This document shows, piece after piece, positions 1 to 64,000 of a stretch of DNA of 64,000 nucleotides. This DNA is from an uncultured Acetobacteraceae bacterium (GTDB lineage: Bacteria; Pseudomonadota; Alphaproteobacteria; Acetobacterales; Acetobacteraceae). Where the stretch lies: positions 62,001-126,000 of the forward strand of contig CAIVPZ010000057.1 of NCBI GenBank assembly GCA_903907955.1. The letters are read 5' to 3'. Each line of letters begins with the position of its first letter. The first letter of the stretch is position 1. The notes under the pieces are model-generated. The model saw nothing but the letters and a program-made list of their open reading frames with translations, was not told the DNA's origin and made no database searches. A program made the position numbers and the translations under genes.

Positions 1-17
1 CGGCGGCGGACGTAAGG

Positions 18-220
18 AAGGAAGGCCAGGGCTCTGCCCTGGACCCGCCAGGGGTCAGTGGACCCCTGGACCCCGCTACTTGAGGGTCTTGGGGAAAGGG
101 GGCTGAGGAGATGTTGATGCATCTCCTCAGCCCCCTTTCCCCAAGACCCTGAAAAGTAATGGGTTCCAAGGGGCCACTGCCCCTTGGCGGGGTCCAGGGG
201 CAGCGCCCCTGGCCTTCCTT
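18..220. repeat. R3 repeat, composite inverted pair around a 31-bp perfect palindrome
   Basis: Two oppositely oriented copies of a roughly 57-nt unit (about 22-80 and 161-220) flank a perfect inverted repeat with arms 83-113 and 120-150 and a 6-nt loop (114-119). The whole 203 bp can therefore fold into one long imperfect hairpin. The unit recurs at 26135-26188 and 36927-36983, and a remnant lies near 62610. The right edge touches the stop codon of the enoyl-CoA hydratase gene, so a role in ending or stabilising transcripts is plausible. No transposase is present. Confidence 0.85.
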
Positions 221-993
221 CACGCCCGCCGCGCCGCCAGGAACGCCCGCATCCGGCTGCCCGGCTCCTCGGTATCCCAGGCCCCGGCAAACGCCGCGAT
301 GCCGTGGGCAATCGCGCCGGCCGGCAACAGTTCCTCCCAGTCCCGCAGCAGCGCCTTCTGCCGGCGGATCGCTTGCGGTCCGGCGGCCAGCACGTCGCCG
401 ACGACGCGCGCCACCGCACGGGTCAGTTCCTCGGACGGCACCACTTCCTCCACCAGGCCCCAGGCAAGCGCGGTGGCGGCATCGATCGGCTCGCCGGTCA
501 GCAGCAGGCGGCGGGTGCGCCCCCAGCCGATCAGCAGCGGCAGCAGCGCCGCCTCGGCGGCGCTGGGGATGCCCATGCGCACGTCCGGCATGGCAAACAG
601 CGCGCCCCCGGCCGCCACCCGCAGGTCGCAGGCCGCGGCGATCAGCAGTCCGGCGCCGATGGTCCAGCCCTGCAGCCGGGCCACCACCGGCACCGGCAGG
701 CTGCGGATCGCGTCGCAGACGCCGTGCAGGGCGGCGATGATTTCGCGCGCGCCATCCCGGTCCAGCGCCGCCATCTCGGCGATGTCGGCGCCGCCGATGA
801 AGGCGCGCTCGCCGTCGCCGGCCAGCACCACCACGCGCAGCCGGTGGTCGCCGGCCAGCACCTGCAGGGCGGCGGCAAGCGCGGCCATGGCGGCGGCATT
901 GAGCACGTTGAGTTTGGCCGGGTTGCTCACGGTGATCCGGGCGACCCGCCCTTCCGGCCGGTCATCGAGCGTCGTCACAATCCGCGCGGTCAT
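220..993 (-). CDS. enoyl-CoA hydratase/isomerase (crotonase) family protein
   Basis: A 257-residue protein of normal crotonase length. The oxyanion-hole segments are clear: GERAFIGGADIAEM near residue 65 and GWTIGAGLLIAAACDLRVA near 110. Members bind acyl-CoA thioesters and hydrate, isomerise or hydrolyse them. The segment where the second catalytic Glu sits in true hydratases reads GIPSAAEAALL rather than GAGGTQRL, so the exact reaction is open. The ATG start is followed directly by a good crotonase N-terminus. It is divergent from msrA with a 70-bp gap. The TGA stop abuts an R3 repeat. The family is certain; the substrate is not. Confidence 0.85.
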   Translation of the reverse strand: MTARIVTTLDDRPEGRVARITVSNPAKLNVLNAAAMAALAAALQVLAGDHRLRVVVLAGDGERAFIGGADIAEMAALDRDGAREIIAALHGVCDAIRSLPVPVVARLQGWTIGAGLLIAAACDLRVAAGGALFAMPDVRMGIPSAAEAALLPLLIGWGRTRRLLLTGEPIDAATALAWGLVEEVVPSEELTRAVARVVGDVLAAGPQAIRRQKALLRDWEELLPAGAIAHGIAAFAGAWDTEEPGSRMRAFLAARRA

Positions 994-1063
994 GCGTCAT
1001 TTCTCCGGGCGCTGGACAAGCCGGCCCCGCAGGCCACTTCTAGCGCAGTGAGGGAGAAGAACC

Positions 1064-1603
1064 ATGACGGAACAGGTCGCGACACTGGGCGGCGGGTGCT
1101 TCTGGTGCCTGGAGGCGGTGTATCTGGGCCTGCGCGGGGTGTCGCGGGTGGTATCGGGCTATGCCGGCGGGGAGCTGGCCAATCCCACCTACGAGCAGGT
1201 CTGCGGCAAACGCAGCGGGCATGCCGAGGTGATACAGATCACCTTCGACCCCGCCGAGGTCAGCTATGAGGACCTGTTGCGGGTATTCTTCACCATCCAC
1301 GACCCCACCACGAAGGACCGCCAGGGCAACGATTCCGGGCCGCAGTACCGCTCCATCATCCTCACCCGTGACGACGCCCAGCACGCCGCGGCGGCGCAGG
1401 TCATCGCCGAGATCGAGGCGGCAGGCATCTGGCCGGGCCGGCTGGTGACCGAACTGAGGCCGCTGGAGGTGTTCTGGCCGGCCGAGGAATACCATCAGAA
1501 CTATTTCGCCCGGAACCCGTGGCAGGGCTATTGCCAGGCGGTGGTGGCACCGAAGGTGGCGAAATTCCGCAAGGCGTTCTCGGATCGGCTGAAAGCGAAG
1601 TAG
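1064..1603 (+). CDS. msrA: peptide-methionine (S)-S-oxide reductase MsrA
   Basis: A 179-residue cytoplasmic repair enzyme that reduces the S-epimer of methionine sulfoxide using thioredoxin. The GGCFWC motif at residues 9-14 holds the nucleophilic Cys. The family blocks VVSGYAGG, GHAEVIQITFDP, FFTIHDPTT and GPQYRSII all follow in order. Length is typical. The ATG lies behind a purine-rich ribosome binding site (gagggagaagaacc). It stands alone, followed 30 bp later by a small DUF4169 gene. Confidence 0.95.
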   Translation: MTEQVATLGGGCFWCLEAVYLGLRGVSRVVSGYAGGELANPTYEQVCGKRSGHAEVIQITFDPAEVSYEDLLRVFFTIHDPTTKDRQGNDSGPQYRSIILTRDDAQHAAAAQVIAEIEAAGIWPGRLVTELRPLEVFWPAEEYHQNYFARNPWQGYCQAVVAPKVAKFRKAFSDRLKAK

Positions 1604-1633
1604 ATTCTGCCCCAGAGGCGTGAGGATGCGGCG

Positions 1634-1822
1634 GTGGGTGAGATCGTCAATCTGCGGCAGGCGCGCAGGCGGCAGGAGCGGGCGCGGCGCGCGGCTGAGG
1701 CGGCGGAGAACCGGGTGAAATCCGGCCGGACGGCGGCGGAGAAGCGCGCCGATGTGCTCAAAGCCGAGCGGTTGCGACGCACGCAGGACGGCGCACGGCT
1801 GGAGGACGACCAGGAGCGGTGA
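1634..1822 (+). CDS. DUF4169 family small protein
   Basis: A 62-residue, highly basic and helical protein starting at GTG: MGEIVNLRQARRRQERARR, then a second charged helix ending in RLEDDQER. The EIVNLRQARR opening and the GRTAAEKRAD middle match what I recall of the DUF4169 family, small alphaproteobacterial proteins of unknown role. It is 30 bp after msrA and could be cotranscribed with it. The 193 bp between this gene and the kinase (1823-2015) hold no further gene that I can support. Confidence 0.7.
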   Translation: MGEIVNLRQARRRQERARRAAEAAENRVKSGRTAAEKRADVLKAERLRRTQDGARLEDDQER

Positions 1823-2015
1823 GAGGCTCCGTGCTGCGCGCCGGTCCGCCGCTGGCGCGAGCAACGCGACGCGACGATCAGGCCGCCTTTGCATTGCCCG
1901 GCGGAGCGGGTGCCGCGGATGTCATTACGTATTTGCTGACGTCTCGCGCGCATAACGGCGCTGCAGTAACGTGCCCCCTTTTGCTGGCCCGCGAAACGGC
2001 GCGAAGGGGTTGGTG

Positions 2016-5606
<3,591 letters not shown>

Positions 5607-5627
5607 TGGCGGCGGGAACCGCGCGCC

Positions 5628-6218
5628 CTACCCTCTGGTCCTGACAGCGGCCTCAACCCGGCCGCACAGCGCCCCGACCGCCGCCGTCATCGCACCGACG
5701 GCGTCCTGCGGCGTGGTCCCCGCCAGCGCCGCCTCCCCCTCCACCCGCTGCTGCAGCACCAGGTGCGCCGTGGCGCCGCCTTCCGCCACCAGCGTCACCC
5801 CGAGCGCCGTGCGGGCCAGCCTCGCGGCCGGCGCCGTCCACAGCGCGTCGAGTTCGGCTTCCAGCACCAGCCCGGCGGCAAGCCGGCTGCCCGGCGCGAC
5901 CACCGCGGAGAACAGCCCGCAATCGGCGAGCCAGCCGCGCACCGCCTGCTCCACCGCCTGGGGCGGCGGCACCGACCATTCCTCGTAGAATTCGGTGCGG
6001 ATGCTGCCGTCGGGCTGCACCGATTGCAGGCCGCGCGCCTCCAGGCCGGGACCGGCGGCGAAGCTGCGCACCAGCAGCACCGCCCCGCCGCTGCGCGGCG
6101 GCAGGGCCTCCGGGCGGCGCACCAGCAGCGGCCATTGGCGGCGCTCGGCATAGGGCCGGGTTTCGAGGCCGCAACCGGCCAGCACCAGCGGCACAGCGAG
6201 CATGGCACGGCGTTTCAT
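5628..6218 (-). CDS. ABC-type transport auxiliary lipoprotein (PqiC/DUF330-like)
   Basis: A 196-residue protein with a short signal sequence and a lipobox (LVLAGC, Cys near residue 16), so probably a lipoprotein. The GAVLLVRSFAAGPGLEARGL and YEEWSVPPPQAVEQAVRGWL segments match the ABC_trans_aux domain found beside MCE transporters. It is the last gene of the Mla-like operon, overlapping mlaD by 4 bp (ATGA). By analogy with PqiC and MlaA partners it probably anchors the MCE protein to the outer membrane. Confidence 0.8.
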   Translation of the reverse strand: MKRRAMLAVPLVLAGCGLETRPYAERRQWPLLVRRPEALPPRSGGAVLLVRSFAAGPGLEARGLQSVQPDGSIRTEFYEEWSVPPPQAVEQAVRGWLADCGLFSAVVAPGSRLAAGLVLEAELDALWTAPAARLARTALGVTLVAEGGATAHLVLQQRVEGEAALAGTTPQDAVGAMTAAVGALCGRVEAAVRTRG

Positions 6219-7225
6219 CGATTGCCCTCCCGCGGCGGCGGCCCGCCCATCAGCACGCCGGCCGGGTAGCGGCGCAGCGTCTCGGTGGTCTCGCGCAGAT
6301 TGGCCGCCGCCGCGCGGGCATCGCGCAGCAGCGGCACCAGCTCCGATTGCGCGTCCGCCAGCCCCCCGCTGGTGCGGCGCACCGCGGCCTCCAGCGCCGC
6401 CACCAGCGCCGGCAGCTTGCCGGCAACGTCGGCCAGCCGGTCGGCGGCGCGCGCCGTGGCAGCGAGCGCCTCGTGCGCCTGCGGGCCGCCCACCAGCCCG
6501 CGCAGCGCGGCGGCGGCGGCCCGCGCCTCCGCCGTCAGCCCGGGCAGATCGGCGCGCTCCACCGCCTGCCGCGCCGTCACCATCAGGACCGTCGCGCTGG
6601 CCATCGCCTGCTGCGCGTCGCCGCCCTGGGCAAGCTGGCCATGCAGATCGTCGAGCAGCCGCTGCGCCGAGCCGGCCAGACCCACCAGGTCAACCGCATT
6701 GATATGCGCCAGCAGCGTCTCCGCCGCGTCCTGCACCTTGGCCAGCGTGCTCGGCACCGAGGGGATCACGTCGTATTTCGGCGTCCAGGGCACCGAGGCG
6801 ACCGGGAACTTCTCGGGATCGACAAAATCAAGTTCGATATAGGCCAGTCCGGTGATGCCCTGGCTGGCCAGCCGGGCGCGCAGCCCGGAGGCCACTGCCG
6901 TGTCCAGCCCCGAGCGGCGGCCGGTGCGGCCGAGATCGATGACATAGCGGACATACACCAGGCGGTTGGCGGCTTCCTGGCCCTCGGGATTCTGGTAGAT
7001 CGCGCTGACCAGTCCGATCTCGGTCACCTCGCCGAGCGAAACGCCGCGGAACTTCACCGGCGCGCCGTTCTCCAGCCCCTGCACGCTTTCCTTGAAATAG
7101 GTCTCGAAAATCTGGCCGCTGCGGATGCGGTTGCCGGTCAGGAACAGCACCAGCGCCACCGCCACCGCCACCCCGGTGGCCAGCAGCAGCCCCACCCGCA
7201 GGAACGTGCCGCGTCCGCTGCTCAT
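6215..7225 (-). CDS. MlaD/MCE-family lipid transport protein
   Basis: A 336-residue protein with one N-terminal TM helix (residues 11-29) and an MCE domain after it (SGQIFETYFKESVQGL, then APVKFRGVSLGEVTEIGL). A long helical tail rich in Ala follows. MCE proteins form a periplasmic ring that carries lipids between the membranes. It overlaps the ATPase gene by 4 bp and the lipoprotein gene by 4 bp, so all three are likely translated in a coupled way. Length is in the usual range for a single-MCE protein with a helical tail. Confidence 0.9.
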   Translation of the reverse strand: MSSGRGTFLRVGLLLATGVAVAVALVLFLTGNRIRSGQIFETYFKESVQGLENGAPVKFRGVSLGEVTEIGLVSAIYQNPEGQEAANRLVYVRYVIDLGRTGRRSGLDTAVASGLRARLASQGITGLAYIELDFVDPEKFPVASVPWTPKYDVIPSVPSTLAKVQDAAETLLAHINAVDLVGLAGSAQRLLDDLHGQLAQGGDAQQAMASATVLMVTARQAVERADLPGLTAEARAAAAALRGLVGGPQAHEALAATARAADRLADVAGKLPALVAALEAAVRRTSGGLADAQSELVPLLRDARAAAANLRETTETLRRYPAGVLMGGPPPREGNR

Positions 7226-7977
7226 GCCGCCTCCCGCCGGAAGAAGCCGCGCACCTTCGGGTCGGTGCTTTCGTCGCGCAGCCGGCGCGGATCGCCGGAC
7301 GCGATCACTCCCTGCGCACCGTGGTCGAGCATGAGGCAGCGGTCGGCGATGGCAAGGATGGAGGCCAGTTCATGGGTCACCACCACGAAGGTCAGCCCGA
7401 GGTCGCGCCGAAGCTCAAGAATCAATGCATCGAGCCCCGCCGAGGTAACCGGGTCCAGCCCGGCCGAGGGCTCATCGAGGAACAGCAGCGGCGGATCGAG
7501 CGCGAGCGCCCGGGCGATCGCCGCCCGCTTGGCCATGCCGCCGGAAACCTCGGCCGGCAGCAGCGACACCGAATCGGCCAGCCCGACCAGGCCGAGCTTC
7601 AGCCGGGCAATTCGCCGGCGGGCGGCCAGCGGCAGGTCGGTGTGCATCTCCAGGGGCAGCATCACGTTCTCCAGCAGCGTCATGCTGCCGAACAATGCGC
7701 CGGATTGGAACATCACGCCGATGCGGCGCAGCACCTCCGCCAGCGCGTCCGGCGCGGCGGCGGTGATGTCGCAGCCCAGCAATTCGACGCTGCCCGCGCT
7801 CGGCGGCAACAGGCCGATGCACTGGCGCAGCAGGGTGGACTTGCCGCAGCCCGAGCCGCCCAGGATGACGAACACTTCTCCGTGCGCCACGTCGAAGTTC
7901 ACGTCACGGTAAAGCAAACGGCCGCCGAAGCTCTGCGCCAGCCCGCGGCCACACAGCGCGGCGGCTTCCGCCGTCAC
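7222..7977 (-). CDS. MlaF-type ABC transporter ATP-binding protein
   Basis: A 251-residue ATPase. It has Walker A GGSGCGKST, a signature region LPAEVSGGMAKRAAIARAL, Walker B LLFLDEPSAGLDP and a switch His in VVVTHEL. SGGMAKR in the signature is typical of MlaF-type lipid transporters. The reading frame stays open far upstream, but the GTG at 7977 overlaps the permease stop (GTGA) and begins just before the first ATPase strand, so I take it as the start. It probably energises the MlaE permease encoded upstream. Confidence 0.9.
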   Translation of the reverse strand: MTAEAAALCGRGLAQSFGGRLLYRDVNFDVAHGEVFVILGGSGCGKSTLLRQCIGLLPPSAGSVELLGCDITAAAPDALAEVLRRIGVMFQSGALFGSMTLLENVMLPLEMHTDLPLAARRRIARLKLGLVGLADSVSLLPAEVSGGMAKRAAIARALALDPPLLFLDEPSAGLDPVTSAGLDALILELRRDLGLTFVVVTHELASILAIADRCLMLDHGAQGVIASGDPRRLRDESTDPKVRGFFRREAA

Positions 7978-9098
7978 AGGTGAAGCCGGTAGAGCAGCAC
8001 GGCGAACAGCCCGTCGAGCATGATGGTGGCGACGATGCCGCCGACCACCGCCTCGGTCGCCGCCTGGCCCACCGCGCGCGGCCCGTAATCGGCGGTCAGC
8101 CCGGCGCGGCAGCCGATCGCCGCCACCACCGCGCCGAACGCCACCGACTTGGCAATGCCCTGGTAGAAATCCGCCGGCACCACCCAGTAGACGATCTGGT
8201 TGCGGATTGCCGCCATCGGGATGCCGGCCCCCACCAGCACCACGCTCATGCCCACCAGTCCCGCCAGTTCCATCAGCACGGTCAGCGCCGGCGTTACCAG
8301 CACCGCCGCCGCCATGCGCGGCAGCACCAGCATGGTCATCGGGTCGATGCCCATGGTGACCAGCGCGTCCACCTCCTGGTTCACCTTCATGGTGCCAATC
8401 TCGGCGGCGAAGGCCGAGCCCGAGCGGCCAGCCAGCACCACCGAGGCCAGCAGCGGCCCCAGTTCGCGCAGCAGGCTGATGGCGACCAGGTTGGCGACAT
8501 ACACGTCGGCGCCGAAGCGCTGCATCGGCACCAGCGACTGGAAGGCCAGGATCAGCCCGATGAGCAGGCCAAGCAGCAGCACCAGCGGCACCGCGCGCAC
8601 CCCGGCCTCGTCGGCGGTGCGCAACAGGTCGGCGATGCGGAACTGGCGCGACCGCGCCGGCAGATGCAGCACCGCCAGCACCGCCTCGCCCAGAAAGGCG
8701 AAGCCATCGCCAGCCAGCGTCAGCCCCTGGCCGATCACCACGTGCCAGGGCGGCTGCGGCACCGGCGGCGGGCACGGCGGCTCGACCAGGGCGGTGCGCG
8801 CCCGCGCCAGCACGGCGGCAACCTGCGGCCGGGCGCCCTCCAGCGCGGCACCCGCGCGCGCCTCCGCCATGGTCAGCAGCAAGGCCGCGCCGGCGGTGTC
8901 GCAGCTCTCCAGCCCGGCGAGGTCGATCACCAGCCTGCGGGCGGGCGACGCCGCGGCGAGCCGCAGGGCTTCCAACCACAGCCGGCCGGCAGCGGCAACG
9001 TCGAGCCGGCCGGACACCGACAGCACCCGCGCCCCGCCGCGCTCGGTGGCAGCGAGCACGGCCGCCGGCAGCCTTGCGGCGGGCGCGGCCTGCGTCAT
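7974..9098 (-). CDS. STAS-domain fused MlaE-type lipid transporter permease
   Basis: A 374-residue protein. The first 100 or so residues are a STAS domain (LVIDLAGLESCDTAGAALLL), which replaces a free MlaB. The rest is a polytopic MlaE permease with ELGPLLASVVLAGRSGSAFAAEIGTM and a DALVTMGIDP block. The ATG at 9098 overlaps the stop of the short permease gene upstream (ATGA), and the end overlaps the ATPase start (GTGA). The fusion is common outside Gammaproteobacteria. It acts in the inner membrane in phospholipid transport. Confidence 0.9.
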   Translation of the reverse strand: MTQAAPAARLPAAVLAATERGGARVLSVSGRLDVAAAGRLWLEALRLAAASPARRLVIDLAGLESCDTAGAALLLTMAEARAGAALEGARPQVAAVLARARTALVEPPCPPPVPQPPWHVVIGQGLTLAGDGFAFLGEAVLAVLHLPARSRQFRIADLLRTADEAGVRAVPLVLLLGLLIGLILAFQSLVPMQRFGADVYVANLVAISLLRELGPLLASVVLAGRSGSAFAAEIGTMKVNQEVDALVTMGIDPMTMLVLPRMAAAVLVTPALTVLMELAGLVGMSVVLVGAGIPMAAIRNQIVYWVVPADFYQGIAKSVAFGAVVAAIGCRAGLTADYGPRAVGQAATEAVVGGIVATIMLDGLFAVLLYRLHL

Positions 9099-9559
9099 CA
9101 CCTCGCCTGCGCGGCCAGTGCCCGCAGCAACGGCCAGACGGCGGCGGCCAGCAGCAACGCCGCCAGCCAGCCCAGCCCGGCGCCGGCCAGCGCGCGGGCG
9201 AAGCCCAGCCCAAGCCCCGCCAGCAGCCAGGGCGCCGCCAGCGGCAGCCAGATCCGGCGCACCACCAGCGCGGGGGCGGCCAGGCTGGCGGCGATCCGCA
9301 GCGTCGCGGCGGGGATGCGGCGCAGCCCCCAGCCCAGCGGCAGCGCCACGCACGGCAACAGCGCCAGGGCATCGGCCGCCAGCGTGCCCGGCCCGGGCAA
9401 CGGCACCAACCCCGCCGCCAGCAGCAAAGTCGCCAGCGTCGCCGCGCCTGCCGCCGGCAGCCGGGCCAGCGCAACACCCAGCGGCAGCGCCACCGCCGCG
9501 GCCAGCGCGGCAGCCGCCAGTGCGTGCAGCAAGGTGCCGGCCATGTCCACCGGGATCAT
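9098..9559 (-). CDS. short binding-protein-dependent ABC permease-like protein
   Basis: A 153-residue, very Ala/Leu-rich membrane protein with about four hydrophobic helices. The opening LLHALAAAALAAAVALPLG and the later IWLPLAAPWLLAGLGLGF match the start and the EAA-like/end region of ModB/PotB-type permeases. It is far shorter than the usual 220-290 residues, as if the central helices were lost. It lies 15 bp after a solute-binding protein gene and overlaps the mlaE-like gene by ATGA. It may be a decayed permease or a reduced membrane partner of the binding protein. No matching ATPase is present apart from the MlaF-like one. Confidence 0.55.
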   Translation of the reverse strand: MIPVDMAGTLLHALAAAALAAAVALPLGVALARLPAAGAATLATLLLAAGLVPLPGPGTLAADALALLPCVALPLGWGLRRIPAATLRIAASLAAPALVVRRIWLPLAAPWLLAGLGLGFARALAGAGLGWLAALLLAAAVWPLLRALAAQAR

Positions 9560-9574
9560 CAGCGGATGGTCACG

Positions 9575-10600
9575 TCAATGTGCGAGCCAGGCATCGAAAC
9601 GACCCTGCAGTTTTTCCCCGTTGTCGCGCCAGAACGCCTCATCGACGAAGATGGTGCCGGCGTTGGCGGTTGGCGAGGCGGCCAGCAGCTCGGGCGGCAG
9701 ACCGTCATTGGCCCCCCGCGCCAGCCCGCCGAGGGCGGCGACCTCCGGCAGCCTGGCCTGCACCTTCGCCTCCCCCGCGAAGGCCAGGAAGCGTTGCGCA
9801 TCCGCCTGATTGGGCGTGCCCTTCACGATCGCCCAGTACTCCGCCTCGACCAGCCCGCCGGCCCATTGCACGCCGAAATTATGCCCGCCGCCGCGGTCGG
9901 CCAGCACGACCGCCGGCGAATCCGCGCTGGTCATCAGCACCTCCCCGGAGGCAAGCAGGTGCAGCCCGTCGCGGGCGCCCGGGGTCCACCAGACGACATA
10001 GGGCGAAAGCTGGTCAAGCCGGCGGAACGCGCGCGCCACCCCGTCATCGCTGCGCAGCGCGCGATACACCTCGCCGGGCGCCACGCCATCGGCGAGCAGC
10101 GCGATCTCCAGCGTGCCGCGGGGCGCGCGGCGCAGGCCGCGCTTGCCCGGCACGCGGGCGATGTCCCAGAACTCCTGCCAGCCCGGCGTGCCGGGGAACT
10201 TGCCACGGTCCCATGAAAGCACGGTGGCGCGGGCGAAGGCGCCCAGGCCGCACTCGGTGGCGCCCTGCGGCAGCATTCGGTCGCGCCCGCCCAGCGCCGC
10301 CCAGTCGAGCTTCTCCAGCAGCCCTGCCTGGCAGGCCGGCTGCAGGTCGGCGCCGCTGACGGCCACCACGTCCCAGCCGGCGGCGGTGCGCAGCGCCTCC
10401 GGCGCGGCCGGGCGGGTAAGCGCATCGACCTTCACCCCGGTGGCGGCGAACGGGGCGATAAAGACGTGCCGCAGCGCCGGCCCGGGTTCGCCGGCCGGCA
10501 ACGCGACCGTGAGGTCGCGCGCCCGCGCGGTCGCGGGCCCGAGGAGGGCAAGGGCAAGAAAGCCGGCCGCCAGGTGGGCGCGCAGCGTCATGTCGATCAT
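9575..10600 (-). CDS. periplasmic ABC solute-binding protein (PotD/PBP2-like)
   Basis: A 341-residue protein with an N-terminal signal peptide (hydrophobic LAAGFLALALLG, then ARARD). The body has features of the spermidine/putrescine-type binding proteins: LLEKLDW, QEFWDIARVPGKRGLR, and a C-terminal TIFVDEAFWRDNGEKL. ATG 10600 is chosen because the signal peptide follows at once; ATG 10591 is an alternative. The ligand cannot be read from sequence. It heads a six-gene run that continues into the Mla-like transporter and is divergent from pyrB across 188 bp. Confidence 0.75.
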   Translation of the reverse strand: MIDMTLRAHLAAGFLALALLGPATARARDLTVALPAGEPGPALRHVFIAPFAATGVKVDALTRPAAPEALRTAAGWDVVAVSGADLQPACQAGLLEKLDWAALGGRDRMLPQGATECGLGAFARATVLSWDRGKFPGTPGWQEFWDIARVPGKRGLRRAPRGTLEIALLADGVAPGEVYRALRSDDGVARAFRRLDQLSPYVVWWTPGARDGLHLLASGEVLMTSADSPAVVLADRGGGHNFGVQWAGGLVEAEYWAIVKGTPNQADAQRFLAFAGEAKVQARLPEVAALGGLARGANDGLPPELLAASPTANAGTIFVDEAFWRDNGEKLQGRFDAWLAH

Positions 10601-10788
10601 TGTCCGATACCGGGAAGCCCCGCGGCCGCCACGCCGAACCGTATCGCCGCCGGGCCGACAGGGCAATCCGGCCGGCCGGGCAAGGCGGCGCCGCGGGCAT
10701 GCACAGGCCACGCAGGCTGGGCAACCCCCTGGCCATGCCTGCCCCGGCTGGCTAACGTCCGCCCCCGTAAACAGCCGGGACTCGCCGC

Positions 10789-11724
10789 TTGAATCAACCG
10801 CCCCGCCACCTGCTGCAGATCGAGGGCCTCCATCCGCCGCAGATCGCCGCCATGCTGAACGTGGCGGAGAGCTATGTATTGCTGAACCGGTCCGGCAAGA
10901 CCCAGCGCGACCTGTTGCGCGGGCGCACCCTGATCAATCTGTTCTTCGAAGATTCAACCCGCACCCGCACCAGCTTCGAACTGGCCGGCAAGCGGCTGGG
11001 CGCCGATGTCATCAACATGTCGGTTTCCACCAGCAGCGTGAACAAGGGCGAGACGCTGCTGGACACCGCGGCGACCCTGAACGCCATGCATTGCGACCTG
11101 CTGGTGGTGCGGCACGACCAGTCCGGCGCCCCGGCGCTGCTGGCGCAGAAGGTCGATGCGGCGGTGATCAACGCCGGCGACGGCACCCACGAGCACCCCA
11201 CCCAGGCGCTGCTCGACGCGCTGACCATCCGCCGCCGGCGCGGCCGGCTGGAGGGGCTGGTGGTGGCGATCTGCGGCGACATCCTGCACAGCCGGGTGGC
11301 GCGCTCGAACATCCACCTGCTCACCACCATGGGCAGCCAGGTGCGGGTGATCGGCCCGCCCACGCTGATCCCGCCGGAGGCCGAGCGGCTCGGGGTGACG
11401 GTGTTCCACGACATGCAACGCGGGCTGGAAGGCGCCGACATCGTCATGGCGCTGCGGCTGCAGAAGGAGCGCATGGCGCGCGGCCTGGTGCCGAGCGCGC
11501 GCGAGTTCTTCCGCTTCTACGGGCTGGACGCGGCCAAGCTCGCCTGGGCGAAGCCGGACGCGCTGGTCATGCACCCCGGCCCGATGAACCGCGGCGTGGA
11601 GATCGACAGTGCGGTGGCCGATGACCCGGCGCACAGCGTCATCCGCGAGCAGGTGGAAATGGGGGTGGCGGTGCGCATGGCGGTGCTGGACCTGCTGTCA
11701 CGCCGGTCGCGCCGCAACGACTGA
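10789..11724 (+). CDS. pyrB: aspartate carbamoyltransferase catalytic subunit
   Basis: A 311-residue cytoplasmic enzyme that joins carbamoyl phosphate and aspartate in pyrimidine synthesis. It has the carbamoyl-phosphate motif [11 protein letters not shown] (near residue 48), the HPTQALLD motif and [12 protein letters not shown]. Length is normal for PyrB. The start is TTG at 10789; there is no in-frame ATG before residue 22. No pyrC follows. Instead a strong hairpin lies 6 bp after the stop, so pyrB appears to be transcribed alone here. Confidence 0.95.
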
Positions 11725-11730
11725 AGGCGA

Positions 11731-11765
11731 TGCGCCAGGGTTGGCACGGTGCAAACCCTGGCGCA
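11731..11765. terminator. bidirectional hairpin between convergent pyrB and DUF2950 genes
   Basis: Perfect 12-bp inverted repeat (arms 11731-11742 and 11754-11765, arm sequence tgcgccagggtt) with an 11-nt loop. It sits between two convergent stop codons. There is no clear T tract on either side, so it may act with Rho or as an mRNA 3'-end protector. Confidence 0.7.
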
Positions 11766-11783
11766 GCCGATCGGTCATCGCGC

Positions 11784-12794
11784 CTAATCCTTGATGTCGA
11801 CCCGCGCCCATGTGAAATCGGGATCGAACCGCGTCATGCTGGCGGCGATTTTTGCCGTCGCCGGACCGAGATCCTTCTGGAAGACGACGCCATCCTGATC
11901 GACCAGGAAGGTGACCACGCCGGAGCCTTCGTACTGCGCCGGCCATGCCACGATGGCGAAGCCCTCGGTCATCTGGCCGCCCTTCACATAGTCCTTGGCT
12001 CCGCCCGGCGCGTTCGGACCCTGGGCCTTCAGGATACGAAACATGTAGCCGTGATACGGAACCTGCTTGCCGCTGGCCGAGTCGGCGCCGGGATAGCCCT
12101 CGTCCTCCGCCTGCTCGACGAGCGGTCCGAGCGGACTGGGCGCTTCGCCCGCATCGACCTCCCAGTAGAGACCGTCCTGCAGGTCGGCCGTGCTGAGGAA
12201 ACGCTCCGCATAGGCGCCGGTGCCAGCGCCACGCTTCAGGCGATCGAAATAGTCCTTTTCCGCTTCGACGGCCGTCAGCAAAGTACGGATGGTTTCCAGT
12301 TCGTTGCGGCCGATCCGCCGGTTGATGATTTCCTGGGCGCCGGTGGTCGCGTCGAAGTGCCAGCGGTCGTTGGCCTGCACCAGCGGGATCGGCCACGGCC
12401 AGGCGTTCTCGCCGATGACCAGAGTCGCGCGGCCGTCAGCCTGCGGGGTCAGCGTGTGCGCCGCGGCATAGGAGTCGAGGAACCGCTTGCGCCCGTTCTC
12501 GTCGGCCACCGGGTCGCCCGAAACCACCAGCTTCTCGCTGCCGGGGCCGAGAATGCCGAGCAGCGCCTTGGTGTCGCCGGACTCCAGCGCCTTGATCAGC
12601 GCGGCCAGCGCTTCGTCGGTGCTGGCGAAATCCTGCTGGGCGGGTGCCTGAGCCGCCTTTGGCGCCGCGGCGCGTGCCGGCTGCACCGAGGTGGCGCCGG
12701 CAACCCCGAAGGCCAGCATGACGGCGCCGACGAGGTGCAGGCCGGGGAGAAAACCACGCAGGGAAACGGAGTTGAACATGCCGAACTTCCTCAT
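11784..12794 (-). CDS. DUF2950 family secreted protein
   Basis: A 336-residue protein with an N-terminal signal (hydrophobic LHLVGAVMLAFGVAGA, cleavage likely after the ARAAA region). The mature part contains SGDPVADENGRKRFLDSYA, WPIPLVQANDRWHFDATTGAQEIINRRIGRNE and a C-terminal FAIVAWPAQYEGSGVVTFLVD. These match my memory of the DUF2950 family, which is usually encoded next to DUF3300. It overlaps the DUF3300 gene by 4 bp (ATGA). The function is unknown; an envelope location is inferred. Confidence 0.8.
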   Translation of the reverse strand: MRKFGMFNSVSLRGFLPGLHLVGAVMLAFGVAGATSVQPARAAAPKAAQAPAQQDFASTDEALAALIKALESGDTKALLGILGPGSEKLVVSGDPVADENGRKRFLDSYAAAHTLTPQADGRATLVIGENAWPWPIPLVQANDRWHFDATTGAQEIINRRIGRNELETIRTLLTAVEAEKDYFDRLKRGAGTGAYAERFLSTADLQDGLYWEVDAGEAPSPLGPLVEQAEDEGYPGADSASGKQVPYHGYMFRILKAQGPNAPGGAKDYVKGGQMTEGFAIVAWPAQYEGSGVVTFLVDQDGVVFQKDLGPATAKIAASMTRFDPDFTWARVDIKD

Positions 12795-14278
12795 CGCCGG
12801 TGCTGCCCGCCGCCGCCACCGCCACCACCACCACGTCCTCCGCCGCCACCCCCGCCACGTCCACCCCCGCCACGGGCCACACCGCCGCCACCACCACCAC
12901 CACCACGCTGCGGTGCCGCGGACTGCCTGCTCTGGGCGCCCCGGTTACCGTACTGCGCTGCGGAGCGCCCCTCGCGCGATCCGCTGAAGGCTGGCGGGGA
13001 GCGGCCGCCGCCCTGGCCCGCATTTGGACGATTGGTCTGGCCGCCGCCCGGCCGGGTCATACCCTGGCCGCCACCTGGCCGGCCCGGCTGGCCCACACCC
13101 TGGCCGCCGCCCGGCCGGCCCGGCTGGCCCACACCCTGGCCGCCGCCCGGCCGGCCCGGCTGGCCCACACCCTGGCCGCCACCCGGCCGGCCCGGCTGGC
13201 CAACCCCTGGCCCGCCGCCGGGGCGGTTGACGCCGCCCTGGTTGATCGGCGGGCGATTGCCCGGACCGACCCCACCAGGCGGGCGCACCGCGCCGCCGGG
13301 AACCGAGACGTTTGGTCGCCCGATCCCGTTCGCCGGCAGGCCGCCCCCCGGCCGGCCGGGCCGGCCAACCGGCCCCGCCTGCGGCGGACGAAAGCCGCCG
13401 CCGCCCGGCCGGTACGCCCCGCCGCCCGGCCGCCAGTTGCCATTGTGGATCGGTGGCCGGTTGACGTTGATGGTATTGAAGCGGTTGACGTTCACGTTGG
13501 TGTAGCTGTTGCCAAAGCCGCCGCCGCCGTAACCCCAGCTTGGACGCGCCCAACCCCACAGGCCGGCGGTGATCGCAACGCCGGCGCCGAACGCCAGCCC
13601 CGCCATCAGCGCCGAACCAGGGTAATAGGCAGGCGGCGGCGGCAGAAAGACCGGCGGATAGGCGGGATACGGCCAGGAGCCAAACACCACCGTCGGATTA
13701 TAGGCCGGCACAAACACCACATTCGGCTGCGCCGGCTCGATCACGATGGCCTGACCTTCGGTGCGGACAACCTGCTGGGTCGTGGTGGTCAACTGCTGGT
13801 TCGCCTGCGCTTGCCGGCGAAGACGCTGGACGCTGTCCCAAACCATCCCCTGCTGCACCGTCATCGCGTAGCCGACCTGCTGAAGCCAGTCGAGGTGGTC
13901 GTTCATCATCGTCAGGACTTGCGAGAACGGCACGAGCGATTTCACCGACGGGTCCCAGGACTGCTGCGCGAGCGCGCGCGTCAGCGCGTCGCCGGTGAGC
14001 GCCCGGTTGGCGGAATTGTCGATCCAGCGGGCCGCGTCCACCACCTCGAGCGGGAAAGTGGCCGCCATGAGCACCTGCGCCAGCAACTGATCGGGATACA
14101 GCGCGATCGGCGCCAGCAACGCATCGAGCTGTTCGATCGTGTAGGCCGTCGAGCTGCTGTCATCCGCCGCGGCGGACGCGGGCATCGGTGCCTGCGCCAG
14201 CAGCGGCATGGGCGTGGTGCCGATCAGCAGGGCGGCGCAGCAGGTGCAGGTTGTCAGGCGCCAAAGTATGTCACGCAT
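12791..14278 (-). CDS. DUF3300 family secreted protein with Gly-rich repeat tail
   Basis: A 495-residue protein from ATG 14278, placed directly before a signal sequence (CAALLIGTTPMPLLAQA). The N-terminal half is a DUF3300 domain: LLAPIALYPDQLLAQVLMAATFPLEVV and VFVPAYNPTVVFGSWPYP. A hydrophobic Gly/Ala stretch follows near residue 240. The rest is low complexity: Pro/Gly/Arg/Asn segments, four exact or near-exact 12-residue repeats (GVGQPGRPGGGQ) and a poly-Gly/Arg C-terminus. The 3' end overlaps the DUF2950 gene by 4 bp. An in-frame GTG-type extension to 14377 lacks secretion features and is less likely. Confidence 0.8.
   Translation of the reverse strand: MRDILWRLTTCTCCAALLIGTTPMPLLAQAPMPASAAADDSSSTAYTIEQLDALLAPIALYPDQLLAQVLMAATFPLEVVDAARWIDNSANRALTGDALTRALAQQSWDPSVKSLVPFSQVLTMMNDHLDWLQQVGYAMTVQQGMVWDSVQRLRRQAQANQQLTTTTQQVVRTEGQAIVIEPAQPNVVFVPAYNPTVVFGSWPYPAYPPVFLPPPPAYYPGSALMAGLAFGAGVAITAGLWGWARPSWGYGGGGFGNSYTNVNVNRFNTINVNRPPIHNGNWRPGGGAYRPGGGGFRPPQAGPVGRPGRPGGGLPANGIGRPNVSVPGGAVRPPGGVGPGNRPPINQGGVNRPGGGPGVGQPGRPGGGQGVGQPGRPGGGQGVGQPGRPGGGQGVGQPGRPGGGQGMTRPGGGQTNRPNAGQGGGRSPPAFSGSREGRSAAQYGNRGAQSRQSAAPQRGGGGGGGGVARGGGGRGGGGGGGRGGGGGGGGGQHRR
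13061..13204. repeat. four tandem 36-bp repeats inside the DUF3300 gene
   Basis: Units 13061-13096, 13097-13132, 13133-13168 and 13169-13204 are nearly identical and in frame, encoding the 12-residue GVGQPGRPGGGQ repeats. The copy number could vary between strains by slippage. There are no spacers, so this is not a CRISPR array. Confidence 0.9.
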
Positions 14279-14597
14279 ATCCGGGACACGGCGGCGATTG
14301 CGGCCGTTGCTTCCTGTCGTGTCTTTCTTCACCGTGCGCTCCCGACCCACGTGCCGCGGGCACTGAACCCGTTCCACCCGAACCGTAACCCTTTGCGTCG
14401 CTTAGTCAATGCCGTTGGCGTTCGAAGTGGCGAGCATGCCGCATCCGTTGCCGGAAACACGCGATCGTGTCGCCGCACGGCATCGGCACCGCAGGAAGGC
14501 GGCGCCGGCCGGTCCGGCGTTGCCCGCGCCCGGGGATTGGCGCCGCCGCCATCTTGCCCGATAAGTCAACCGGCTGAACCGACGCCCGGAATCAATC
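14279..14597. other. divergent intergenic region, no gene seen
   Basis: 319 bp between the DUF3300 gene (minus) and the patatin lipoprotein gene (plus). It should contain both promoters. I see no convincing -35/-10 pair, operator palindrome, small gene or structured RNA in it. Confidence 0.5.
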
Positions 14598-15836
14598 ATG
14601 CTCCAGAAGGAAAACTCCAGGTCCCGGCCGCGCGGCATGCAGGGGCGCCGAAGCGTTATCAGCATCGCCGCCGGCGCCGGCGTCGCGGCTGTGCTGGCGG
14701 GATGTGCAATCCCCGAGCGCGGGCCGGCGGTGCCGATGGGGCGTACCACCCAGGCCAGCGTGCTGGGCGTACCGAACGAGCGTTTCTTTCCATTCAGCAG
14801 CCCGGCGCTGCTCCAGGACGAACTCCAGGCGGCCCTGGTCCGCAACCGCCGGGTGCACGGCCTGCCAGCGGATGCGCCGCTGCCCCAGATGCAGTTGCTG
14901 GCGGTGTCCGGCGGCGGCGAGGACGGCGCGTTCGGCGCCGGCCTGCTGTGCGGCTGGTCTGATCATGGCACCCGGCCGGTGTTCGATGTGGTGACCGGCG
15001 TCAGCACCGGTGCGCTTACCGCCCCCTTCGCCTATCTCGGGTCCGGCGCCGATGCGCAACTGCGCAGCGTCTACACCGACATCGGCCGGTCCGAGGTGCT
15101 GGTCCGGCGCGCCATCACCGCTGCCTTGTTCAACGACGCGCTGAGCGACAACGCGCCGCTGTTCAGGACCATCTCCCGCTTTCTGAACGATGAGATTCTG
15201 ACGGGTATCGCCCGCGGTTATGCCGATGGGCGCCTGCTGCTGATAGGCACCACCGACCTGGACGCCCAGCAGCCGGTGATCTGGAACCTGGGCGCGATCG
15301 CCAGCAGCGGGCATCCCCGCGCATTGGACACCATCCGCCGCGTCCTGCTCGCCTCCTCCGCCATCCCGGGCGCATTCCCGCCCACCATGTTCGATGTGAC
15401 CCTGGACGGGGTGGCGTATCAGGAAATGCATGTGGACGGCGGTGCCTTCGCGCAGGCGTTCCTCTACCCCCCCTCGCTGACCGCGCCGCGGCGTGCGGCC
15501 ATGCGGCGCGGCGCCATGGTGCAGCCGGCAGTTGCCTATGTCATCCGCAACGGCCGGCTCGACCCCGAATGGTCAATGGTGCGGCGCAGTACTTTGAGCA
15601 TCGCCGGCCGTGCCATCTCCACCATGATCGCCTCGAGCGGCTACAACGATGTTGTTCGCATGTACAACACCACCCGTAACGACGGCATCGGCTTTAACCT
15701 GGCCTTTATCAGCAGCGACTTCACCAAGGTGTTGCCAGAACCGTTCGACCAGGACTATATGCGCGCCCTGTTCGACTACGGCTACCAGCAGGCCCGTCAT
15801 GGCTATGATTGGGTAAAGACGCCACCCAATCACTAG
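14598..15836 (+). CDS. patatin-like phospholipase family lipoprotein
   Basis: A 412-residue protein with a basic N-terminus, a hydrophobic stretch and a lipobox (AVLAGC, Cys near residue 36), so probably a lipoprotein facing the periplasm. The patatin fold signatures are present: a GGGEDGAFGAG oxyanion loop near 105, the nucleophile elbow GVSTG near 134, and the catalytic Asp in VDGGAFAQ. It probably hydrolyses phospholipid or other acyl esters by a Ser-Asp dyad. The TAG stop codon is also the first three bases of an R1 repeat. Confidence 0.85.
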   Translation: MLQKENSRSRPRGMQGRRSVISIAAGAGVAAVLAGCAIPERGPAVPMGRTTQASVLGVPNERFFPFSSPALLQDELQAALVRNRRVHGLPADAPLPQMQLLAVSGGGEDGAFGAGLLCGWSDHGTRPVFDVVTGVSTGALTAPFAYLGSGADAQLRSVYTDIGRSEVLVRRAITAALFNDALSDNAPLFRTISRFLNDEILTGIARGYADGRLLLIGTTDLDAQQPVIWNLGAIASSGHPRALDTIRRVLLASSAIPGAFPPTMFDVTLDGVAYQEMHVDGGAFAQAFLYPPSLTAPRRAAMRRGAMVQPAVAYVIRNGRLDPEWSMVRRSTLSIAGRAISTMIASSGYNDVVRMYNTTRNDGIGFNLAFISSDFTKVLPEPFDQDYMRALFDYGYQQARHGYDWVKTPPNH

Positions 15837-15939
15837 AGTGCTTTCAGGCTGACCGTAAACGTTCAGCGCGCTCCAGCTCTTTGTTTTGACGAGCAACTTT
15901 ATCGGCCGGCGGTCGCCGGTCTGGCCGATGTTGCTCTGG
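15834..15939 (+). repeat. R1 palindromic intergenic repeat, copy 1
   Basis: 106 bp, about 94% identical to 49446-49551 in the same orientation. Two hairpins are joined by a linker (ctctttgttttgacgag). Hairpin 1 is a tagagygc...gcgctc arm around gctgaccgt/acg(t)tcagc. Hairpin 2 pairs gagcaac...tcggcc with ggccga...gttgctc. The first three bases are the TAG stop of the patatin gene. From memory, the linker and the tagagc/gctcta ends resemble mosaic intergenic repeats common in Rhizobiales. Confidence 0.85.
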
Positions 15940-15942
15940 CAT

Positions 15943-16161
15943 TCAGAATCGTTTGGCGTTTTCCGCCCCCAGTTGTTTCAGTTCAAGCGACGGCGTGGCG
16001 AAGGCCTGCCGCCGCGCATCCCACCGATACGCCGCCCGACAGGTCGAGACGCCGGCCCGGGGCAGTTTGCCGTCGCCGGATTCCTCGCCGGTCAGGCCCG
16101 GACGGCCTGGAATCGCTTCGGCGGGATCGGCGGCGGCGACCGGTGCGCACAGCCGTTGCAA
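15943..16161 (-). CDS. possible small hypothetical protein
   Basis: A 72-codon minus-strand frame. Its C-terminal third (AAYRWDARRQAFATPSLELK, ending in AENAKRF) reads like a real protein tail rather than a shadow, since no plus-strand gene overlaps it. The N-terminal part is poor, and I see no ribosome binding site or signal peptide. It could be the remnant of a larger secreted protein. It is the only coding candidate in the 490 bp between the patatin and DUF3141 genes. Confidence 0.3.
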   Translation of the reverse strand: MQRLCAPVAAADPAEAIPGRPGLTGEESGDGKLPRAGVSTCRAAYRWDARRQAFATPSLELKQLGAENAKRF

Positions 16162-16286
16162 CCGTCCATCGGATCATCGGCAACCCATTCAAATACCGCG
16201 CTGTTTCCGGGCGCTCAACCGGTTTGTGGCGCCCGCGCCGCCACACGAAGTCTTGAATGGGCGATCCGGCCCGGCGCCGGTCAGCG

Positions 16287-16300
16287 TTGACCTGGATCAA
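16287..16300 (+). promoter_or_regulatory. FNR/FixK-type box upstream of the DUF3141 gene
   Basis: TTGACCTGGATCAA fits the TTGA-N6-TCAA consensus of CRP/FNR-family regulators exactly. Its centre is 36 nt before ATG 16330. A weak -10 (ACTAAT, 16326-16331) would place transcription near 16338, so the true start codon could be the ATG at 16366. The match is seen in the sequence; oxygen control is inferred. Confidence 0.6.
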
Positions 16301-16322
16301 TGCTGCACCGCAGCATTGATCC
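16294..16322. promoter_or_regulatory. 13-bp perfect inverted repeat overlapping the FNR-type box
   Basis: Arms ggatcaatgctgc (16294-16306) and gcagcattgatcc (16310-16322) are separated by 3 nt. The left arm contains the right half of the FNR-type box. It could be an operator, or an RNA hairpin if transcription starts upstream. Confidence 0.55.
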
Positions 16323-16329
16323 GAGACTA

Positions 16330-18591
16330 ATGAAAAATCAGAGCAATCATGCTCCTGCGCCAGTCATGGTGGAGAGTCAGGTGACAGAACGGTCCCCAAA
16401 TACCGGCATGGCAATGCAAGCCTGGAGCGGTTTCGGCCCGGTGCAGGAATACTGGCTCGATGCCTGGCAGCGCTCCATCCTGTTCCTCGACGTGCTGCGT
16501 CAGCGCGGCAACGTCATTCATGCGCACAATGCGCGTGCAGTCCCGAACGTGCTCAGCTTCACCCCCGAGGTGCTGTTGGACGGACGCTGCTTCGAGCGAC
16601 CGGTCAATTACGGCCTGGTGCGGATCGTGCCGCCGCCGGGCGTTTCGGTCGACCCGACCAAGCGGCCGTTCATCGTGTTCGACCCGCGCGCCGGGCATGG
16701 CCCGGGCATCGGCGGCATGAAGCACGACAGCGAGATCGGCGTGGCGCTGCAGGCCGGCCACCCGTGCTACTTCGTCGGCTTCCTGCCCGATCCGGTGGCG
16801 GGCCAGACGGTCGAGGATGTCTGCCGCGCCGAGGCGGTGTTCGTCGAGGCGGTGGCGGCGCGCCATCCCGCCAGCGATGGCAAGCCGGTGCTGATCGGCA
16901 ACTGCCAGGCCGGCTGGCAGATCATGATGATGGCGGCGATGCGGCCGGACCTCGCCGGGCCGATCATGCTGGCCGGCACGCCGCTGTCCTACTGGGCGGG
17001 CGTGCACGGCAGGAACCCGATGCGCTATCTCGGCGGCGTGCTCGGCGGCACCTGGCTGACCGCGCTGACCGGCGATCTCGGCCACGGCATCTTCGACGGC
17101 GCCCACCTGGTCGCCAACTTCGAATCGCTGGATCCGGCCAACACCCTTTGGAACAAACAGTACAACGTCTATGCGAAGGTCGATACCGAGGCCCCGCGCT
17201 ACCTGGAATTCGAAACCTGGTTCGGCAGTCCGGTGCTGCTGAATGCCCAGGAAATGCAATGGATCGCCGATAATCTGTTCGTCGGCAACCGGCTGGCCAG
17301 CAGCGCCTTGCATGCCTCCGACGGCGTGCGGCTCGATCTGCGCAACATCCGCTCGCCGATCGTGGTGTTCTGCTCCTGGGGCGACAACATCACCCCGCCG
17401 CAGCAGGCGCTCGGCTGGATCACCGATCTCTATGCCGAGGACAGCGACATCGTCGCCAATGGCCAGACCATTGTGTACACAATGCACCACAGCATCGGCC
17501 ATCTCGGCATCTTCGTCTCCGGCAAGGTCGCCATCAAGGAACATGGCGAGTTCGCCAGCTGCATGGACATGATCGACCTGATGCCGCCGGGCCTCTATGA
17601 GGCGGTTATCACCGAAGTCAGCGCGGACATGGCAAATCCCGAGCTGATCCACGGGCGCTACCTGTTCCGGCTGGAAGCGCGCAGCCTGGCCGACATCCGC
17701 GCGCTCGGCGGCAACGACGCCGAGGACGATCTGCGCTTCGCCGCGGCGGCGCGGCTGTCCGAAGTGAATCTCGGCCTCTACCGGACCCTGGCGGCGCCGG
17801 CGATCCGCGCCTTGGTGACCGAACCGGCCGCCGAGGCGATGCGCGCGCTGCATCCGAACCGGCTGAGCACCGCCCTGTTCTCCGACCAGAATCCGCTGAT
17901 GCAGCCGCTCCCGGCGCTCGCCGAGAGCGTGCGCGCGGCCCGCCAGCCGGTGTCGCCGAACAACCCGCTGCTGGGCATGGAACAGGCGGTGTCGTCCTGG
18001 ATCACCACCTGGCTGGACGCGTATGGCGCGGCGCGCGACATGCTGACCGAGCACCTGTTCCTGACCACCTACGGCGCGCCGGTGCTGCAGGCGGCGCTTG
18101 GTCTGGGCATCGACCAGCCGCTGGCCAATCGCACCATCGAGCGCGACCTGGTGCGCGAGGCGACCGAGGCGCGGCGGCGGGCCGAACTCGAAACGCGGTT
18201 CGAGGCCGGCGGGCTTGCCGAAGCGACCATCCGCGCCCTGATCTACATCCGCCTGCCCGAACGCAGCGCCGACGAGCGCGGCTTCGTCGCCGCCCAGGCG
18301 ATCCGCCAGATGCGCCCACCCGGGCAGCGGCTCAGCCTGCCCCGGCTGAAGGAACTGTTCAGCGAGCAGTTCCTGTTTCTCCGGCTCGATCCGGAGCGGG
18401 CGGTTGGCGCCATTCCGGCGCTGCTGGCCCGTGACCCCGCGCAGCGGCAGGCGGCACATGCCCTGGTGCGGCGCCTCGCCGGCGCTGCCGGCGATCTGAC
18501 ACCGGAAGGGACGCAACGCCTCGCCCGCATCGAGGCGATCTTCGGCGGGGCGGAGCAGGCGCTGCCCAAAGGGGAGATGGCCAGTGCCTGA
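16330..18591 (+). CDS. DUF3141 family protein (PHA-synthase-like alpha/beta hydrolase)
   Basis: A 753-residue protein. WSGFGPVQEYWLDAWQRSILFLDVLRQRGN near the N-terminus resembles the start of class I polyhydroxyalkanoate synthases. The alpha/beta-hydrolase core has a GNCQAGWQ elbow near residue 190, with a Cys nucleophile as in PHA synthases (G-X-C-X-G), and VVFCSWGDNITPP where the catalytic Asp is expected. The C-terminal 250 residues are helical and specific to DUF3141. The family function is not established; an acyl-transferase role is inference. ATG 16330 is the annotated start; 16300 and 16366 are alternatives. An FNR-type box and a palindrome lie just upstream. Confidence 0.85.
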   Translation: MKNQSNHAPAPVMVESQVTERSPNTGMAMQAWSGFGPVQEYWLDAWQRSILFLDVLRQRGNVIHAHNARAVPNVLSFTPEVLLDGRCFERPVNYGLVRIVPPPGVSVDPTKRPFIVFDPRAGHGPGIGGMKHDSEIGVALQAGHPCYFVGFLPDPVAGQTVEDVCRAEAVFVEAVAARHPASDGKPVLIGNCQAGWQIMMMAAMRPDLAGPIMLAGTPLSYWAGVHGRNPMRYLGGVLGGTWLTALTGDLGHGIFDGAHLVANFESLDPANTLWNKQYNVYAKVDTEAPRYLEFETWFGSPVLLNAQEMQWIADNLFVGNRLASSALHASDGVRLDLRNIRSPIVVFCSWGDNITPPQQALGWITDLYAEDSDIVANGQTIVYTMHHSIGHLGIFVSGKVAIKEHGEFASCMDMIDLMPPGLYEAVITEVSADMANPELIHGRYLFRLEARSLADIRALGGNDAEDDLRFAAAARLSEVNLGLYRTLAAPAIRALVTEPAAEAMRALHPNRLSTALFSDQNPLMQPLPALAESVRAARQPVSPNNPLLGMEQAVSSWITTWLDAYGAARDMLTEHLFLTTYGAPVLQAALGLGIDQPLANRTIERDLVREATEARRRAELETRFEAGGLAEATIRALIYIRLPERSADERGFVAAQAIRQMRPPGQRLSLPRLKELFSEQFLFLRLDPERAVGAIPALLARDPAQRQAAHALVRRLAGAAGDLTPEGTQRLARIEAIFGGAEQALPKGEMASA

Positions 18592-18679
18592 CGATCAGCG
18601 GCCTGATGATCGCGAGGGGGCGGCCCTTCGCCGTTGAGCCGGGCGGCCTGGGACGCAAGGATTTCGGGAGGCGCACCGC

Positions 18680-19423
18680 ATGAAAACCGGGCAGATCCGC
18701 CGAACCGCCAGCGCGATGCCGCTGACCGCGCCGTCCTATCCGGTCGGGCCGCACCGGTTCATCGGCCGCGAGTTTCTCCCCATCACCTACCGCACCGACC
18801 CTGACGCGCTGGAACAGGTGGTGCCGGAGCCGCTGCGCCCCGCCGGAGCGACGGTGCTGTTTCAGTTCGGGCGCATGCCCGACAGCACCGGCTTCGGCCA
18901 CCATGCCGGATCGGCGCAGGTGATCCCGGTGCGGCGCGCCGGCAGCGACGAGGTCGGCGGCTACATCCACGCCATGTATTCCGATGCCCATCAGCCGATC
19001 GCCGGCGGACGCGAGCTGTGGGGGTTCCCGCAGAAGCTGGCGGCGCCGTCGCTCACGGTCGCGCGGGACACGCTGGTGGGCCGGCTGGATTTCGGGCCAG
19101 TGCGCGTCGCCACCGGCACGATGGGGTTCAAGCACCGGGCGCTGGCCGCCGAAGCCGCGCTGGCGGGGCTGCTTCAGCCAGGCTTCCTGCTGAAGATCAT
19201 TCCGCATGTCGATGGCACGCCACGCATCTGCGAACTGGTCAGCATCCGCTTCACCGATCTCGTGTTCAAGGGCGGCTGGACCGGGCCGGCGGCGCTGGCG
19301 CTGCACCCGCACGCGCTGGCGCCGGTTGCCGGCCTGCCGGTGCGCGAGGTGATCGCCGCCGTGCACGTGATCGCCGACCTGACGCTCGAGCTCGGCGAGG
19401 TCGTCCACGACTACCTGGCATGA
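18680..19423 (+). CDS. acetoacetate decarboxylase-like paralogue lacking catalytic residues
   Basis: A 247-residue protein clearly homologous to the next gene and to acetoacetate decarboxylases. Aligned by eye to the Clostridium acetobutylicum enzyme as I remember it, Arg29 is kept (HRFIGREF). Glu61 is Gln ([10 protein letters not shown]). Glu76 is Gly (GHHAGSAQ). The Schiff-base Lys115 is Gln (GFPQKL), while Lys116 is kept. It is therefore unlikely to decarboxylate acetoacetate by the known route, though the fold is complete. A good Shine-Dalgarno site (gggaggcg) precedes ATG 18680. The downstream paralogue begins 14 bp after the stop, or overlaps it by ATGA if ATG 19420 is used. Confidence 0.85.
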
Positions 19424-19437
19424 AGGGGTCCGCCGCC

Positions 19438-20193
19438 ATGAAAGCCGACACCGTCCGCGCCACCGCCTTTGCGATGCCGCTCACCAGCCCGTCCTATCCG
19501 CCGGGTCCGTATCGGTTCGTCGATCGTGAATTCATGATCATCACCTACCGCACCGACCCGGAGGCGCTGCGCCGCGTGGTGCCCGAGCCGCTGGAGATCG
19601 TCGAGCCGCTGGTGAAATACGAGTTCATCCGTATGCCGGACAGCACCGGGTTCGGCGACTATACCGAGTCCGGCCAGGTGATTCCGGTGCGCCTGCCGGA
19701 CGGACATGGCGGCGGCCAGACCGGCGGCTATGTGCATGCGATGTTCCTCGACGATGATCCGCCGATCGCCGGCGGGCGGGAATTGTGGGGCTTTCCCAAG
19801 AAGCTGGCCAACCCGGTGCTGCGGGTGGAGCATGACACGCTGGTCGGCACGCTGGATTTCGGCCCGGTGCGCATCGCCACCGGCACGATGGGCTACAAGC
19901 ACCGCGCGGTGCCGGAACAGACCATCCTGCGCGCGCTGGCGGAGCCGGGCTTCCTGCTGAAGATCATCCCGCACGTGAACGGCACGCCGCGCATTTGCGA
20001 ACTGGTCCGCTACTACCTGCGCGACCTTGTGTTCAAGGGCGGCTGGACCGGTCCCGCCGCGCTGGAACTGCACCCGCATGCGCTGGCGCCGGTCGCCGAC
20101 CTGCCGGTGCTGGAGGTGGTTTCGGCGGTCCACCTGATCGCCGATCTCACGCTCGGTCTCGGCGAGGTGGTGCACGACTATCTGGCCGACTGA
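19438..20193 (+). CDS. adc: acetoacetate decarboxylase
   Basis: A 251-residue protein that retains the known active-site residues: Arg in YRFVDREF, Glu in [11 protein letters not shown], Glu in GDYTESGQ, and the Lys-Lys pair in GFPKKL. It converts acetoacetate to acetone and CO2 through a Schiff base on the first Lys. ATG 19438 has an aagggg site at suitable spacing. ATG 19420 would add six residues and overlap the previous stop. With its catalytically altered neighbour it forms a tandem duplication. Nearby PHA-like and crotonase genes hint at acetoacetyl/acyl-CoA metabolism but do not prove it. Confidence 0.9.
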
Positions 20194-20291
20194 GCAGTTA
20201 CGGCCGGTCTGCGAAAAGCCGATAGGTATCCCCGGCCGGGGCGGCTATACGCGGCCTCCCCCGAACGCCGCCGCAGACCGAGCCCCGCACC

Positions 20292-21290
20292 GTGATCGCA
20301 GCCGACCTCCTTGCCGCCGCGACCGATCCGGTTGCCAGGGCCACCACCGACCGGATCCCCGGTGCAGTTGTCGGCGTCGTGACGATAACCGGCGACCGCG
20401 CGGCGAACGCGCTCGGCCTGGCGCAGCGCGAACCGGACGCGGCGCCGATGCGGCGCGACACCTGGTTCGACCTCGCCTCATTGACCAAAGTGCTGTTCAC
20501 CGCCCCCGCCATCCTCCGCCTGGTGGCGCATGGGCGCATCGCGCTGGATGACGCGCTGACGGTGGCGATCCCCGACCTGCGGCAATACGATCCGGCGGCG
20601 CCGGAACGCCGGCTGACCTTTCGCCAGTGCCTCAGCCACCAGACCCACCTGCCGGCGGTCGAGCCGCTGTACACCTATGGTCAGGACCCGGCGACATTGC
20701 GGGCCTTCATCCTGCAACGGGTCTGGCAGGCCGGGCCTGCGGTCTATTCCGACATCAATTTCATGCTGCTGGGCATCGCCATCGAGCGGCTGACGGGCCA
20801 CCCGCTCGGCGCGCAGCCTTTGCCCGCCGGCCTGTCGTTCTGTCCCGACCCGGCCGCCTGCGCGGCGACCGAGCGCTGCACCTGGCGCGGCCGGGTGCTG
20901 CGCGGCGAGGTGCATGACGAGAACGCCTTCGCGCTCGGCGGCGCGGCCGGCCATGCCGGGCTGTTCGGCACCATCGACGCCGTGCTCGACGCGGCCCAGG
21001 GCCTGCTGCAGGGCGCCGAGCCGGCGCTGGCCGGCATCCGGGCGCGGCAATCGGCCACCCGCACCCTGGGGTGGCAGGCGCGGCATGATGGATGGTCCGG
21101 CGGCACCACGTGTTCGGATGAGACCATCGGTCACACCGGCTTCACCGGCACCGGGGTGTGGATCGATTTCGGCCGTGGGATTGCCTGGGCGCTGCTGACC
21201 AACCGGGTGCATCCGACGCGCCACCGCGACACCGGCATCGACGACCTGCGCCGCCGTGTCGGCACCCTGATCGCCGGCGCCGCGCAGTGA
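20292..21290 (+). CDS. serine hydrolase of the beta-lactamase/class C family
   Basis: A 332-residue protein starting at GTG. It has the SxxK motif (DLASLTKV, near residue 62), YSDIN in the YxN position (near 155) and HTG (GHTGFTG) near the C-terminus, the order found in class C beta-lactamase-like esterases and D,D-peptidases. There is no obvious signal peptide. The gene overlaps the M15 peptidase gene by GTGA, which suggests joint work on peptidoglycan or peptide substrates. The actual substrate is unknown. Confidence 0.85.
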   Translation: MIAADLLAAATDPVARATTDRIPGAVVGVVTITGDRAANALGLAQREPDAAPMRRDTWFDLASLTKVLFTAPAILRLVAHGRIALDDALTVAIPDLRQYDPAAPERRLTFRQCLSHQTHLPAVEPLYTYGQDPATLRAFILQRVWQAGPAVYSDINFMLLGIAIERLTGHPLGAQPLPAGLSFCPDPAACAATERCTWRGRVLRGEVHDENAFALGGAAGHAGLFGTIDAVLDAAQGLLQGAEPALAGIRARQSATRTLGWQARHDGWSGGTTCSDETIGHTGFTGTGVWIDFGRGIAWALLTNRVHPTRHRDTGIDDLRRRVGTLIAGAAQ

Positions 21291-22090
21291 CCCCCGTACG
21301 ATGGAAACGCGGCGCGGCAGCCATGCTGCTGCTGGCCGGCGTTGCCGCCCCGATCGCCGGTGCCCGCGCGGCGGGGCCGGTGGATGCGCTGCTGCACGCC
21401 TATCCCGATTCGCTGGCGGGCTTCGACGGTACCGACCTGATCTGGCGCGACGGCACCCATATGCCGGTCGGCATCGGGCGGCCGGAGCGGAGCCCGGAGG
21501 AACAGTTGCGCGACGGTTCCATCCTCGATCAGTTGCGGCTGCCCTACCCGGCCGGCGCGGCGTTGCTGCCGGCACCCGAGGACGACCCGGGCCGGGTTCG
21601 CAACCGGGCGTTCTTCGCCAAGATGTACGGCGATTGCTGGACCGGCGCGGTCGCCCCGAAGCTCGCGCGGGTGGTGTGGCTGCCGCGGACCTGGGGCCAC
21701 ACCGTCAGCATCACCACGGTGAACGGCGTGGATCGCCGGCTGGCGGCGATCTCGCGCGAACTCGATGACCTGCCGGCGGAGGACAAGAAATACCTGTATC
21801 CGCTGGGCGGCAGCTATGTTTGCCGGACCGTGGCCGACACTGGTCAGCCCAGCCAGCATGCTGCCGGCGCGGCGATCGACATCAACCCGGCCTATTCGGA
21901 TTACTGGCTGTGGCGGCGGCCCCGCGGTCACGTGCCTGTCTATGCCAACCGCATCCCGCAGGAGATCGTGACCATTTTCGAACGGCATGGTTTCATCTGG
22001 GGCGGCAGGTGGGCGCATTTCGACACGATGCACTTCGAATACCGGCCGGAACTGCTGCACTACGATCCCAGCGTTGCGGATGTGCCGTAA
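21287..22090 (+). CDS. M15-family zinc D-alanyl-D-alanine carboxypeptidase-like protein
   Basis: A 267-residue protein from GTG 21287, with a signal peptide (AAAMLLLAGVAAPIAGARA). The C-terminal half carries the M15 zinc site: SQHAAGAAIDIN (His and Asp ligands) and the HFDTMHFEYRPELL segment with the last His. It most likely trims cell-wall peptides in the periplasm. It overlaps the serine hydrolase stop by 4 bp. A frame open further upstream is excluded because it would bypass the signal peptide and run inside the previous gene. Confidence 0.85.
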   Translation: MTPVRWKRGAAAMLLLAGVAAPIAGARAAGPVDALLHAYPDSLAGFDGTDLIWRDGTHMPVGIGRPERSPEEQLRDGSILDQLRLPYPAGAALLPAPEDDPGRVRNRAFFAKMYGDCWTGAVAPKLARVVWLPRTWGHTVSITTVNGVDRRLAAISRELDDLPAEDKKYLYPLGGSYVCRTVADTGQPSQHAAGAAIDINPAYSDYWLWRRPRGHVPVYANRIPQEIVTIFERHGFIWGGRWAHFDTMHFEYRPELLHYDPSVADVP

Positions 22091-22101
22091 TACAGCGCTG
22101 G

Positions 22102-22314
22102 TCAGGGAAATTTCGATTGTTTTTCAAGCTCTGAGCGCAGCGAAGCTCGCCCCCCTGGCTTCGCTTCTGGAATCATCGGCTCGATCAGCGTCCATTCCTG
22201 ATCAGTCAGGTCACTCAGGTAGCGCAGCTTGCCACGGTCGTGCCGAGCACGGTTCCCGCCATATCCACTTCGGCGGCCTCCTGCGAATCGGACCGCAGCC
22301 AGCGCATCAAACAT
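22102..22314 (-). pseudogene. IS5-type transposase N-terminal remnant
   Basis: Residues encoded by about 22147-22254 (RGKLRYLSDLTDQEWTLIEP, then MIPEAKPGGR) match the conserved N-terminus of IS5/IS4-type transposases. The frame leaves the family pattern on both sides and stops after 70 codons, and no DDE catalytic region or terminal inverted repeats are visible. It marks a past insertion with most of the element lost. Confidence 0.75.
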
Positions 22315-22374
22315 GATTCGAATTCAAGATGTTCTCTGGACAGGCACTTAGCAAAAGGTTACATTCACCGATAT

Positions 22375-22399
22375 GTGATTGCAAAGTCCCCGCAATCAC
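22375..22399. promoter_or_regulatory. operator-like inverted repeat upstream of a small hypothetical gene
   Basis: gtgattgc (22375-22382) and gcaatcac (22392-22399) form a perfect 8-bp inverted repeat with a 9-nt spacer, 81 nt before the next start codon. A further gatgtgatt occurs at 22402-22410. The region is more AT-rich than its surroundings. It may be a transcription-factor site; the factor is unknown. Confidence 0.4.
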
Positions 22400-22479
22400 G
22401 GAGATGTGATTTCGTTTGACGTGGAACGCGGGCCGCACTGGCTTTTCCGGCTGCGGTTGCCCGGTCCCGGAGGAAGGGC

Positions 22480-22839
22480 ATGAACCCCATCGAGGAACTG
22501 CACCAGCCATTCGGACTGGCCGCGGCCGAGGCAGTCGCTGGAGCGGATGACGGCCTGGAGCAGGATCTGGGGCTGCCGCCGGTTTCGGACAGCTTTGTGC
22601 TGGATATGCTCGCCGCCGTTGCCGAGATGGCGCTGCGCAGCAAGCGCCGGCAGGCCGACCTTGACGCCGCCATGCGCCATGTCGGCATCAAGGCAGGGTC
22701 TGCCTGGCGGCTGGCCGCGCTGGAGCGGCTGCGCATCAATGGCTACGTCGACAAGGTGGTTATGCTGAGCGATGGCGGGGTGCTGCTGTCGGTGACCGCG
22801 CCCGGCCTCGACCGTTTGGGCGGCATCCGGTCGCGCTGA
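22480..22839 (+). CDS. hypothetical protein, possibly winged-helix C-terminal half
   Basis: A 119-residue protein with a strong ribosome binding site (cggaggaagggc) before ATG. The N-terminal 35 residues are acidic and probably flexible. The second half (LRSKRRQADLDAAMRHVGI, then AWRLAALERLRINGYV and VVMLSDGGVLLSVTAPGLDRL) has a helix-helix-strand-strand pattern like a small winged helix. I do not recognise a family. It stands alone between the IS remnant and rubrerythrin. Confidence 0.6.
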   Translation: MNPIEELHQPFGLAAAEAVAGADDGLEQDLGLPPVSDSFVLDMLAAVAEMALRSKRRQADLDAAMRHVGIKAGSAWRLAALERLRINGYVDKVVMLSDGGVLLSVTAPGLDRLGGIRSR

Positions 22840-22913
22840 CCGGACGGCACCAACCCGCGGATTGTTCTGGTGTGCGTTTGCGCCAGCCGACGCGCACGCC
22901 CGGCGCCAGCGGG

Positions 22914-23333
22914 TTACTTCAGTTCGTCCAACGCCTGCTGGAACCGCACAGTATGCGAGCGCTCCGCCTTGGCAAGCGTTTCGAACCACTCGGCGATATC
23001 GTCGAAGCCCTCCTGGCGGGCGGTGTGGGCCATGCCGGGATACAGCTCGGTGGCCTCACGCGTCTCGCCGGCGATCGCCGCCGCCAGGTTTTCGCGGGTC
23101 CCGCCGAACGGCATGCCGGTGGCCGGATCGCCCACCGCCTCCAGGAACTCCAGGTGTCCGAACGCATGCCCGGTCTCGCCATCCGCGGTCGAGCGGAACA
23201 TCGCGGCGACATCGTTGTAGCCTTCCACATCCGCCTTCCGGGCGAAATAGAGGTAGCGGCGGCTGGCCTGGCTTTTGCCGGCGAAAGCGGATTTCAGGTT
23301 CGCTTCGGTCCGGGTTCCGTTCAGTGCAGCCAC
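22914..23333 (-). CDS. rubrerythrin-family ferritin-like diiron protein
   Basis: A 139-residue protein without a rubredoxin domain. Diiron ligand motifs are visible: DGETGHAFGH near residue 52, AGETREATELY near 88, and KAERSH near 124. The usual first-helix ligand (AFAGESQA in rubrerythrins) reads AFAGKSQA here, with Lys coded by AAA. The start is GTG 23333 behind a strong aaggagg site. Such proteins usually handle peroxide in the cytoplasm. It may not bind two irons in the standard way. Confidence 0.85.
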   Translation of the reverse strand: MAALNGTRTEANLKSAFAGKSQASRRYLYFARKADVEGYNDVAAMFRSTADGETGHAFGHLEFLEAVGDPATGMPFGGTRENLAAAIAGETREATELYPGMAHTARQEGFDDIAEWFETLAKAERSHTVRFQQALDELK

Positions 23334-23453
23334 CTGCCCCTCCTTCTGCGGACGATCTCGTTTCCGAGGGCGTCATATCGCGCCTTTGAAACGGGAACAT
23401 GCCCCAGATGACACACACCTGTATAGCAGCGCCCGCACACCGCCCGGCGCGGC

Positions 23454-24644
23454 TCAACCGCCGGCCAGGGCTTCCATGGCCGCCTCGACGCCGCCCGCGC
23501 CATGCGGCACGCCGTTGCGCCGGAGCGCCATTTCCACCACCGCCAGCGTGCCCAGGATCATTGGCTCGTTGAGGTCGCCCATGTGGCCGATGCGGAACAC
23601 CCGGCCCGCCAGTGCCCCGAGTCCGGTGCCAAGCGCCACGTTGTAGCGGTCCAGCGCGGTGCGCCGCACGGCTTCGGCATCGTGGCCCGGCGGCATCAGC
23701 ACCGCGGTGACGGAGCCGGAACAGCGCGCCGGATTGGTGCAGAACAGCTGCGGGCCGTCGTTGCGCGACCAGCGCTGCACGCAGCCCCGCACCGCCTCGG
23801 CCAGGCGGGCGTGGCGGGCAAAGACGTGCTCGAGCCCCTCCTCCTCCAGCAGCAGCCGCAGCGATTCGCGCAGGCCGTAGAACAGCGAGGTCGGCGCCGT
23901 GCCGATGAAGCTGCGGTGCGGCCGCGACAGCATGTTCGACCAGTGCAGGTAGGATTTCGGCAGCGTCGATCCCGCATGCGCCGCCAGCGCCTTGGCCGAG
24001 ACGCCGGTGAAGGCCAGGCCGGTCGGCAGCATCAGCCCCTTCTGGCTGCCGCCGACGGCACAATCCACGCCCCATTCGTCGAAGCGGAAATCGATCGAGC
24101 CGAGCGACGAAATGGTGTCCACCAGCAGCAGCGCCGGATGGCCGGTGTCGTCCAGCGCGGCGCGGATATCGGCCGGATGCAGCATCACCCCGGTGGAGGT
24201 CTCGTTGTGCACCGCGCACACCGCCTTGATGGCATGCGCGGTGTCGGCGGCCAGCGCGGCCCGCACGGCAGCGATGTCCGCGCCGTGCCGCCAGTCGGAC
24301 TCCAGTATCCGGGTGCGCAGCCCGAGGTCGCGGGCCATCTTGCCCCAGCCCTGGGAGAAGATGCCGATCTCCGGCACCAGCAGCAGGTCGCCGGCCGAGA
24401 ACAGGTTGACCAGGCTTGCCTCCCAGGCGGCATGGCCGGAACCGGTGTAGAAAATCACGTCCTGGCGGGTCTTCAGCAGCCGCTTCATGCCGGCGACGCA
24501 GTTCTGATAGACGGCCATGAAGTCGGCGCTGTTGTAGTCGATGCTCGGATGCGCCACCGCATGCAGGATGGAGTCCGGAATGTTGGTCGGGCCCGGGTTG
24601 GCGAAGAACAGCCGCCCCCGCGGCTTCCGGACGGTTTCGGTCAT
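23454..24644 (-). CDS. class V PLP aminotransferase (serine/alanine-glyoxylate type)
   Basis: A 396-residue enzyme. NPGPTNIP at the N-terminus, FYTGSGHAAWEA, NETSTGVM and the PLP-lysine segment GGSQKGLMLP (near residue 195) are the hallmarks of serine-glyoxylate/alanine-glyoxylate aminotransferases. It probably transfers an amino group from serine or alanine to glyoxylate. ATG 24644 is preferred over the in-frame GTG at 24653 because a GGAG site lies at suitable distance. No serine-cycle genes are adjacent. Confidence 0.85.
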   Translation of the reverse strand: MTETVRKPRGRLFFANPGPTNIPDSILHAVAHPSIDYNSADFMAVYQNCVAGMKRLLKTRQDVIFYTGSGHAAWEASLVNLFSAGDLLLVPEIGIFSQGWGKMARDLGLRTRILESDWRHGADIAAVRAALAADTAHAIKAVCAVHNETSTGVMLHPADIRAALDDTGHPALLLVDTISSLGSIDFRFDEWGVDCAVGGSQKGLMLPTGLAFTGVSAKALAAHAGSTLPKSYLHWSNMLSRPHRSFIGTAPTSLFYGLRESLRLLLEEEGLEHVFARHARLAEAVRGCVQRWSRNDGPQLFCTNPARCSGSVTAVLMPPGHDAEAVRRTALDRYNVALGTGLGALAGRVFRIGHMGDLNEPMILGTLAVVEMALRRNGVPHGAGGVEAAMEALAGG

Positions 24645-24987
24645 GCAGTCCACTCCGCTCGCTGTGCCGGCGCGGTCACGCCCGCGCGATTGCGTGGCCG
24701 GAGGCTAACAGCCCGCCATGGGGTTGGCAAAATGCGGGACTGCATCGGTGGGGTGCGCCGGAGGGCGGGGCACCTGGGCATGGCGCAATGTTCAGCCATG
24801 AAACGTCGTGCCGAAATTACTAAATTGCTCCATTGCGTCTTGTCGTGGAATAATATTCCGACCTTTTGCCAAGTTTCCCCCCGTCCGGCACGCTGCTAGA
24901 AGACCCGCGTGAACTTCGCTGGCTCGCCGGGCGCCGGGACCGCATCCCGACGCCCGGGATGGATTGTCGCCCTACAGGAGGTAATCG
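24645..24987. other. intergenic region with a 13-bp AT-rich palindrome
   Basis: 343 bp upstream of both the aminotransferase (minus) and a coiled-coil protein (plus). It contains ggaataatattcc (24847-24859), a perfect palindrome around a central A that is unusual in this GC-rich sequence. An operator or AT-rich promoter element is possible. No gene is supported here. Confidence 0.4.
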
Positions 24988-25734
24988 GTGTTGCGCGTAT
25001 TTGTCCTGATTGCAGGCATTGGCCTGCTCATGCTGCCCGGGATCGCATCGGCGCTGGCGCCGACCGCATTCCCGCTGTCCCGCCCCGCACCCGATGCGGC
25101 GATCCTGCTTGCCCAGGCCAAGCCCGACACGGCGGTGACCAACCCGACGCTCGCATGGGCGCAGGCCAGGTTGTCCGAGATCGACGCCGCCATCACGACG
25201 CTGGAAGTGGCAACCCGCGCGCTCGCCAGCGACACGCGCAAGCGGGCGGATGATGTGGTGGCGAAACTGCGGGCAACCCAGGGCGCCTTCCGTGCCAGGA
25301 TCGACGCGATCGTGGCCGATGGCCGCAAGAACAGCGACGCCCAGCTGGCCGAGGCGCGCGCCACCCTGGAAGCCAGGTGGAGCGAATTCGAACGCGACCT
25401 GGATGCGTATCTCACCAGCAGCGATGCGGGGGTCGCGCTGCGCAATGCCGTCATTACCGCCCGCGAGAAGGCCGAGGAACTGTATTGGCAGCAGGCCATC
25501 GCCGCGCTGAAGAATGCCGAGGCGACGGTTGCCGCCGAGCAGCGCCCTGCCATTGACGCGGCGATCGCGGCGCTGCAGTCGTATGCCGACGCGGCAAAAG
25601 CCAGGCTGGCCAAGCTGCAGCAGGCCGGCACCGATGCCTGGGCGGCGTTCCAGGATGGGCTCGCCGATGCGCGCCGCGCCTTCGACAAGGCCTATGACGG
25701 CGTTCAGGCGGCAATCGACCGGGCCAAGCAGTAA
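24988..25734 (+). CDS. secreted coiled-coil hypothetical protein
   Basis: A 248-residue protein from GTG 24988 with a textbook ribosome binding site (caggaggtaa). A signal peptide (VFVLIAGIGLLMLPGIASALA) is followed by a mature part made almost entirely of long amphipathic helices rich in Ala, Glu, Lys and Arg (residues 50-245), probably coiled coil. It recalls apolipoprotein-like or phasin-like helical proteins, but the export signal argues against a phasin. I do not recognise a family. Confidence 0.7.
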   Translation: MLRVFVLIAGIGLLMLPGIASALAPTAFPLSRPAPDAAILLAQAKPDTAVTNPTLAWAQARLSEIDAAITTLEVATRALASDTRKRADDVVAKLRATQGAFRARIDAIVADGRKNSDAQLAEARATLEARWSEFERDLDAYLTSSDAGVALRNAVITAREKAEELYWQQAIAALKNAEATVAAEQRPAIDAAIAALQSYADAAKARLAKLQQAGTDAWAAFQDGLADARRAFDKAYDGVQAAIDRAKQ

Positions 25735-25866
25735 CCCCGGGCACACCACCGGCGGCACGCATCGGGCGGGCCGCCGATACCAATATCCGCCGTTGATCTC
25801 TTCGTGGATCGGGCGGAACATCGCCAACAGGCCGCCGATGGCGCGGCGCGAACGGGAGTGCGGCGA

Positions 25867-26130
25867 ATGGCACCCAAGACGGAACCGACCACGGTGGAAC
25901 TTGAAACCGGCGAGGTCGCCCTGATTGTCGGCGAGGAAAACGGGTCGATGTCGGTGCGCGTGGTCGCCTCCGCGGACGTCGAGACCGATACCACCGACCT
26001 GTCGGCGGCACCGGAGATCGTGCTCGCGCTGGCCATGCGGCTGCTCAAGGACCCGGATTTCCACGACGACATGCTGGACTGGTACTATGAGCACCAGGAC
26101 GATGCCGACGAGGAAGAGGAAGAAGAGTAA
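25867..26130 (+). CDS. small acidic hypothetical protein
   Basis: An 87-residue protein. An N-terminal beta-like segment (TVELETGEVALIVGEENGSM, then VRVVASADVE) is followed by a helix (PEIVLALAMRLLKDPDFHDD) and an acidic tail ending in six Glu. The chosen ATG follows gcggcga; an in-frame GTG at 25804 is a longer alternative. The acidic tail may bind cations or a basic partner. It converges on nifJ with an R3 repeat between them. The function is unknown. Confidence 0.6.
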   Translation: MAPKTEPTTVELETGEVALIVGEENGSMSVRVVASADVETDTTDLSAAPEIVLALAMRLLKDPDFHDDMLDWYYEHQDDADEEEEEE

Positions 26131-26134
26131 CAGC

Positions 26135-26188
26135 AAGGCCAGGGCGCTGCCCTGGACCCGCCAGGGGTCGGTGGACCCCTGGACCCCG
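26135..26188 (+). repeat. R3 repeat, single unit
   Basis: A 54-nt unit almost identical to 22-75. It folds as two nested hairpins (ccagggc/gccctgg and ccaggggtc/gacccctgg). It begins 4 nt after a TAA stop and ends 8 nt before the convergent nifJ stop, a position suited to a bidirectional terminator. Confidence 0.85.
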
Positions 26189-26196
26189 TTCCTTGA

Positions 26197-29100
26197 TTAC
26201 GCTGGCTTGGCGGGGTGGAAGCGGGTGTGCTCCCAGCCTGCCATGTCTTCGTAAAGCCGGTATTTCTCGTCGATCGCCTGCTGGGCGGCGTCCAGCAGCG
26301 CCGCCGCATCGTCCGGGCGGGTCTGCACCAGCGTCCGGTAGCGCGCCTCGTTATAGGCGTAGTCGCGGAACTTCAGCGTCGGCCGCGGGCTGTCCAGGCG
26401 GAACGGGTTGGCGCCGGCCTCGCGCATGCCGGGGTTGTAGCGGAACAGCGGCCAGTAGCCGGTGGCCACCGCCAGATCCTGCTGGCGCAGCCCCTGCTGC
26501 ATGTCGATGCCGTGCGCGATGCAGTGGCAATAGGCGAGAATGATCGACGGGCCAGGCCATGCCTCGGCCTCGCGGAAGGCCAGCAGGGTCTGCTGCGGAT
26601 TGCCGCCCATCGCCACCTGCGCGACATAGACGTTGCCATAGGCAATCGCCTGCAGGGCGAGGTCCTTGCGCGCCACCCGCTTGCCCGCCGCGGCGAATTT
26701 CGCCACCGCCCCCAGCGGTGTCGCCTTGGATGCCTGGCCGCCGGTGTTGGAATAGACTTCCGTGTCCAGCACGAGAATGTTCACGTCGCGCGCGGTGGAG
26801 AGCACATGGTCCAGGCCGCCATAGCCGATGTCGTAAGCCCAGCCGTCACCGCCGACGATCCACACGCTGCGCCGGACCAGATGGTCCACCACCGAAAGCA
26901 ACTGCCGCGCATCGGCGTCGTCCAGCGCACGCAGCCGGCGGGTCAGTTCGGCCACCATGGCGCGCTGGGCGCGGATTTCCGACTCGCGTATCTGTGGCGC
27001 GTGCAGCACGGCGTTTACCAGGTCCTCGCCGAGTTGCGGCGCCAGCCGTTGCGCCAGCAGGGCGGCGGTCTCCCGGTGCTTGTCGGCGGCAAGACGGAAA
27101 CCCAGGCCGAATTCGGCATTGTCCTCGAACAGTGAATTCGACCAGGCCGGGCCGCGGCCCTCGCCATTGGCCAGCCACGGCGTCACCGGCAGGTTGCCGC
27201 CATAGATGGAGCTGCAGCCGGTGGCGTTGGCCACCATCATGCGGTCGCCGAACAACTGGCTCAGCAGCTTCAGATACGGCGTCTCGCCGCAGCCGCCGCA
27301 GGCACCGGAGAAGGCGAACAGCGGCTCCAGGAACTGCACGCCGCGCACCTCGGCGAAATTCACCCGGGCGCGGTCGTTCACCGGCAGCGCCTCGAAGAAA
27401 GCGATGTTGTCGCGCTCGGATTCCAGCAGCGGCAGCTTGTCGTGCAGGTTGATCGCCTTGGTTTCCGGTTGCAGCACGCTGTGCGCCGGGCAGGCCTCGA
27501 TGCACAGGCCACAGCCGGTGCAGTCCTCGATGTGGAGCTGCAGGGTGAAGCGTACCTCCGGGAAGCCGCGCACGTTGATCGGCGCGGAGCGGAAGCTGCG
27601 CGGCGCGCCCTCCAGCCGGCTCTCGTCATAGTATTTCGCGCGGATGACGCCGTGCGGGCAGACGAAGCCGCACTGGCCGCACTGGATGCAGATGCCGGGT
27701 TCCCACACCGGCACGAAATCGGCGAGGTTGCGCTTCTCGAAGACGGCGGTGCCGCTCGGGAAGGTGCCGTCCACCGGCATCAGGCTGACCGGGATTTCGT
27801 CGCCACGGCCGTCCAGCATGCGGGCGGTGACGCGGCGCACGAACTCCGGCGCGCTGTCGGGCACCAGCGGCTGGCGCTCCCAGCTGCTGGTGGGGGCGGC
27901 GGGCACGCGCAGCTCGTGCAGACGGGCGAGCGTGTCGTCCACCGCCTGGAAGTTGCGGCGCACCACCTCGGCGCCTTTGCGGGCGTAGGTCTTCTCGATG
28001 GCGTGCTTGATCTCGCGGATCGCCGCCGCTCTCGGCAGCACGCCGGAGATGGCGAAGAAGCAGGTCTGCAGGATGGTGTTGGTGCGCCCGCGCAGGCCGA
28101 CCTCCTGCGCCACCCGTGCGGCGTCGATGACGAACACGCGCAATCCCAGATAGATGATGCGGTGCTGCATCGAGCGCGGCAGCCGGTCCCACACTTCGTC
28201 CGGGCCGTACGGGCTGTTCAGCAGGAAGGTGGCGCCGGGAGCGGCCAGCCGCAGCACGTCCATGCGTTCGGTGAAGTTGAACTGGTGACAGGCGATGAAG
28301 TCCGCCTGCCGGATCAGATAGGGCATGCGGATCGGGTCCGGCCCGAAGCGCAGATGCGAAACGGTCTGCGCGCCCGATTTGTGGCTGTCATAGACGAAGT
28401 AGCCCTGGGCATGCAGCCGGGTATCCTCGGCGATGATCTTAACCGTGTTCTTGTTGGCACCGACGGTGCCGTCGGCACCCAGGCCATAGAACACCGCTTC
28501 CACCAGACCGGTTTTTTCCAGCCGGAAGCTTGGATCGGGATCGAGATTTGTGTGCGTCACGTCGTCGGTGATACCGAGGGTGAAACCGGTGCGCGGCTGC
28601 TTTTCGCGCAGTTCATCGAACACCGCCTTGACCAGCGGCGGCGGAAAATCCTTCGATGACAGGCCGTAGCGCCCGCCGACCACGCGCGGCATGGTTGCCC
28701 GCGCGCCATTCGCCACCGCCTGCGCCAGCGTGGCGATCACGTCCTGAAACAACGGCTCGCCGGCCGCACCCGGCTCCTTGGTCTGCTCCAGCACGGCAAG
28801 CGCACGCACCGATTTCGGCAAGGCTGCCAGGAACGAAGCAGCCGCGAACGGGCGGAACAGATGCACCTGCAGCACGCCGACGCGCTCGCCGCGCCGGCGC
28901 AATTCCGCCGCCGTTTCGCGCGCGGTCTCGGCGCCCGCCCCCATCAGCACCACCACGCGCCCGGCGTCGTCGGGGCCGTCGTAATCGAACAGGTGGTACT
29001 GGCGGCCGGTCAGCGCGGCGAGCCGGTCCATCGCCGTCTGCACATGCAAGGGCACCGCGGCCACGAACGCATTCACCGTCTCGCGGGCCTGGAAGAACGT

Positions 29101-29778
29101 GTCCGGGTTGTGCGCGGTGCCGCGCACGAAGGGCCGCTCCGGGTCGAGCGCGCGGGCGCGGTGGGCGCGCACCAGGTTGTCGTCCACCATGGCGCGGATC
29201 TGCGCATCATCGAGCAGGAAAAGCGTGTTCACCTCGTGGCTGGTGCGGAAGCCATCAAAGAAGTGCAGGAACGGCACCCGCGCGGCCAGCGTGGCGGCCT
29301 GCGCCACCAGCGCCAGATCGTGCGCCTCCTGCACCGAGCCGGAGGAGAGCAGCGCGAAGCCGGTGCCGCGCGCCGCCATCACGTCGGTGTGGTCGCCGAA
29401 GATCGACAGCGCCTGGGTGGCGAGCGCGCGGGCGGCGACGTGGAACACGGTGGCGGTGAGTTCGCCGGCGATCTTGTACATGTTCGGCAGCATGAGCATG
29501 AGCCCCTGCGAGGCCGTGAAGGTCGTGGTCATGGCGCCGGATTGCAGCGCACCGTGCACCGCGCCGGCAGCACCGCCCTCGCTCTGCATCTCCTGCACCA
29601 CCGGCACGCCGCCCCAGATATTGGTCAGCCCCGCGGCGGCCCATTCGTCGGCGAGTTCGGCCATGGTGGAGCTGGGGGTGATCGGATAGATCGCGCACAC
29701 CTCGGTGGTGCGGTAGGCGACATGGGCGACCGCGGTGTTGCCGTCCATGGCGGCGCGGCGGGGCTGCCCGGACATCAT
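26197..29778 (-). CDS. nifJ: pyruvate:ferredoxin (flavodoxin) oxidoreductase
   Basis: A 1193-residue, full-length single-chain PFOR that interconverts pyruvate + CoA and acetyl-CoA + CO2, with electrons on ferredoxin or flavodoxin. The pyrimidine-binding domain opens with YRTTEVCAIYPITPSSTMAE. Two [4Fe-4S] clusters are bound by CIQCGQCGFVCP near residue 696 and CTGCGLCIEACP near 750. CGGCGETPY follows, and TPP is bound by GGDGWAYDIGYGGLDHV near 974 with DTEVYSNTGGQASKATP after it. The start overlaps the upstream GltD-like stop (ATGA). Oxygen sensitivity of the family fits the FNR-type promoter upstream. Confidence 0.95.
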   Translation of the reverse strand: MMSGQPRRAAMDGNTAVAHVAYRTTEVCAIYPITPSSTMAELADEWAAAGLTNIWGGVPVVQEMQSEGGAAGAVHGALQSGAMTTTFTASQGLMLMLPNMYKIAGELTATVFHVAARALATQALSIFGDHTDVMAARGTGFALLSSGSVQEAHDLALVAQAATLAARVPFLHFFDGFRTSHEVNTLFLLDDAQIRAMVDDNLVRAHRARALDPERPFVRGTAHNPDTFFQARETVNAFVAAVPLHVQTAMDRLAALTGRQYHLFDYDGPDDAGRVVVLMGAGAETARETAAELRRRGERVGVLQVHLFRPFAAASFLAALPKSVRALAVLEQTKEPGAAGEPLFQDVIATLAQAVANGARATMPRVVGGRYGLSSKDFPPPLVKAVFDELREKQPRTGFTLGITDDVTHTNLDPDPSFRLEKTGLVEAVFYGLGADGTVGANKNTVKIIAEDTRLHAQGYFVYDSHKSGAQTVSHLRFGPDPIRMPYLIRQADFIACHQFNFTERMDVLRLAAPGATFLLNSPYGPDEVWDRLPRSMQHRIIYLGLRVFVIDAARVAQEVGLRGRTNTILQTCFFAISGVLPRAAAIREIKHAIEKTYARKGAEVVRRNFQAVDDTLARLHELRVPAAPTSSWERQPLVPDSAPEFVRRVTARMLDGRGDEIPVSLMPVDGTFPSGTAVFEKRNLADFVPVWEPGICIQCGQCGFVCPHGVIRAKYYDESRLEGAPRSFRSAPINVRGFPEVRFTLQLHIEDCTGCGLCIEACPAHSVLQPETKAINLHDKLPLLESERDNIAFFEALPVNDRARVNFAEVRGVQFLEPLFAFSGACGGCGETPYLKLLSQLFGDRMMVANATGCSSIYGGNLPVTPWLANGEGRGPAWSNSLFEDNAEFGLGFRLAADKHRETAALLAQRLAPQLGEDLVNAVLHAPQIRESEIRAQRAMVAELTRRLRALDDADARQLLSVVDHLVRRSVWIVGGDGWAYDIGYGGLDHVLSTARDVNILVLDTEVYSNTGGQASKATPLGAVAKFAAAGKRVARKDLALQAIAYGNVYVAQVAMGGNPQQTLLAFREAEAWPGPSIILAYCHCIAHGIDMQQGLRQQDLAVATGYWPLFRYNPGMREAGANPFRLDSPRPTLKFRDYAYNEARYRTLVQTRPDDAAALLDAAQQAIDEKYRLYEDMAGWEHTRFHPAKPA

Positions 29779-31406
29779 TCCGCCTCCGCCTGCATTTCGA
29801 TGGCATGGCACGGGCACTGCTCGTAGCAGGTCGCGCAGCCGGTGCAGCGATCGGCGACCAGCCGATAGAAGCGGCCCGGGCCGGGTTTCATGATCGCGCC
29901 TTCCGGGCAGGCGGCGAAGCAGTTGTCGCATTCGAAGCAGCGGCCACAGGACAGGCAGCGCTGCGCCTCCCGCCGCGCCTCGGATTCCGACAGCCCGGCG
30001 GCGATTTCGGCGAAGCCGGCGGCGCGCGCGGCGCCCTGAAGGCGCTTCTGCGGCGTCGGTTCGGCATCGCTGAACACCGGCAGGTTCAGCATCGGCCAGG
30101 TCACCAGGCGGGGCGGCGGCGACGGCGCGTGCGGGATGCGGCGCAGCCAGCCGTCGATGTGCCGCGCCGCCAGCTTGCCATGGCCGACCGCAACGGTAAC
30201 GGTGCGCTCGCTCGGCACCATGTCGCCGCCGGCGAACACGCCGGGCGCGCCGGTCATCATGTCGGGGCCGACGATGACGGTGCCGTCGGCTTTCACCTCA
30301 ACGCCGTGCAGCCGGCGGAGGAATCCGCTGTCGGTCTCCTGGCCAAGGGCGAGCACCACCGCATCGGCCGCCAGCGTCTCGAATTCGCCGGTCGGCACCG
30401 GGCGGCCGTCGGGCGAGAGGTCCATGCGCTCGACGGTCAGGGTGTGGCCGGCGAAATCCTTGATGGTGGTCAGCCAGCGGATTTTCACCCCTTCCTCGAT
30501 CGCCTCGTCGGCCTCGAAGGCGTGCGCCGGCATGTGGGCGCGGTCGCGGCGGTACACGATCACCGTCTCGTCGGCGCCGAGCCGGCGGGCGGTGCGGGCG
30601 GCGTCCATGGCGGTGTTGCCGCCGCCATACACCACCACCCGGCGGCCCAGCAGCGGCGGCGCGCCGGCCGCCACGCCGCGCAGGTAGCCCGCCGCGTCGA
30701 GCACGCGGGCGGCGTCGCGCGCCGGGATGTCGACATGCCGGGAGATATGCGCGCCGATCGCCACGAACACGGCGTCGAACCGCCCGTCCGCCTTTTCGGC
30801 GGCGAGGTCGGTGACGCGATGGTTCAGCACGATGCGCGCACCCATGCGCTCGATGCGGGCGATCTCGGCCAGCAGCCCGTCGCGCGGCAGGCGATAGGCG
30901 GGGATGCCGAAATGCATCATGCCGCCGGGCAGCGGTCCGGCTTCGTGGATTTCCACCGTGTGGCCGAGGCGGGTGAGATGGTAGGCGGCCGACAGGCCGG
31001 AGGGGCCGGCACCCACCACCAGCACGCGCCTGCCCGATGGCGATCCATCCAGGCGCGGCGTCCAGCCCTCCCGCACGGCCATGTCGCCGAGGCAGCGCTC
31101 CACGGCGTGGATGCCGACCGGGGCGTCGAGCTCGCGGCGGTTGCAGGCGTCTTCGCAGGGGTGGTAGCAGACCCGGCCGTGCACGCCGGGCAACGGGTTG
31201 TCGCGCATCAGCACGTCCCAGGCCTGCCGGTATTCGCCGGCCTGGGCGAGCGCGAGCCATGCCTGGATGTCCTCGCCGGCCGGGCATGCGTGGTTGCAGG
31301 GCGGCAGGAGATCCAGCCATTCCGGGTGGCGGGTGCGCACCGGCCCGGCACCCCGTTCGGCCGTCAGATCGACCGCACGCGTCATGTCCGCCGGTTGCCT
31401 GGCCAT
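29775..31406 (-). CDS. GltD/NfnB-like FAD-NAD(P) oxidoreductase with C-terminal ferredoxin domain
   Basis: A 543-residue protein. The N-terminal Fe-S domain has CNHACPAGEDIQ near residue 37 and CYHPCEDACNRRELD near 80. FAD is bound by VLVVGAGPSGLSAAYHL near 127 and NAD(P) by VVVYGGGNTAMDAARTARRLG near 262. FAGGDMVPSERTV follows, then two [4Fe-4S] motifs (CLSCGRCFECDNCFAACP near 482, CTGCATCYEQCP near 518). It resembles the small subunit of glutamate synthase, but no large subunit is present. Its tight coupling to nifJ suggests electron exchange between NAD(P)H and the ferredoxin pool. Confidence 0.88.
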   Translation of the reverse strand: MARQPADMTRAVDLTAERGAGPVRTRHPEWLDLLPPCNHACPAGEDIQAWLALAQAGEYRQAWDVLMRDNPLPGVHGRVCYHPCEDACNRRELDAPVGIHAVERCLGDMAVREGWTPRLDGSPSGRRVLVVGAGPSGLSAAYHLTRLGHTVEIHEAGPLPGGMMHFGIPAYRLPRDGLLAEIARIERMGARIVLNHRVTDLAAEKADGRFDAVFVAIGAHISRHVDIPARDAARVLDAAGYLRGVAAGAPPLLGRRVVVYGGGNTAMDAARTARRLGADETVIVYRRDRAHMPAHAFEADEAIEEGVKIRWLTTIKDFAGHTLTVERMDLSPDGRPVPTGEFETLAADAVVLALGQETDSGFLRRLHGVEVKADGTVIVGPDMMTGAPGVFAGGDMVPSERTVTVAVGHGKLAARHIDGWLRRIPHAPSPPPRLVTWPMLNLPVFSDAEPTPQKRLQGAARAAGFAEIAAGLSESEARREAQRCLSCGRCFECDNCFAACPEGAIMKPGPGRFYRLVADRCTGCATCYEQCPCHAIEMQAEAE

Positions 31407-31434
31407 CGCCGTCCCCCCAGGGTGGCATGCGGGG

Positions 31435-31476
31435 ATGCTAGGGAGGCGGGGCGGCGAGGGCCTTGATGCATGTCAA
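31435..31476 (-). promoter_or_regulatory. class II FNR/FixK-type promoter of the GltD-like/nifJ operon
   Basis: TTGATGCATGTCAA (31463-31476) matches TTGA-N6-TCAA. On the minus strand a TAGCAT hexamer (31440-31435) serves as -10. Transcription would start at about 31428, which puts the box centre at -41.5, the spacing of FNR class II promoters. The leader would be 22 nt with a GGGGGGA site before ATG 31406. The spacing is seen; the regulator is inferred. Confidence 0.7.
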
Positions 31477-31624
31477 GTGAGGAAAGGTGTCGAATGGAAC
31501 GGGTTGGAACGTCAATTGATCCGATACCTGATCCGTCAACCCGTGTGCTGTCCGCAACGGATTCGGCAACACGGTCTGTGCCTGGGCACCGGCAAGCGAC
31601 TGCCGCAGGCACCGCGCCGGAGCG

Positions 31625-32173
31625 TCAGCGCCAGAAGACGCGGCAGACATGCACGATGCCCGCCTCGGCGTGCAGGTGGGCACCGTGAAAGGCGAGGAGC
31701 ATGGCGAGCGCCGCGGCCACCGGCAGGGCGCGGCGCAGGCCGGGCGGGCGCGGACCGGCCAGCCGGGCCAGCAAGGCCGCGCCGGCAACGCCAAGCAACG
31801 CCCCGGCCAGCACGTCAGCCCCGGTGTGCACCCCGAGCGCCAGCCGCGACCAGCCGATCAACGCCGCGGCAGCCATCGCTCCGGCCACGGCGAGCAGCGA
31901 TGCGCGCCGGCCGCGCGGGGCCAGCAATGCCAGCAGCCCGCCACAGATGACCGCGGCGGCGGCGGTGTGGCCGCTTGGGCTTTTCAGGCCCGGGAGCGGG
32001 TCAGCGGCGCACACGAACAGCTTGGCCAGGAACACGGCCAGCAGGGTGGCGCCAATGCCAGCCAGCCAGGCGGCCGCACCGCGCCGCCATCCCGCCAGCG
32101 CCAGCCCCAGGGCGACCGCAAGCATGAGCGGCAGGATGACCGCCTGATCGGCGAAATCGGTCAGGAAATGCAT
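31625..32173 (-). CDS. PAP2-family membrane phosphatase
   Basis: A 182-residue protein with about five TM helices. The PAP2 motifs are KSPSGHTAAAAV (motif 2, catalytic His) and SRLALGVHTGADVLAG (motif 3). The first motif is reduced to a Lys in KLFVCAADPLPGL. It probably dephosphorylates a lipid phosphate or diphosphate at the membrane. ATG 32173 is chosen because TM1 follows directly. It overlaps the DUF123 gene by 13 bp. The 218 bp upstream of the GltD-like gene and downstream of this one (31407-31624) hold the FNR promoter and no gene. Confidence 0.8.
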   Translation of the reverse strand: MHFLTDFADQAVILPLMLAVALGLALAGWRRGAAAWLAGIGATLLAVFLAKLFVCAADPLPGLKSPSGHTAAAAVICGGLLALLAPRGRRASLLAVAGAMAAAALIGWSRLALGVHTGADVLAGALLGVAGAALLARLAGPRPPGLRRALPVAAALAMLLAFHGAHLHAEAGIVHVCRVFWR

Positions 32174-32634
32174 GGCGCCGGCAATGCCATGCCCGGCCTG
32201 CCGGAAGCGCGGCCCCCTGCCCTGCGGTGCCGGAACGGCAGCTTTGCCCCGGCCGGCCAGTGCAGCAGGTGGCTGGCGCAGGTCCGGCAATCGGTGCTGC
32301 CGAAGCCCGGCAGCGGCACCGGCAGGTGGGCGAGGGCCGCGACCAGCGCGCATTCGTCGCCGCCGGGGATGACCCAGGCGCCTTCGACCGCGCCGGCGGC
32401 GGTGAGGCGGTCGATGTGCCAGTGCGGTTTCTTGTCGGCGCGCATGTGCCGGGCCAGCCGGGCGCGCAGGCCGCCCGGGCCGCGGGCCGAGCCGGCATAG
32501 AGATACCGGCCGGGCGGCAGGATGGTTTCGGGCCGGTGCGGCAGCGCCACGGGCAGTTTCACCGGCAGTGCGATCAGCAGAAGATAGGCACCCGGAACGG
32601 CGGGCGCCGCGGCGGCAGTATGGATGAAGCGCAC
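32161..32634 (-). CDS. DUF123 (GIY-YIG-like) family protein
   Basis: A 157-residue protein from GTG. PGAYLLLIAL, then GRYLYAGSARGPGGLRARLARHMR and KPHWHIDRL, with a Cys pair in STDCRTCASHLLHW, match DUF123, a branch related to GIY-YIG nucleases. The family's activity is not established. An R2 repeat ends 12 nt before the start, and there is no strong ribosome binding site, so expression may depend on the upstream fmdB-like genes. Confidence 0.8.
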   Translation of the reverse strand: MRFIHTAAAAPAVPGAYLLLIALPVKLPVALPHRPETILPPGRYLYAGSARGPGGLRARLARHMRADKKPHWHIDRLTAAGAVEGAWVIPGGDECALVAALAHLPVPLPGFGSTDCRTCASHLLHWPAGAKLPFRHRRAGGRASGRPGMALPAPCIS

Positions 32635-32646
32635 GCGCAGCAGGGT

Positions 32647-32752
32647 GTCAGAGCTTGTGAAGCAATCGAATATGTGGATGAAAGCCCGCTGATATCATTG
32701 AGCGTTCCCGGCTGGACCGGAGCGTCGCGGGCATTCATCCACAAACTCTCAG
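32647..32752 (-). repeat. R2 intercistronic palindromic repeat, copy A
   Basis: 106 bp, about 87% identical to the reverse complement of 46538-46643. Outer arms are ctctgagagtttgtg-like and cacaagctctga. An inner stem pairs gtggatga...gcccgc with gcgggc...tcatccac. Relative to copy B, one stem pair is changed on both sides (G:C here, A:T there). On the minus strand it starts at the TGA stop of the first fmdB-like gene and ends just before the DUF123 start. Confidence 0.85.
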
Positions 32753-32958
32753 GCGCGGCCCGCCGCACACCCGCCGTACTGGGCGCAGCTCGAGCAGGCC
32801 CCCACCGGCTCCGGCACGCGCGGTTCCGGGGCGACGCGCGACAGGAGCTGATCCAGTTCGATGCTGCCGCATTGCGGGCAGATCGGCGCGTCGGCACCGA
32901 TGAGCAGGGCCTCGAATTCGATATCGCAATCGGTGCAGTGATAGCTGAACAGCGGCAT
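32749..32958 (-). CDS. FmdB-family zinc ribbon protein, paralogue 1
   Basis: A 69-residue protein starting MPLFSYHC. Two CxxC pairs (CTDC near residue 8, CPQC near 29) form a zinc ribbon, and a third Cys cluster (CSSCAQYGGC) lies at the C-terminus. FmdB-like proteins are small putative regulators of unknown mechanism. The TGA stop is part of the R2 repeat. It shares its start region with the paralogue 74 bp upstream. Confidence 0.8.
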   Translation of the reverse strand: MPLFSYHCTDCDIEFEALLIGADAPICPQCGSIELDQLLSRVAPEPRVPEPVGACSSCAQYGGCAAGRA

Positions 32959-33032
32959 GGCGCTGCGGTCTCCGGAGCGGTTGGGGCACAGCCAGTCTAT
33001 GCCGGAACGGCCCTGCTGCCAAATGCGGCCGG

Positions 33033-33239
33033 TCAATAGTTGCTGAAGTGACCTTCCTTGGCCGCCTGGGCGCGGGCGGCCTTCACCACCCCGGGTGTGC
33101 GCGCCTCCGCGGCGACCCGCGACAGCAATTGCTCCAGCGCGGTGCCGCCGCATTTCGGGCAGGCCGGCGGCTCGGAATTCAGCACCAGCGCCTCGAAATC
33201 GGTGTCGCACCCGGTGCAGTGATAGCTGAACAGCGGCAT
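33033..33239 (-). CDS. FmdB-family zinc ribbon protein, paralogue 2
   Basis: A 68-residue protein with the same MPLFSYHC start, CxxC pairs at CTGC and CPKC, and LEQLLSRVAAEAR matching LDQLLSRVAPEPR of its neighbour. It ends in a basic helix (KAARAQAAKEGHFSNY) instead of a Cys cluster, close to the common FmdB form. Tandem duplication with divergent C-termini is clear. Probably cotranscribed with the next fmdB-like gene. Confidence 0.8.
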   Translation of the reverse strand: MPLFSYHCTGCDTDFEALVLNSEPPACPKCGGTALEQLLSRVAAEARTPGVVKAARAQAAKEGHFSNY

Positions 33240-33300
33240 GGTGGCTGGTTCTCCCGATCGGTCCCCTGCCCCGTATTCTACGCGGGAACCGCCGCGCGAT

Positions 33301-35448
33301 CTATGGCTCCGCCGGCAACTCCTCGGCCAACGCCGGCACCAGGCCGGGTGGCAGCCGGTTGCGCGGGGTTGGGCGGGGCATCCAGATGCGCTCCCCCCGC
33401 TCCGCCCGGTCCGACAGCACCCGCGCGCCATCGGGCGACAGCCAGATCGCCTGCGCGCCGTCACGCCAGACCGAGAACCGGTCCACCACCGGCAGCGGCA
33501 CCGCGCAGGGCAGATGCACCGGCTCCAGCGACATCACCACGGCGGCGGTGCAGGCGCTGTCCGGCGGGTCGCCGCGCACCAGCAGCGCCACCTTGTCATC
33601 CGGCCGGGCGCGCAGTTCACAGGGCGCCCGGCCGCAGCCCAGCGGCTGCGCCAGTTGCGCCCGCCACAGCACCCGCCAGGCGTCGAGGGTGAAACGGGCG
33701 GCGCTGCCGGCGGTCTGCACATACATCCCTTCCGCGTCGCGCAGCCCCACCATGCGCCCGTCGGCCGACATCAGCAGGTCGGGCGGGCGCTCGCAGGCCG
33801 GCGAGGCCAGCCCGATCCCCACCAGTGCCCAGCCGGCCAGCCGCAGCCGGGTGCGCCACAGCCCGGCCCAGGCCAGTCCGAGGCTGACCACCGCAAGCCC
33901 CCAGGCCGGCAGGTGCGGCACCATGATGGTCGCGGCCGGCCAGGACGACACGAAGCGGGCGACCCACAGCACGGCGTCCACCCCCCAGCCCATCGGCACC
34001 AGCCCAACCGCCTCGGCCCCCAGCGGCATGAGGACCAGCGACAACAGACCGGCCGGCATCACCAGCAGCGCCGTCAGCGGCACCGCCACCATGTTGGCCA
34101 GCACGTTGTAGACCTGCACCTGACCGAAATGATACGCGGCGAAGGGCGCCGAGAAGGTGCCGGCCAGCGCCGCCGTCACCGCCAGCGCCACCACATGGCT
34201 GGCCAGCCGCCCGCGCCACCGCCCCTCGCCGCGCAGGCGCAGCAGCCAGGGGCGCAGCGCCTCGTAGCCGACGATCAGCGCCAGCACGGCGGAAAAGCTC
34301 ATCTGGAAACTCACACTCATGACCAGATGCGGCTCCAGCAGCACCAGCGCCGCCATGGCCAGCGCCAGCCCGCGCAACGACAGCGCCCGCCGCCCCGCCA
34401 GCACGCCGAGGGTGAACAGGCAGGCCATGGCGAAGCTGCGCTGCACCGGCACATGCGCGCCGGTCAGCAGCATGTAGCCGGAAGCCGCCAGCAGGGCGGC
34501 GAGCGCCGCGATCTGCTTGGTCGGCCAGTACAGCGCCGCCCATTCCCACACCGCCAGCGCCAGCCGGGTGCCGCCGAACACCAGCCCCATGACGATGCCG
34601 ATATGCAGCCCGGCGATGGCCAGCAGATGGGCCAGGCCGGAATCCCGGAACGCCCGGCGGTCGGCCTCGGGGATGGCGCTGGTGGTGCCGGTGAGAAACG
34701 TGGTGGCGATGGCGGCGGTGCTGCCGTGCAGCACCGCGCCGATCCGCGCGGCGATGGTCTCGCGGGTGCGCTGGAGCAGGTCCGCCGGCCAGGATGGCGC
34801 CCCCTCGGCCAGCCGGGCGGACGCGCCCAGCGCGGTGCCGTAGGCGCCGATACCCTGGTAGAAGGCGTCGCGCTGCAGATCCCAGGCGCCCGGATAGGCC
34901 GGCGGCGCCGGGCGCATCAGCAGCGCCCGCACCCGCAGCGCATCGCCGGTGGCAACCGGGGTGGCATCGGTGGCGCGCAGGCGGATGCGCAGCAGGCGGG
35001 AGATCGGCGCCCCGCCATCCAGCCGCGCCGCCTCCAGCGTTACCCGGCGGCCTTCCGGCAGCGGCTCGACCGCGCGCACGGTAGCTTCCGCCACCACGGC
35101 GCGGGTTGGCACCTCCATCAGCGGCGGCGCGCGCCAGGTGGCCAACTGGCCGGCGGCAAACCCGAGCGCCGCCGCCACCGCGCCGGCAGCGGCGGCGCGC
35201 CGCGGGAACCAACGCCAGCCACCCGCCAGGGCGGCCAGCGCAGCCGCCAGCAGGGATGGCGCCAGCCAGGGCGGCGGGTCGGCGTGCAGGGAAAAAAATA
35301 CCACGGCGCCGGCGGTCATCAGCACCGGCAGCCAGAGGAAAAACCGGCCGCGCTCGGCCTCGGCCCAGGCGGCAAGCCGTTCGCGGGGGGCCTCGGCCCA
35401 GGCCGGACGGGGAATCGCCGTGGCGGCGCGCTGTTGCATGACCTTCAC
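33301..35448 (-). CDS. comEC: ComEC/Rec2-family DNA uptake channel protein
   Basis: A 715-residue polytopic membrane protein. A DUF4131-type N-terminal region (residues 40-210) is followed by the Competence domain with the signature SGLAHLLAIAGLHIGIVMGL (near 270) and about ten TM helices. The C-terminal 150 residues are soluble and lack the zinc-binding HxHxDH site of the metallo-beta-lactamase domain found in many ComEC proteins. ComEC carries single-stranded DNA across the inner membrane in transformation. No other competence genes are in the window. It is divergent from gltX. Confidence 0.88.
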   Translation of the reverse strand: MKVMQQRAATAIPRPAWAEAPRERLAAWAEAERGRFFLWLPVLMTAGAVVFFSLHADPPPWLAPSLLAAALAALAGGWRWFPRRAAAAGAVAAALGFAAGQLATWRAPPLMEVPTRAVVAEATVRAVEPLPEGRRVTLEAARLDGGAPISRLLRIRLRATDATPVATGDALRVRALLMRPAPPAYPGAWDLQRDAFYQGIGAYGTALGASARLAEGAPSWPADLLQRTRETIAARIGAVLHGSTAAIATTFLTGTTSAIPEADRRAFRDSGLAHLLAIAGLHIGIVMGLVFGGTRLALAVWEWAALYWPTKQIAALAALLAASGYMLLTGAHVPVQRSFAMACLFTLGVLAGRRALSLRGLALAMAALVLLEPHLVMSVSFQMSFSAVLALIVGYEALRPWLLRLRGEGRWRGRLASHVVALAVTAALAGTFSAPFAAYHFGQVQVYNVLANMVAVPLTALLVMPAGLLSLVLMPLGAEAVGLVPMGWGVDAVLWVARFVSSWPAATIMVPHLPAWGLAVVSLGLAWAGLWRTRLRLAGWALVGIGLASPACERPPDLLMSADGRMVGLRDAEGMYVQTAGSAARFTLDAWRVLWRAQLAQPLGCGRAPCELRARPDDKVALLVRGDPPDSACTAAVVMSLEPVHLPCAVPLPVVDRFSVWRDGAQAIWLSPDGARVLSDRAERGERIWMPRPTPRNRLPPGLVPALAEELPAEP

Positions 35449-35522
35449 GCTACGCCGGCACGCCTCGTGCCGTCATCCGCGGCCATGCTAGAAGCGCCGC
35501 CCAGATGCCCGGAACCCTTGCG

Positions 35523-36920
35523 ATGACCGTCCGTACCCGCTTCGCCCCCTCGCCCACCGGCCTGCTGCATATCGGTGGCGCCCGCACCGCGCTGTTCAAC
35601 TACCTGTTCGCCCGCCACCACGGCGGCCAGTTCCTGCTGCGCATCGAAGACACCGACCGCGCGCGCAGCACCCCGGAAGCAACCCAGGTGATCCTGGACG
35701 GGCTGGCCTGGCTCGGCCTGGAGACCGACGAAGCGCCGCTGTTCCAGTCCACCCGGCAGGCCCGCCACGCCGAGGTGGCGCAGCAGATGCTGGCGGCCGG
35801 CCGCGCCTACAAATGCTTCCTCACCGCCGCCGACCTGGAGCAGATGCGCGCGCAGGCCCGCGCGGAGGGCCGCGGCCCGCGCATCGACAGCCCCTGGCGC
35901 GACCGCGACCCGGCCGAAGCGCCGCCCGGCGCGCCGTTCGCCATTCGCCTGCGCGCCCCGCGCGACGGCGAGACGGTGGTGGACGACCTGGTGCAAAGCG
36001 AGGTGCGGGTGGCCAATACCGAACTCGACGACATGATCATCCTGCGCAGCGACGGCTCGCCGACCTACCAGCATGCGGTGGTGGTGGACGACCATGACAT
36101 GGGCATCACCCATGTCATCCGCGGCGATGACCATCTGACCAACACCTTCCGGCAGGTGCAGATTTACGACGCGATGGGATGGGAAAAGCCCCGCTTCGGC
36201 CATGTGTCGCTGATCCACGGGGCCGATGGAACAAAACTGTCCAAGCGGCACGGCGCGCAGTCGATCACCGAGTTCCGCGACATGGGCTATCTGCCCGAGG
36301 CGCTGTGCAACTATCTGCTGCGGCTCGGCTGGGGCCATGGCGACGCCGAGATTCTGTCTCGCGCCGAGGCGGTCGCCCTGTTCGACATCGACGGCGTCGG
36401 CCGGGCGGCGAGCCGGATGGACTATGCCAAGCTGGCGCATGTGAACGGGGTGTGGATTCGCGCCGCCGACGATGACCGGCTGACCCGCGAGGTGCTGGCG
36501 CGACTCGCCCGGCAGCCGGGTCTGGCGCTCGGCACCGCTGCCGCGCACCGCATCCGGGCGCTGCTGCCGCAGTTGAAGGAGCGCGCGAAGACTCTGGTGG
36601 AACTTGCTGATTCTGCAGCTTTCCTGGCGCATCCGCTGCCGCTGGCGATGGAGCCGAAGGCCGCCGCGCTGCTCACCGCGGAGAACCGGCTGATGCTGCG
36701 GGAGGTGGCGGCGGCGCTGGCGGCGAGTGATTTCTCTCCGTCCGGGCTGGATGCGGCGCTGCGCGGCTATGCCGAGCAGACCGGCCGCAAGCTGGGCAGT
36801 GTCGCGCAGCCGCTGCGGGCGGCGCTCACCGGCAGCACGGTCAGCCCCGGCATAGACGCGGTGCTGGTGGCGCTGGGGCGCGATGAGGCGCTAGGCCGCA
36901 TTGCAGCCGCATCCGCTTGA
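35523..36920 (+). CDS. gltX: glutamyl-tRNA synthetase
   Basis: A 465-residue class I synthetase. The HIGH motif is PSPTGLLHIGGARTAL (near residue 10) and the KMSKS motif is TKLSKRHGAQS (near 240). Length fits a bacterial GluRS. Alphaproteobacteria often carry two copies, one of which may act on tRNA-Gln; sequence alone does not tell which this is. ATG 35523 starts at MTVRTRFAPSP, the family N-terminus; ATG 35505 would add six residues. An R3 repeat and tRNA-Leu follow. Confidence 0.95.
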   Translation: MTVRTRFAPSPTGLLHIGGARTALFNYLFARHHGGQFLLRIEDTDRARSTPEATQVILDGLAWLGLETDEAPLFQSTRQARHAEVAQQMLAAGRAYKCFLTAADLEQMRAQARAEGRGPRIDSPWRDRDPAEAPPGAPFAIRLRAPRDGETVVDDLVQSEVRVANTELDDMIILRSDGSPTYQHAVVVDDHDMGITHVIRGDDHLTNTFRQVQIYDAMGWEKPRFGHVSLIHGADGTKLSKRHGAQSITEFRDMGYLPEALCNYLLRLGWGHGDAEILSRAEAVALFDIDGVGRAASRMDYAKLAHVNGVWIRAADDDRLTREVLARLARQPGLALGTAAAHRIRALLPQLKERAKTLVELADSAAFLAHPLPLAMEPKAAALLTAENRLMLREVAAALAASDFSPSGLDAALRGYAEQTGRKLGSVAQPLRAALTGSTVSPGIDAVLVALGRDEALGRIAAASA

Positions 36921-36926
36921 ATGAAT

Positions 36927-36983
36927 GGGGTCCAGGGGGCCACTGCCCCTTGGCGGGTCCAGGGCAGCGCCCTGGCCTTGCTT
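36927..36983 (-). repeat. R3 repeat, single unit, reverse orientation
   Basis: The same unit as at 26135-26188, inverted, and closest to the right arm of the composite at 161-220. It lies 6 nt after the gltX stop and 11 nt before the 3' end of tRNA-Leu on the opposite strand, so it separates two convergent transcripts. Confidence 0.85.
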
Positions 36984-36994
36984 ACCTGTCCAAC

Positions 36995-37080
36995 TGGTGC
37001 GGTCGAGAAGACTCGAACTTCCACGGGGTTTCCCCCACAAGCACCTCAAGCTTGCGCGTCTACCATTCCGCCACGACCGC
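36995..37080 (-). tRNA. tRNA-Leu(GAG)
   Basis: 86 nt including an encoded CCA. Acceptor stem GCGGTCG/CGACCGC, discriminator A. Anticodon stem gcaagc...gcttg with loop ttgaggt gives anticodon GAG. There is a long variable arm (tgggggaaaccccg) as expected for a class II tRNA, and a T loop GTTCGAGTC. Confidence 0.95.
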
Positions 37081-37110
37081 CCGTCGGGGTGAGGCGCGGG
37101 GATATAGCGG

Positions 37111-37791
37111 ATGAGTCGGGCGGCATCAATGGACGACGTTGCAGAGAATGTGGAATGGCGGATCAGCGACGGGCTGACCGGCTATCCGCTGGCGCTGGCG
37201 GCGATGCGGGAACGGGTGGCGGCGATCCGCGCCGGCACGGCGCGGGAGCTGGTGTGGCTGGTGGAGCACCCGCCGCTGTATTCCGCCGGCACCTCGGCGG
37301 CGCGGGCCGACCTGCGGCTGCCGGACCGTTTCCCCACCTATGACGCCGGCCGCGGCGGGCAATGGACCTATCACGGGCCGGGGCAGCGCACCGGCTATGT
37401 GATGCTGGACCTGACCAGGGCGCACGGCGCGATGCGCCCGCATGATGTGCGCAGTTATGTGCACGGGCTGGAGGAATGGCTGATCCGCGCGCTGGACCGG
37501 TTCAACGTGCGCGGCGAGCGGCGCGCCGGCCGGGTGGGCATCTGGGTGGCCGACCGCGCCGCCGGGACCGAGGCGAAGATCGGCGCGATCGGGGTGCGGG
37601 TGACCCGCTGGGTAAGCTGGCACGGGGTGGCGCTGAACGTCGCGCCCGACCTGTCGCATTTCGCCGGCATCGTGCCCTGCGGTATCCGCGAACACGGGGT
37701 GACCAGCCTGCATGCGCTCGGCATTCCGGTGACGATGGCGGAGGCGGACGGGGCGCTGATGGCGGCGTGGGCGGAGGTGTTCGGGGCCTGA
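37111..37791 (+). CDS. lipB: lipoyl(octanoyl) transferase
   Basis: A 226-residue enzyme that moves the octanoyl group from acyl-carrier protein to lipoyl domains. It has [12 protein letters not shown] near residue 80, the catalytic Lys in [10 protein letters not shown] and the catalytic Cys in FAGIVPCGI. Length is typical. ATG 37111 has a ggggat site upstream; ATG 37129 is an alternative. It starts 30 bp beyond the tRNA-Leu 5' end, on the other strand. Confidence 0.95.
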
Positions 37792-37843
37792 AAGCGGCCT
37801 GCATTAACGCCGTCTTTGCGCCTGCGGGGGCAGACTGGCCGGC

Positions 37844-38608
37844 ATGTCGAACCGCCCGCACATCTTTCTGGCGACGCCCTGCTTCGGCGGGCTGGTCACT
37901 ACCGGCTACATGCAGTCGGTGCTCGCCCTGGTGCAGGTCGCCGGGGAAGCGGGGTTCGACCTGTCGCATGCGCTGCTCGGGCACGACGCGCTGATCACCC
38001 GCTGCCGCAGCACGCTGCTGGGCAGCTTCATGGACAGCAGCGCCAGCCACCTGCTGTTCGTGGACAGCGATATCGCCTTCCTGCCGGCGCAGGTGGTGCG
38101 GCTGTTGCGCGCCGGCAAGGACTTCGCCGCCGGCATGTACCCGATCAAGTCGCTGAACTGGGGCCAGGCGGCGCGGCACCGCCACCTGCACGGCGAGGCG
38201 GACGATGCGGCCTGCCTGCTCTATGTCGGCCGGCCCTGCGACCCGGCCGAGCGGGAGCATGAGGACGGGCTGGTCACCGCCATCTATGCCGGCACCGGCT
38301 TCATGATGGTCACCCGCGCGGCGGTGGCGCGCATGATCGCCGCCTATCCGGAAACCCGCTATCGCGCCATCCACGCCTGGCCGCTGCCCACCGGGCCGGA
38401 GCGCGAACGGCATGCGCTGTTCGACACCATGATCCTGCCGGAGACCGGTGAATACCTCAGCGAGGACTATGCCTTCTGCCACCGCTGGCGGGCGGTCGGC
38501 GGGCGCATCTGGCTCGACACGCAGAGCCGGCTGACGCATGTCGGCAGCTTCGAGTATTGCGGCAACCCGGCCGGGCGGTTTGCCGGGGCGGCGGCCGCCC
38601 TTCTCTGA
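37844..38608 (+). CDS. GT-A-like putative glycosyltransferase
   Basis: A 254-residue soluble protein. IFLATPCFGG at the N-terminus and LLFVDSDIAFLP (a DxD motif near residue 75) resemble GT-A nucleotide-sugar transferases. IYAGTGFMMVTRAAV and GEYLSEDYAFCHRWR with an ED pair match the acceptor-side part of such enzymes. It starts 52 bp after lipB and is probably cotranscribed. Donor and acceptor are unknown. Confidence 0.65.
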   Translation: MSNRPHIFLATPCFGGLVTTGYMQSVLALVQVAGEAGFDLSHALLGHDALITRCRSTLLGSFMDSSASHLLFVDSDIAFLPAQVVRLLRAGKDFAAGMYPIKSLNWGQAARHRHLHGEADDAACLLYVGRPCDPAEREHEDGLVTAIYAGTGFMMVTRAAVARMIAAYPETRYRAIHAWPLPTGPERERHALFDTMILPETGEYLSEDYAFCHRWRAVGGRIWLDTQSRLTHVGSFEYCGNPAGRFAGAAAALL

Positions 38609-39077
38609 GGCGGGCGGCGGGCAACCGGCCGGGCCAAGGCAAAATTCCAACATTCCGTTAACCGAACATTGCATTTACGGTTCGGCACTGTCCGTTCACG
38701 CGGAGTTCGTGCAAGATGCCATCGTGAGCGACCGGTGCGCAGGACTCCCGAGGAACGGCCGGCGCGTTGACGTCCAGCTTCGCCAATATGCGGCGGCTGG
38801 CCGGTGTCGCGCATCCCGCGAGCTGGCGTCCGGAGCACCACCCCCCAGCGTTCACCGGGCGATCATCCTTTCGCGGCCATTCCATGTGCTATTTTCCTGG
38901 ACATGCTCATGACATCCGGTGCGGACGGCAGTTGTCAGCCCAGGTCAGAAGGCCATCCGCTTCGCACCGAGATGTCCTGAGGATGCGAACAGAGACAGCG
39001 GCGACAAGCCAGCCCGGCCTGAACCGTTCCCTGGCGATACACGCCGCCGCCGCGCCCGCGGCCTCCGTTTCCCCCGC
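38609..39077. other. intergenic region, no gene seen
   Basis: 469 bp before the HD-GYP gene. A small inverted repeat, ccgaac...gttcgg, occurs near 38662-38685 in an AT-rich patch (ttaaccgaacattgcattt) that could belong to a promoter. Frames here lack protein-like character. The HD-GYP frame stays open back to 38919, but that part is low-complexity Arg/Pro. Confidence 0.4.
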
Positions 39078-42000
39078 ATGACAATGCCTGCCTTGCGGCT
39101 GCCCGGCCTATCCGTCCGGCTGCGGCGGCTCCACACCGATGTGGTGATCGGGCTGGTGTTCGTGCTGACGCTGGGCATGACCTGGGCGGTTTCGCAGCGC
39201 ATGGAAGCGGCAGCCGAACGCCAGGGGATCACCAACGCCTTCGCCGAATCCGGCAACCTGGCCCAGTTGCTGAAGCTGCACTGGTCCGGGATGGGGCAGC
39301 GGATCGACGCGCTGCAGCGTCTTGCCCGGCTGGTCACCCGGGCGCCTCTGAACGGCAGCCGCAACGGGGCGGAGCTGCTTGCGGAGTTGCGGAGTTCCGC
39401 ACTGCTGGCCGGCTCCAGCATCCTGCAGGTCGCGGCGCTGGACCCCGCCGGCGACCTGATCTGGACCATCCTGCAGATGCCGCCCGAGCGGTTGAACCTG
39501 GCACAGCGCGATTATTACCAGGCGATCGCGCGCGATGGCCGCGACAGCTTCATCGGCGGCCCGGTGCGCGGCGCGGTGAGCGGGCACTGGTCGTTCCAGT
39601 TCGCCGAGGCCCTGCGCGATCCCGACCACACGCTGCGGGCCATTACGGTGGTTTCGGTTGATACCGGATGGGCCGAGGCGCTGGCCAGCGAACTGGACAT
39701 CGCCGATCGCGGCGTCATCAGCCTGGTCCGCAACGACGGCCTGCTGCTGGCGCGCAATCCGAACGTGCACATCGGCGAGGTCATCCCGCCGCAGAACTCC
39801 GTATGGTTTGCCGCCTGGCAACGCGGCGCGGCCGAAGCGCTCCTCCCCGGCCCGCGCGACGGGGTGCTGCGCTTCTACGCGGCGCGCCGGGTTCCCAATT
39901 CCGATATCGTGGTCGTGACCGGTCTCAACGCCGCCGACAGGATGGCACAGGCGCAGGCAACCATCACCACCATCCGTCGCGCGACCGCGGGGTTCGCCCT
40001 CGCGCTGACCGGTCTGGCGGTGTCGGTGAGCGTGGGTATCCGGCGACAGCGCAGCCTGACGACGGAGCGCCAGCGCACCCACGACCTCGCCGCACGCGAA
40101 GGGCTGTTGCGCCATATTGCCGAGCAGGCCACCGACGTGATCTGCCTGCAGGATGCCGGGCTGCGCAACATTTTCGTCAGCCCGGCCGTTCGCACCTTGC
40201 TCGGCATCGAGCCGCAGCAGTTGATCGGCTGCAGGTTCGGCAGCACCGTCCTGCCCGCCGATACGCCCACCGTCGAGGCAGCGCTCACCGGGCTTGAGCG
40301 CTCAGGTACCCCACAGCGTTTCATCGTCCGGGGGCGCCATGCCGATGGCGGCTTCCGCTGGGTGGAAACCGAAATGGTGGCCGTCGCCGACCCCGGCGAC
40401 CCAACCGGTTGCCGCTATTTGTCCATCAGCCGCGACGTCACCGAAGCGCAAACCGCCCACCAGCGGATCGAAACCCTGCTCGACCTGAAAAGCCTGCTGA
40501 GCAGCACGAACGAGATGATCGCCCGCGGCTTGCCGCTGAGCGACCTGTTCGACGGCATTTGCCAGGCCTGCGTTTCGCAGGGCCGATTCCAACTGGCCTG
40601 GATCGGCATGGCCGACCCGGAGCACGAAACAGTCCGATGCGTGGCCCAGGCCGGCCCGGCGACGGAGTACGCCAAGCATCTCTTCATCAGTCTGGACCCC
40701 ACCCTGCCGACCGGACAAGGCCCAACAGCACTGGCGATGCGCGAGGACAGGCACATCATCGTCAACGACTATGCGGCATCGACGATCACCGGCCCCTGGC
40801 ACGACGCGGCGAAGCAGTTCGGGCTCGCCGCCGCCGCGTCCTTCCCTTTGCACCTGCAAGGCAAGCCGGTCGGCCAGATCGCAGTCTACGCGAACCGGGT
40901 CAACTTCTTCGACGAGGAATTAATCGTGCAGCTGCGCCAACTGGCCGCCAACGTCAGCTTCGCCATGGATGCCGTCGAGACCGAGACCGAACGGGTGCGC
41001 GCCGAGATCAGGCTGCGCGAGAGCGAGCAGCGATTCCGGTCCCTGGTCGAATCGCCGTTGGCCGGCATTGCGATTTTTGATTCCGGGCATATCCGCTACG
41101 CGAACGACCGGTTCGCCGAAATCTTCGCCTGCCTGCCGGCCGATCTGACCGAGGGAAGGTTCAACTGGATCGAGGCCGGGCATGCCGCATTGATCGGTGA
41201 CGTCGAGCGAAAGCTGGAAGGAGGCCTGTCGCCCGCGCCATTCAGGATGCCGGCGAAGCGCCGCGACGGTCAGGCGATGATCGTCGAATGCTACTTCAGC
41301 CGATCACCGAACGGCCAGCAGGGCTCCACCATCCTGATGCTCCAGGACATCACCGAACGCGACCGCATCGAGCACGCATTGCGGGAAAGCGAGGAGGGCT
41401 TGCGGGCCACTTTCGAAAACGCGGCGGTCGGCATTGCGCGGCTTGGGCTGGACGGGCGATGGCTCGCCGCAAACGAAACATTCTGCGGGTTCCTCGGCTA
41501 TTCGGCCGAGGAGGTGACCACGCTGGACCTCGATGCCACGATCTGTCCGAACGATCAGGCGGTGTTTCACGCCGCCACCGACGCGTTGCGCGCCGGCGAG
41601 CAGCGATCGATCGCCTTCAGCAAGCGGTTCGTGCGCAGGACCGGCGAGATTGTCTGGGGGCGGGCCGCCGTGTCGGCGCGCCGCGATAGCGCCGGAAACC
41701 TGCTCGAATTCATCACCGCGGTCGCCGACATCACGGCGCAGCACATGGCCGAGGAAGAGGTTTCCGACCGGATCAGGCAGATGGAGGCCGCTTTGCGGGG
41801 AACGCTGGAAGCCGTCGCCAGGATGGTGGAGCAGCGCGATCCCTACACCGCCGGGCATGAAAGGCGCGTCGGCCAGATCGCAGCGGCGATCGGCAGGGAG
41901 ATGGGACTGACCGAGGCCCAATGCGAGCAGCTCGAGTTGACCGGCCTGGTGCACGACATCGGCAAGATCAGCATACCGACCGAGATCCTCACCTACCCGG

Positions 42001-42377
42001 GCCGCCTGGGGCATATCCAGATGGAACTGGTCAAGACACATGCCGAGAAGGGGTATGAAATCCTGAAGGATCTGCCGTTTGCCTGGCCGCTGGCGGAGAT
42101 GGTTCGCCAGCATCACGAGCGCATGGACGGCTCGGGCTATCCCAGAGGGATCAAGGGAGACGCCATCCTGTTGGAAGCCCGCATCCTGGCGGTGGCGGAT
42201 GTGCTTGAAGCCATGTCCGCGCACCGGCCCTACCGGCCAGCTCTCGGCGAAGGGTTGGCGATCGCGGAGATCACCGACGGGCGCGGCCGTATCTATGACG
42301 CCGAGGTGGTCGATGCGGCGCTGCGGTTGATCCGGGAAAAGGGCTATAGTCTCACGGCCCTCATGGCTTGCGCGTAA
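39078..42377 (+). CDS. PAS/GAF sensor HD-GYP cyclic-di-GMP phosphodiesterase
   Basis: A 1099-residue membrane sensor. TM1 is at about 25-43 and a Cache-like periplasmic domain covers 55-295 (RDYYQAIARDGRDSFIGGPV). TM2 is near 300-320, then PAS, GAF (RFQLAWIGMADPEHE near 510) and two further PAS units. The C-terminal HD-GYP domain has GHERRVGQIAAAIG, the HD pair in LVHDIGKISIPTEIL near 957 and HHERMDGSGYPRG near 1017. It should hydrolyse c-di-GMP under sensory control. ATG 39078 is chosen because TM1 follows shortly; upstream in-frame starts add only Arg/Pro-rich sequence. Confidence 0.9.
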   Translation: MTMPALRLPGLSVRLRRLHTDVVIGLVFVLTLGMTWAVSQRMEAAAERQGITNAFAESGNLAQLLKLHWSGMGQRIDALQRLARLVTRAPLNGSRNGAELLAELRSSALLAGSSILQVAALDPAGDLIWTILQMPPERLNLAQRDYYQAIARDGRDSFIGGPVRGAVSGHWSFQFAEALRDPDHTLRAITVVSVDTGWAEALASELDIADRGVISLVRNDGLLLARNPNVHIGEVIPPQNSVWFAAWQRGAAEALLPGPRDGVLRFYAARRVPNSDIVVVTGLNAADRMAQAQATITTIRRATAGFALALTGLAVSVSVGIRRQRSLTTERQRTHDLAAREGLLRHIAEQATDVICLQDAGLRNIFVSPAVRTLLGIEPQQLIGCRFGSTVLPADTPTVEAALTGLERSGTPQRFIVRGRHADGGFRWVETEMVAVADPGDPTGCRYLSISRDVTEAQTAHQRIETLLDLKSLLSSTNEMIARGLPLSDLFDGICQACVSQGRFQLAWIGMADPEHETVRCVAQAGPATEYAKHLFISLDPTLPTGQGPTALAMREDRHIIVNDYAASTITGPWHDAAKQFGLAAAASFPLHLQGKPVGQIAVYANRVNFFDEELIVQLRQLAANVSFAMDAVETETERVRAEIRLRESEQRFRSLVESPLAGIAIFDSGHIRYANDRFAEIFACLPADLTEGRFNWIEAGHAALIGDVERKLEGGLSPAPFRMPAKRRDGQAMIVECYFSRSPNGQQGSTILMLQDITERDRIEHALRESEEGLRATFENAAVGIARLGLDGRWLAANETFCGFLGYSAEEVTTLDLDATICPNDQAVFHAATDALRAGEQRSIAFSKRFVRRTGEIVWGRAAVSARRDSAGNLLEFITAVADITAQHMAEEEVSDRIRQMEAALRGTLEAVARMVEQRDPYTAGHERRVGQIAAAIGREMGLTEAQCEQLELTGLVHDIGKISIPTEILTYPGRLGHIQMELVKTHAEKGYEILKDLPFAWPLAEMVRQHHERMDGSGYPRGIKGDAILLEARILAVADVLEAMSAHRPYRPALGEGLAIAEITDGRGRIYDAEVVDAALRLIREKGYSLTALMACA

Positions 42378-42533
42378 TGCCAGGCGGCGGCAAGGGGTGG
42401 GTCGCGGCCTTGCGCACCGCACCATCGGCAGTCTATGGTCATCCCATGGACGCGATGATCCCATCCACCCGATTTTGGCGCCGCTGGCGGTACACTCCGG
42501 CGGCCTAGGTTCTCGCACCCGACGATGACCCCG

Positions 42534-42556
42534 AAGCCGCCCCACAGAGGCGGCTT
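42534..42556 (+). terminator. rho-independent-like terminator after the HD-GYP gene
   Basis: An 8-bp GC-rich stem (aagccgcc/ggcggctt) with a 7-nt loop is followed by tcgttgg, a weak T-rich tail. It lies 157 nt after the HD-GYP stop and 69 nt before the next gene. Confidence 0.55.
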
Positions 42557-42624
42557 TCGTTGGTGACGACCCCTGAAAACGATGTCCGCCGAACGTGGTG
42601 CGGTCCCCTTGAAGGAGACCCGGC

Positions 42625-42780
42625 ATGACCCGGCTGATTTTTCGCTACACCCCCCGCGATACCGTCGATTTCGACGTCTGCTCCGGGCCGCCGCGGCCCG
42701 AGCCGGCGCCGCCGGTCAGCAAGCCGCCCTCCGCCCGCCCCGCGGAAGCGAAAAAAATACCTGAACCGGCCGAGGGGTGA
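42625..42780 (+). CDS. 51-residue small protein preceding nagZ
   Basis: The gene has an excellent ribosome binding site (gaaggag, 7 nt before ATG) and encodes MTRLIFRYTPRDTVDFDV, then a Pro/Ala/Lys-rich tail ending IPEPAEG. The N-terminal part looks like a short beta-hairpin and the tail is probably disordered. The TGA stop overlaps a GTG in the nagZ frame (GTGA at 42777), suggesting translational coupling. I know no family. A role as a leader or as a small protein in its own right is open. Confidence 0.6.
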   Translation: MTRLIFRYTPRDTVDFDVCSGPPRPEPAPPVSKPPSARPAEAKKIPEPAEG

Positions 42781-42812
42781 CGCACGCCGCCGCGGGGTGC
42801 TATCGCCCTGCG

Positions 42813-43826
42813 GTGACATCCAAAGCCGCCATCGTCGGCATTGCCGGCACCGCGCTGACCGAATCGGAGGCGGCGCTGTTCCGCGCGCAGCCGCCGGCGG
42901 GCGTTATCCTGTTCGCCCGCAATATCGCCGATCCGGACCAGTTGGCGGCGCTGGTGGTGGCGCTGCGCCACGCCCTGCCGCCGGACGCAGTGCTGATGGT
43001 GGACCAGGAGGGCGGACGGGTGGCGCGGCTGCGGCCGCCGCACTGGCGCGCGCATCCGCCGGCCGGCACCCACGGCGCCCGGTTTGCCCGCGACCCGCAA
43101 ACCGGGCTGCGGGCAGCCTGGCTGACCGGGATGCTGATCGGGCTGGACTGCGCCGGCGCCGGGTTCGATGTGGTGTGCGCGCCGGTGCTGGACCTGCGCC
43201 TACCCGGTGCGCATGGCGTGATCGGCGACCGCGCCTTCGCCGCCGACCCGCTGCACGTGGCGCAACTCGGCCGGGCGATGGCGGCAGGGTTGCTGACCGC
43301 CGGCGTGCAGCCGGTGGGCAAGCACGCGCCGGGACACGGCCGCGCTTTGGCGGACAGCCACCTGGAACTGCCGGTGGTGACCGACACCGACCTGGAGGCG
43401 GATTTCCTGCCCTTCGCCGCCAATGTCGATCTGCCGTGGATGATGACCGCCCATGTCCTCTATCCGGCATTGGACGCAACCGCGCCGGCCACGCTGTCGG
43501 CGCGCATCATCGAAAATGTGATTCGCGGCCGGATCGGCTTCCGCGGCGTGCTGGTCAGCGACGATCTGGCCATGCAGGCGCTCGACGGCACGCCGGCCGA
43601 ACGGGCGCTGGGGGCGCTGGCGGCGGGCTGCGACGTGGCCTTGTATTGCAGCGGCGAAACCGGCCCCACCGCCGGGGTGCTGGCGCGCTGCCCGGCGCTG
43701 ACCGGGGCGGCGACGGCGCGGCTGGAAGCGGCGCGGGCGCTGGCGGCATCGCGGCGCGCGGCGCTGGATGTTGCGGCAATGAATGGGGCGGCACTGGCGG
43801 ATGAACGAGACAGGTTGATGACGTGA
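42813..43826 (+). CDS. nagZ: beta-N-acetylhexosaminidase (GH3), peptidoglycan recycling
   Basis: A 337-residue cytoplasmic enzyme that removes GlcNAc from muropeptides. It has GVILFARNI, the DQEGGRVARL block, the substrate loop KHAPGHGRALADSH with catalytic His/Asp (near residue 170) and the nucleophile Asp in GVLVSDDLAMQAL. GTG 42813 gives the usual N-terminus (VTSKAAIVGIAG). GTG 42777, overlapping the upstream small gene, would add 12 residues. It overlaps the M50 protease gene by GTGA and opens the scp-tat-serS block. Confidence 0.92.
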   Translation: MTSKAAIVGIAGTALTESEAALFRAQPPAGVILFARNIADPDQLAALVVALRHALPPDAVLMVDQEGGRVARLRPPHWRAHPPAGTHGARFARDPQTGLRAAWLTGMLIGLDCAGAGFDVVCAPVLDLRLPGAHGVIGDRAFAADPLHVAQLGRAMAAGLLTAGVQPVGKHAPGHGRALADSHLELPVVTDTDLEADFLPFAANVDLPWMMTAHVLYPALDATAPATLSARIIENVIRGRIGFRGVLVSDDLAMQALDGTPAERALGALAAGCDVALYCSGETGPTAGVLARCPALTGAATARLEAARALAASRRAALDVAAMNGAALADERDRLMT

Positions 43827-44566
43827 ACGAATGGTTCCAAGGGGGGCTGTCATTCGCCGCGCTGGTGATGGCGATCATCCTGCACGAGGTGTCGCACGGC
43901 TATGCGGCGCTCGCGCTGGGCGATGACACGGCGAAGAAACTGGGGCGGCTGTCGCTCAATCCGCTGGTGCATGTGGACCGGGTGGGCACCATCATCCTGC
44001 CCGGCATTTTCCTGCTGGCGCAGGCGGCGCTGCACACCGGCGGCGGGGTGTTCTTCGGCTGGGCCAAGCCGGTGCCGATTGCGCCCTGGCGGTTCCGCGA
44101 TCCGCGCCGGGGCATGATGCTGGTGGCGCTGGCCGGGCCGCTGGCCAATTTTGCGCTCACCTTCCTGTCGCTGCTCGCGCTGAATTTCACGCCGCTGCTG
44201 GCGGGGCCGGTGCATGCGTATGTGCTGAGCTTCCTCGGCGTCTTCATCATGGCCAATATCGCGCTCGGCACCTTCAACCTGCTGCCGATCCCGCCGCTGG
44301 ACGGCGGGCGGGTGATGGTGGGGCTGCTGCCCGAGCGGCTGGCCATGGTCTGGGCGCGGCTGGAGCGGGTCGGCATCATCATCGTGCTGCTGGGGGTGTT
44401 CGTGCTGCCCTCGCTGCTGGGCCAGTATGGCATCCAGTTCAACCCGCTCTGGGCCTGGCTGCACGCCATCGGCGATCCGATCTTCCGGACGCTGGCCGCC
44501 GCCGCCGGGTATCCGCGCGATCTGTTCCTGATCCTGCACAGTTTCGGTGCGGATGGCGGTGGCTGA
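43823..44566 (+). CDS. site-2 protease family (M50) membrane zinc peptidase
   Basis: A 247-residue protein with about five TM helices. The zinc motif HEVSH (residues 21-25) lies in the first helix and the second conserved motif NLLPIPPLDGGR near 155. This is the compact M50 form without a PDZ domain, usually found upstream of scpA in Alphaproteobacteria. It probably cleaves substrates within the membrane. It starts at GTG overlapping nagZ and overlaps scpA by about 20 bp. Confidence 0.92.
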   Translation: MNEWFQGGLSFAALVMAIILHEVSHGYAALALGDDTAKKLGRLSLNPLVHVDRVGTIILPGIFLLAQAALHTGGGVFFGWAKPVPIAPWRFRDPRRGMMLVALAGPLANFALTFLSLLALNFTPLLAGPVHAYVLSFLGVFIMANIALGTFNLLPIPPLDGGRVMVGLLPERLAMVWARLERVGIIIVLLGVFVLPSLLGQYGIQFNPLWAWLHAIGDPIFRTLAAAAGYPRDLFLILHSFGADGGG

Positions 44567-45341
44567 CCCGCCCGCCCCGGCGCCCGATGCCGATGCGCTG
44601 GTGGTGCATCTGGAAGGGTTCGAAGGGCCGCTCGACCTGCTGCTGGAACTGGCGCGCGGGCAGAAGGTGGACCTCGCCCGCATGTCCATCCTCTCGCTGG
44701 TCGATCAATACCTGGCGATGATCGAAGGGGCGCGGCGGGTGCGCCTGGAACTGGCGGCCGACTGGCTGGTGATGGCGGCCTGGCTGACCTGGCTGAAATC
44801 GCGGCTGCTGCTGCCCGCCGGCAGCCCTGCGCAGGAGGAAGGCGAGCAGGCGGCCGAACTGCTGGCCGCCCGGCTGCGCGACCTGCAGGCGATCCGGCGG
44901 GCCTCGGTGTGGCTGTCCAACCGTCCGGTGCTGGGGCAGGACGTGTTCGCCCGCGGCGTGCCGGAGGACCTGACCGAAACCGACCGCTCGCGGCTGGCGC
45001 TCGACCTGCCCGGGCTGATGCGGGCCTACCTGCTGGCCCTGCGCCGCAGCGCCGGCAACCGCCAGTACCGGCCGGCGGTGGTCAGCGTGTGGACCATCCA
45101 GGATGCGCTGGCCCGGCTGGCGGCGCTGCTGGGTTCGCTGCCGGACTGGACCTGCCTGGAACAATTCCTGCCGGAGGGCACCGGCGGCACCCCCCTGCAG
45201 CGGCGGGCGGCGATGGCCAGCACGCTGGTGGCGGGGCTGGAGCTGGCCCGCGGCGGCATGCTGCGGCTGCGCCAGGAGGAACATTTCGGCCCGATCCTGC
45301 TGCACCGCGCCGAGGAAAAAGATGAGCGACCCGAATCCTGA
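44547..45341 (+). CDS. scpA: segregation and condensation protein A (kleisin)
   Basis: A 264-residue kleisin that bridges the SMC heads. HLEGFEGPLDLLLELARGQKVDL near residue 20 is the family signature, followed by WLVMAAWLTWLKSRLLLP and a C-terminal winged-helix region (QRRAAMASTLVAGLEL). ATG 44553 is an equally good start two codons later. It overlaps both the M50 gene and scpB, so the three are likely cotranslated. Confidence 0.93.
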   Translation: MRMAVADPPAPAPDADALVVHLEGFEGPLDLLLELARGQKVDLARMSILSLVDQYLAMIEGARRVRLELAADWLVMAAWLTWLKSRLLLPAGSPAQEEGEQAAELLAARLRDLQAIRRASVWLSNRPVLGQDVFARGVPEDLTETDRSRLALDLPGLMRAYLLALRRSAGNRQYRPAVVSVWTIQDALARLAALLGSLPDWTCLEQFLPEGTGGTPLQRRAAMASTLVAGLELARGGMLRLRQEEHFGPILLHRAEEKDERPES

Positions 45342-45972
45342 CCCCCCCCCTGCCCCGCCGGACCCAGAGCCGCCGCTGTTGACGCCGCCGCCCGCGCTGT
45401 CGGCGGAGGCGCTGGACGACGCCGTGCGCCTGGCCGAGGCGATGGTGTTCGCCGCCGCCGCGCCGGTGACGGCGCGGACGCTGGCCAATCTGCTGCCGGT
45501 GGGGGTGGACCCCGACGCCGTGGTGACGGCGCTGCGCGAGCGTTATGCCGGGCGCGGCGTGGAACTGGCGGAGGTTGCCGGCGGGCTGCAGTTCCGCACC
45601 GCCGCCGACCTCGCGCCGCGGCTGCGCCGGGTGGTGCAGGTGCCGCGCCGGCTGCCGCGGGCGGCGATGGAAACGCTGGCCATCGTCGCCTACCACCAGC
45701 CGGTGACGCGTGCCGAGATCGAGGAAATCCGCGGCGCCTCGCTGTCGCAGCAGACGCTGGATGCGCTGCTGGAGCAGGGGCTGATCGCGCCCAAGGGCCG
45801 CAAGGAGGCGCCGGGGCGGCCGACCCTGTGGGCCACCACCACCGCCTTCCTGGCGCAGTTCAGCCTGAAGGACCTGCGTGACCTGCCGCGGCGGGAAGAC
45901 CTGCTGGTCGAGCCGCCCGCACCCCAGCCAGCCGAGGCGGAGGCGGCGCCGCCCGCAGCCCCCGAGCCCTGA
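45322..45972 (+). CDS. scpB: segregation and condensation protein B
   Basis: A 216-residue protein with the ScpB winged-helix pair: AVRLAEAMVFAAAAPVTARTLA near residue 30, and RAAMETLAIVAYHQPVTRAEIEEIRG near 115 with LIAPKGRKEAPGRPTLWATT after it. The N-terminal 20 residues and the C-terminus are Pro-rich. ATG 45322 follows a gaggaaaaag site inside scpA and overlaps it by 20 bp. It works with ScpA and SMC in chromosome compaction. Confidence 0.93.
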   Translation: MSDPNPDPPPAPPDPEPPLLTPPPALSAEALDDAVRLAEAMVFAAAAPVTARTLANLLPVGVDPDAVVTALRERYAGRGVELAEVAGGLQFRTAADLAPRLRRVVQVPRRLPRAAMETLAIVAYHQPVTRAEIEEIRGASLSQQTLDALLEQGLIAPKGRKEAPGRPTLWATTTAFLAQFSLKDLRDLPRREDLLVEPPAPQPAEAEAAPPAAPEP

Positions 45973-46061
45973 CCGGCCGGTGAGGCCGCGGCAATGGCGG
46001 CCCGGTTTCACATCCGCATGGTTTCCTGCTAACCAGCCGGCCCCGGGAGTGTGACGCGCGC

Positions 46062-46541
46062 ATGTTCGACTTTGCCTGGTCCGAGATCGTGCTGATCGGC
46101 GTGGTGGCCCTGATTGCCATCGGGCCGAAGGACCTGCCGGTCGCCATGAAGGCGGCGAGCGGGATGGTGAAAAAGGCGCGCCGCATGGCCGGCGAATTCC
46201 AGGGCCATGTCGACGAGATGATGCGCGAGGCCAACCTCAACGAGGTGCGCGCCCAGATCAACGAACTCCGCAATTTCGACATCAAGGGCACCATCGTCGA
46301 CGCGGTCGATGCCGACGGCACCATCCGCCAGACCTTCGCCGGCAACCCGCTGGAGCCGACGGGGGCGGCCGGGACCGGATCGATCGACAGCCCGGACACC
46401 GCCGGGGCGGCGCTGCCCGCGCCGGACGCCCCCGCCTTCATCCCGCCCGCCTTCGCCGCGAAGTCCGAGCCGCCACCCGCCTTCATCCCGCCCGGGATGA
46501 CGACGCCGGGGCCGTACTATTCCGGCCGACTCCGCACCTGA
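46062..46541 (+). CDS. tatB: Sec-independent translocase subunit TatB
   Basis: A 159-residue protein. MFDFAWSEIVLIGVVALIAIGP has the conserved TatB Glu at residue 8 and the GPKDLP hinge, then an amphipathic helix (KAASGMVKKARRMAGEFQGH). The tail is Pro-rich with a repeated PAFIPP motif. TatB receives twin-arginine substrates with TatC. No tatA lies between scpB and tatB, where it is normally found. The TGA stop is the start of an R2 repeat. Confidence 0.93.
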   Translation: MFDFAWSEIVLIGVVALIAIGPKDLPVAMKAASGMVKKARRMAGEFQGHVDEMMREANLNEVRAQINELRNFDIKGTIVDAVDADGTIRQTFAGNPLEPTGAAGTGSIDSPDTAGAALPAPDAPAFIPPAFAAKSEPPPAFIPPGMTTPGPYYSGRLRT

Positions 46542-46643
46542 GAGTTTGTGAATGAATGCCCGCAACGCTCCGATCCTGCCGGAAACGCGCCATGATATCG
46601 GCGGGCGTTCATTCACGGGTTCGATTGCTTCACAAACTCTGAC
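46538..46643 (+). repeat. R2 intercistronic palindromic repeat, copy B
   Basis: 106 bp between tatB and tatC. The ends tgagagtttgtgaa and ttcacaaactctga pair, and an inner stem joins gtgaatga...gcccgc-type arms. The A:T pair at one stem position replaces the G:C pair of copy A. The first bases supply the tatB TGA stop. The repeat ends 24 nt before the tatC GTG. Orientation relative to the flanking genes is the same as in copy A. Confidence 0.85.
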
Positions 46644-46667
46644 AGCCGGCCAAACCCAGAGACGCAT

Positions 46668-47498
46668 GTGCGCATCCCCTTCCTGACGAAGCGCTCCGAA
46701 CGGCCCGCGCCGGCCCCGCCGCCGCCGCCGGTCGAGGACACCATCGACGACAAGCCGATGCCGCTGCTCGAGCACCTGATCGAGCTGCGCCGCCGGCTGA
46801 TGTGGTCGCTCGGCGGGTTCCTGCTGGCGTTCTTCGTCTGCTACCATTTTTCCGCGGAACTCTATGCCTTCCTCGCCCAGCCGCTGGCGGACGTGGAGGA
46901 GCGGCTCGGCGGCAGCCGGCGGATGATCTACACCTCGCTGACCGAGGGGTTCTTCACCTACCTCAAGGTGGCGATGTTCGGCGGCGCCTTCATCTCGTTC
47001 CCGATCATGGCCACGCAGCTCTGGCTGTTCGTCGCCCCGGGGCTGTACCGCAGCGAGAAGAAGGCGCTGATGCCCTTCCTGGTGGCCTCGCCGGTGCTGT
47101 TCCTGATGGGGGGCGCGCTGGCGTATTATTTCATCTTCCCGATCGCCTGGGGCTTCTTCCTGAGCTTCCAGACGCCGCAGGGCGCGGGCGGGCTGCCGAT
47201 CGAGCTGGAAGCGCGGGTATCGGAATACCTCGATCTGGTGATGAAACTCATCTTCGCCTTCGGGGTGACCTTCCAGTTGCCGGTGGCGCTGAGCCTGCTC
47301 GCCAAGGTGGGCATCGTCACTTCGGCGGGACTGAAGCGCTACCGGCGCTATGCCATCGTGGGGATGTTCATCATCGCCGCCATCCTGGCGCCGCCCGACA
47401 TCATCACCCAGTGCGGCCTGGCGATCCCGCTGATCGGCCTGTACGAGGTTTCCATCATCGCCGCCAAGCTGGTCGAGCCAAAGCCGGTCGAGGTCTGA
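46668..47498 (+). CDS. tatC: Sec-independent translocase subunit TatC
   Basis: A 276-residue protein with six TM helices. [20 protein letters not shown] near residue 35 is the TatC opening with the signal-peptide-binding Glu, and [22 protein letters not shown] is the central conserved block. It starts at GTG 46668 behind a weak cagagacg site and has a Pro-rich N-terminal extension of about 20 residues. It recognises the twin-arginine motif. The serS start lies 2 bp after its stop. Confidence 0.95.
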
Positions 47499-47500
47499 TC

Positions 47501-48775
47501 ATGCACGACATCCGATTCATCCGGGCCGAACCGGAAGCGTTCGACGCGGCGCTGGCCCGCCGTCGCCTGCCGCCGCTGGCCGGGGACATCCTCGGTCTCG
47601 ACAGGGTCAGACGCGATCACCTGACCCGGCTTCAGGAGACGCAGGCCAGGCGCAACGCCCTCAGCAAACAGGTCGGCCATTTGCGGCGGCAGGGCACGGA
47701 CACGGCGCCGCTGGAAGCCGAATCGGCCCAGCTTGCGCTGGAGATGGCGGCCGACGAACGCGGCGCTGCGGAGATGGACGGACAAATCAAGGCGATCCTG
47801 GAAGGTCTGCCCAACATCCTCGATGCCGACGTGCCGGACGGGGCGGACGAAAGCGCCAATGTGGTGCTCAAGCAATGGGGCACGCCGCGCGATCTCGGGT
47901 TTGCTCCGAAACAGCATTTTGAACTGGGCGAAGCGCTCGGCCTGATGGATTTCGCCACCGCGGCGAAGCTGGCCGGGGCGCGGTTCACCATCCTGCGCGG
48001 GCAACTGGCGCGGCTGGAACGGGCGCTCGGCCAGTTCATGCTCGATCTGCACACCCGCGAGCATGGCTACGAGGAAACCATCGTGCCGCTGCTGGTGAAC
48101 GCCGCCGCCAGCTACGGCACCGGCCAGTTGCCGAAATTCGAGGAAGATCTGTTCAAGACCACGGACGGCCGCTACCTGATCCCGACCGCCGAGGTGCCGC
48201 TGACCAACAGCGTCGGCGGCGAAATCCTCGCCGAGAAGCGGCTGCCGATCCGGCTGACCGCGCTGACCGAATGTTTCCGCTCCGAAGCCGGGGCGGCCGG
48301 GCGCGACACCCGCGGCTATATCCGCCAGCACCAGTTCCGCAAGGTCGAGCTGGTGTCGATCGTCCACCCCGATGCCAGCGACGCCGAGCACGAACGCATG
48401 ACCGGCTGCGCCGAGCGGGTGCTGGAGCTGCTCAATCTGCCGTATCGCCGGGTGGTGCTGTCGTCGGGCGATACCGGGTTCGGCGCGGCGAAGACGTTCG
48501 ATCTCGAGGTGTGGCTGCCGGGGCAGCATATGTGGCGCGAGATCTCCTCGTGTTCCAACACGCGGGAATTCCAGGCGCGGCGGATGAACGCCCGCTGGCG
48601 CAGCACCGACGGCAAGTCGGTGGCCTATGTGCACACGCTGAACGGCTCCGGCGTGGCGGTGGGGCGGACGCTGATCGCGGTGATGGAGAACTGCCAGCAG
48701 GCCGACGGTTCCATTCTTGTGCCGCCGCCGCTGTGGCCCTACATGGGCGGGGTGGAGCGTATCGCCGCGGCCTGA
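47501..48775 (+). CDS. serS: seryl-tRNA synthetase
   Basis: A 424-residue class II synthetase. The N-terminal coiled-coil arm spans residues 30-100 ([20 protein letters not shown]). Motif 2 is [20 protein letters not shown] near 265 and motif 3 is [18 protein letters not shown] near 385. Length is normal. ATG 47501 is 2 bp after tatC, the usual alphaproteobacterial order tatABC-serS. Confidence 0.95.
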
Positions 48776-48791
48776 AGCAGGGAATAACCCC

Positions 48792-49448
48792 ATGCTTGTC
48801 GATCCGGTGACGGATGTGCTGCTGGCGGTGGATGTGCAGCCGGATTTCATGCCGGGCGGCGCCCTGCCGGTGCCCGGCGGCGACCAGGTGGTGCCGGTGA
48901 TCAACCGCCTGCTCGCCGGCCCGTTCCGCCACGCCGTCGCCACCCAGGACTGGCACCCGCCCGGCCACACCTCGTTCGCCAGCGCCCATCCGGGCCGCGC
49001 GCCGTTCGAGCGCATCACGGCGGCGCATGGCCCGCAGACGCTGTGGCCCGACCACTGCGTCCAGGGCACGCCGGGCGCGGCACTGCATGCCGGGCTCGAC
49101 CAGTCGCGGATCGAACTGATCATCCGCAAGGGGTTCCATCCCGCGGTGGACAGCTATTCGGCGTTCCGCGAGAACGACCATGCCACCTCCACCGGCCTCG
49201 ATGCCTGGCTGCGGGGGCGCGGTTTCGTCCGGGTTTTCCTGGCCGGGCTGGCGACCGATTACTGCGTGGCCTGGTCGGCCGAGGACGCGGTACGGGCGGG
49301 GTTCGCGGTGGTTGTGGTGGAAGATGCCTGCCGCGGGATCGGCCTGCCGAGCGGGCCGGATCGCACGACGGTCGATGACGCCCGCGACCATCTGCGCCAC
49401 ACGCATGGGGTGCGGTTCGTGGCCAGCACGGCGTTCGGCGTGGCCTAG
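48792..49448 (+). CDS. pncA: nicotinamidase
   Basis: A 218-residue cysteine hydrolase that deamidates nicotinamide to nicotinate for NAD salvage. The catalytic triad is visible: Asp in LAVDVQPDFMPGG (near residue 14), Lys in LIIRKGFHP, and Cys in LAGLATDYCVAWSA (near 158). A metal-binding set is in the DWHPPGHTSF segment. It starts 16 bp after serS, at a place often held by surE. The TAG stop is the start of an R1 repeat. Confidence 0.93.
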   Translation: MLVDPVTDVLLAVDVQPDFMPGGALPVPGGDQVVPVINRLLAGPFRHAVATQDWHPPGHTSFASAHPGRAPFERITAAHGPQTLWPDHCVQGTPGAALHAGLDQSRIELIIRKGFHPAVDSYSAFRENDHATSTGLDAWLRGRGFVRVFLAGLATDYCVAWSAEDAVRAGFAVVVVEDACRGIGLPSGPDRTTVDDARDHLRHTHGVRFVASTAFGVA

Positions 49449-49551
49449 AGCGCTTTCAGGCTGACCGTAAACGGTCAGCGCGCTCTAGCTCTTTGTTTTG
49501 GCGAGCAACTTTATCGGCCGGCTGTCGCCGGTCTGGCCGATGTTGCTCTAG
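49446..49551 (+). repeat. R1 palindromic intergenic repeat, copy 2
   Basis: The better-paired R1 copy. The outer tagagcgc...gcgctcta stem encloses a perfect 9-bp stem (gctgaccgt/acggtcagc). After a ctctttgttttggc linker a second hairpin pairs gagcaac/gttgctc and tcggcc/ggccga. The TAG at its start is the pncA stop codon. Confidence 0.88.
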
Positions 49552-49577
49552 CCGCGGGGCGGTGACTTCCGGCGCGA

Positions 49578-50657
49578 TCAGCAGGCGATGGCGGGGGAGC
49601 GTGGCAAGGCCCCGGTTCCGCCGGAGACCGCCGGCAGTTCGATGATCTCGATCCAGGTGGCGTTGCCGCCGGCCAGGATGGCGGCGCGGCGGGTCAGCGC
49701 GCCGCTGCTGGCGGCGATGGCATACACCGCCACCCGGCCGGTCTGCTGGCCGGCGCAGAGCAGCCAGCGCCCGTACGGGTCGATGGCAAAGGCGCGCGGC
49801 CCCCTCTCGGCCGGCACGGTGCCGAGTGCGTCCAGCGTGCCGTCAGGGCGCAGCCGAAACCCGGCCAGCAGGTTGTTGCGGCGCTCGCTGGCGTAAAGAA
49901 AGCGCTCATCCGGGGTGAGGTGCAGGTCGGCGGCGGCGAGCGTCTGGCCGGGGGCGGCGGGCGGCACCAGGCGGATGGATTGCAATTCGGTCAGCGCGCC
50001 GGTGGCGGAATCGCGCGCGGCGGCGGTCAGCGTGCCATCCAGCTCGTTGAGGACGTAGAACAGGGCGCCGGCGCGGGCGAAGCGGATATGCCGCGGCCCC
50101 GCTCCGGGTGCCGTGTGCGCTGCCGCGGTCGCCGGCCCGGCCAGCCGGCCGGATGCCGGATCGAAGCCCAGCCGCAGGATGACGTCGCCGCCAAGCACGG
50201 CGGCATAGACCGCGCGGTTCTCCGGATCGGGCAGGATGCTGTGCGCCTTGGGCGGGGTGCCCACCACCTGCAACGGCTCGCCGGGCACGCCACCGGCGCC
50301 GATCGGGTTCACCGACAGTTTGGCACCGTGATAGGAGGCGCCGAACAGGAACCGGCCGGTGCGGTCGGTGGCGATATAGGCCATGGCATCGGCCATCTGG
50401 CCGGTGCCGATCAGCGTCAGCCCGCCATCCGCGCCGATGGCGAAGGACGACACCGGAAACGGCGGATTGCGGCAGGCCGCATACAGGGTGCGGCAGTCGG
50501 GGGCGAGCGCCAGCGGCATGCTGGTGGGCGGTGGATCGACCCAGCCCGGCACGGTGACGCGCCCCACCGGCGTGAGCACGCCGGTGGCATTGTCCAGCCG
50601 GAAACACGCAATCACCGCCTCGGCGGCACAGGAAACATAGGCGATCATCCGCGGCAT
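49578..50657 (-). CDS. lactonase family beta-propeller protein
   Basis: A 359-residue protein built of repeated propeller blades (ATDRTGRFLFGASYHGA, LHLTPDERFLYASERRNN, AIDPYGRWLLCAGQQ), as in the YbhE/Pgl-type 6-phosphogluconolactonase family. There is no signal peptide, so it is likely cytoplasmic. In this family the substrate varies (6-phosphogluconolactone or other sugar lactones). ATG 50648 is an alternative start three codons in. It is convergent with pncA across an R1 repeat. Confidence 0.85.
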   Translation of the reverse strand: MPRMIAYVSCAAEAVIACFRLDNATGVLTPVGRVTVPGWVDPPPTSMPLALAPDCRTLYAACRNPPFPVSSFAIGADGGLTLIGTGQMADAMAYIATDRTGRFLFGASYHGAKLSVNPIGAGGVPGEPLQVVGTPPKAHSILPDPENRAVYAAVLGGDVILRLGFDPASGRLAGPATAAAHTAPGAGPRHIRFARAGALFYVLNELDGTLTAAARDSATGALTELQSIRLVPPAAPGQTLAAADLHLTPDERFLYASERRNNLLAGFRLRPDGTLDALGTVPAERGPRAFAIDPYGRWLLCAGQQTGRVAVYAIAASSGALTRRAAILAGGNATWIEIIELPAVSGGTGALPRSPAIAC

Positions 50658-50715
50658 GCCCTCGGTCCCTCCTCCCCGGCGGGACTATGGCAGAGGCATG
50701 TCGCGGCGGCGATGC

Positions 50716-51783
50716 TTATGCCGCGACGGTTTCGAGCGCCGGGTAGTCGGTGTAGCCGCGCGGCCCGCTGGCGAAGAAGGTGCTGAAATCGGGCGGGTTG
50801 AACGGCGCGCCCTCGGCGAAGCGGCGCGGCAGGTCCGGGTTGGCGATGAACAGCTTGCCCCAGGCCGCCGCATCGGCCTCGCCGTCCGCCAGCACCTGCT
50901 CGGCGCTCGCCTGGGTCAGGGCTTCGTTGGCGATCACCGGACCGCCGAAGATCGCCTTGAGCTGCGGCGTCAGGCGCGGCGCCAGCAGGCTTTCGCGGGT
51001 GAACAGGAAAGCCAGGACGCGGCGGCCAAGCTCGGCGGCGACGTAGCCGAAGGTGGCGGCGGGGTTGCTGTCGCCCATGTCCTGCGAGTCGCAGCGCGGG
51101 GCCAGGTGCATGCCGACCCGGCCGGCACCCCACACGGCAATGCAGGCATCGGTCACTTCCAGCAGCAGCCGGGCGCGGTTCTCGATCGGGCCGCCATAGG
51201 CGTCGGTGCGGTGGTTGCTGCCGTCCTGCAGGAACTGGTCGAGCAGGTAGCCGTTGGCGCCGTGCACCTCGACGCCGTCGAAGCCGGCCTTGCGGGCGTT
51301 CTCGGCGCCGTGGCGATAGGCGGCGACGATGCCGGGCAGCTCCGCGATGTCCAGCGCGCGCGGGGTGACGAAGGGCTTCTTGCCCTGGGACAGGTTCAGA
51401 TAGCCGGCCGCGGCGATGGCGCTGGGCGCCACCGGCAGGGCGCCATCCAGATAGAACGGGTCGGAGATGCGCCCGACATGCCAAAGCTGCAGCACGATGC
51501 GCCCGCCGGCCGCGTGCACCGCCTCGGTCACCAGCCGCCAGCCGGCAACCTGCGCGTCCGACCAGATGCCCGGGGTGTCGGGGTAGCCGACCCCCATCGG
51601 AGTCACCGACGTGGCCTCGCTGATGATCAGCCCGGCGCTGGCGCGCTGGACGTAATACGCCGCCATCAGCGCGTTCGGCACCCGGCCTTCCGGGGTGGCG
51701 CGGCAGCGGGTCAGCGGCGACATGATGATACGGTTGGGCAGGCGGAGTTCGCCGAGGGCGATCGGGTCGAACAGACCGGGCAT
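50716..51783 (-). CDS. old yellow enzyme family NAD(P)H:flavin ene-reductase
   Basis: A 355-residue TIM-barrel flavoprotein. PNRIIMSPLTRCRA at the start, QLWHVGRIS, the active-site FDGVEVHGANGYLLDQFLQ and NHRTDAYGGPIENRARLLLE are all hallmarks of the OYE/NemA group. It reduces activated C=C bonds or nitro compounds with FMN. ATG 51783 gives the normal N-terminus. It shares direction with the lactonase gene 58 bp downstream. Confidence 0.9.
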   Translation of the reverse strand: MPGLFDPIALGELRLPNRIIMSPLTRCRATPEGRVPNALMAAYYVQRASAGLIISEATSVTPMGVGYPDTPGIWSDAQVAGWRLVTEAVHAAGGRIVLQLWHVGRISDPFYLDGALPVAPSAIAAAGYLNLSQGKKPFVTPRALDIAELPGIVAAYRHGAENARKAGFDGVEVHGANGYLLDQFLQDGSNHRTDAYGGPIENRARLLLEVTDACIAVWGAGRVGMHLAPRCDSQDMGDSNPAATFGYVAAELGRRVLAFLFTRESLLAPRLTPQLKAIFGGPVIANEALTQASAEQVLADGEADAAAWGKLFIANPDLPRRFAEGAPFNPPDFSTFFASGPRGYTDYPALETVAA

Positions 51784-51858
51784 CGATTTATCCTATGATT
51801 GACGGTCGGCGGGGGCGGGATGTTTCGCCCCCTTTGTGCAGCGCGCCGACCCGCGAAT

Positions 51859-53346
51859 TCAAGGCCAGGTGTTCAGGTGGTGGCCGAGGAACAGCGGAAT
51901 CGCGGTGGCCGGGCGGCCGGGCAGATCGAGCCGGACCGGCGGCAGTTCGTAGATCGCATCGAACAGGCGGCCGTACGCCTGCAGCACCCGCTTGTTGCCG
52001 GGCGTCGGGGCGAGCAGCAGCACGTCCTGGCCGAGATGGGATTCCGGGCCGGGGGACAGCCTGTATTCGCGGGCATCGGTGTTGAGGCAGATCACCGGCG
52101 GGTCGCCGCCGAGCGCGTAATCGACCTTGCCGGCGACCCACCAGGCGTCGCCGGCGATGACGGTATCGGGCCGGTGCAGCAGGCCACGGTTTTCGAGTTC
52201 GGCGCGCAGCGGAGTCCAGTCGAGCCCCTGCAGCGCGGGGTCGAAGCCCGGCGCGACGGCGCCCAGCCAGTGCCAGCGCAACTCGGCCGCGGTGATCAGC
52301 AGCGCCGCCGCCAGCAGCGCCGCGGTGCCGGCGGTGGCGCGCCGCAGCAGCGCCGGGCGGGCCGCGCCGAGCCGCGCCAGGGCGGCGCCGAGCAGCGGGA
52401 ACAGGAACAGGTAGCCGGGCACCGCCCAGTGGAACAGCACGTGGCGCGACCACAGCGCCACCACGGCGAACAGCATAATGGGCGGCAGGGCCAGCCAGCA
52501 CAGCAGCCAGCTGCGCCAGGCCAGCGGGCCGGCGCGCATGCCGCGCACCAGCACCGCCATCAGCCCGGCCCAGATCCAGGGCAGCAGGAACAGCGCGGCG
52601 CCGGCCAGCACCAGCAGCGGGCCGGCGAGGTTCAGCTTGTGGGCGCTCGCCCGTCCGCCCTGGAAGGCGAAGCTGAGCCAGTCATGCGATGCGTTCCAGG
52701 CCAGCACCGGGCTGAACAGCGCCGCCGCCAGCGCCAGCGCCACCCAGGGCTGCGGCCGGGCCAGCCAGCGCCGGTGGAGCGGGCTGGTCAGCAGATACAG
52801 CGCCGCGCCGGCCAGGGTCAGCCCGGCGGAATATTTCGACAGCAAGGCAAGCCCGGCGCAGGCACCGGCGCCGAGCCACCAGCCCCAGCCGCGCGGCGCC
52901 GGCAGGGCGCGCATGAGGCACCAGCCGGCGCCCAGCAACGCACACACCAGCGGGCCGTCCGGCAACACCCAGCTACCGGTGGTGATGCCGAGCACCGGCG
53001 CGAGGTTCAGCGCCACCGCCGCCCACAGCCCGGCGGCCGGCGATTCCACCAGCGTGCCCAGCCGGTAGACCAGCCAGGTGGACAGCGCGAACAGCAGCAC
53101 GAAAGGCAGCCGCACCACCACCGGCTGCTCGCTGCCCAGCAGCAGCGCCGCCCCGCGCGCGAGCCACCAGGACAGCGGCGGGTGATCGAAATAGCCGAGG
53201 TGCAACGCCCGGCCGGACGCCACCATGTAACTCTCGTCGATCCCCAGGCCGAGCCCCGCCGCGCCGAGCAGGCGCAGCAGCGCGCTGCCGGCGATCAGCA
53301 CAAGGAGCAGACGAAGGCTGCGGGCGGGGGTCATCCCGCCCGTCAC
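51859..53346 (-). CDS. GT39-type (ArnT/PMT-like) membrane glycosyltransferase
   Basis: A 495-residue protein with about eleven TM helices. GLGIDESYMVASGRALHLGYFDHPPLS in the first periplasmic loop contains the acidic catalytic pair typical of GT-C enzymes that use polyprenyl-phosphate sugars. RHVLFHWAVPGYLFLFP matches the C-terminal helices of the family. It probably glycosylates lipid A, another envelope glycan or a protein. ATG 53334 (four codons in) is an alternative start. Confidence 0.8.
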   Translation of the reverse strand: MTGGMTPARSLRLLLVLIAGSALLRLLGAAGLGLGIDESYMVASGRALHLGYFDHPPLSWWLARGAALLLGSEQPVVVRLPFVLLFALSTWLVYRLGTLVESPAAGLWAAVALNLAPVLGITTGSWVLPDGPLVCALLGAGWCLMRALPAPRGWGWWLGAGACAGLALLSKYSAGLTLAGAALYLLTSPLHRRWLARPQPWVALALAAALFSPVLAWNASHDWLSFAFQGGRASAHKLNLAGPLLVLAGAALFLLPWIWAGLMAVLVRGMRAGPLAWRSWLLCWLALPPIMLFAVVALWSRHVLFHWAVPGYLFLFPLLGAALARLGAARPALLRRATAGTAALLAAALLITAAELRWHWLGAVAPGFDPALQGLDWTPLRAELENRGLLHRPDTVIAGDAWWVAGKVDYALGGDPPVICLNTDAREYRLSPGPESHLGQDVLLLAPTPGNKRVLQAYGRLFDAIYELPPVRLDLPGRPATAIPLFLGHHLNTWP

Positions 53347-53371
53347 GGCCCAGGCTTCACGTTTGCGTGAC

Positions 53372-54217
53372 TCAGCTGGCGACCAGGGTCTGGCGCTGCT
53401 CGCCCAGGCCCTGCACGCCGAGCCGCATCACCTGGCCCGCGCGCAGGAACACCGGCTCCGGCTTGCGGCCCAGGCCGACGCCGGCCGGTGTGCCGGTGGC
53501 GATGATGTCACCCGGATGCAGGGTGATGAAGTGGCTGACATAGGACACCAGCGTGCGCACGCTGTGGATCATGTTCTTCGTATTGCCTTCCTGCCGGCGC
53601 TCCCCGTCCACTTCCAGCCACAGCGCCAGGTTCTGCGGATCGGGCACTTCGTCCTTCGTCACCAGCCAGGGGCCGGTGGGGCCGAAGGTGTCGCAGCCCT
53701 TGCCCTTGTCCCAGGTGCCGCCGCGCTCGACCTGGAATTCGCGCTCGCTGACGTCATTGACGATGCAGTAGCCGGCGACGTGGTCCATCGCCGTGTGGTC
53801 GGGCACGCTGCTGGCGCGGGCGCCGATGACGACGGCGAGTTCCACCTCCGAATCGGTCTTCTTCGAGCCGCGCGGGATTTTCACGTCATCGTACGGGCCG
53901 GAATAGGCGCCGAGCGACTTCAGGAACACGATCGGCTCCTTGGGAATGCGCGCGCCGGTCTCGGCGGCGTGGTCGGCATAGTTGATGCCGATGCAGATGA
54001 AGTTCAGCGGCCGGGCGACGCAGGGGCCGATGCGGTGTTCGCCGTGCAGGATCGGCAGGGTGTGCGGGTCGATGGCGGTCAGCTTGGCCAGCGCCTCGGG
54101 CTGGAGGGCGTGGCCGTTGATGTCCTCGACGAAGTCGGAGAGGTCGCGGACATGGCCGAGATCGTCCATCAGCCCGGGCTTCTCGGCGCCCGGCGCGCCC
54201 CAGCGCAGCAGCTTCAT
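53372..54217 (-). CDS. fumarylacetoacetate hydrolase family protein
   Basis: A 281-residue protein. NFICIGINYADHAAETG, the metal ligands in KKTDSEVELAVVIG (near residue 120), GYCIVNDVSEREFQ and IIATGTPAGVGLGRKP define the FAH family. Many members act as acylpyruvases or oxaloacetate decarboxylases, or cleave aromatic breakdown products. No aromatic pathway genes are nearby, so the substrate is open. The start is ATG 54217 at the conserved MKLLRWG opening. Confidence 0.9.
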   Translation of the reverse strand: MKLLRWGAPGAEKPGLMDDLGHVRDLSDFVEDINGHALQPEALAKLTAIDPHTLPILHGEHRIGPCVARPLNFICIGINYADHAAETGARIPKEPIVFLKSLGAYSGPYDDVKIPRGSKKTDSEVELAVVIGARASSVPDHTAMDHVAGYCIVNDVSEREFQVERGGTWDKGKGCDTFGPTGPWLVTKDEVPDPQNLALWLEVDGERRQEGNTKNMIHSVRTLVSYVSHFITLHPGDIIATGTPAGVGLGRKPEPVFLRAGQVMRLGVQGLGEQRQTLVAS

Positions 54218-54342
54218 GCTGTCCTCTCCTGTTCCGCGTGCAATCCCACCGTGGGCGGCGAAGGGTGGGCGCGGGCGCGCGCGGGTGTCAACGGGAGAAC
54301 GCCGCCGATCATGCGCCCGTGAAACGAACCGCGCCGCGCGCC

Positions 54343-55320
54343 CTATGAAGCGGCCAGCACCCCCGCCAGCGCCTTGCGGATGCGCGCCAGCGGCGGCCCC
54401 GGCGGCGGCGGCACGAAGACCTGGCCGGTCAGGGTCTCGAAGGCGCGGATGTAGACCGCAGCGGTGTGCAGCACCATCTCCGGCGGGATCGGCGGAATGG
54501 GGTCGTGATAGGGGTCGCAGCGCGCCGCCACCCAGGCGCGCACCACATCCTTGTCGAAACTCTCCGGCGGCGCGCCGCTGGCGACGCGGTCCGGGTAGCT
54601 CTCGGCGATCCAGTAGCGGCTGCTGTCCGGGGTGTGGATTTCGTCGGCCAGCACGATGCGTCCGTCGGAATCGGTGCCGAATTCGTATTTAGTGTCGGCG
54701 AGCAGCAGGCCGCGCGAGGCCGCCATCGCCTGACCGCGGGCGAACAGCGCCAGCGCGGTTGCCTGCACCTCGCCCCATTGGGCTTCGGTCAGCAGGCGGC
54801 GGCGGATGATGTCCTGCGGCGTCAGCGGCGCGTCGTGCCCGCCGGCATCCGCCTTGGTGGTGGGGGTGATGATGGGGTCGCGCAGCCGCTCATGGTCGCG
54901 CATGCCGTCGGGCAGGTGCACGCCGTACATCTCCCGCTGGCCGGCGCGATACATCGTCAGCACCGAGGTGGCGGTGGTGCCGGCGAGGTAGCCGCGCACC
55001 ACGATCTCCACCGGCAGGATATCAAGCCGCTGGCCGATCACCACATTCGGGTCGGGATAGCCGAGCACATGGTTGCGGCAGATGTCGCGCGTCGCCTCGA
55101 ACCAGAAGCGGGCGGTCTGGGTGAGCACCTGGCCCTTGAACGGGATGACGGCGAGAATGCGGTCGAAGGCGCTGAGCCGGTCGGTGGCGATCAGGATGCG
55201 CCGCCCGTCCGGCAGGTCGTAGTTGTCGCGCACCTTGCCGGGGTGATGGTTGGGCAGTTCGGGCAGAGTCGCATCGGCGAGGGCCTCGCCTGAGCGGGCC
55301 GCAATTTCGTCGGGGGTCAT
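54343..55320 (-). CDS. purC: phosphoribosylaminoimidazole-succinocarboxamide synthase
   Basis: A 325-residue enzyme of purine synthesis that joins CAIR and aspartate using [67 protein letters not shown] and [14 protein letters not shown] are conserved. At 325 residues it belongs to the longer, yeast Ade1-like form rather than the usual bacterial form of about 240 residues. It stands alone, with no other pur genes in the window. Confidence 0.93.
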
Positions 55321-55449
55321 GTGGTGTCCTGGCGGCTGGCGGCCGGTCCGGCGGCACAGATAGCAGGAAGGGCGGCGGAGGGCACGCGGGACGTGTGGCG
55401 GCGGGGGTTACAGGTTGCGGACAGACAGCCAATCGAGCCGGATCCCCCG

Positions 55450-57048
<1,599 letters not shown>

Positions 57049-57052
57049 GCGC

Positions 57053-57397
57053 TCAGCCCTGCGGCAACGCGGCGAGGAAGGCGGCCATATCCGCCAGCGC
57101 TGCCGCCGCCTGGGTGCGGATTTCGGCGGCGATGGCCGGCAGTTGCGCCGGCAGAAGGTCGCCGTTGGTCATGGCTGTGCGGGCGGCCTGCTCCAGCGCC
57201 ACCGCCCCCACCGCACCGGCGGCCCCGGCCAGGGCATGGCAGGTGCGGCGAAAGTCGCCGACATCGGCCGCGGCGGCGTTGCCGTCCAGCACCCCGGTCA
57301 GCCGCTCGACGTCCTGGTGGAACACCCCCAGCACCAGGCGAATATCTTCGGGTTCAAGGTCCTGCGCCAGTTGGGCGGCAAACCCGGGTTCCACCAT
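57053..57397 (-). CDS. Hpt-domain phosphotransfer protein
   Basis: A 114-residue all-helical protein. TCHALAGAAGAVGAVALEQA contains the probable phospho-accepting His (near residue 54) in the HxLxGxAxxxG pattern, with the usual Lys after Leu replaced by Ala. It lies 4 bp upstream of the sigma54 response regulator gene, an arrangement like luxU-luxO. It probably relays phosphate from a hybrid kinase; the large hybrid kinase at 2016-5606 is one candidate but is not linked. Confidence 0.8.
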   Translation of the reverse strand: MVEPGFAAQLAQDLEPEDIRLVLGVFHQDVERLTGVLDGNAAAADVGDFRRTCHALAGAAGAVGAVALEQAARTAMTNGDLLPAQLPAIAAEIRTQAAAALADMAAFLAALPQG

Positions 57398-57495
57398 GTC
57401 AGTCGTGCTCCGGCTGATCCGTTAACCTTTTCTCAATATGTGGTTCCGCAAATTGCATTGCAACACGCAAAGCGCGGCCGGTTTTCTTTGCTCAG

Positions 57496-58266
57496 TTAAG
57501 GCGCCACCCGGTCGGGCGGCGGGTCGAGCCAGCGTGCCAGCGCCGCAAGCGTCACCATGCCGTCCGCCGCCCCGGCGCCGGCCAGGTGGCAGTAGGGATC
57601 GCGCGGCTCGCCGAGGTGGCTCACCACCGCCAACGCGGCCGGGAAAGGCTGGTCATCGGTGTAGACGCTCGGCGTGACCACGGTCGGCACCCCGGCGCCG
57701 CGAGCCGCCGCCAGGCCAATGGCCGAATCCTCGAAAGCGACGCAGCGCCCGGCCGGCAGCGCCAGACGCTCCAGCACCAGGCCATAGACATCCGGCGCCG
57801 GCTTCTTGGCCGCGACCATGTCGCCGGCGCCAATCGTTGCGAACGCAGCCAGCCCGTCCTGGCCGAGCGTCGCCCGCAGCAGGGCCTCGACATTGGCCAG
57901 GCTGGTGGTGGTGGCGATCGCCAGCGCAATGCCCTGCCGGCGCGCCTCGCCGATCAGCCGGCCGACCCCGGTGCGCAGCGGCGCCGCGCCGGCCTCGACC
58001 AGCGCGGTGTAGCGCGCCGTCTTGGCGGCGTGCAGCGCGGCGATGCGCCCGGCCGCGGCGGCGGCGGCCGGCGGATCATGGGCATCGAGGTAATGGCCGA
58101 GCCGCTCCTTGCCGCCGGCTACCTCCAGCAGCTTCCGGTACAGCGCGCGGTCCCAGAACCAGGGCAGCCCGAAGGCGGCGAAGGTCTCGTTGAACGCCTG
58201 CCGATGCAGTTCCTCGGTTTCCGCGAGGGTGCCATCGACATCGAAGATCAGGGCGGCTGGAATCAT
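57496..58266 (-). CDS. HAD-superfamily phosphatase (CbbY-like) coupled to bioA
   Basis: A 256-residue protein. Motif I is IFDVDGTLAETE (residues 6-17, nucleophile and acid/base Asp), motif II LAIATTTS, motif III Lys in AAKKPAPDVYG, and motif IV CVAFEDSAIGLAAARGAG. This is the beta-phosphoglucomutase/CbbY subgroup. ATG 58266 overlaps the bioA stop (ATGA), so it is cotranslated with bioA. Its role in a biotin operon is unknown. A longer open frame upstream is only the bioA complement. Confidence 0.9.
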   Translation of the reverse strand: MIPAALIFDVDGTLAETEELHRQAFNETFAAFGLPWFWDRALYRKLLEVAGGKERLGHYLDAHDPPAAAAAAGRIAALHAAKTARYTALVEAGAAPLRTGVGRLIGEARRQGIALAIATTTSLANVEALLRATLGQDGLAAFATIGAGDMVAAKKPAPDVYGLVLERLALPAGRCVAFEDSAIGLAAARGAGVPTVVTPSVYTDDQPFPAALAVVSHLGEPRDPYCHLAGAGAADGMVTLAALARWLDPPPDRVAP

Positions 58267-59537
58267 TTCTTGTCCGCCCGGAGCACCGTCACCACCGCCC
58301 GCGTCAGCAGCGCCAGATCGTCCGCATCGATGGTCAGCGCCGGGGTGAGGTAGACGATGTTGCGGAACGGCCGCACCCACACCCCCGCGGCAACGAAGCG
58401 GGCCTTCAACGCATCGAGCGCCTCGATGCGGTCCAGTTCGACCACCCCGATCGCACCCAGCACCCGCACATCGCGCACCCCCGGCAACCCCCGGCACGGC
58501 GCCAGCCCCTGCACCAGCGCCGCCGAGATCGCCGCCACCTGGGCCAGGCGCGGCTGCTGCGCGAACAGATCGAGCGAGGCATTGGCCACAGCGCAGGCAA
58601 GCGGGTTGGCCATGTAGGTCGGCCCGTGCATCAGCGCGTGCAGTTTGTCGTCCGACCAGAACGCTTCGAACACCGAATGCGATGCAACGGTGGCGGCCAG
58701 CGCCATGGTGCCGCCGGTCAATGCCTTCGACAGCGTGATGATATCCGGAGTCACGCCGGCTTGTTCGCAGGCGAACAGCGTACCGGTGCGGCCAAATCCG
58801 GTGAAGATTTCATCGAAGATCAGCAGCAGGCCATATTTGTCCGCGGCACGCCGCAGATGTCGCAGCACCGCGGCATTGTGCAACAGCATGCCGCCGGCGC
58901 CCTGCACCAGCGGCTCCACCAGAATGCCGGCGAGCGTATCGGCGTGCTGTTCGAGGAAGCGGTCGAAGGCGTCGGCGCTTTCCTCCGTGCACGGCAGCGC
59001 GATCACCGGATGCTCCGCCAGCACGCCGGCGAACAGGCTGTGCATGCCTTCGTCCGGGTCGCACACCGCCATGGTGGCGAAGGTGTCGCCGTGATAGCCG
59101 CCCTTGAAGGCGAGCAGCCGGGTGCGGCCACGCTCGCCGCGATTCAGCCAGTACTGCACCGCCATCTTCATCGCGACCTCGACCGCGACCGAACCGGAAT
59201 CGGTGAAGAACACCCGGTCGAGTCCGGCCGGCAGCAGGGCGGTGAGCCTGCGCGCCAGCGTCAGCGCCGGTTCATGCACCAGACCGCCGAACATGACATG
59301 CGGCATGGCGTCGAGCTGCGCGCGCACCGCATCGCGAATCGCCGGATGATTGTAGCCGTGGCAGGCGGTCCACCAGGAGGCGATGCCGTCGATCAGTTCC
59401 CGCCCGTCCGCCAGCACGATGCGCGAACCGTGCGTGCGCGCCACCGCCAGCGGCGGCGGCGTGGTTTTCATCTGATTGTACGGCAGCCAGATATGCGGCA
59501 GGCCGGATACGTACCAGCCGGGCGGCGCGTCAGCCAT
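58263..59537 (-). CDS. bioA: adenosylmethionine-8-amino-7-oxononanoate aminotransferase
   Basis: A 424-residue class III PLP enzyme that turns KAPA into DAPA using SAM as amino donor. WYVSGLPHIWLPYNQMKTTP at the start, FTDSGSVAVEVAMKMAVQYW, GGYHGDTFATMAVCDP, IFDEIFTGFGRTG and the PLP-lysine motif LSKALTGGTM are characteristic of BioA. It lies 9 bp after bioB on the same strand. Confidence 0.95.
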   Translation of the reverse strand: MADAPPGWYVSGLPHIWLPYNQMKTTPPPLAVARTHGSRIVLADGRELIDGIASWWTACHGYNHPAIRDAVRAQLDAMPHVMFGGLVHEPALTLARRLTALLPAGLDRVFFTDSGSVAVEVAMKMAVQYWLNRGERGRTRLLAFKGGYHGDTFATMAVCDPDEGMHSLFAGVLAEHPVIALPCTEESADAFDRFLEQHADTLAGILVEPLVQGAGGMLLHNAAVLRHLRRAADKYGLLLIFDEIFTGFGRTGTLFACEQAGVTPDIITLSKALTGGTMALAATVASHSVFEAFWSDDKLHALMHGPTYMANPLACAVANASLDLFAQQPRLAQVAAISAALVQGLAPCRGLPGVRDVRVLGAIGVVELDRIEALDALKARFVAAGVWVRPFRNIVYLTPALTIDADDLALLTRAVVTVLRADKK

Positions 59538-59546
59538 GCGCCGCGA

Positions 59547-60536
59547 TCAGAGTCGCATCGGAGCCATGCCGAGCCGCTCCAGCAGGGCGGCATCCCGGCT
59601 GACCGCGGCGTTCGGCGTGGTCAGCAGCTTGGCGCCGTAAAAGATCGAGTTGACGCCTGCGAGAAAGCACAGCGCATGGGTTTCGTCGCTCATGTCCTCG
59701 CGCCCGGCCGCCAGCCGCACGAAGGAACGCGGCATGATGATGCGGGCGGCGGCGATGATGCGCACGAAAGTGATCGGGTCCACCGAATCGCCTTCCGCCA
59801 GCCGGGTGCCCGCCACCCGCACCAGCATGTTGATCGGCACGCTTTCGGGATGCTGCGGCAGGTTGGCCAGGGCGACCAGCAGGCCGGCCTGGTCATCGGC
59901 ATCCTCGCCCAGGCCGACGATGCCGCCGCAGCACACATGCATGCCGGCCTCGCGCACATGCTCCAGCGTCTCCAGCCGGTCCGCATAGGTGCGCGTGGTG
60001 ATGATCCTGCCGTAATGCTCGGGCGAGGTATCGAGATTGTGGTTGTAGTAGTCCAGCCCGGCATCCTTCAGCCGCTCCGCCTGCGGACGCGTCAGCATGC
60101 CGAGGGTCGCGCAGGTCTCCAGGCCGAGGCCCTTCACGCCCTCCACGATGGCGCAGATCTCGTCGATGTCGCGCTCCTTGGGGGCGCGCCAGGCGGCGCC
60201 CATGCAGAACCGGGTGGCGCCGTTGGCGCGGGCGGCGCGGGCCTCCGCCAGCACCGCCTCCACCCGCATCAGCCGGGTCGCCTCCACCTTGCATTCCTGG
60301 TGCACGCTCTGCGGACAGTATGCGCAGTCCTCCGGGCAGCCGCCGGTCTTGATGGAGAGCAGCGCCGACATCTGCACCGCGGTGGGGTCGAAATTCTGCC
60401 GGTGCACCGTCTGGGCGCGGAACAGCAGATCGGGGAACGGCAGGTCGATCAGCGCCCGCACCTCCGGCCGCGTCCAGTCGTGGCGCAGACCGTCATCCGG
60501 CCGCACCGCGCCGCGGGAGAGTGTGCTCGCTGACAT
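59547..60536 (-). CDS. bioB: biotin synthase
   Basis: A 329-residue radical SAM enzyme that inserts sulfur into dethiobiotin. The [4Fe-4S] motif is [11 protein letters not shown] near residue 65. [49 protein letters not shown] and the C-terminal [19 protein letters not shown] match the family. ATG 60536 is preferred to the in-frame TTG at 60542. It is divergent from bioF across 136 bp; I see no BirA or BioR operator there. Confidence 0.95.
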
Positions 60537-60672
60537 CGGCAATCATCCTTCATGGCAAAGGGCAGGCATGGCAAACGGCCGGGCGGGGGTGCCCCGCGCC
60601 GGCCTATCTGGTGGCGGAGTGTATTCGGACCCATTTTGCCCGGCAACCTCAGCCGTCCCCGGAGCCTGCCCC

Positions 60673-61830
60673 ATGGATTCGCTCGATGCCTTCGCCCGCG
60701 CCAAGCTGGCCGCCCTCGACCAGGCCAGCCTGCGCCGCAGCCTGTCGGAGACGACACAGCTGGAAGGCCCGTGGGTGGAGCGCGACGGCCGCCGCATGCT
60801 GTCGTTCTGCTGCAACGACTACCTCAACCTGACCACCCATCCGACGGTGGTGCAAGCCGCGCTGGAGGCGACGCGCCGGTTCGGCGTCGGCGCCGGCGGG
60901 TCGCGGCTGGTGACCGGCAACCACCCGCTCTATGCGGCGCTGGAGGACCGGCTGGCCCGGCTGAAGGGCACCGAGGCGGCCTGCGTGTTCGGCTCCGGCT
61001 ATCTGGCCAATGCGGGGATCATCCCGGCGCTGGTCGGCCGGCACGATCTGCTGCTGGTGGACGAGCTGGCGCATGCCTGCATCTGGACCGGCGCAAGGCT
61101 GGCCGGCGGCAGCGTGCTGAGCTTCCGGCACAACGACGCGGCGCATGCGGCGCAGATGCTCGCCGGCGCCCGGCCACACCACGAACATGCGCTGATCCTG
61201 ACCGACAGCGTATTCTCGATGGATGGCGACCTGGCCCCCCTGCCCGCTCTGGCGGCGCTGGCCGAACAGCACGATGCCTGGCTGATGACCGATGATGCGC
61301 ACGGCATCGGCGTGCTCGGCGGCGGCCGGGGCGCGGTGCATGCCGGCGACCAGCCGGCCCGGGTGCCGTTGCAGATGGGCACGCTGTCCAAGGCGATCGG
61401 CGCCTATGGCGGCTATCTGTGCGCCTCGCGGCCGGTGATCGAGCTGATCCGCACCCGGGCGCGGACGTTCATCTACGCCACCGGCCTGCCGCCGGGCACC
61501 GTCGCCGCCGCCATCGCGGCGCTCGACCTGATCGCCGCCCAGCCGGACTACGCCGCGCTGCCGGTACGCAAGGCGCGGCTGTTCACCTCGCTGGTGGGGT
61601 TGCCCGAAGCCGTCAGCCCGATCGTGCCGGTGATCATCGGCGCGGCGCCGGCGGCGCTGGCGGCCTCCCGCCTGCTGGCCGAATCCGGTTTCCTGGTCTC
61701 CGCCATCCGCCCGCCGACGGTGCCCGCCGGCACCTCGCGGCTGCGCTTCACCTTCACCGCCCAGCACAGCGATGATGCGATCACCCGGCTGGCCGCCCTG
61801 GTGCGCGCGGAAATCATGGTGGCGGCATGA
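60673..61830 (+). CDS. bioF: 8-amino-7-oxononanoate synthase
   Basis: A 385-residue PLP enzyme that condenses pimeloyl thioester with alanine. FCCNDYLNLTTHP near residue 45, GSRLVTGNHPLYAALE, FGSGYLANAGIIPAL, DDAHGIGVLGGGRG and the PLP-lysine GTLSKAIGAYGGY near 240 are conserved. ATG 60673 sits at the family N-terminus. It overlaps bioD by ATGA. Confidence 0.95.
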   Translation: MDSLDAFARAKLAALDQASLRRSLSETTQLEGPWVERDGRRMLSFCCNDYLNLTTHPTVVQAALEATRRFGVGAGGSRLVTGNHPLYAALEDRLARLKGTEAACVFGSGYLANAGIIPALVGRHDLLLVDELAHACIWTGARLAGGSVLSFRHNDAAHAAQMLAGARPHHEHALILTDSVFSMDGDLAPLPALAALAEQHDAWLMTDDAHGIGVLGGGRGAVHAGDQPARVPLQMGTLSKAIGAYGGYLCASRPVIELIRTRARTFIYATGLPPGTVAAAIAALDLIAAQPDYAALPVRKARLFTSLVGLPEAVSPIVPVIIGAAPAALAASRLLAESGFLVSAIRPPTVPAGTSRLRFTFTAQHSDDAITRLAALVRAEIMVAA

Positions 61831-62498
61831 GCGGCCTGTTCATCACCGCTACCGGGACCGAGGTGGGCAAAACCTTTGTCGCCGCCGGGCTGGTGCGCGC
61901 CCTGCGCCGGGCCGGCCGGCCGGTCGCGGCGCTGAAACCGGTGGTCAGCGGCTTCGACCCCGACGCAGCGGCGGGGAGCGATCCCGCCGTGCTGCTGGCC
62001 GCGCTCGGCCGCGCGGTAACGCCGGATGCGGTGGCCGAGATCGCGCCCTGGCGGTTCCGCGCCCCGCTGTCGCCCGACATGGCGGCGCGGCTGGAGGGCG
62101 GCGCGCTGGATGTCGATGCGCTGACCGGCTTCTGTCGCGCGCGCATCGCGGCGTTCGAGGGCGTGGTGGTGATCGAGGGCGTCGGCGGCGTGATGGTGCC
62201 GCTGGACGACCGGCGTACGGTACTAGACTGGATGACGGCACTCGACCTGCCGAGCGTGCTGGTGTGCGGCAGTTACCTGGGGGCGATCAGCCATACGCTG
62301 TGCGCGCTCGACGTGCTGCTTCGCCACGGAGTCGCGGTAGCGGCGCTGGTGGTGAGCGAAACACCGGGCAGTGGCGTGAGGTTGCAGGATACGGTCGCGA
62401 CGCTGGGCCGGTTTGCCGGGGCGGTGGCGGTGTTGGCGGCGCCGCGGGGAGGCGATGCCGGCGCGGTGTTCGATTGGATGGCCGGGAGGGTGCAGTAA
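61827..62498 (+). CDS. bioD: dethiobiotin synthetase
   Basis: A 223-residue ATP-dependent carboxylase. FITATGTEVGKTFVAAGL near the start is the P-loop, AALKPVVSGFD follows, and VVIEGVGGVMVPLDDRRTVLDWM is the second conserved block. It is the last gene of the bioF-bioD unit. No bioC, bioH or bioZ is visible, so pimeloyl synthesis must be encoded elsewhere. Confidence 0.93.
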   Translation: MSGLFITATGTEVGKTFVAAGLVRALRRAGRPVAALKPVVSGFDPDAAAGSDPAVLLAALGRAVTPDAVAEIAPWRFRAPLSPDMAARLEGGALDVDALTGFCRARIAAFEGVVVIEGVGGVMVPLDDRRTVLDWMTALDLPSVLVCGSYLGAISHTLCALDVLLRHGVAVAALVVSETPGSGVRLQDTVATLGRFAGAVAVLAAPRGGDAGAVFDWMAGRVQ

Positions 62499-62647
62499 GG
62501 AACTGCGCTGGTGTTCGATGGCTGCCGTGGCGGAACGCGAGCTGCGCCATGACTTGAAAGCCGCCCCAACGCCCAGGATGAGCCTTCTCCCAAAGTTCGC
62601 GCTTATGGGGCATAGGCCCTGGCCTTCCTTTAGCCGCGTGACACCCT
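62499..62647. repeat. R3 remnant and 18-bp tandem duplication between bioD and the cysG-like gene
   Basis: About 62610-62630 matches one edge of the R3 unit (ggccctggccttcctt). Beside it, ctttagccgcgtgacacc (62628-62645) is repeated with one mismatch at 62646-62663. The second copy contains the last codons and stop of the cysG-like gene, so the stop region has been duplicated just outside the gene. I see no gene in this gap. Confidence 0.6.
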
Positions 62648-63520
62648 TTAGCCGCGTGGCACCACAGCGAACGCGATGCCCCGTAGCGACGCCGCCTCGC
62701 GCAAGCACGCTGCCTGCGGGTCGCCGGCGACCAGCCGCACCACGCGCGCCCCCGCCGCTGCCAGAGCCGCCGCGTCGGCACCCGCGGCGGGCAGCCGCCC
62801 GGCGTCGCGTCGCGCCGCGTCCAGCACGGCTGCCGGCACGTCCTGGTCGTACAGCACCACATCCGCCTCGCCCAGCAGGCGCTGCGCCCGCATGGTCAGC
62901 AGGTCCACTTCCGCCGCCGCGGCGACGAAATGGACAAATCCCGGCGCCGGCGCGTCTGCCGCGGCGGCGGCCAGCAGGGCATCCCGCGCGTCGGCTTCCC
63001 GTCCGGCAAAGACAAGCTCGGCGGCGACGCCGGCGAGCGCCCTTTCCAGCACCCGCCGCCGTTTCCCGATGTCAGGCACGCGCCGGCGGAGTTCCGCTGC
63101 CACGCTGCCCACCACCGCGGCGAGCCGGCCGATGCCCGGCGGCAGCGCCGCCTCGATGCGCGCACGCAACAGCCTGGCCAGCACCGGCGCAGCACCGCCA
63201 GTCGAGACCGCCACCACCACCGGGTCGCGGTCGATGATCGCCGGCATGATGAAGCTGCACAACTCCGGCCGGTCCACCACGTTCACCGGCACGCCGGCCG
63301 CCTGCGCCGCTTCGCTCAACGCACGCAAATCCGCTTCCGGCGCGTCGGCACCGACGGCCACGCAGCACAAGCGCAGATCGTCGGGCGAGAATGCCGGGCG
63401 TGCCAGCACCACCGCGCCGGATGCGGCGAGCAGGGCGGCCTTGCGTCGCGCCGCCGGGCCGTCGCCCACCACCAGTGCGCGTCGTCCGGCCAGATTGAGA
63501 AAGATGGGAAAGAACCGCAT
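62648..63520 (-). CDS. CysG-like siroheme synthase with intact dehydrogenase and eroded methyltransferase domain
   Basis: A 290-residue protein. Residues 1-200 form the Met8/CysG-N precorrin-2 dehydrogenase/ferrochelatase: FFPIFLNLAGRRALVVGDGPAARRKAALL, NVVDRPELCSFIMPAIIDRDPVVVAVSTGGAAPVLARLLRARIE. Residues 200-290 align with the first third of a uroporphyrinogen methyltransferase (DLLTMRAQRLLGEADVVLYD, ending in FAVVPRG), but the SAM-binding VGAGPGDP is replaced by HFVAAAAEVD and the rest is missing. Full CysG is about 460 residues. It probably only performs the NAD-dependent step. ATG 63520 is chosen at the family start. Confidence 0.8.
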   Translation of the reverse strand: MRFFPIFLNLAGRRALVVGDGPAARRKAALLAASGAVVLARPAFSPDDLRLCCVAVGADAPEADLRALSEAAQAAGVPVNVVDRPELCSFIMPAIIDRDPVVVAVSTGGAAPVLARLLRARIEAALPPGIGRLAAVVGSVAAELRRRVPDIGKRRRVLERALAGVAAELVFAGREADARDALLAAAAADAPAPGFVHFVAAAAEVDLLTMRAQRLLGEADVVLYDQDVPAAVLDAARRDAGRLPAAGADAAALAAAGARVVRLVAGDPQAACLREAASLRGIAFAVVPRG

Positions 63521-63624
63521 GGCCGCACTCTGCCAGATTGCCGGCCAGATCGTCTCCCTGCGCAAGACTGCGGATTTTCGCTTGGCAGGCCGGGCGTGTT
63601 TGTCTATCCACGGCCGGCCCGGAC

Positions 63625-63699
63625 GACCCCTTCGTCTAGTGGTTAGGACACCAGCCTTTCACGCTGGTAACACGGGTTCGAGCCCCGTAGGGGTCGCCA
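63625..63699 (+). tRNA. tRNA-Glu(TTC)
   Basis: 75 nt with encoded CCA. Acceptor stem GACCCCT/AGGGGTC, discriminator G, D arm with GGTTAGG, anticodon stem ccagc/gctgg with loop ctttcac giving TTC, and T arm cgggttcgagccccg. All cloverleaf parts pair. Confidence 0.95.
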
Positions 63700-63903
63700 A
63701 GCGATTTCAATGGTTTGTGCTTGCTTCCTGGTGTCCTCGTCAGGACAATACGGCAAATCTGCGGCATGGATGATACCGGACGGGCCGGGAAGCTTCGCAC
63801 CTTGCGCCGGGGACCGGAAAACCTGTCTCGAACTGGCCACCGCTCGCCCCGCGCAACGCCATGCCGCACGCCCGTTGTGGCTGCTGGGCAGGGCAATCGC
63901 ACT

Positions 63904-64000
63904 TCAAAACAGTCCGAGGACTTTGGAAAGGTCGGCGTCGTCCCAACCTGCCCGCCTGAGCTTGCCGCGGAAGTAGCCTTTGCCGGCATCCTTTCGCATG
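63904..64000 (-). CDS. possible C-terminus of a gene running off the window
   Basis: The minus strand encodes MRKDAGKGYFRGKLRRAGWD, then DADLSKVLGLF and a TGA stop at 63906-63904. It reads like a protein end. The ATG at 63999 may be internal, with the real start beyond 64000. I do not recognise it. The 204 bp between it and tRNA-Glu hold nothing that I can support. Confidence 0.35.
   Translation of the reverse strand, partial: MRKDAGKGYFRGKLRRAGWDDADLSKVLGLF

Follow-up and report, generated by a model that had tools for sequence, protein, structure and literature searches.

The DNA analyzed here (the window; 64 kb, G000:C57:62001-126000) is part of a 4.64-Mb assembly of 176 contigs, labeled G000. 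It contains two copies of a short palindromic repeat, R2, each located in the gap between two genes (Table 1). Reading of the sequence and blastn placed these copies at 46538-46643 on the forward strand and at 32752-32647 on the reverse strand, with approximately 87% identity, and a repeat scan retrieved them as a 119-nt inverted pair with 86% identity. This confirms the pair as it was described in an earlier, sequence-only reading of the same DNA. Gene calls, made with a home-made codon-based caller, also bear out that each copy starts at the stop codon of the gene upstream and runs in the direction of that gene. Among the four neighboring genes named in that reading, Pfam identified TatC (PF00902), a Zn_ribbon_8 (FmdB-like) protein, and a DUF123 protein, whereas the gene given as tatB encodes 159 amino acids with no Pfam match and carries this name by position only.

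Table 1. Coordinates of the two R2 copies, their parts, and the adjoining genes in the window
Feature	Position	Strand	Basis
Left CTGA of copy 1, whose TGA (46539-46541) terminates the gene named tatB by position	46538..46541	+	Empty sites with one CTGA in G004 and G002; G003 by eye
R2 copy 1, insert of 101 bp that ends with the right CTGA	46542..46642	+	blastn, empty-site comparison
R2 copy 1, 5' arm, possible pairing partner of the inner and the outer 3' arm	46542..46563	+	Folding, covariation
R2 copy 1, inner 3' arm (inner stem of the family consensus, 22 bp)	46601..46622	+	Covariation
R2 copy 1, outer 3' arm (11-bp outer stem, right terminal inverted repeat)	46629..46639	+	Covariation
R2 copy 1, right CTGA	46639..46642	+	Sequence, empty-site comparison
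R2 copy 2, CTGA to CTGA; the FmdB-like gene terminates at its TGA (32751-32749)	32648..32752	-	Site empty in G004
Gene before tatC, named tatB by position (no Pfam match)	46062..46541	+	Gene calls, Pfam
tatC	46668..47498	+	Gene calls, Pfam
FmdB-like zinc-ribbon gene	32749..32958	-	Gene calls, Pfam
DUF123 gene	32161..32634	-	Gene calls, Pfam

Other repeats occur in the window. An inverted repeat at 80-153 (I8) has arms of 34 nt that are 97% complementary and separated by a 6-nt gap. Another dispersed, G+C-rich repeat, 90 to 92% identical, is found at 19-83, 26132-26196, and 36920-36982 (D17, I2, I3), and repeats at 18679-20007 (D2, D3; 71 to 75% identical) resemble a tandem gene duplication.

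The R2 family and its empty sites

The R2 unit consists of CTGA, 97 nt, and a second CTGA, with a length of about 101 bp. A 23-base R2 pattern with up to three mismatches retrieved 115 matches in G000 (62 forward and 53 reverse, some of them being the inner 3' arm of copies already counted), against 0 and 0 for the reversed-pattern control. Searches by blastn gave at least 41 near-full-length copies, a lower bound because 40 of 134 candidates were scored. Together these counts place the repetition of R2 far above chance. Loci were fetched only from the pattern matches listed, and the 84 fetched loci contain at least 89 physical copies, derived from 92 rows by merging two symmetric elements that had been read on both strands and removing one row that overlaps another copy. 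The collection filter allowed at most one mismatch in the left CTGA and five in the arm; it misses copies that lack the left end, which may raise the share of old copies located at stops and favor those with a TGA maintained by selection.

Among the 79 full-length copies of G000, CTGA is present at the left end in 74 and at the right end in 66, and tandem copies have a common CTGA(G). Two subfamilies are found in this genome, GAGTTTGTGAATGAATGCCCGC and GAGTTTGAAAAAGAATGCCCGC, the second of which is altered on both sides of the stem. No reading frame is open in all 79 copies. With regard to a conserved peptide encoded by R2, the antisense frame that is open most often is so in 56 of 79 copies, and its sense counterpart in 30.

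Several derivatives have unusual architectures. Symmetric elements with inverted ends are located at L046:6009-6096 and L032:310-397, and in L046 two convergent genes terminate on the two ends of the derivative. The remnant CTGAGAGTTTGTGAGGCTCTGA at L118:1500-1521 fuses the left and right ends of R2 and is perhaps the footprint of a deletion or excision. At L039:2051-3369, a second tandem copy with only a left end enters a called gene with nucleotidyltransferase and HAD domains, the predicted start of which lies inside the R2 arm.

In a search of 100 genomes, with at most eight candidates scored per genome, R2 matches at an E value of ≤0.001 were retrieved from seven, G000 included. Outside G000, near-full-length matches occur only in G004, from the same genus, and G041, from the same family, and the other four genomes contain short matches. 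Exact-pattern matches were found in the metagenome-assembled genomes (MAGs) ZJ1.bin38, FK3.bin97, SKS5.bin64, and G2_14 and at 20 loci of Falsiroseomonas selenitidurans, an isolate of the Acetobacterales. Collections of plasmids, phages, and viral contigs gave no R2 match at the sensitivity used.

Empty orthologous sites were compared for two insertions, those of the window. At the tatB-tatC site, the alignment with G004 gives two flank matches that overlap by exactly 4 bp, CTGA, and the same holds for G002; in both genomes the stop is formed by one CTGA followed by C. A single CTGA is also seen by eye in G003, the matches of G005 and G001 stop short of the junction, and G006 has no match. The site between the FmdB-like and DUF123 genes of G004 presents a single CTGA at the stop and no R2. 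A single CTGA in the empty sites implies an inserted unit of 101 bp with CTGA at both ends. The second CTGA may be a target duplication or may be carried by the element, two origins that cannot be told apart. These comparisons indicate that R2 is mobile, although non-autonomous, and enters CTGA sites in a manner that keeps the upstream stop intact. Insertion would take place in a single fixed orientation and leave CTGA at both ends, as seen at the two sites of the window.

Placement at stop codons and orientation

In 65 of the 89 copies in G000, the same-strand gene upstream terminates on the left TGA of R2 (one of the 65 comes from a doubtful row in L059). As a background, taken from the 64-kb window only and with R2 masked, 17 of 63 CTGA sites that are non-coding or stops serve as stops (Fisher p about 3e-8). 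Exact placement on a stop was also observed for 19 of 26 copies in other genomes and for 13 of 16 left-end variants. R2 is in excess at gene 3' ends, in the sense orientation. Random read-through of genes into the element was rejected, since 66 of the 67 rows in which a same-strand upstream gene ends at or inside R2 end on the left TGA.

Two sources of this excess were weighed. CTGA is the largest class of stop-codon context in the window (19 of 56 genes). Within gene 3' ends, R2 rows divide between the stop and the next 30 nt as 66:5, a ratio that resembles those of three CTGA backgrounds (17:4, 59:8, and 41:5), which argues that the exact coincidence with the stop comes mainly from the target motif. 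As C-TGA outnumbers every other stop context here and insertion at such a site would alter neither the protein nor its stop, surviving copies would be expected to gather on UGA stops, where they read in the direction of the upstream gene. Alternatively, insertion could be actively aimed at gene ends or translation stops, for example through single strands exposed by transcription or replication, and not sorted later by selection. The size of the stop excess and the like trend in other genomes agree with such targeting, but the background-like division between the stop and the next 30 nt counts against it, and the share of stops would likewise rise if copies in promoters and coding regions were sieved out; we regard active targeting as unlikely. 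Purifying selection alone is one possible source of the excess.

The orientation of R2 had been described as fixed with respect to the genes on both sides. This stands relative to the upstream gene, but not for the downstream gene: among 66 stop-placed rows, 45 have a co-directional and 21 an oppositely directed gene downstream, which is the baseline of the window genes (43:12; p=0.31).

A second repeat family of the window, D8, is unrelated to R2 and offers a comparison. Its copies at 15833-15940 and 49445-49552 present CTAG at both ends and two hairpins, and G000 contains 42 matches, partial ones included, many of which are 95 to 100% identical. At up to two mismatches, 28 distinct copies were counted (L155 and L164 being one copy), and matches with five or six mismatches were excluded as chance or as the other side of the palindrome. 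D8 lies at TAG stops in 20 of these 28 copies, 10 in the sense orientation through the left end and 12 through the right end for a gene on the opposite strand, with two copies in both counts. A palindromic target such as CTAG leaves the orientation free, whereas an asymmetric target such as CTGA fixes it. The fixed direction of R2 therefore follows from the asymmetry of its target, and selection on an RNA is not needed to explain it. The direction reflects the insertion sites that are possible and is not proof of a working RNA switch.

Fold and covariation

Folding of the sense strand of the two window copies gave -40.8 and -42.2 kcal/mol (z values of -3.45 and -4.36 against dinucleotide shuffles), and folding of the antisense strand gave -37.9 and -40.1 kcal/mol (z values of -2.34 and -3.34). 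On the sense strand, the 5' arm can pair with two alternative 3' arms, inner and outer. The predicted RNA energies of the alternative folds are close, at -39.8 versus -41.5 kcal/mol for type 1 and -34.7 versus -32.5 kcal/mol for type 2. The exchange of an A:T for a G:C pair between the window copies, reported previously from the sequence, is real: the stem reads GTGAATGAA/TTCATTCAC in the copy at 46538 and GTGGATGAA/TTCATCCAC in the copy at 32752.

Covariation was analyzed in an alignment (A3) of 103 copies, 100 of them distinct, from 105 references (79 from G000 and 26 from other genomes); L059:4438-4543 and L088 were omitted, and the 105 do not include L114. Kinship among R2 copies inflates the shuffle control used for both stems. 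In the inner stem (22 bp), 93.4% of the cells are paired, 10 pairs have two-sided changes, and 78 two-sided cells compare with 23.1 in shuffles (0 of 500). In the 11-bp outer stem, 90.3% of the cells are paired, and 40 two-sided cells compare with 16.9 in shuffles (0 of 500); its five pairs with two-sided changes were matched by 45 of 500 shuffles. Controls in which the arms were slid are no lower in the number of pairs with two-sided changes (8 to 12 for the inner stem and 4 to 7 for the outer stem), but the covariation score exceeds that of the slid versions (0.171 versus at most 0.063 and 0.172 versus at most 0.097), and the paired cells also stand out. RNAalifold on all 103 rows retrieved only a six-pair helix of -0.4 kcal/mol, which counts against a single consensus fold and which we put down to the mixing of two stem sequences and two partners; the conclusions on pairing are drawn from the counts for the two named stems. 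With consensus-wobble columns excluded and related copies treated as independent, G.U exceeds A.C by 64:29 in the inner stem and 66:25 in the outer stem, which points to the sense strand as the one that folds. The arms, the ends, and the right subterminal GTTCGATTG hold most of the conservation, and the loop is mostly variable, a few columns excepted.

The covariation is real, and in this respect the earlier proposal of a fold maintained by compensatory changes holds, with a bias toward the sense strand. It does not extend to the conclusion that the folded molecule is RNA, as a single-stranded DNA would give the same covariation and the two are not separable by it. The proposed role in intercistronic RNA control is not supported, because the start and direction of the element follow from the CTGA target and co-directional genes are not enriched downstream. 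A functional RNA in the 3' untranslated region (3'-UTR), forming a long hairpin or a three-way junction past the stop, could stabilize or process the mRNA or modulate the downstream cistron. It would be in line with the sense-strand fold, the covariation of both alternative stems and their near-equal predicted energies, the preference for G.U over A.C, and the enrichment at gene 3' ends. Place and orientation are nevertheless explained by the target, D8 lies at stops with no orientation bias, and the loop is mostly variable. Furthermore, Rfam gave no match to R2 at the gathering score, the window yielding only two tRNAs. Single-stranded DNA also predicts equal covariation. An RNA function of R2 is unsupported, and we consider this explanation improbable. 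An intrinsic terminator was rejected on reading the sequence, as the inner stem is followed by GATTGCTT and by no run of T.

The evidence from empty sites, placement, and fold is best explained by R2 being a non-autonomous, palindromic mobile DNA of the MITE or REP-like kind that inserts at CTGA in one orientation and piles up on UGA stops, a reading to which we assign a probability of roughly 0.8. The fold would then be kept because a transposition machinery, most likely acting on one DNA strand, recognizes the paired ends together with GTTCGATTG. A right subterminal GTTCGATTG that is conserved across species, next to a mostly variable loop, is as expected for an end recognized by a protein. 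Any effect of R2 on the mRNA would come second.

Candidate mobilizers and related repeats

Exact end patterns revealed no autonomous element with R2 ends in G000 or in seven other genomes, a search that diverged ends or unassembled parts would escape. In G000, the end patterns have 4 + 4 matches outside the R2 body, none retained as the ends of a parent insertion sequence (IS): L115 and L119 lie inside known R2 copies, L116 to L118 are left-end variants or remnants, and L120 to L122 are lone right-end-like matches. The left-end pattern occurs at 16 loci in three of the seven other genomes, and we interpret these loci as variants of R2 or remnants of its left end; L174, L177, and L178 have no recognizable part of R2 besides the left end and may be chance matches. 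Pfam identified no transposase family in 18 genes, eight of them beside seven left-only rows of G000 and 10 beside 10 of the 16 loci elsewhere (two of these 10 have no family).

The strict orientation of R2 leads us to favor a strand-specific enzyme, although neither of the two types considered is shown. A possible mobilizer that we put forward tentatively is a Y1 (HUH) transposase, either of the IS200/IS605 or of the RAYT type. Such an enzyme joins single-stranded ends on the 3' side of a tetranucleotide and would account for an orientation fixed relative to the asymmetric CTGA, for insertion 3' of it, and for the sense-strand hairpin, and RAYT genes are present in G000 (three above the cut-off and one fragment), G004, and G101. 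The three RAYT loci of G000 (L133, L136, and L138), however, lack the R2 left end at up to two mismatches and were rejected as the source of the R2 mobilizer; right-end-like 10-mers with two mismatches occur in these loci, with no left end. The RAYT loci of G004 and G101 gave no R2 left end at the same threshold except for one 11-mer with two mismatches in G101, about 1 kb away. L136 is bordered by a REP of its own, GGTGGGCTTCAGCCCACC, that differs from R2. Models for Y1 and RAYT had no match in five of seven other R2-bearing genomes, several of which are MAGs, and the sensitivity of PF01797 is low, with one of the three G000 RAYTs found. The RAYT gene of L085/L136 (G000:C122; NF047646, E value of 2.4e-59) is flanked by GTAGGGTGGGCTTCAGCCCACC repeats and constitutes a separate REP system.

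Alternatively, R2 could be a MITE moved by a DDE transposase, for instance one of the IS5/IS1031 kind, that makes a specific duplication (TGA as TNA, or CTGA). The target duplication of IS1031 is TNA, which TGA fits, and R2 has an 11-bp terminal inverted repeat, GAGTTTGTGAA/TTCACAAGCTC, with flanking repeats. A TNA target should permit both TGA and TCA, yet the left end is TGA in 76 of the 79 full-length G000 copies and TCA or CTCA in 0 of 79, and no partner IS was found with the end patterns or among the 18 genes scanned; a mobilizer of this type seems doubtful.

Like MITEs, R2 is short and dispersed, has no transposase gene, carries terminal inverted repeats, and has an end repeat that is single in the empty site. 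ERIC is also grouped with the bacterial MITE-like repeats. Those covered by the review of Delihas (PMC2229807), namely, RUP, Correia/NEMIS, RPE, CIR, and YPAL, are about 100 to 170 bp long, with target repeats at the ends in many, and R2 resembles them as a non-autonomous element with inverted repeats and a predicted stem-loop RNA. In contrast to the TA ends that this review gives for most of them, R2 has CTGA, a strict orientation, and a location mostly on stop codons.

REPs are found near the 3' ends of open reading frames, and the termini of GTAG REPs often supply the TAG stop to flanking open reading frames (Di Nocera et al. 2013, PMC3733652), so that the overlap of stops by small palindromes has a precedent. 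Transcription is presumed for many GTAG-tagged REPs (Di Nocera et al. 2013, PMC3733652; Nunvar et al. 2010, PMC2817692). R2 shares with GTAG REPs and RAYT REPtrons, as described in these two papers, the dispersal of palindromes at gene 3' ends. GTAG REPs are given there as 20 to 40 bp long with a GTAG tag at one end, whereas R2 spans about 101 bp with CTGA at both ends and two alternative 3' arms; unlike in RAYT REPtrons, the ends of R2 were found on no RAYT locus examined, and no GTAG lies at the foot of its hairpin. The CGTC-tagged REPs, mostly alphaproteobacterial, are in the account of PMC3733652 also palindromic repeats with no associated transposase gene, but the R2 terminus lacks CGTC, and R2 is longer and has both ends set by CTGA. 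R2 thus belongs to the bacterial REP/MITE kind and differs from REPs in its size, its tag, its double 3' arm, and the absence of a RAYT. Among the listed papers of the open literature, judged by titles and abstract openings, no like element of Acetobacteraceae and no stop-targeting family was seen.

A broader proposal, which we think unlikely, is that R2 and D8 both belong, as separate families, to a wider class of elements of approximately 101 to 103 bp, in which a strand-specific enzyme would rebuild a stop-containing target tetranucleotide and make insertion scarless at gene ends; the R2 transcript would then be a bistable 3'-UTR structure adopted by some genes. If stop targeting were active, R2 would offer a natural route for the insertion of DNA at gene ends with the protein unchanged. 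As a mobile element, R2 is a clean case of mimicry of an orientation-selected RNA element, brought about simply by a target that overlaps the stop codon, and it cautions that covariation and fixed orientation alone do not prove RNA function.
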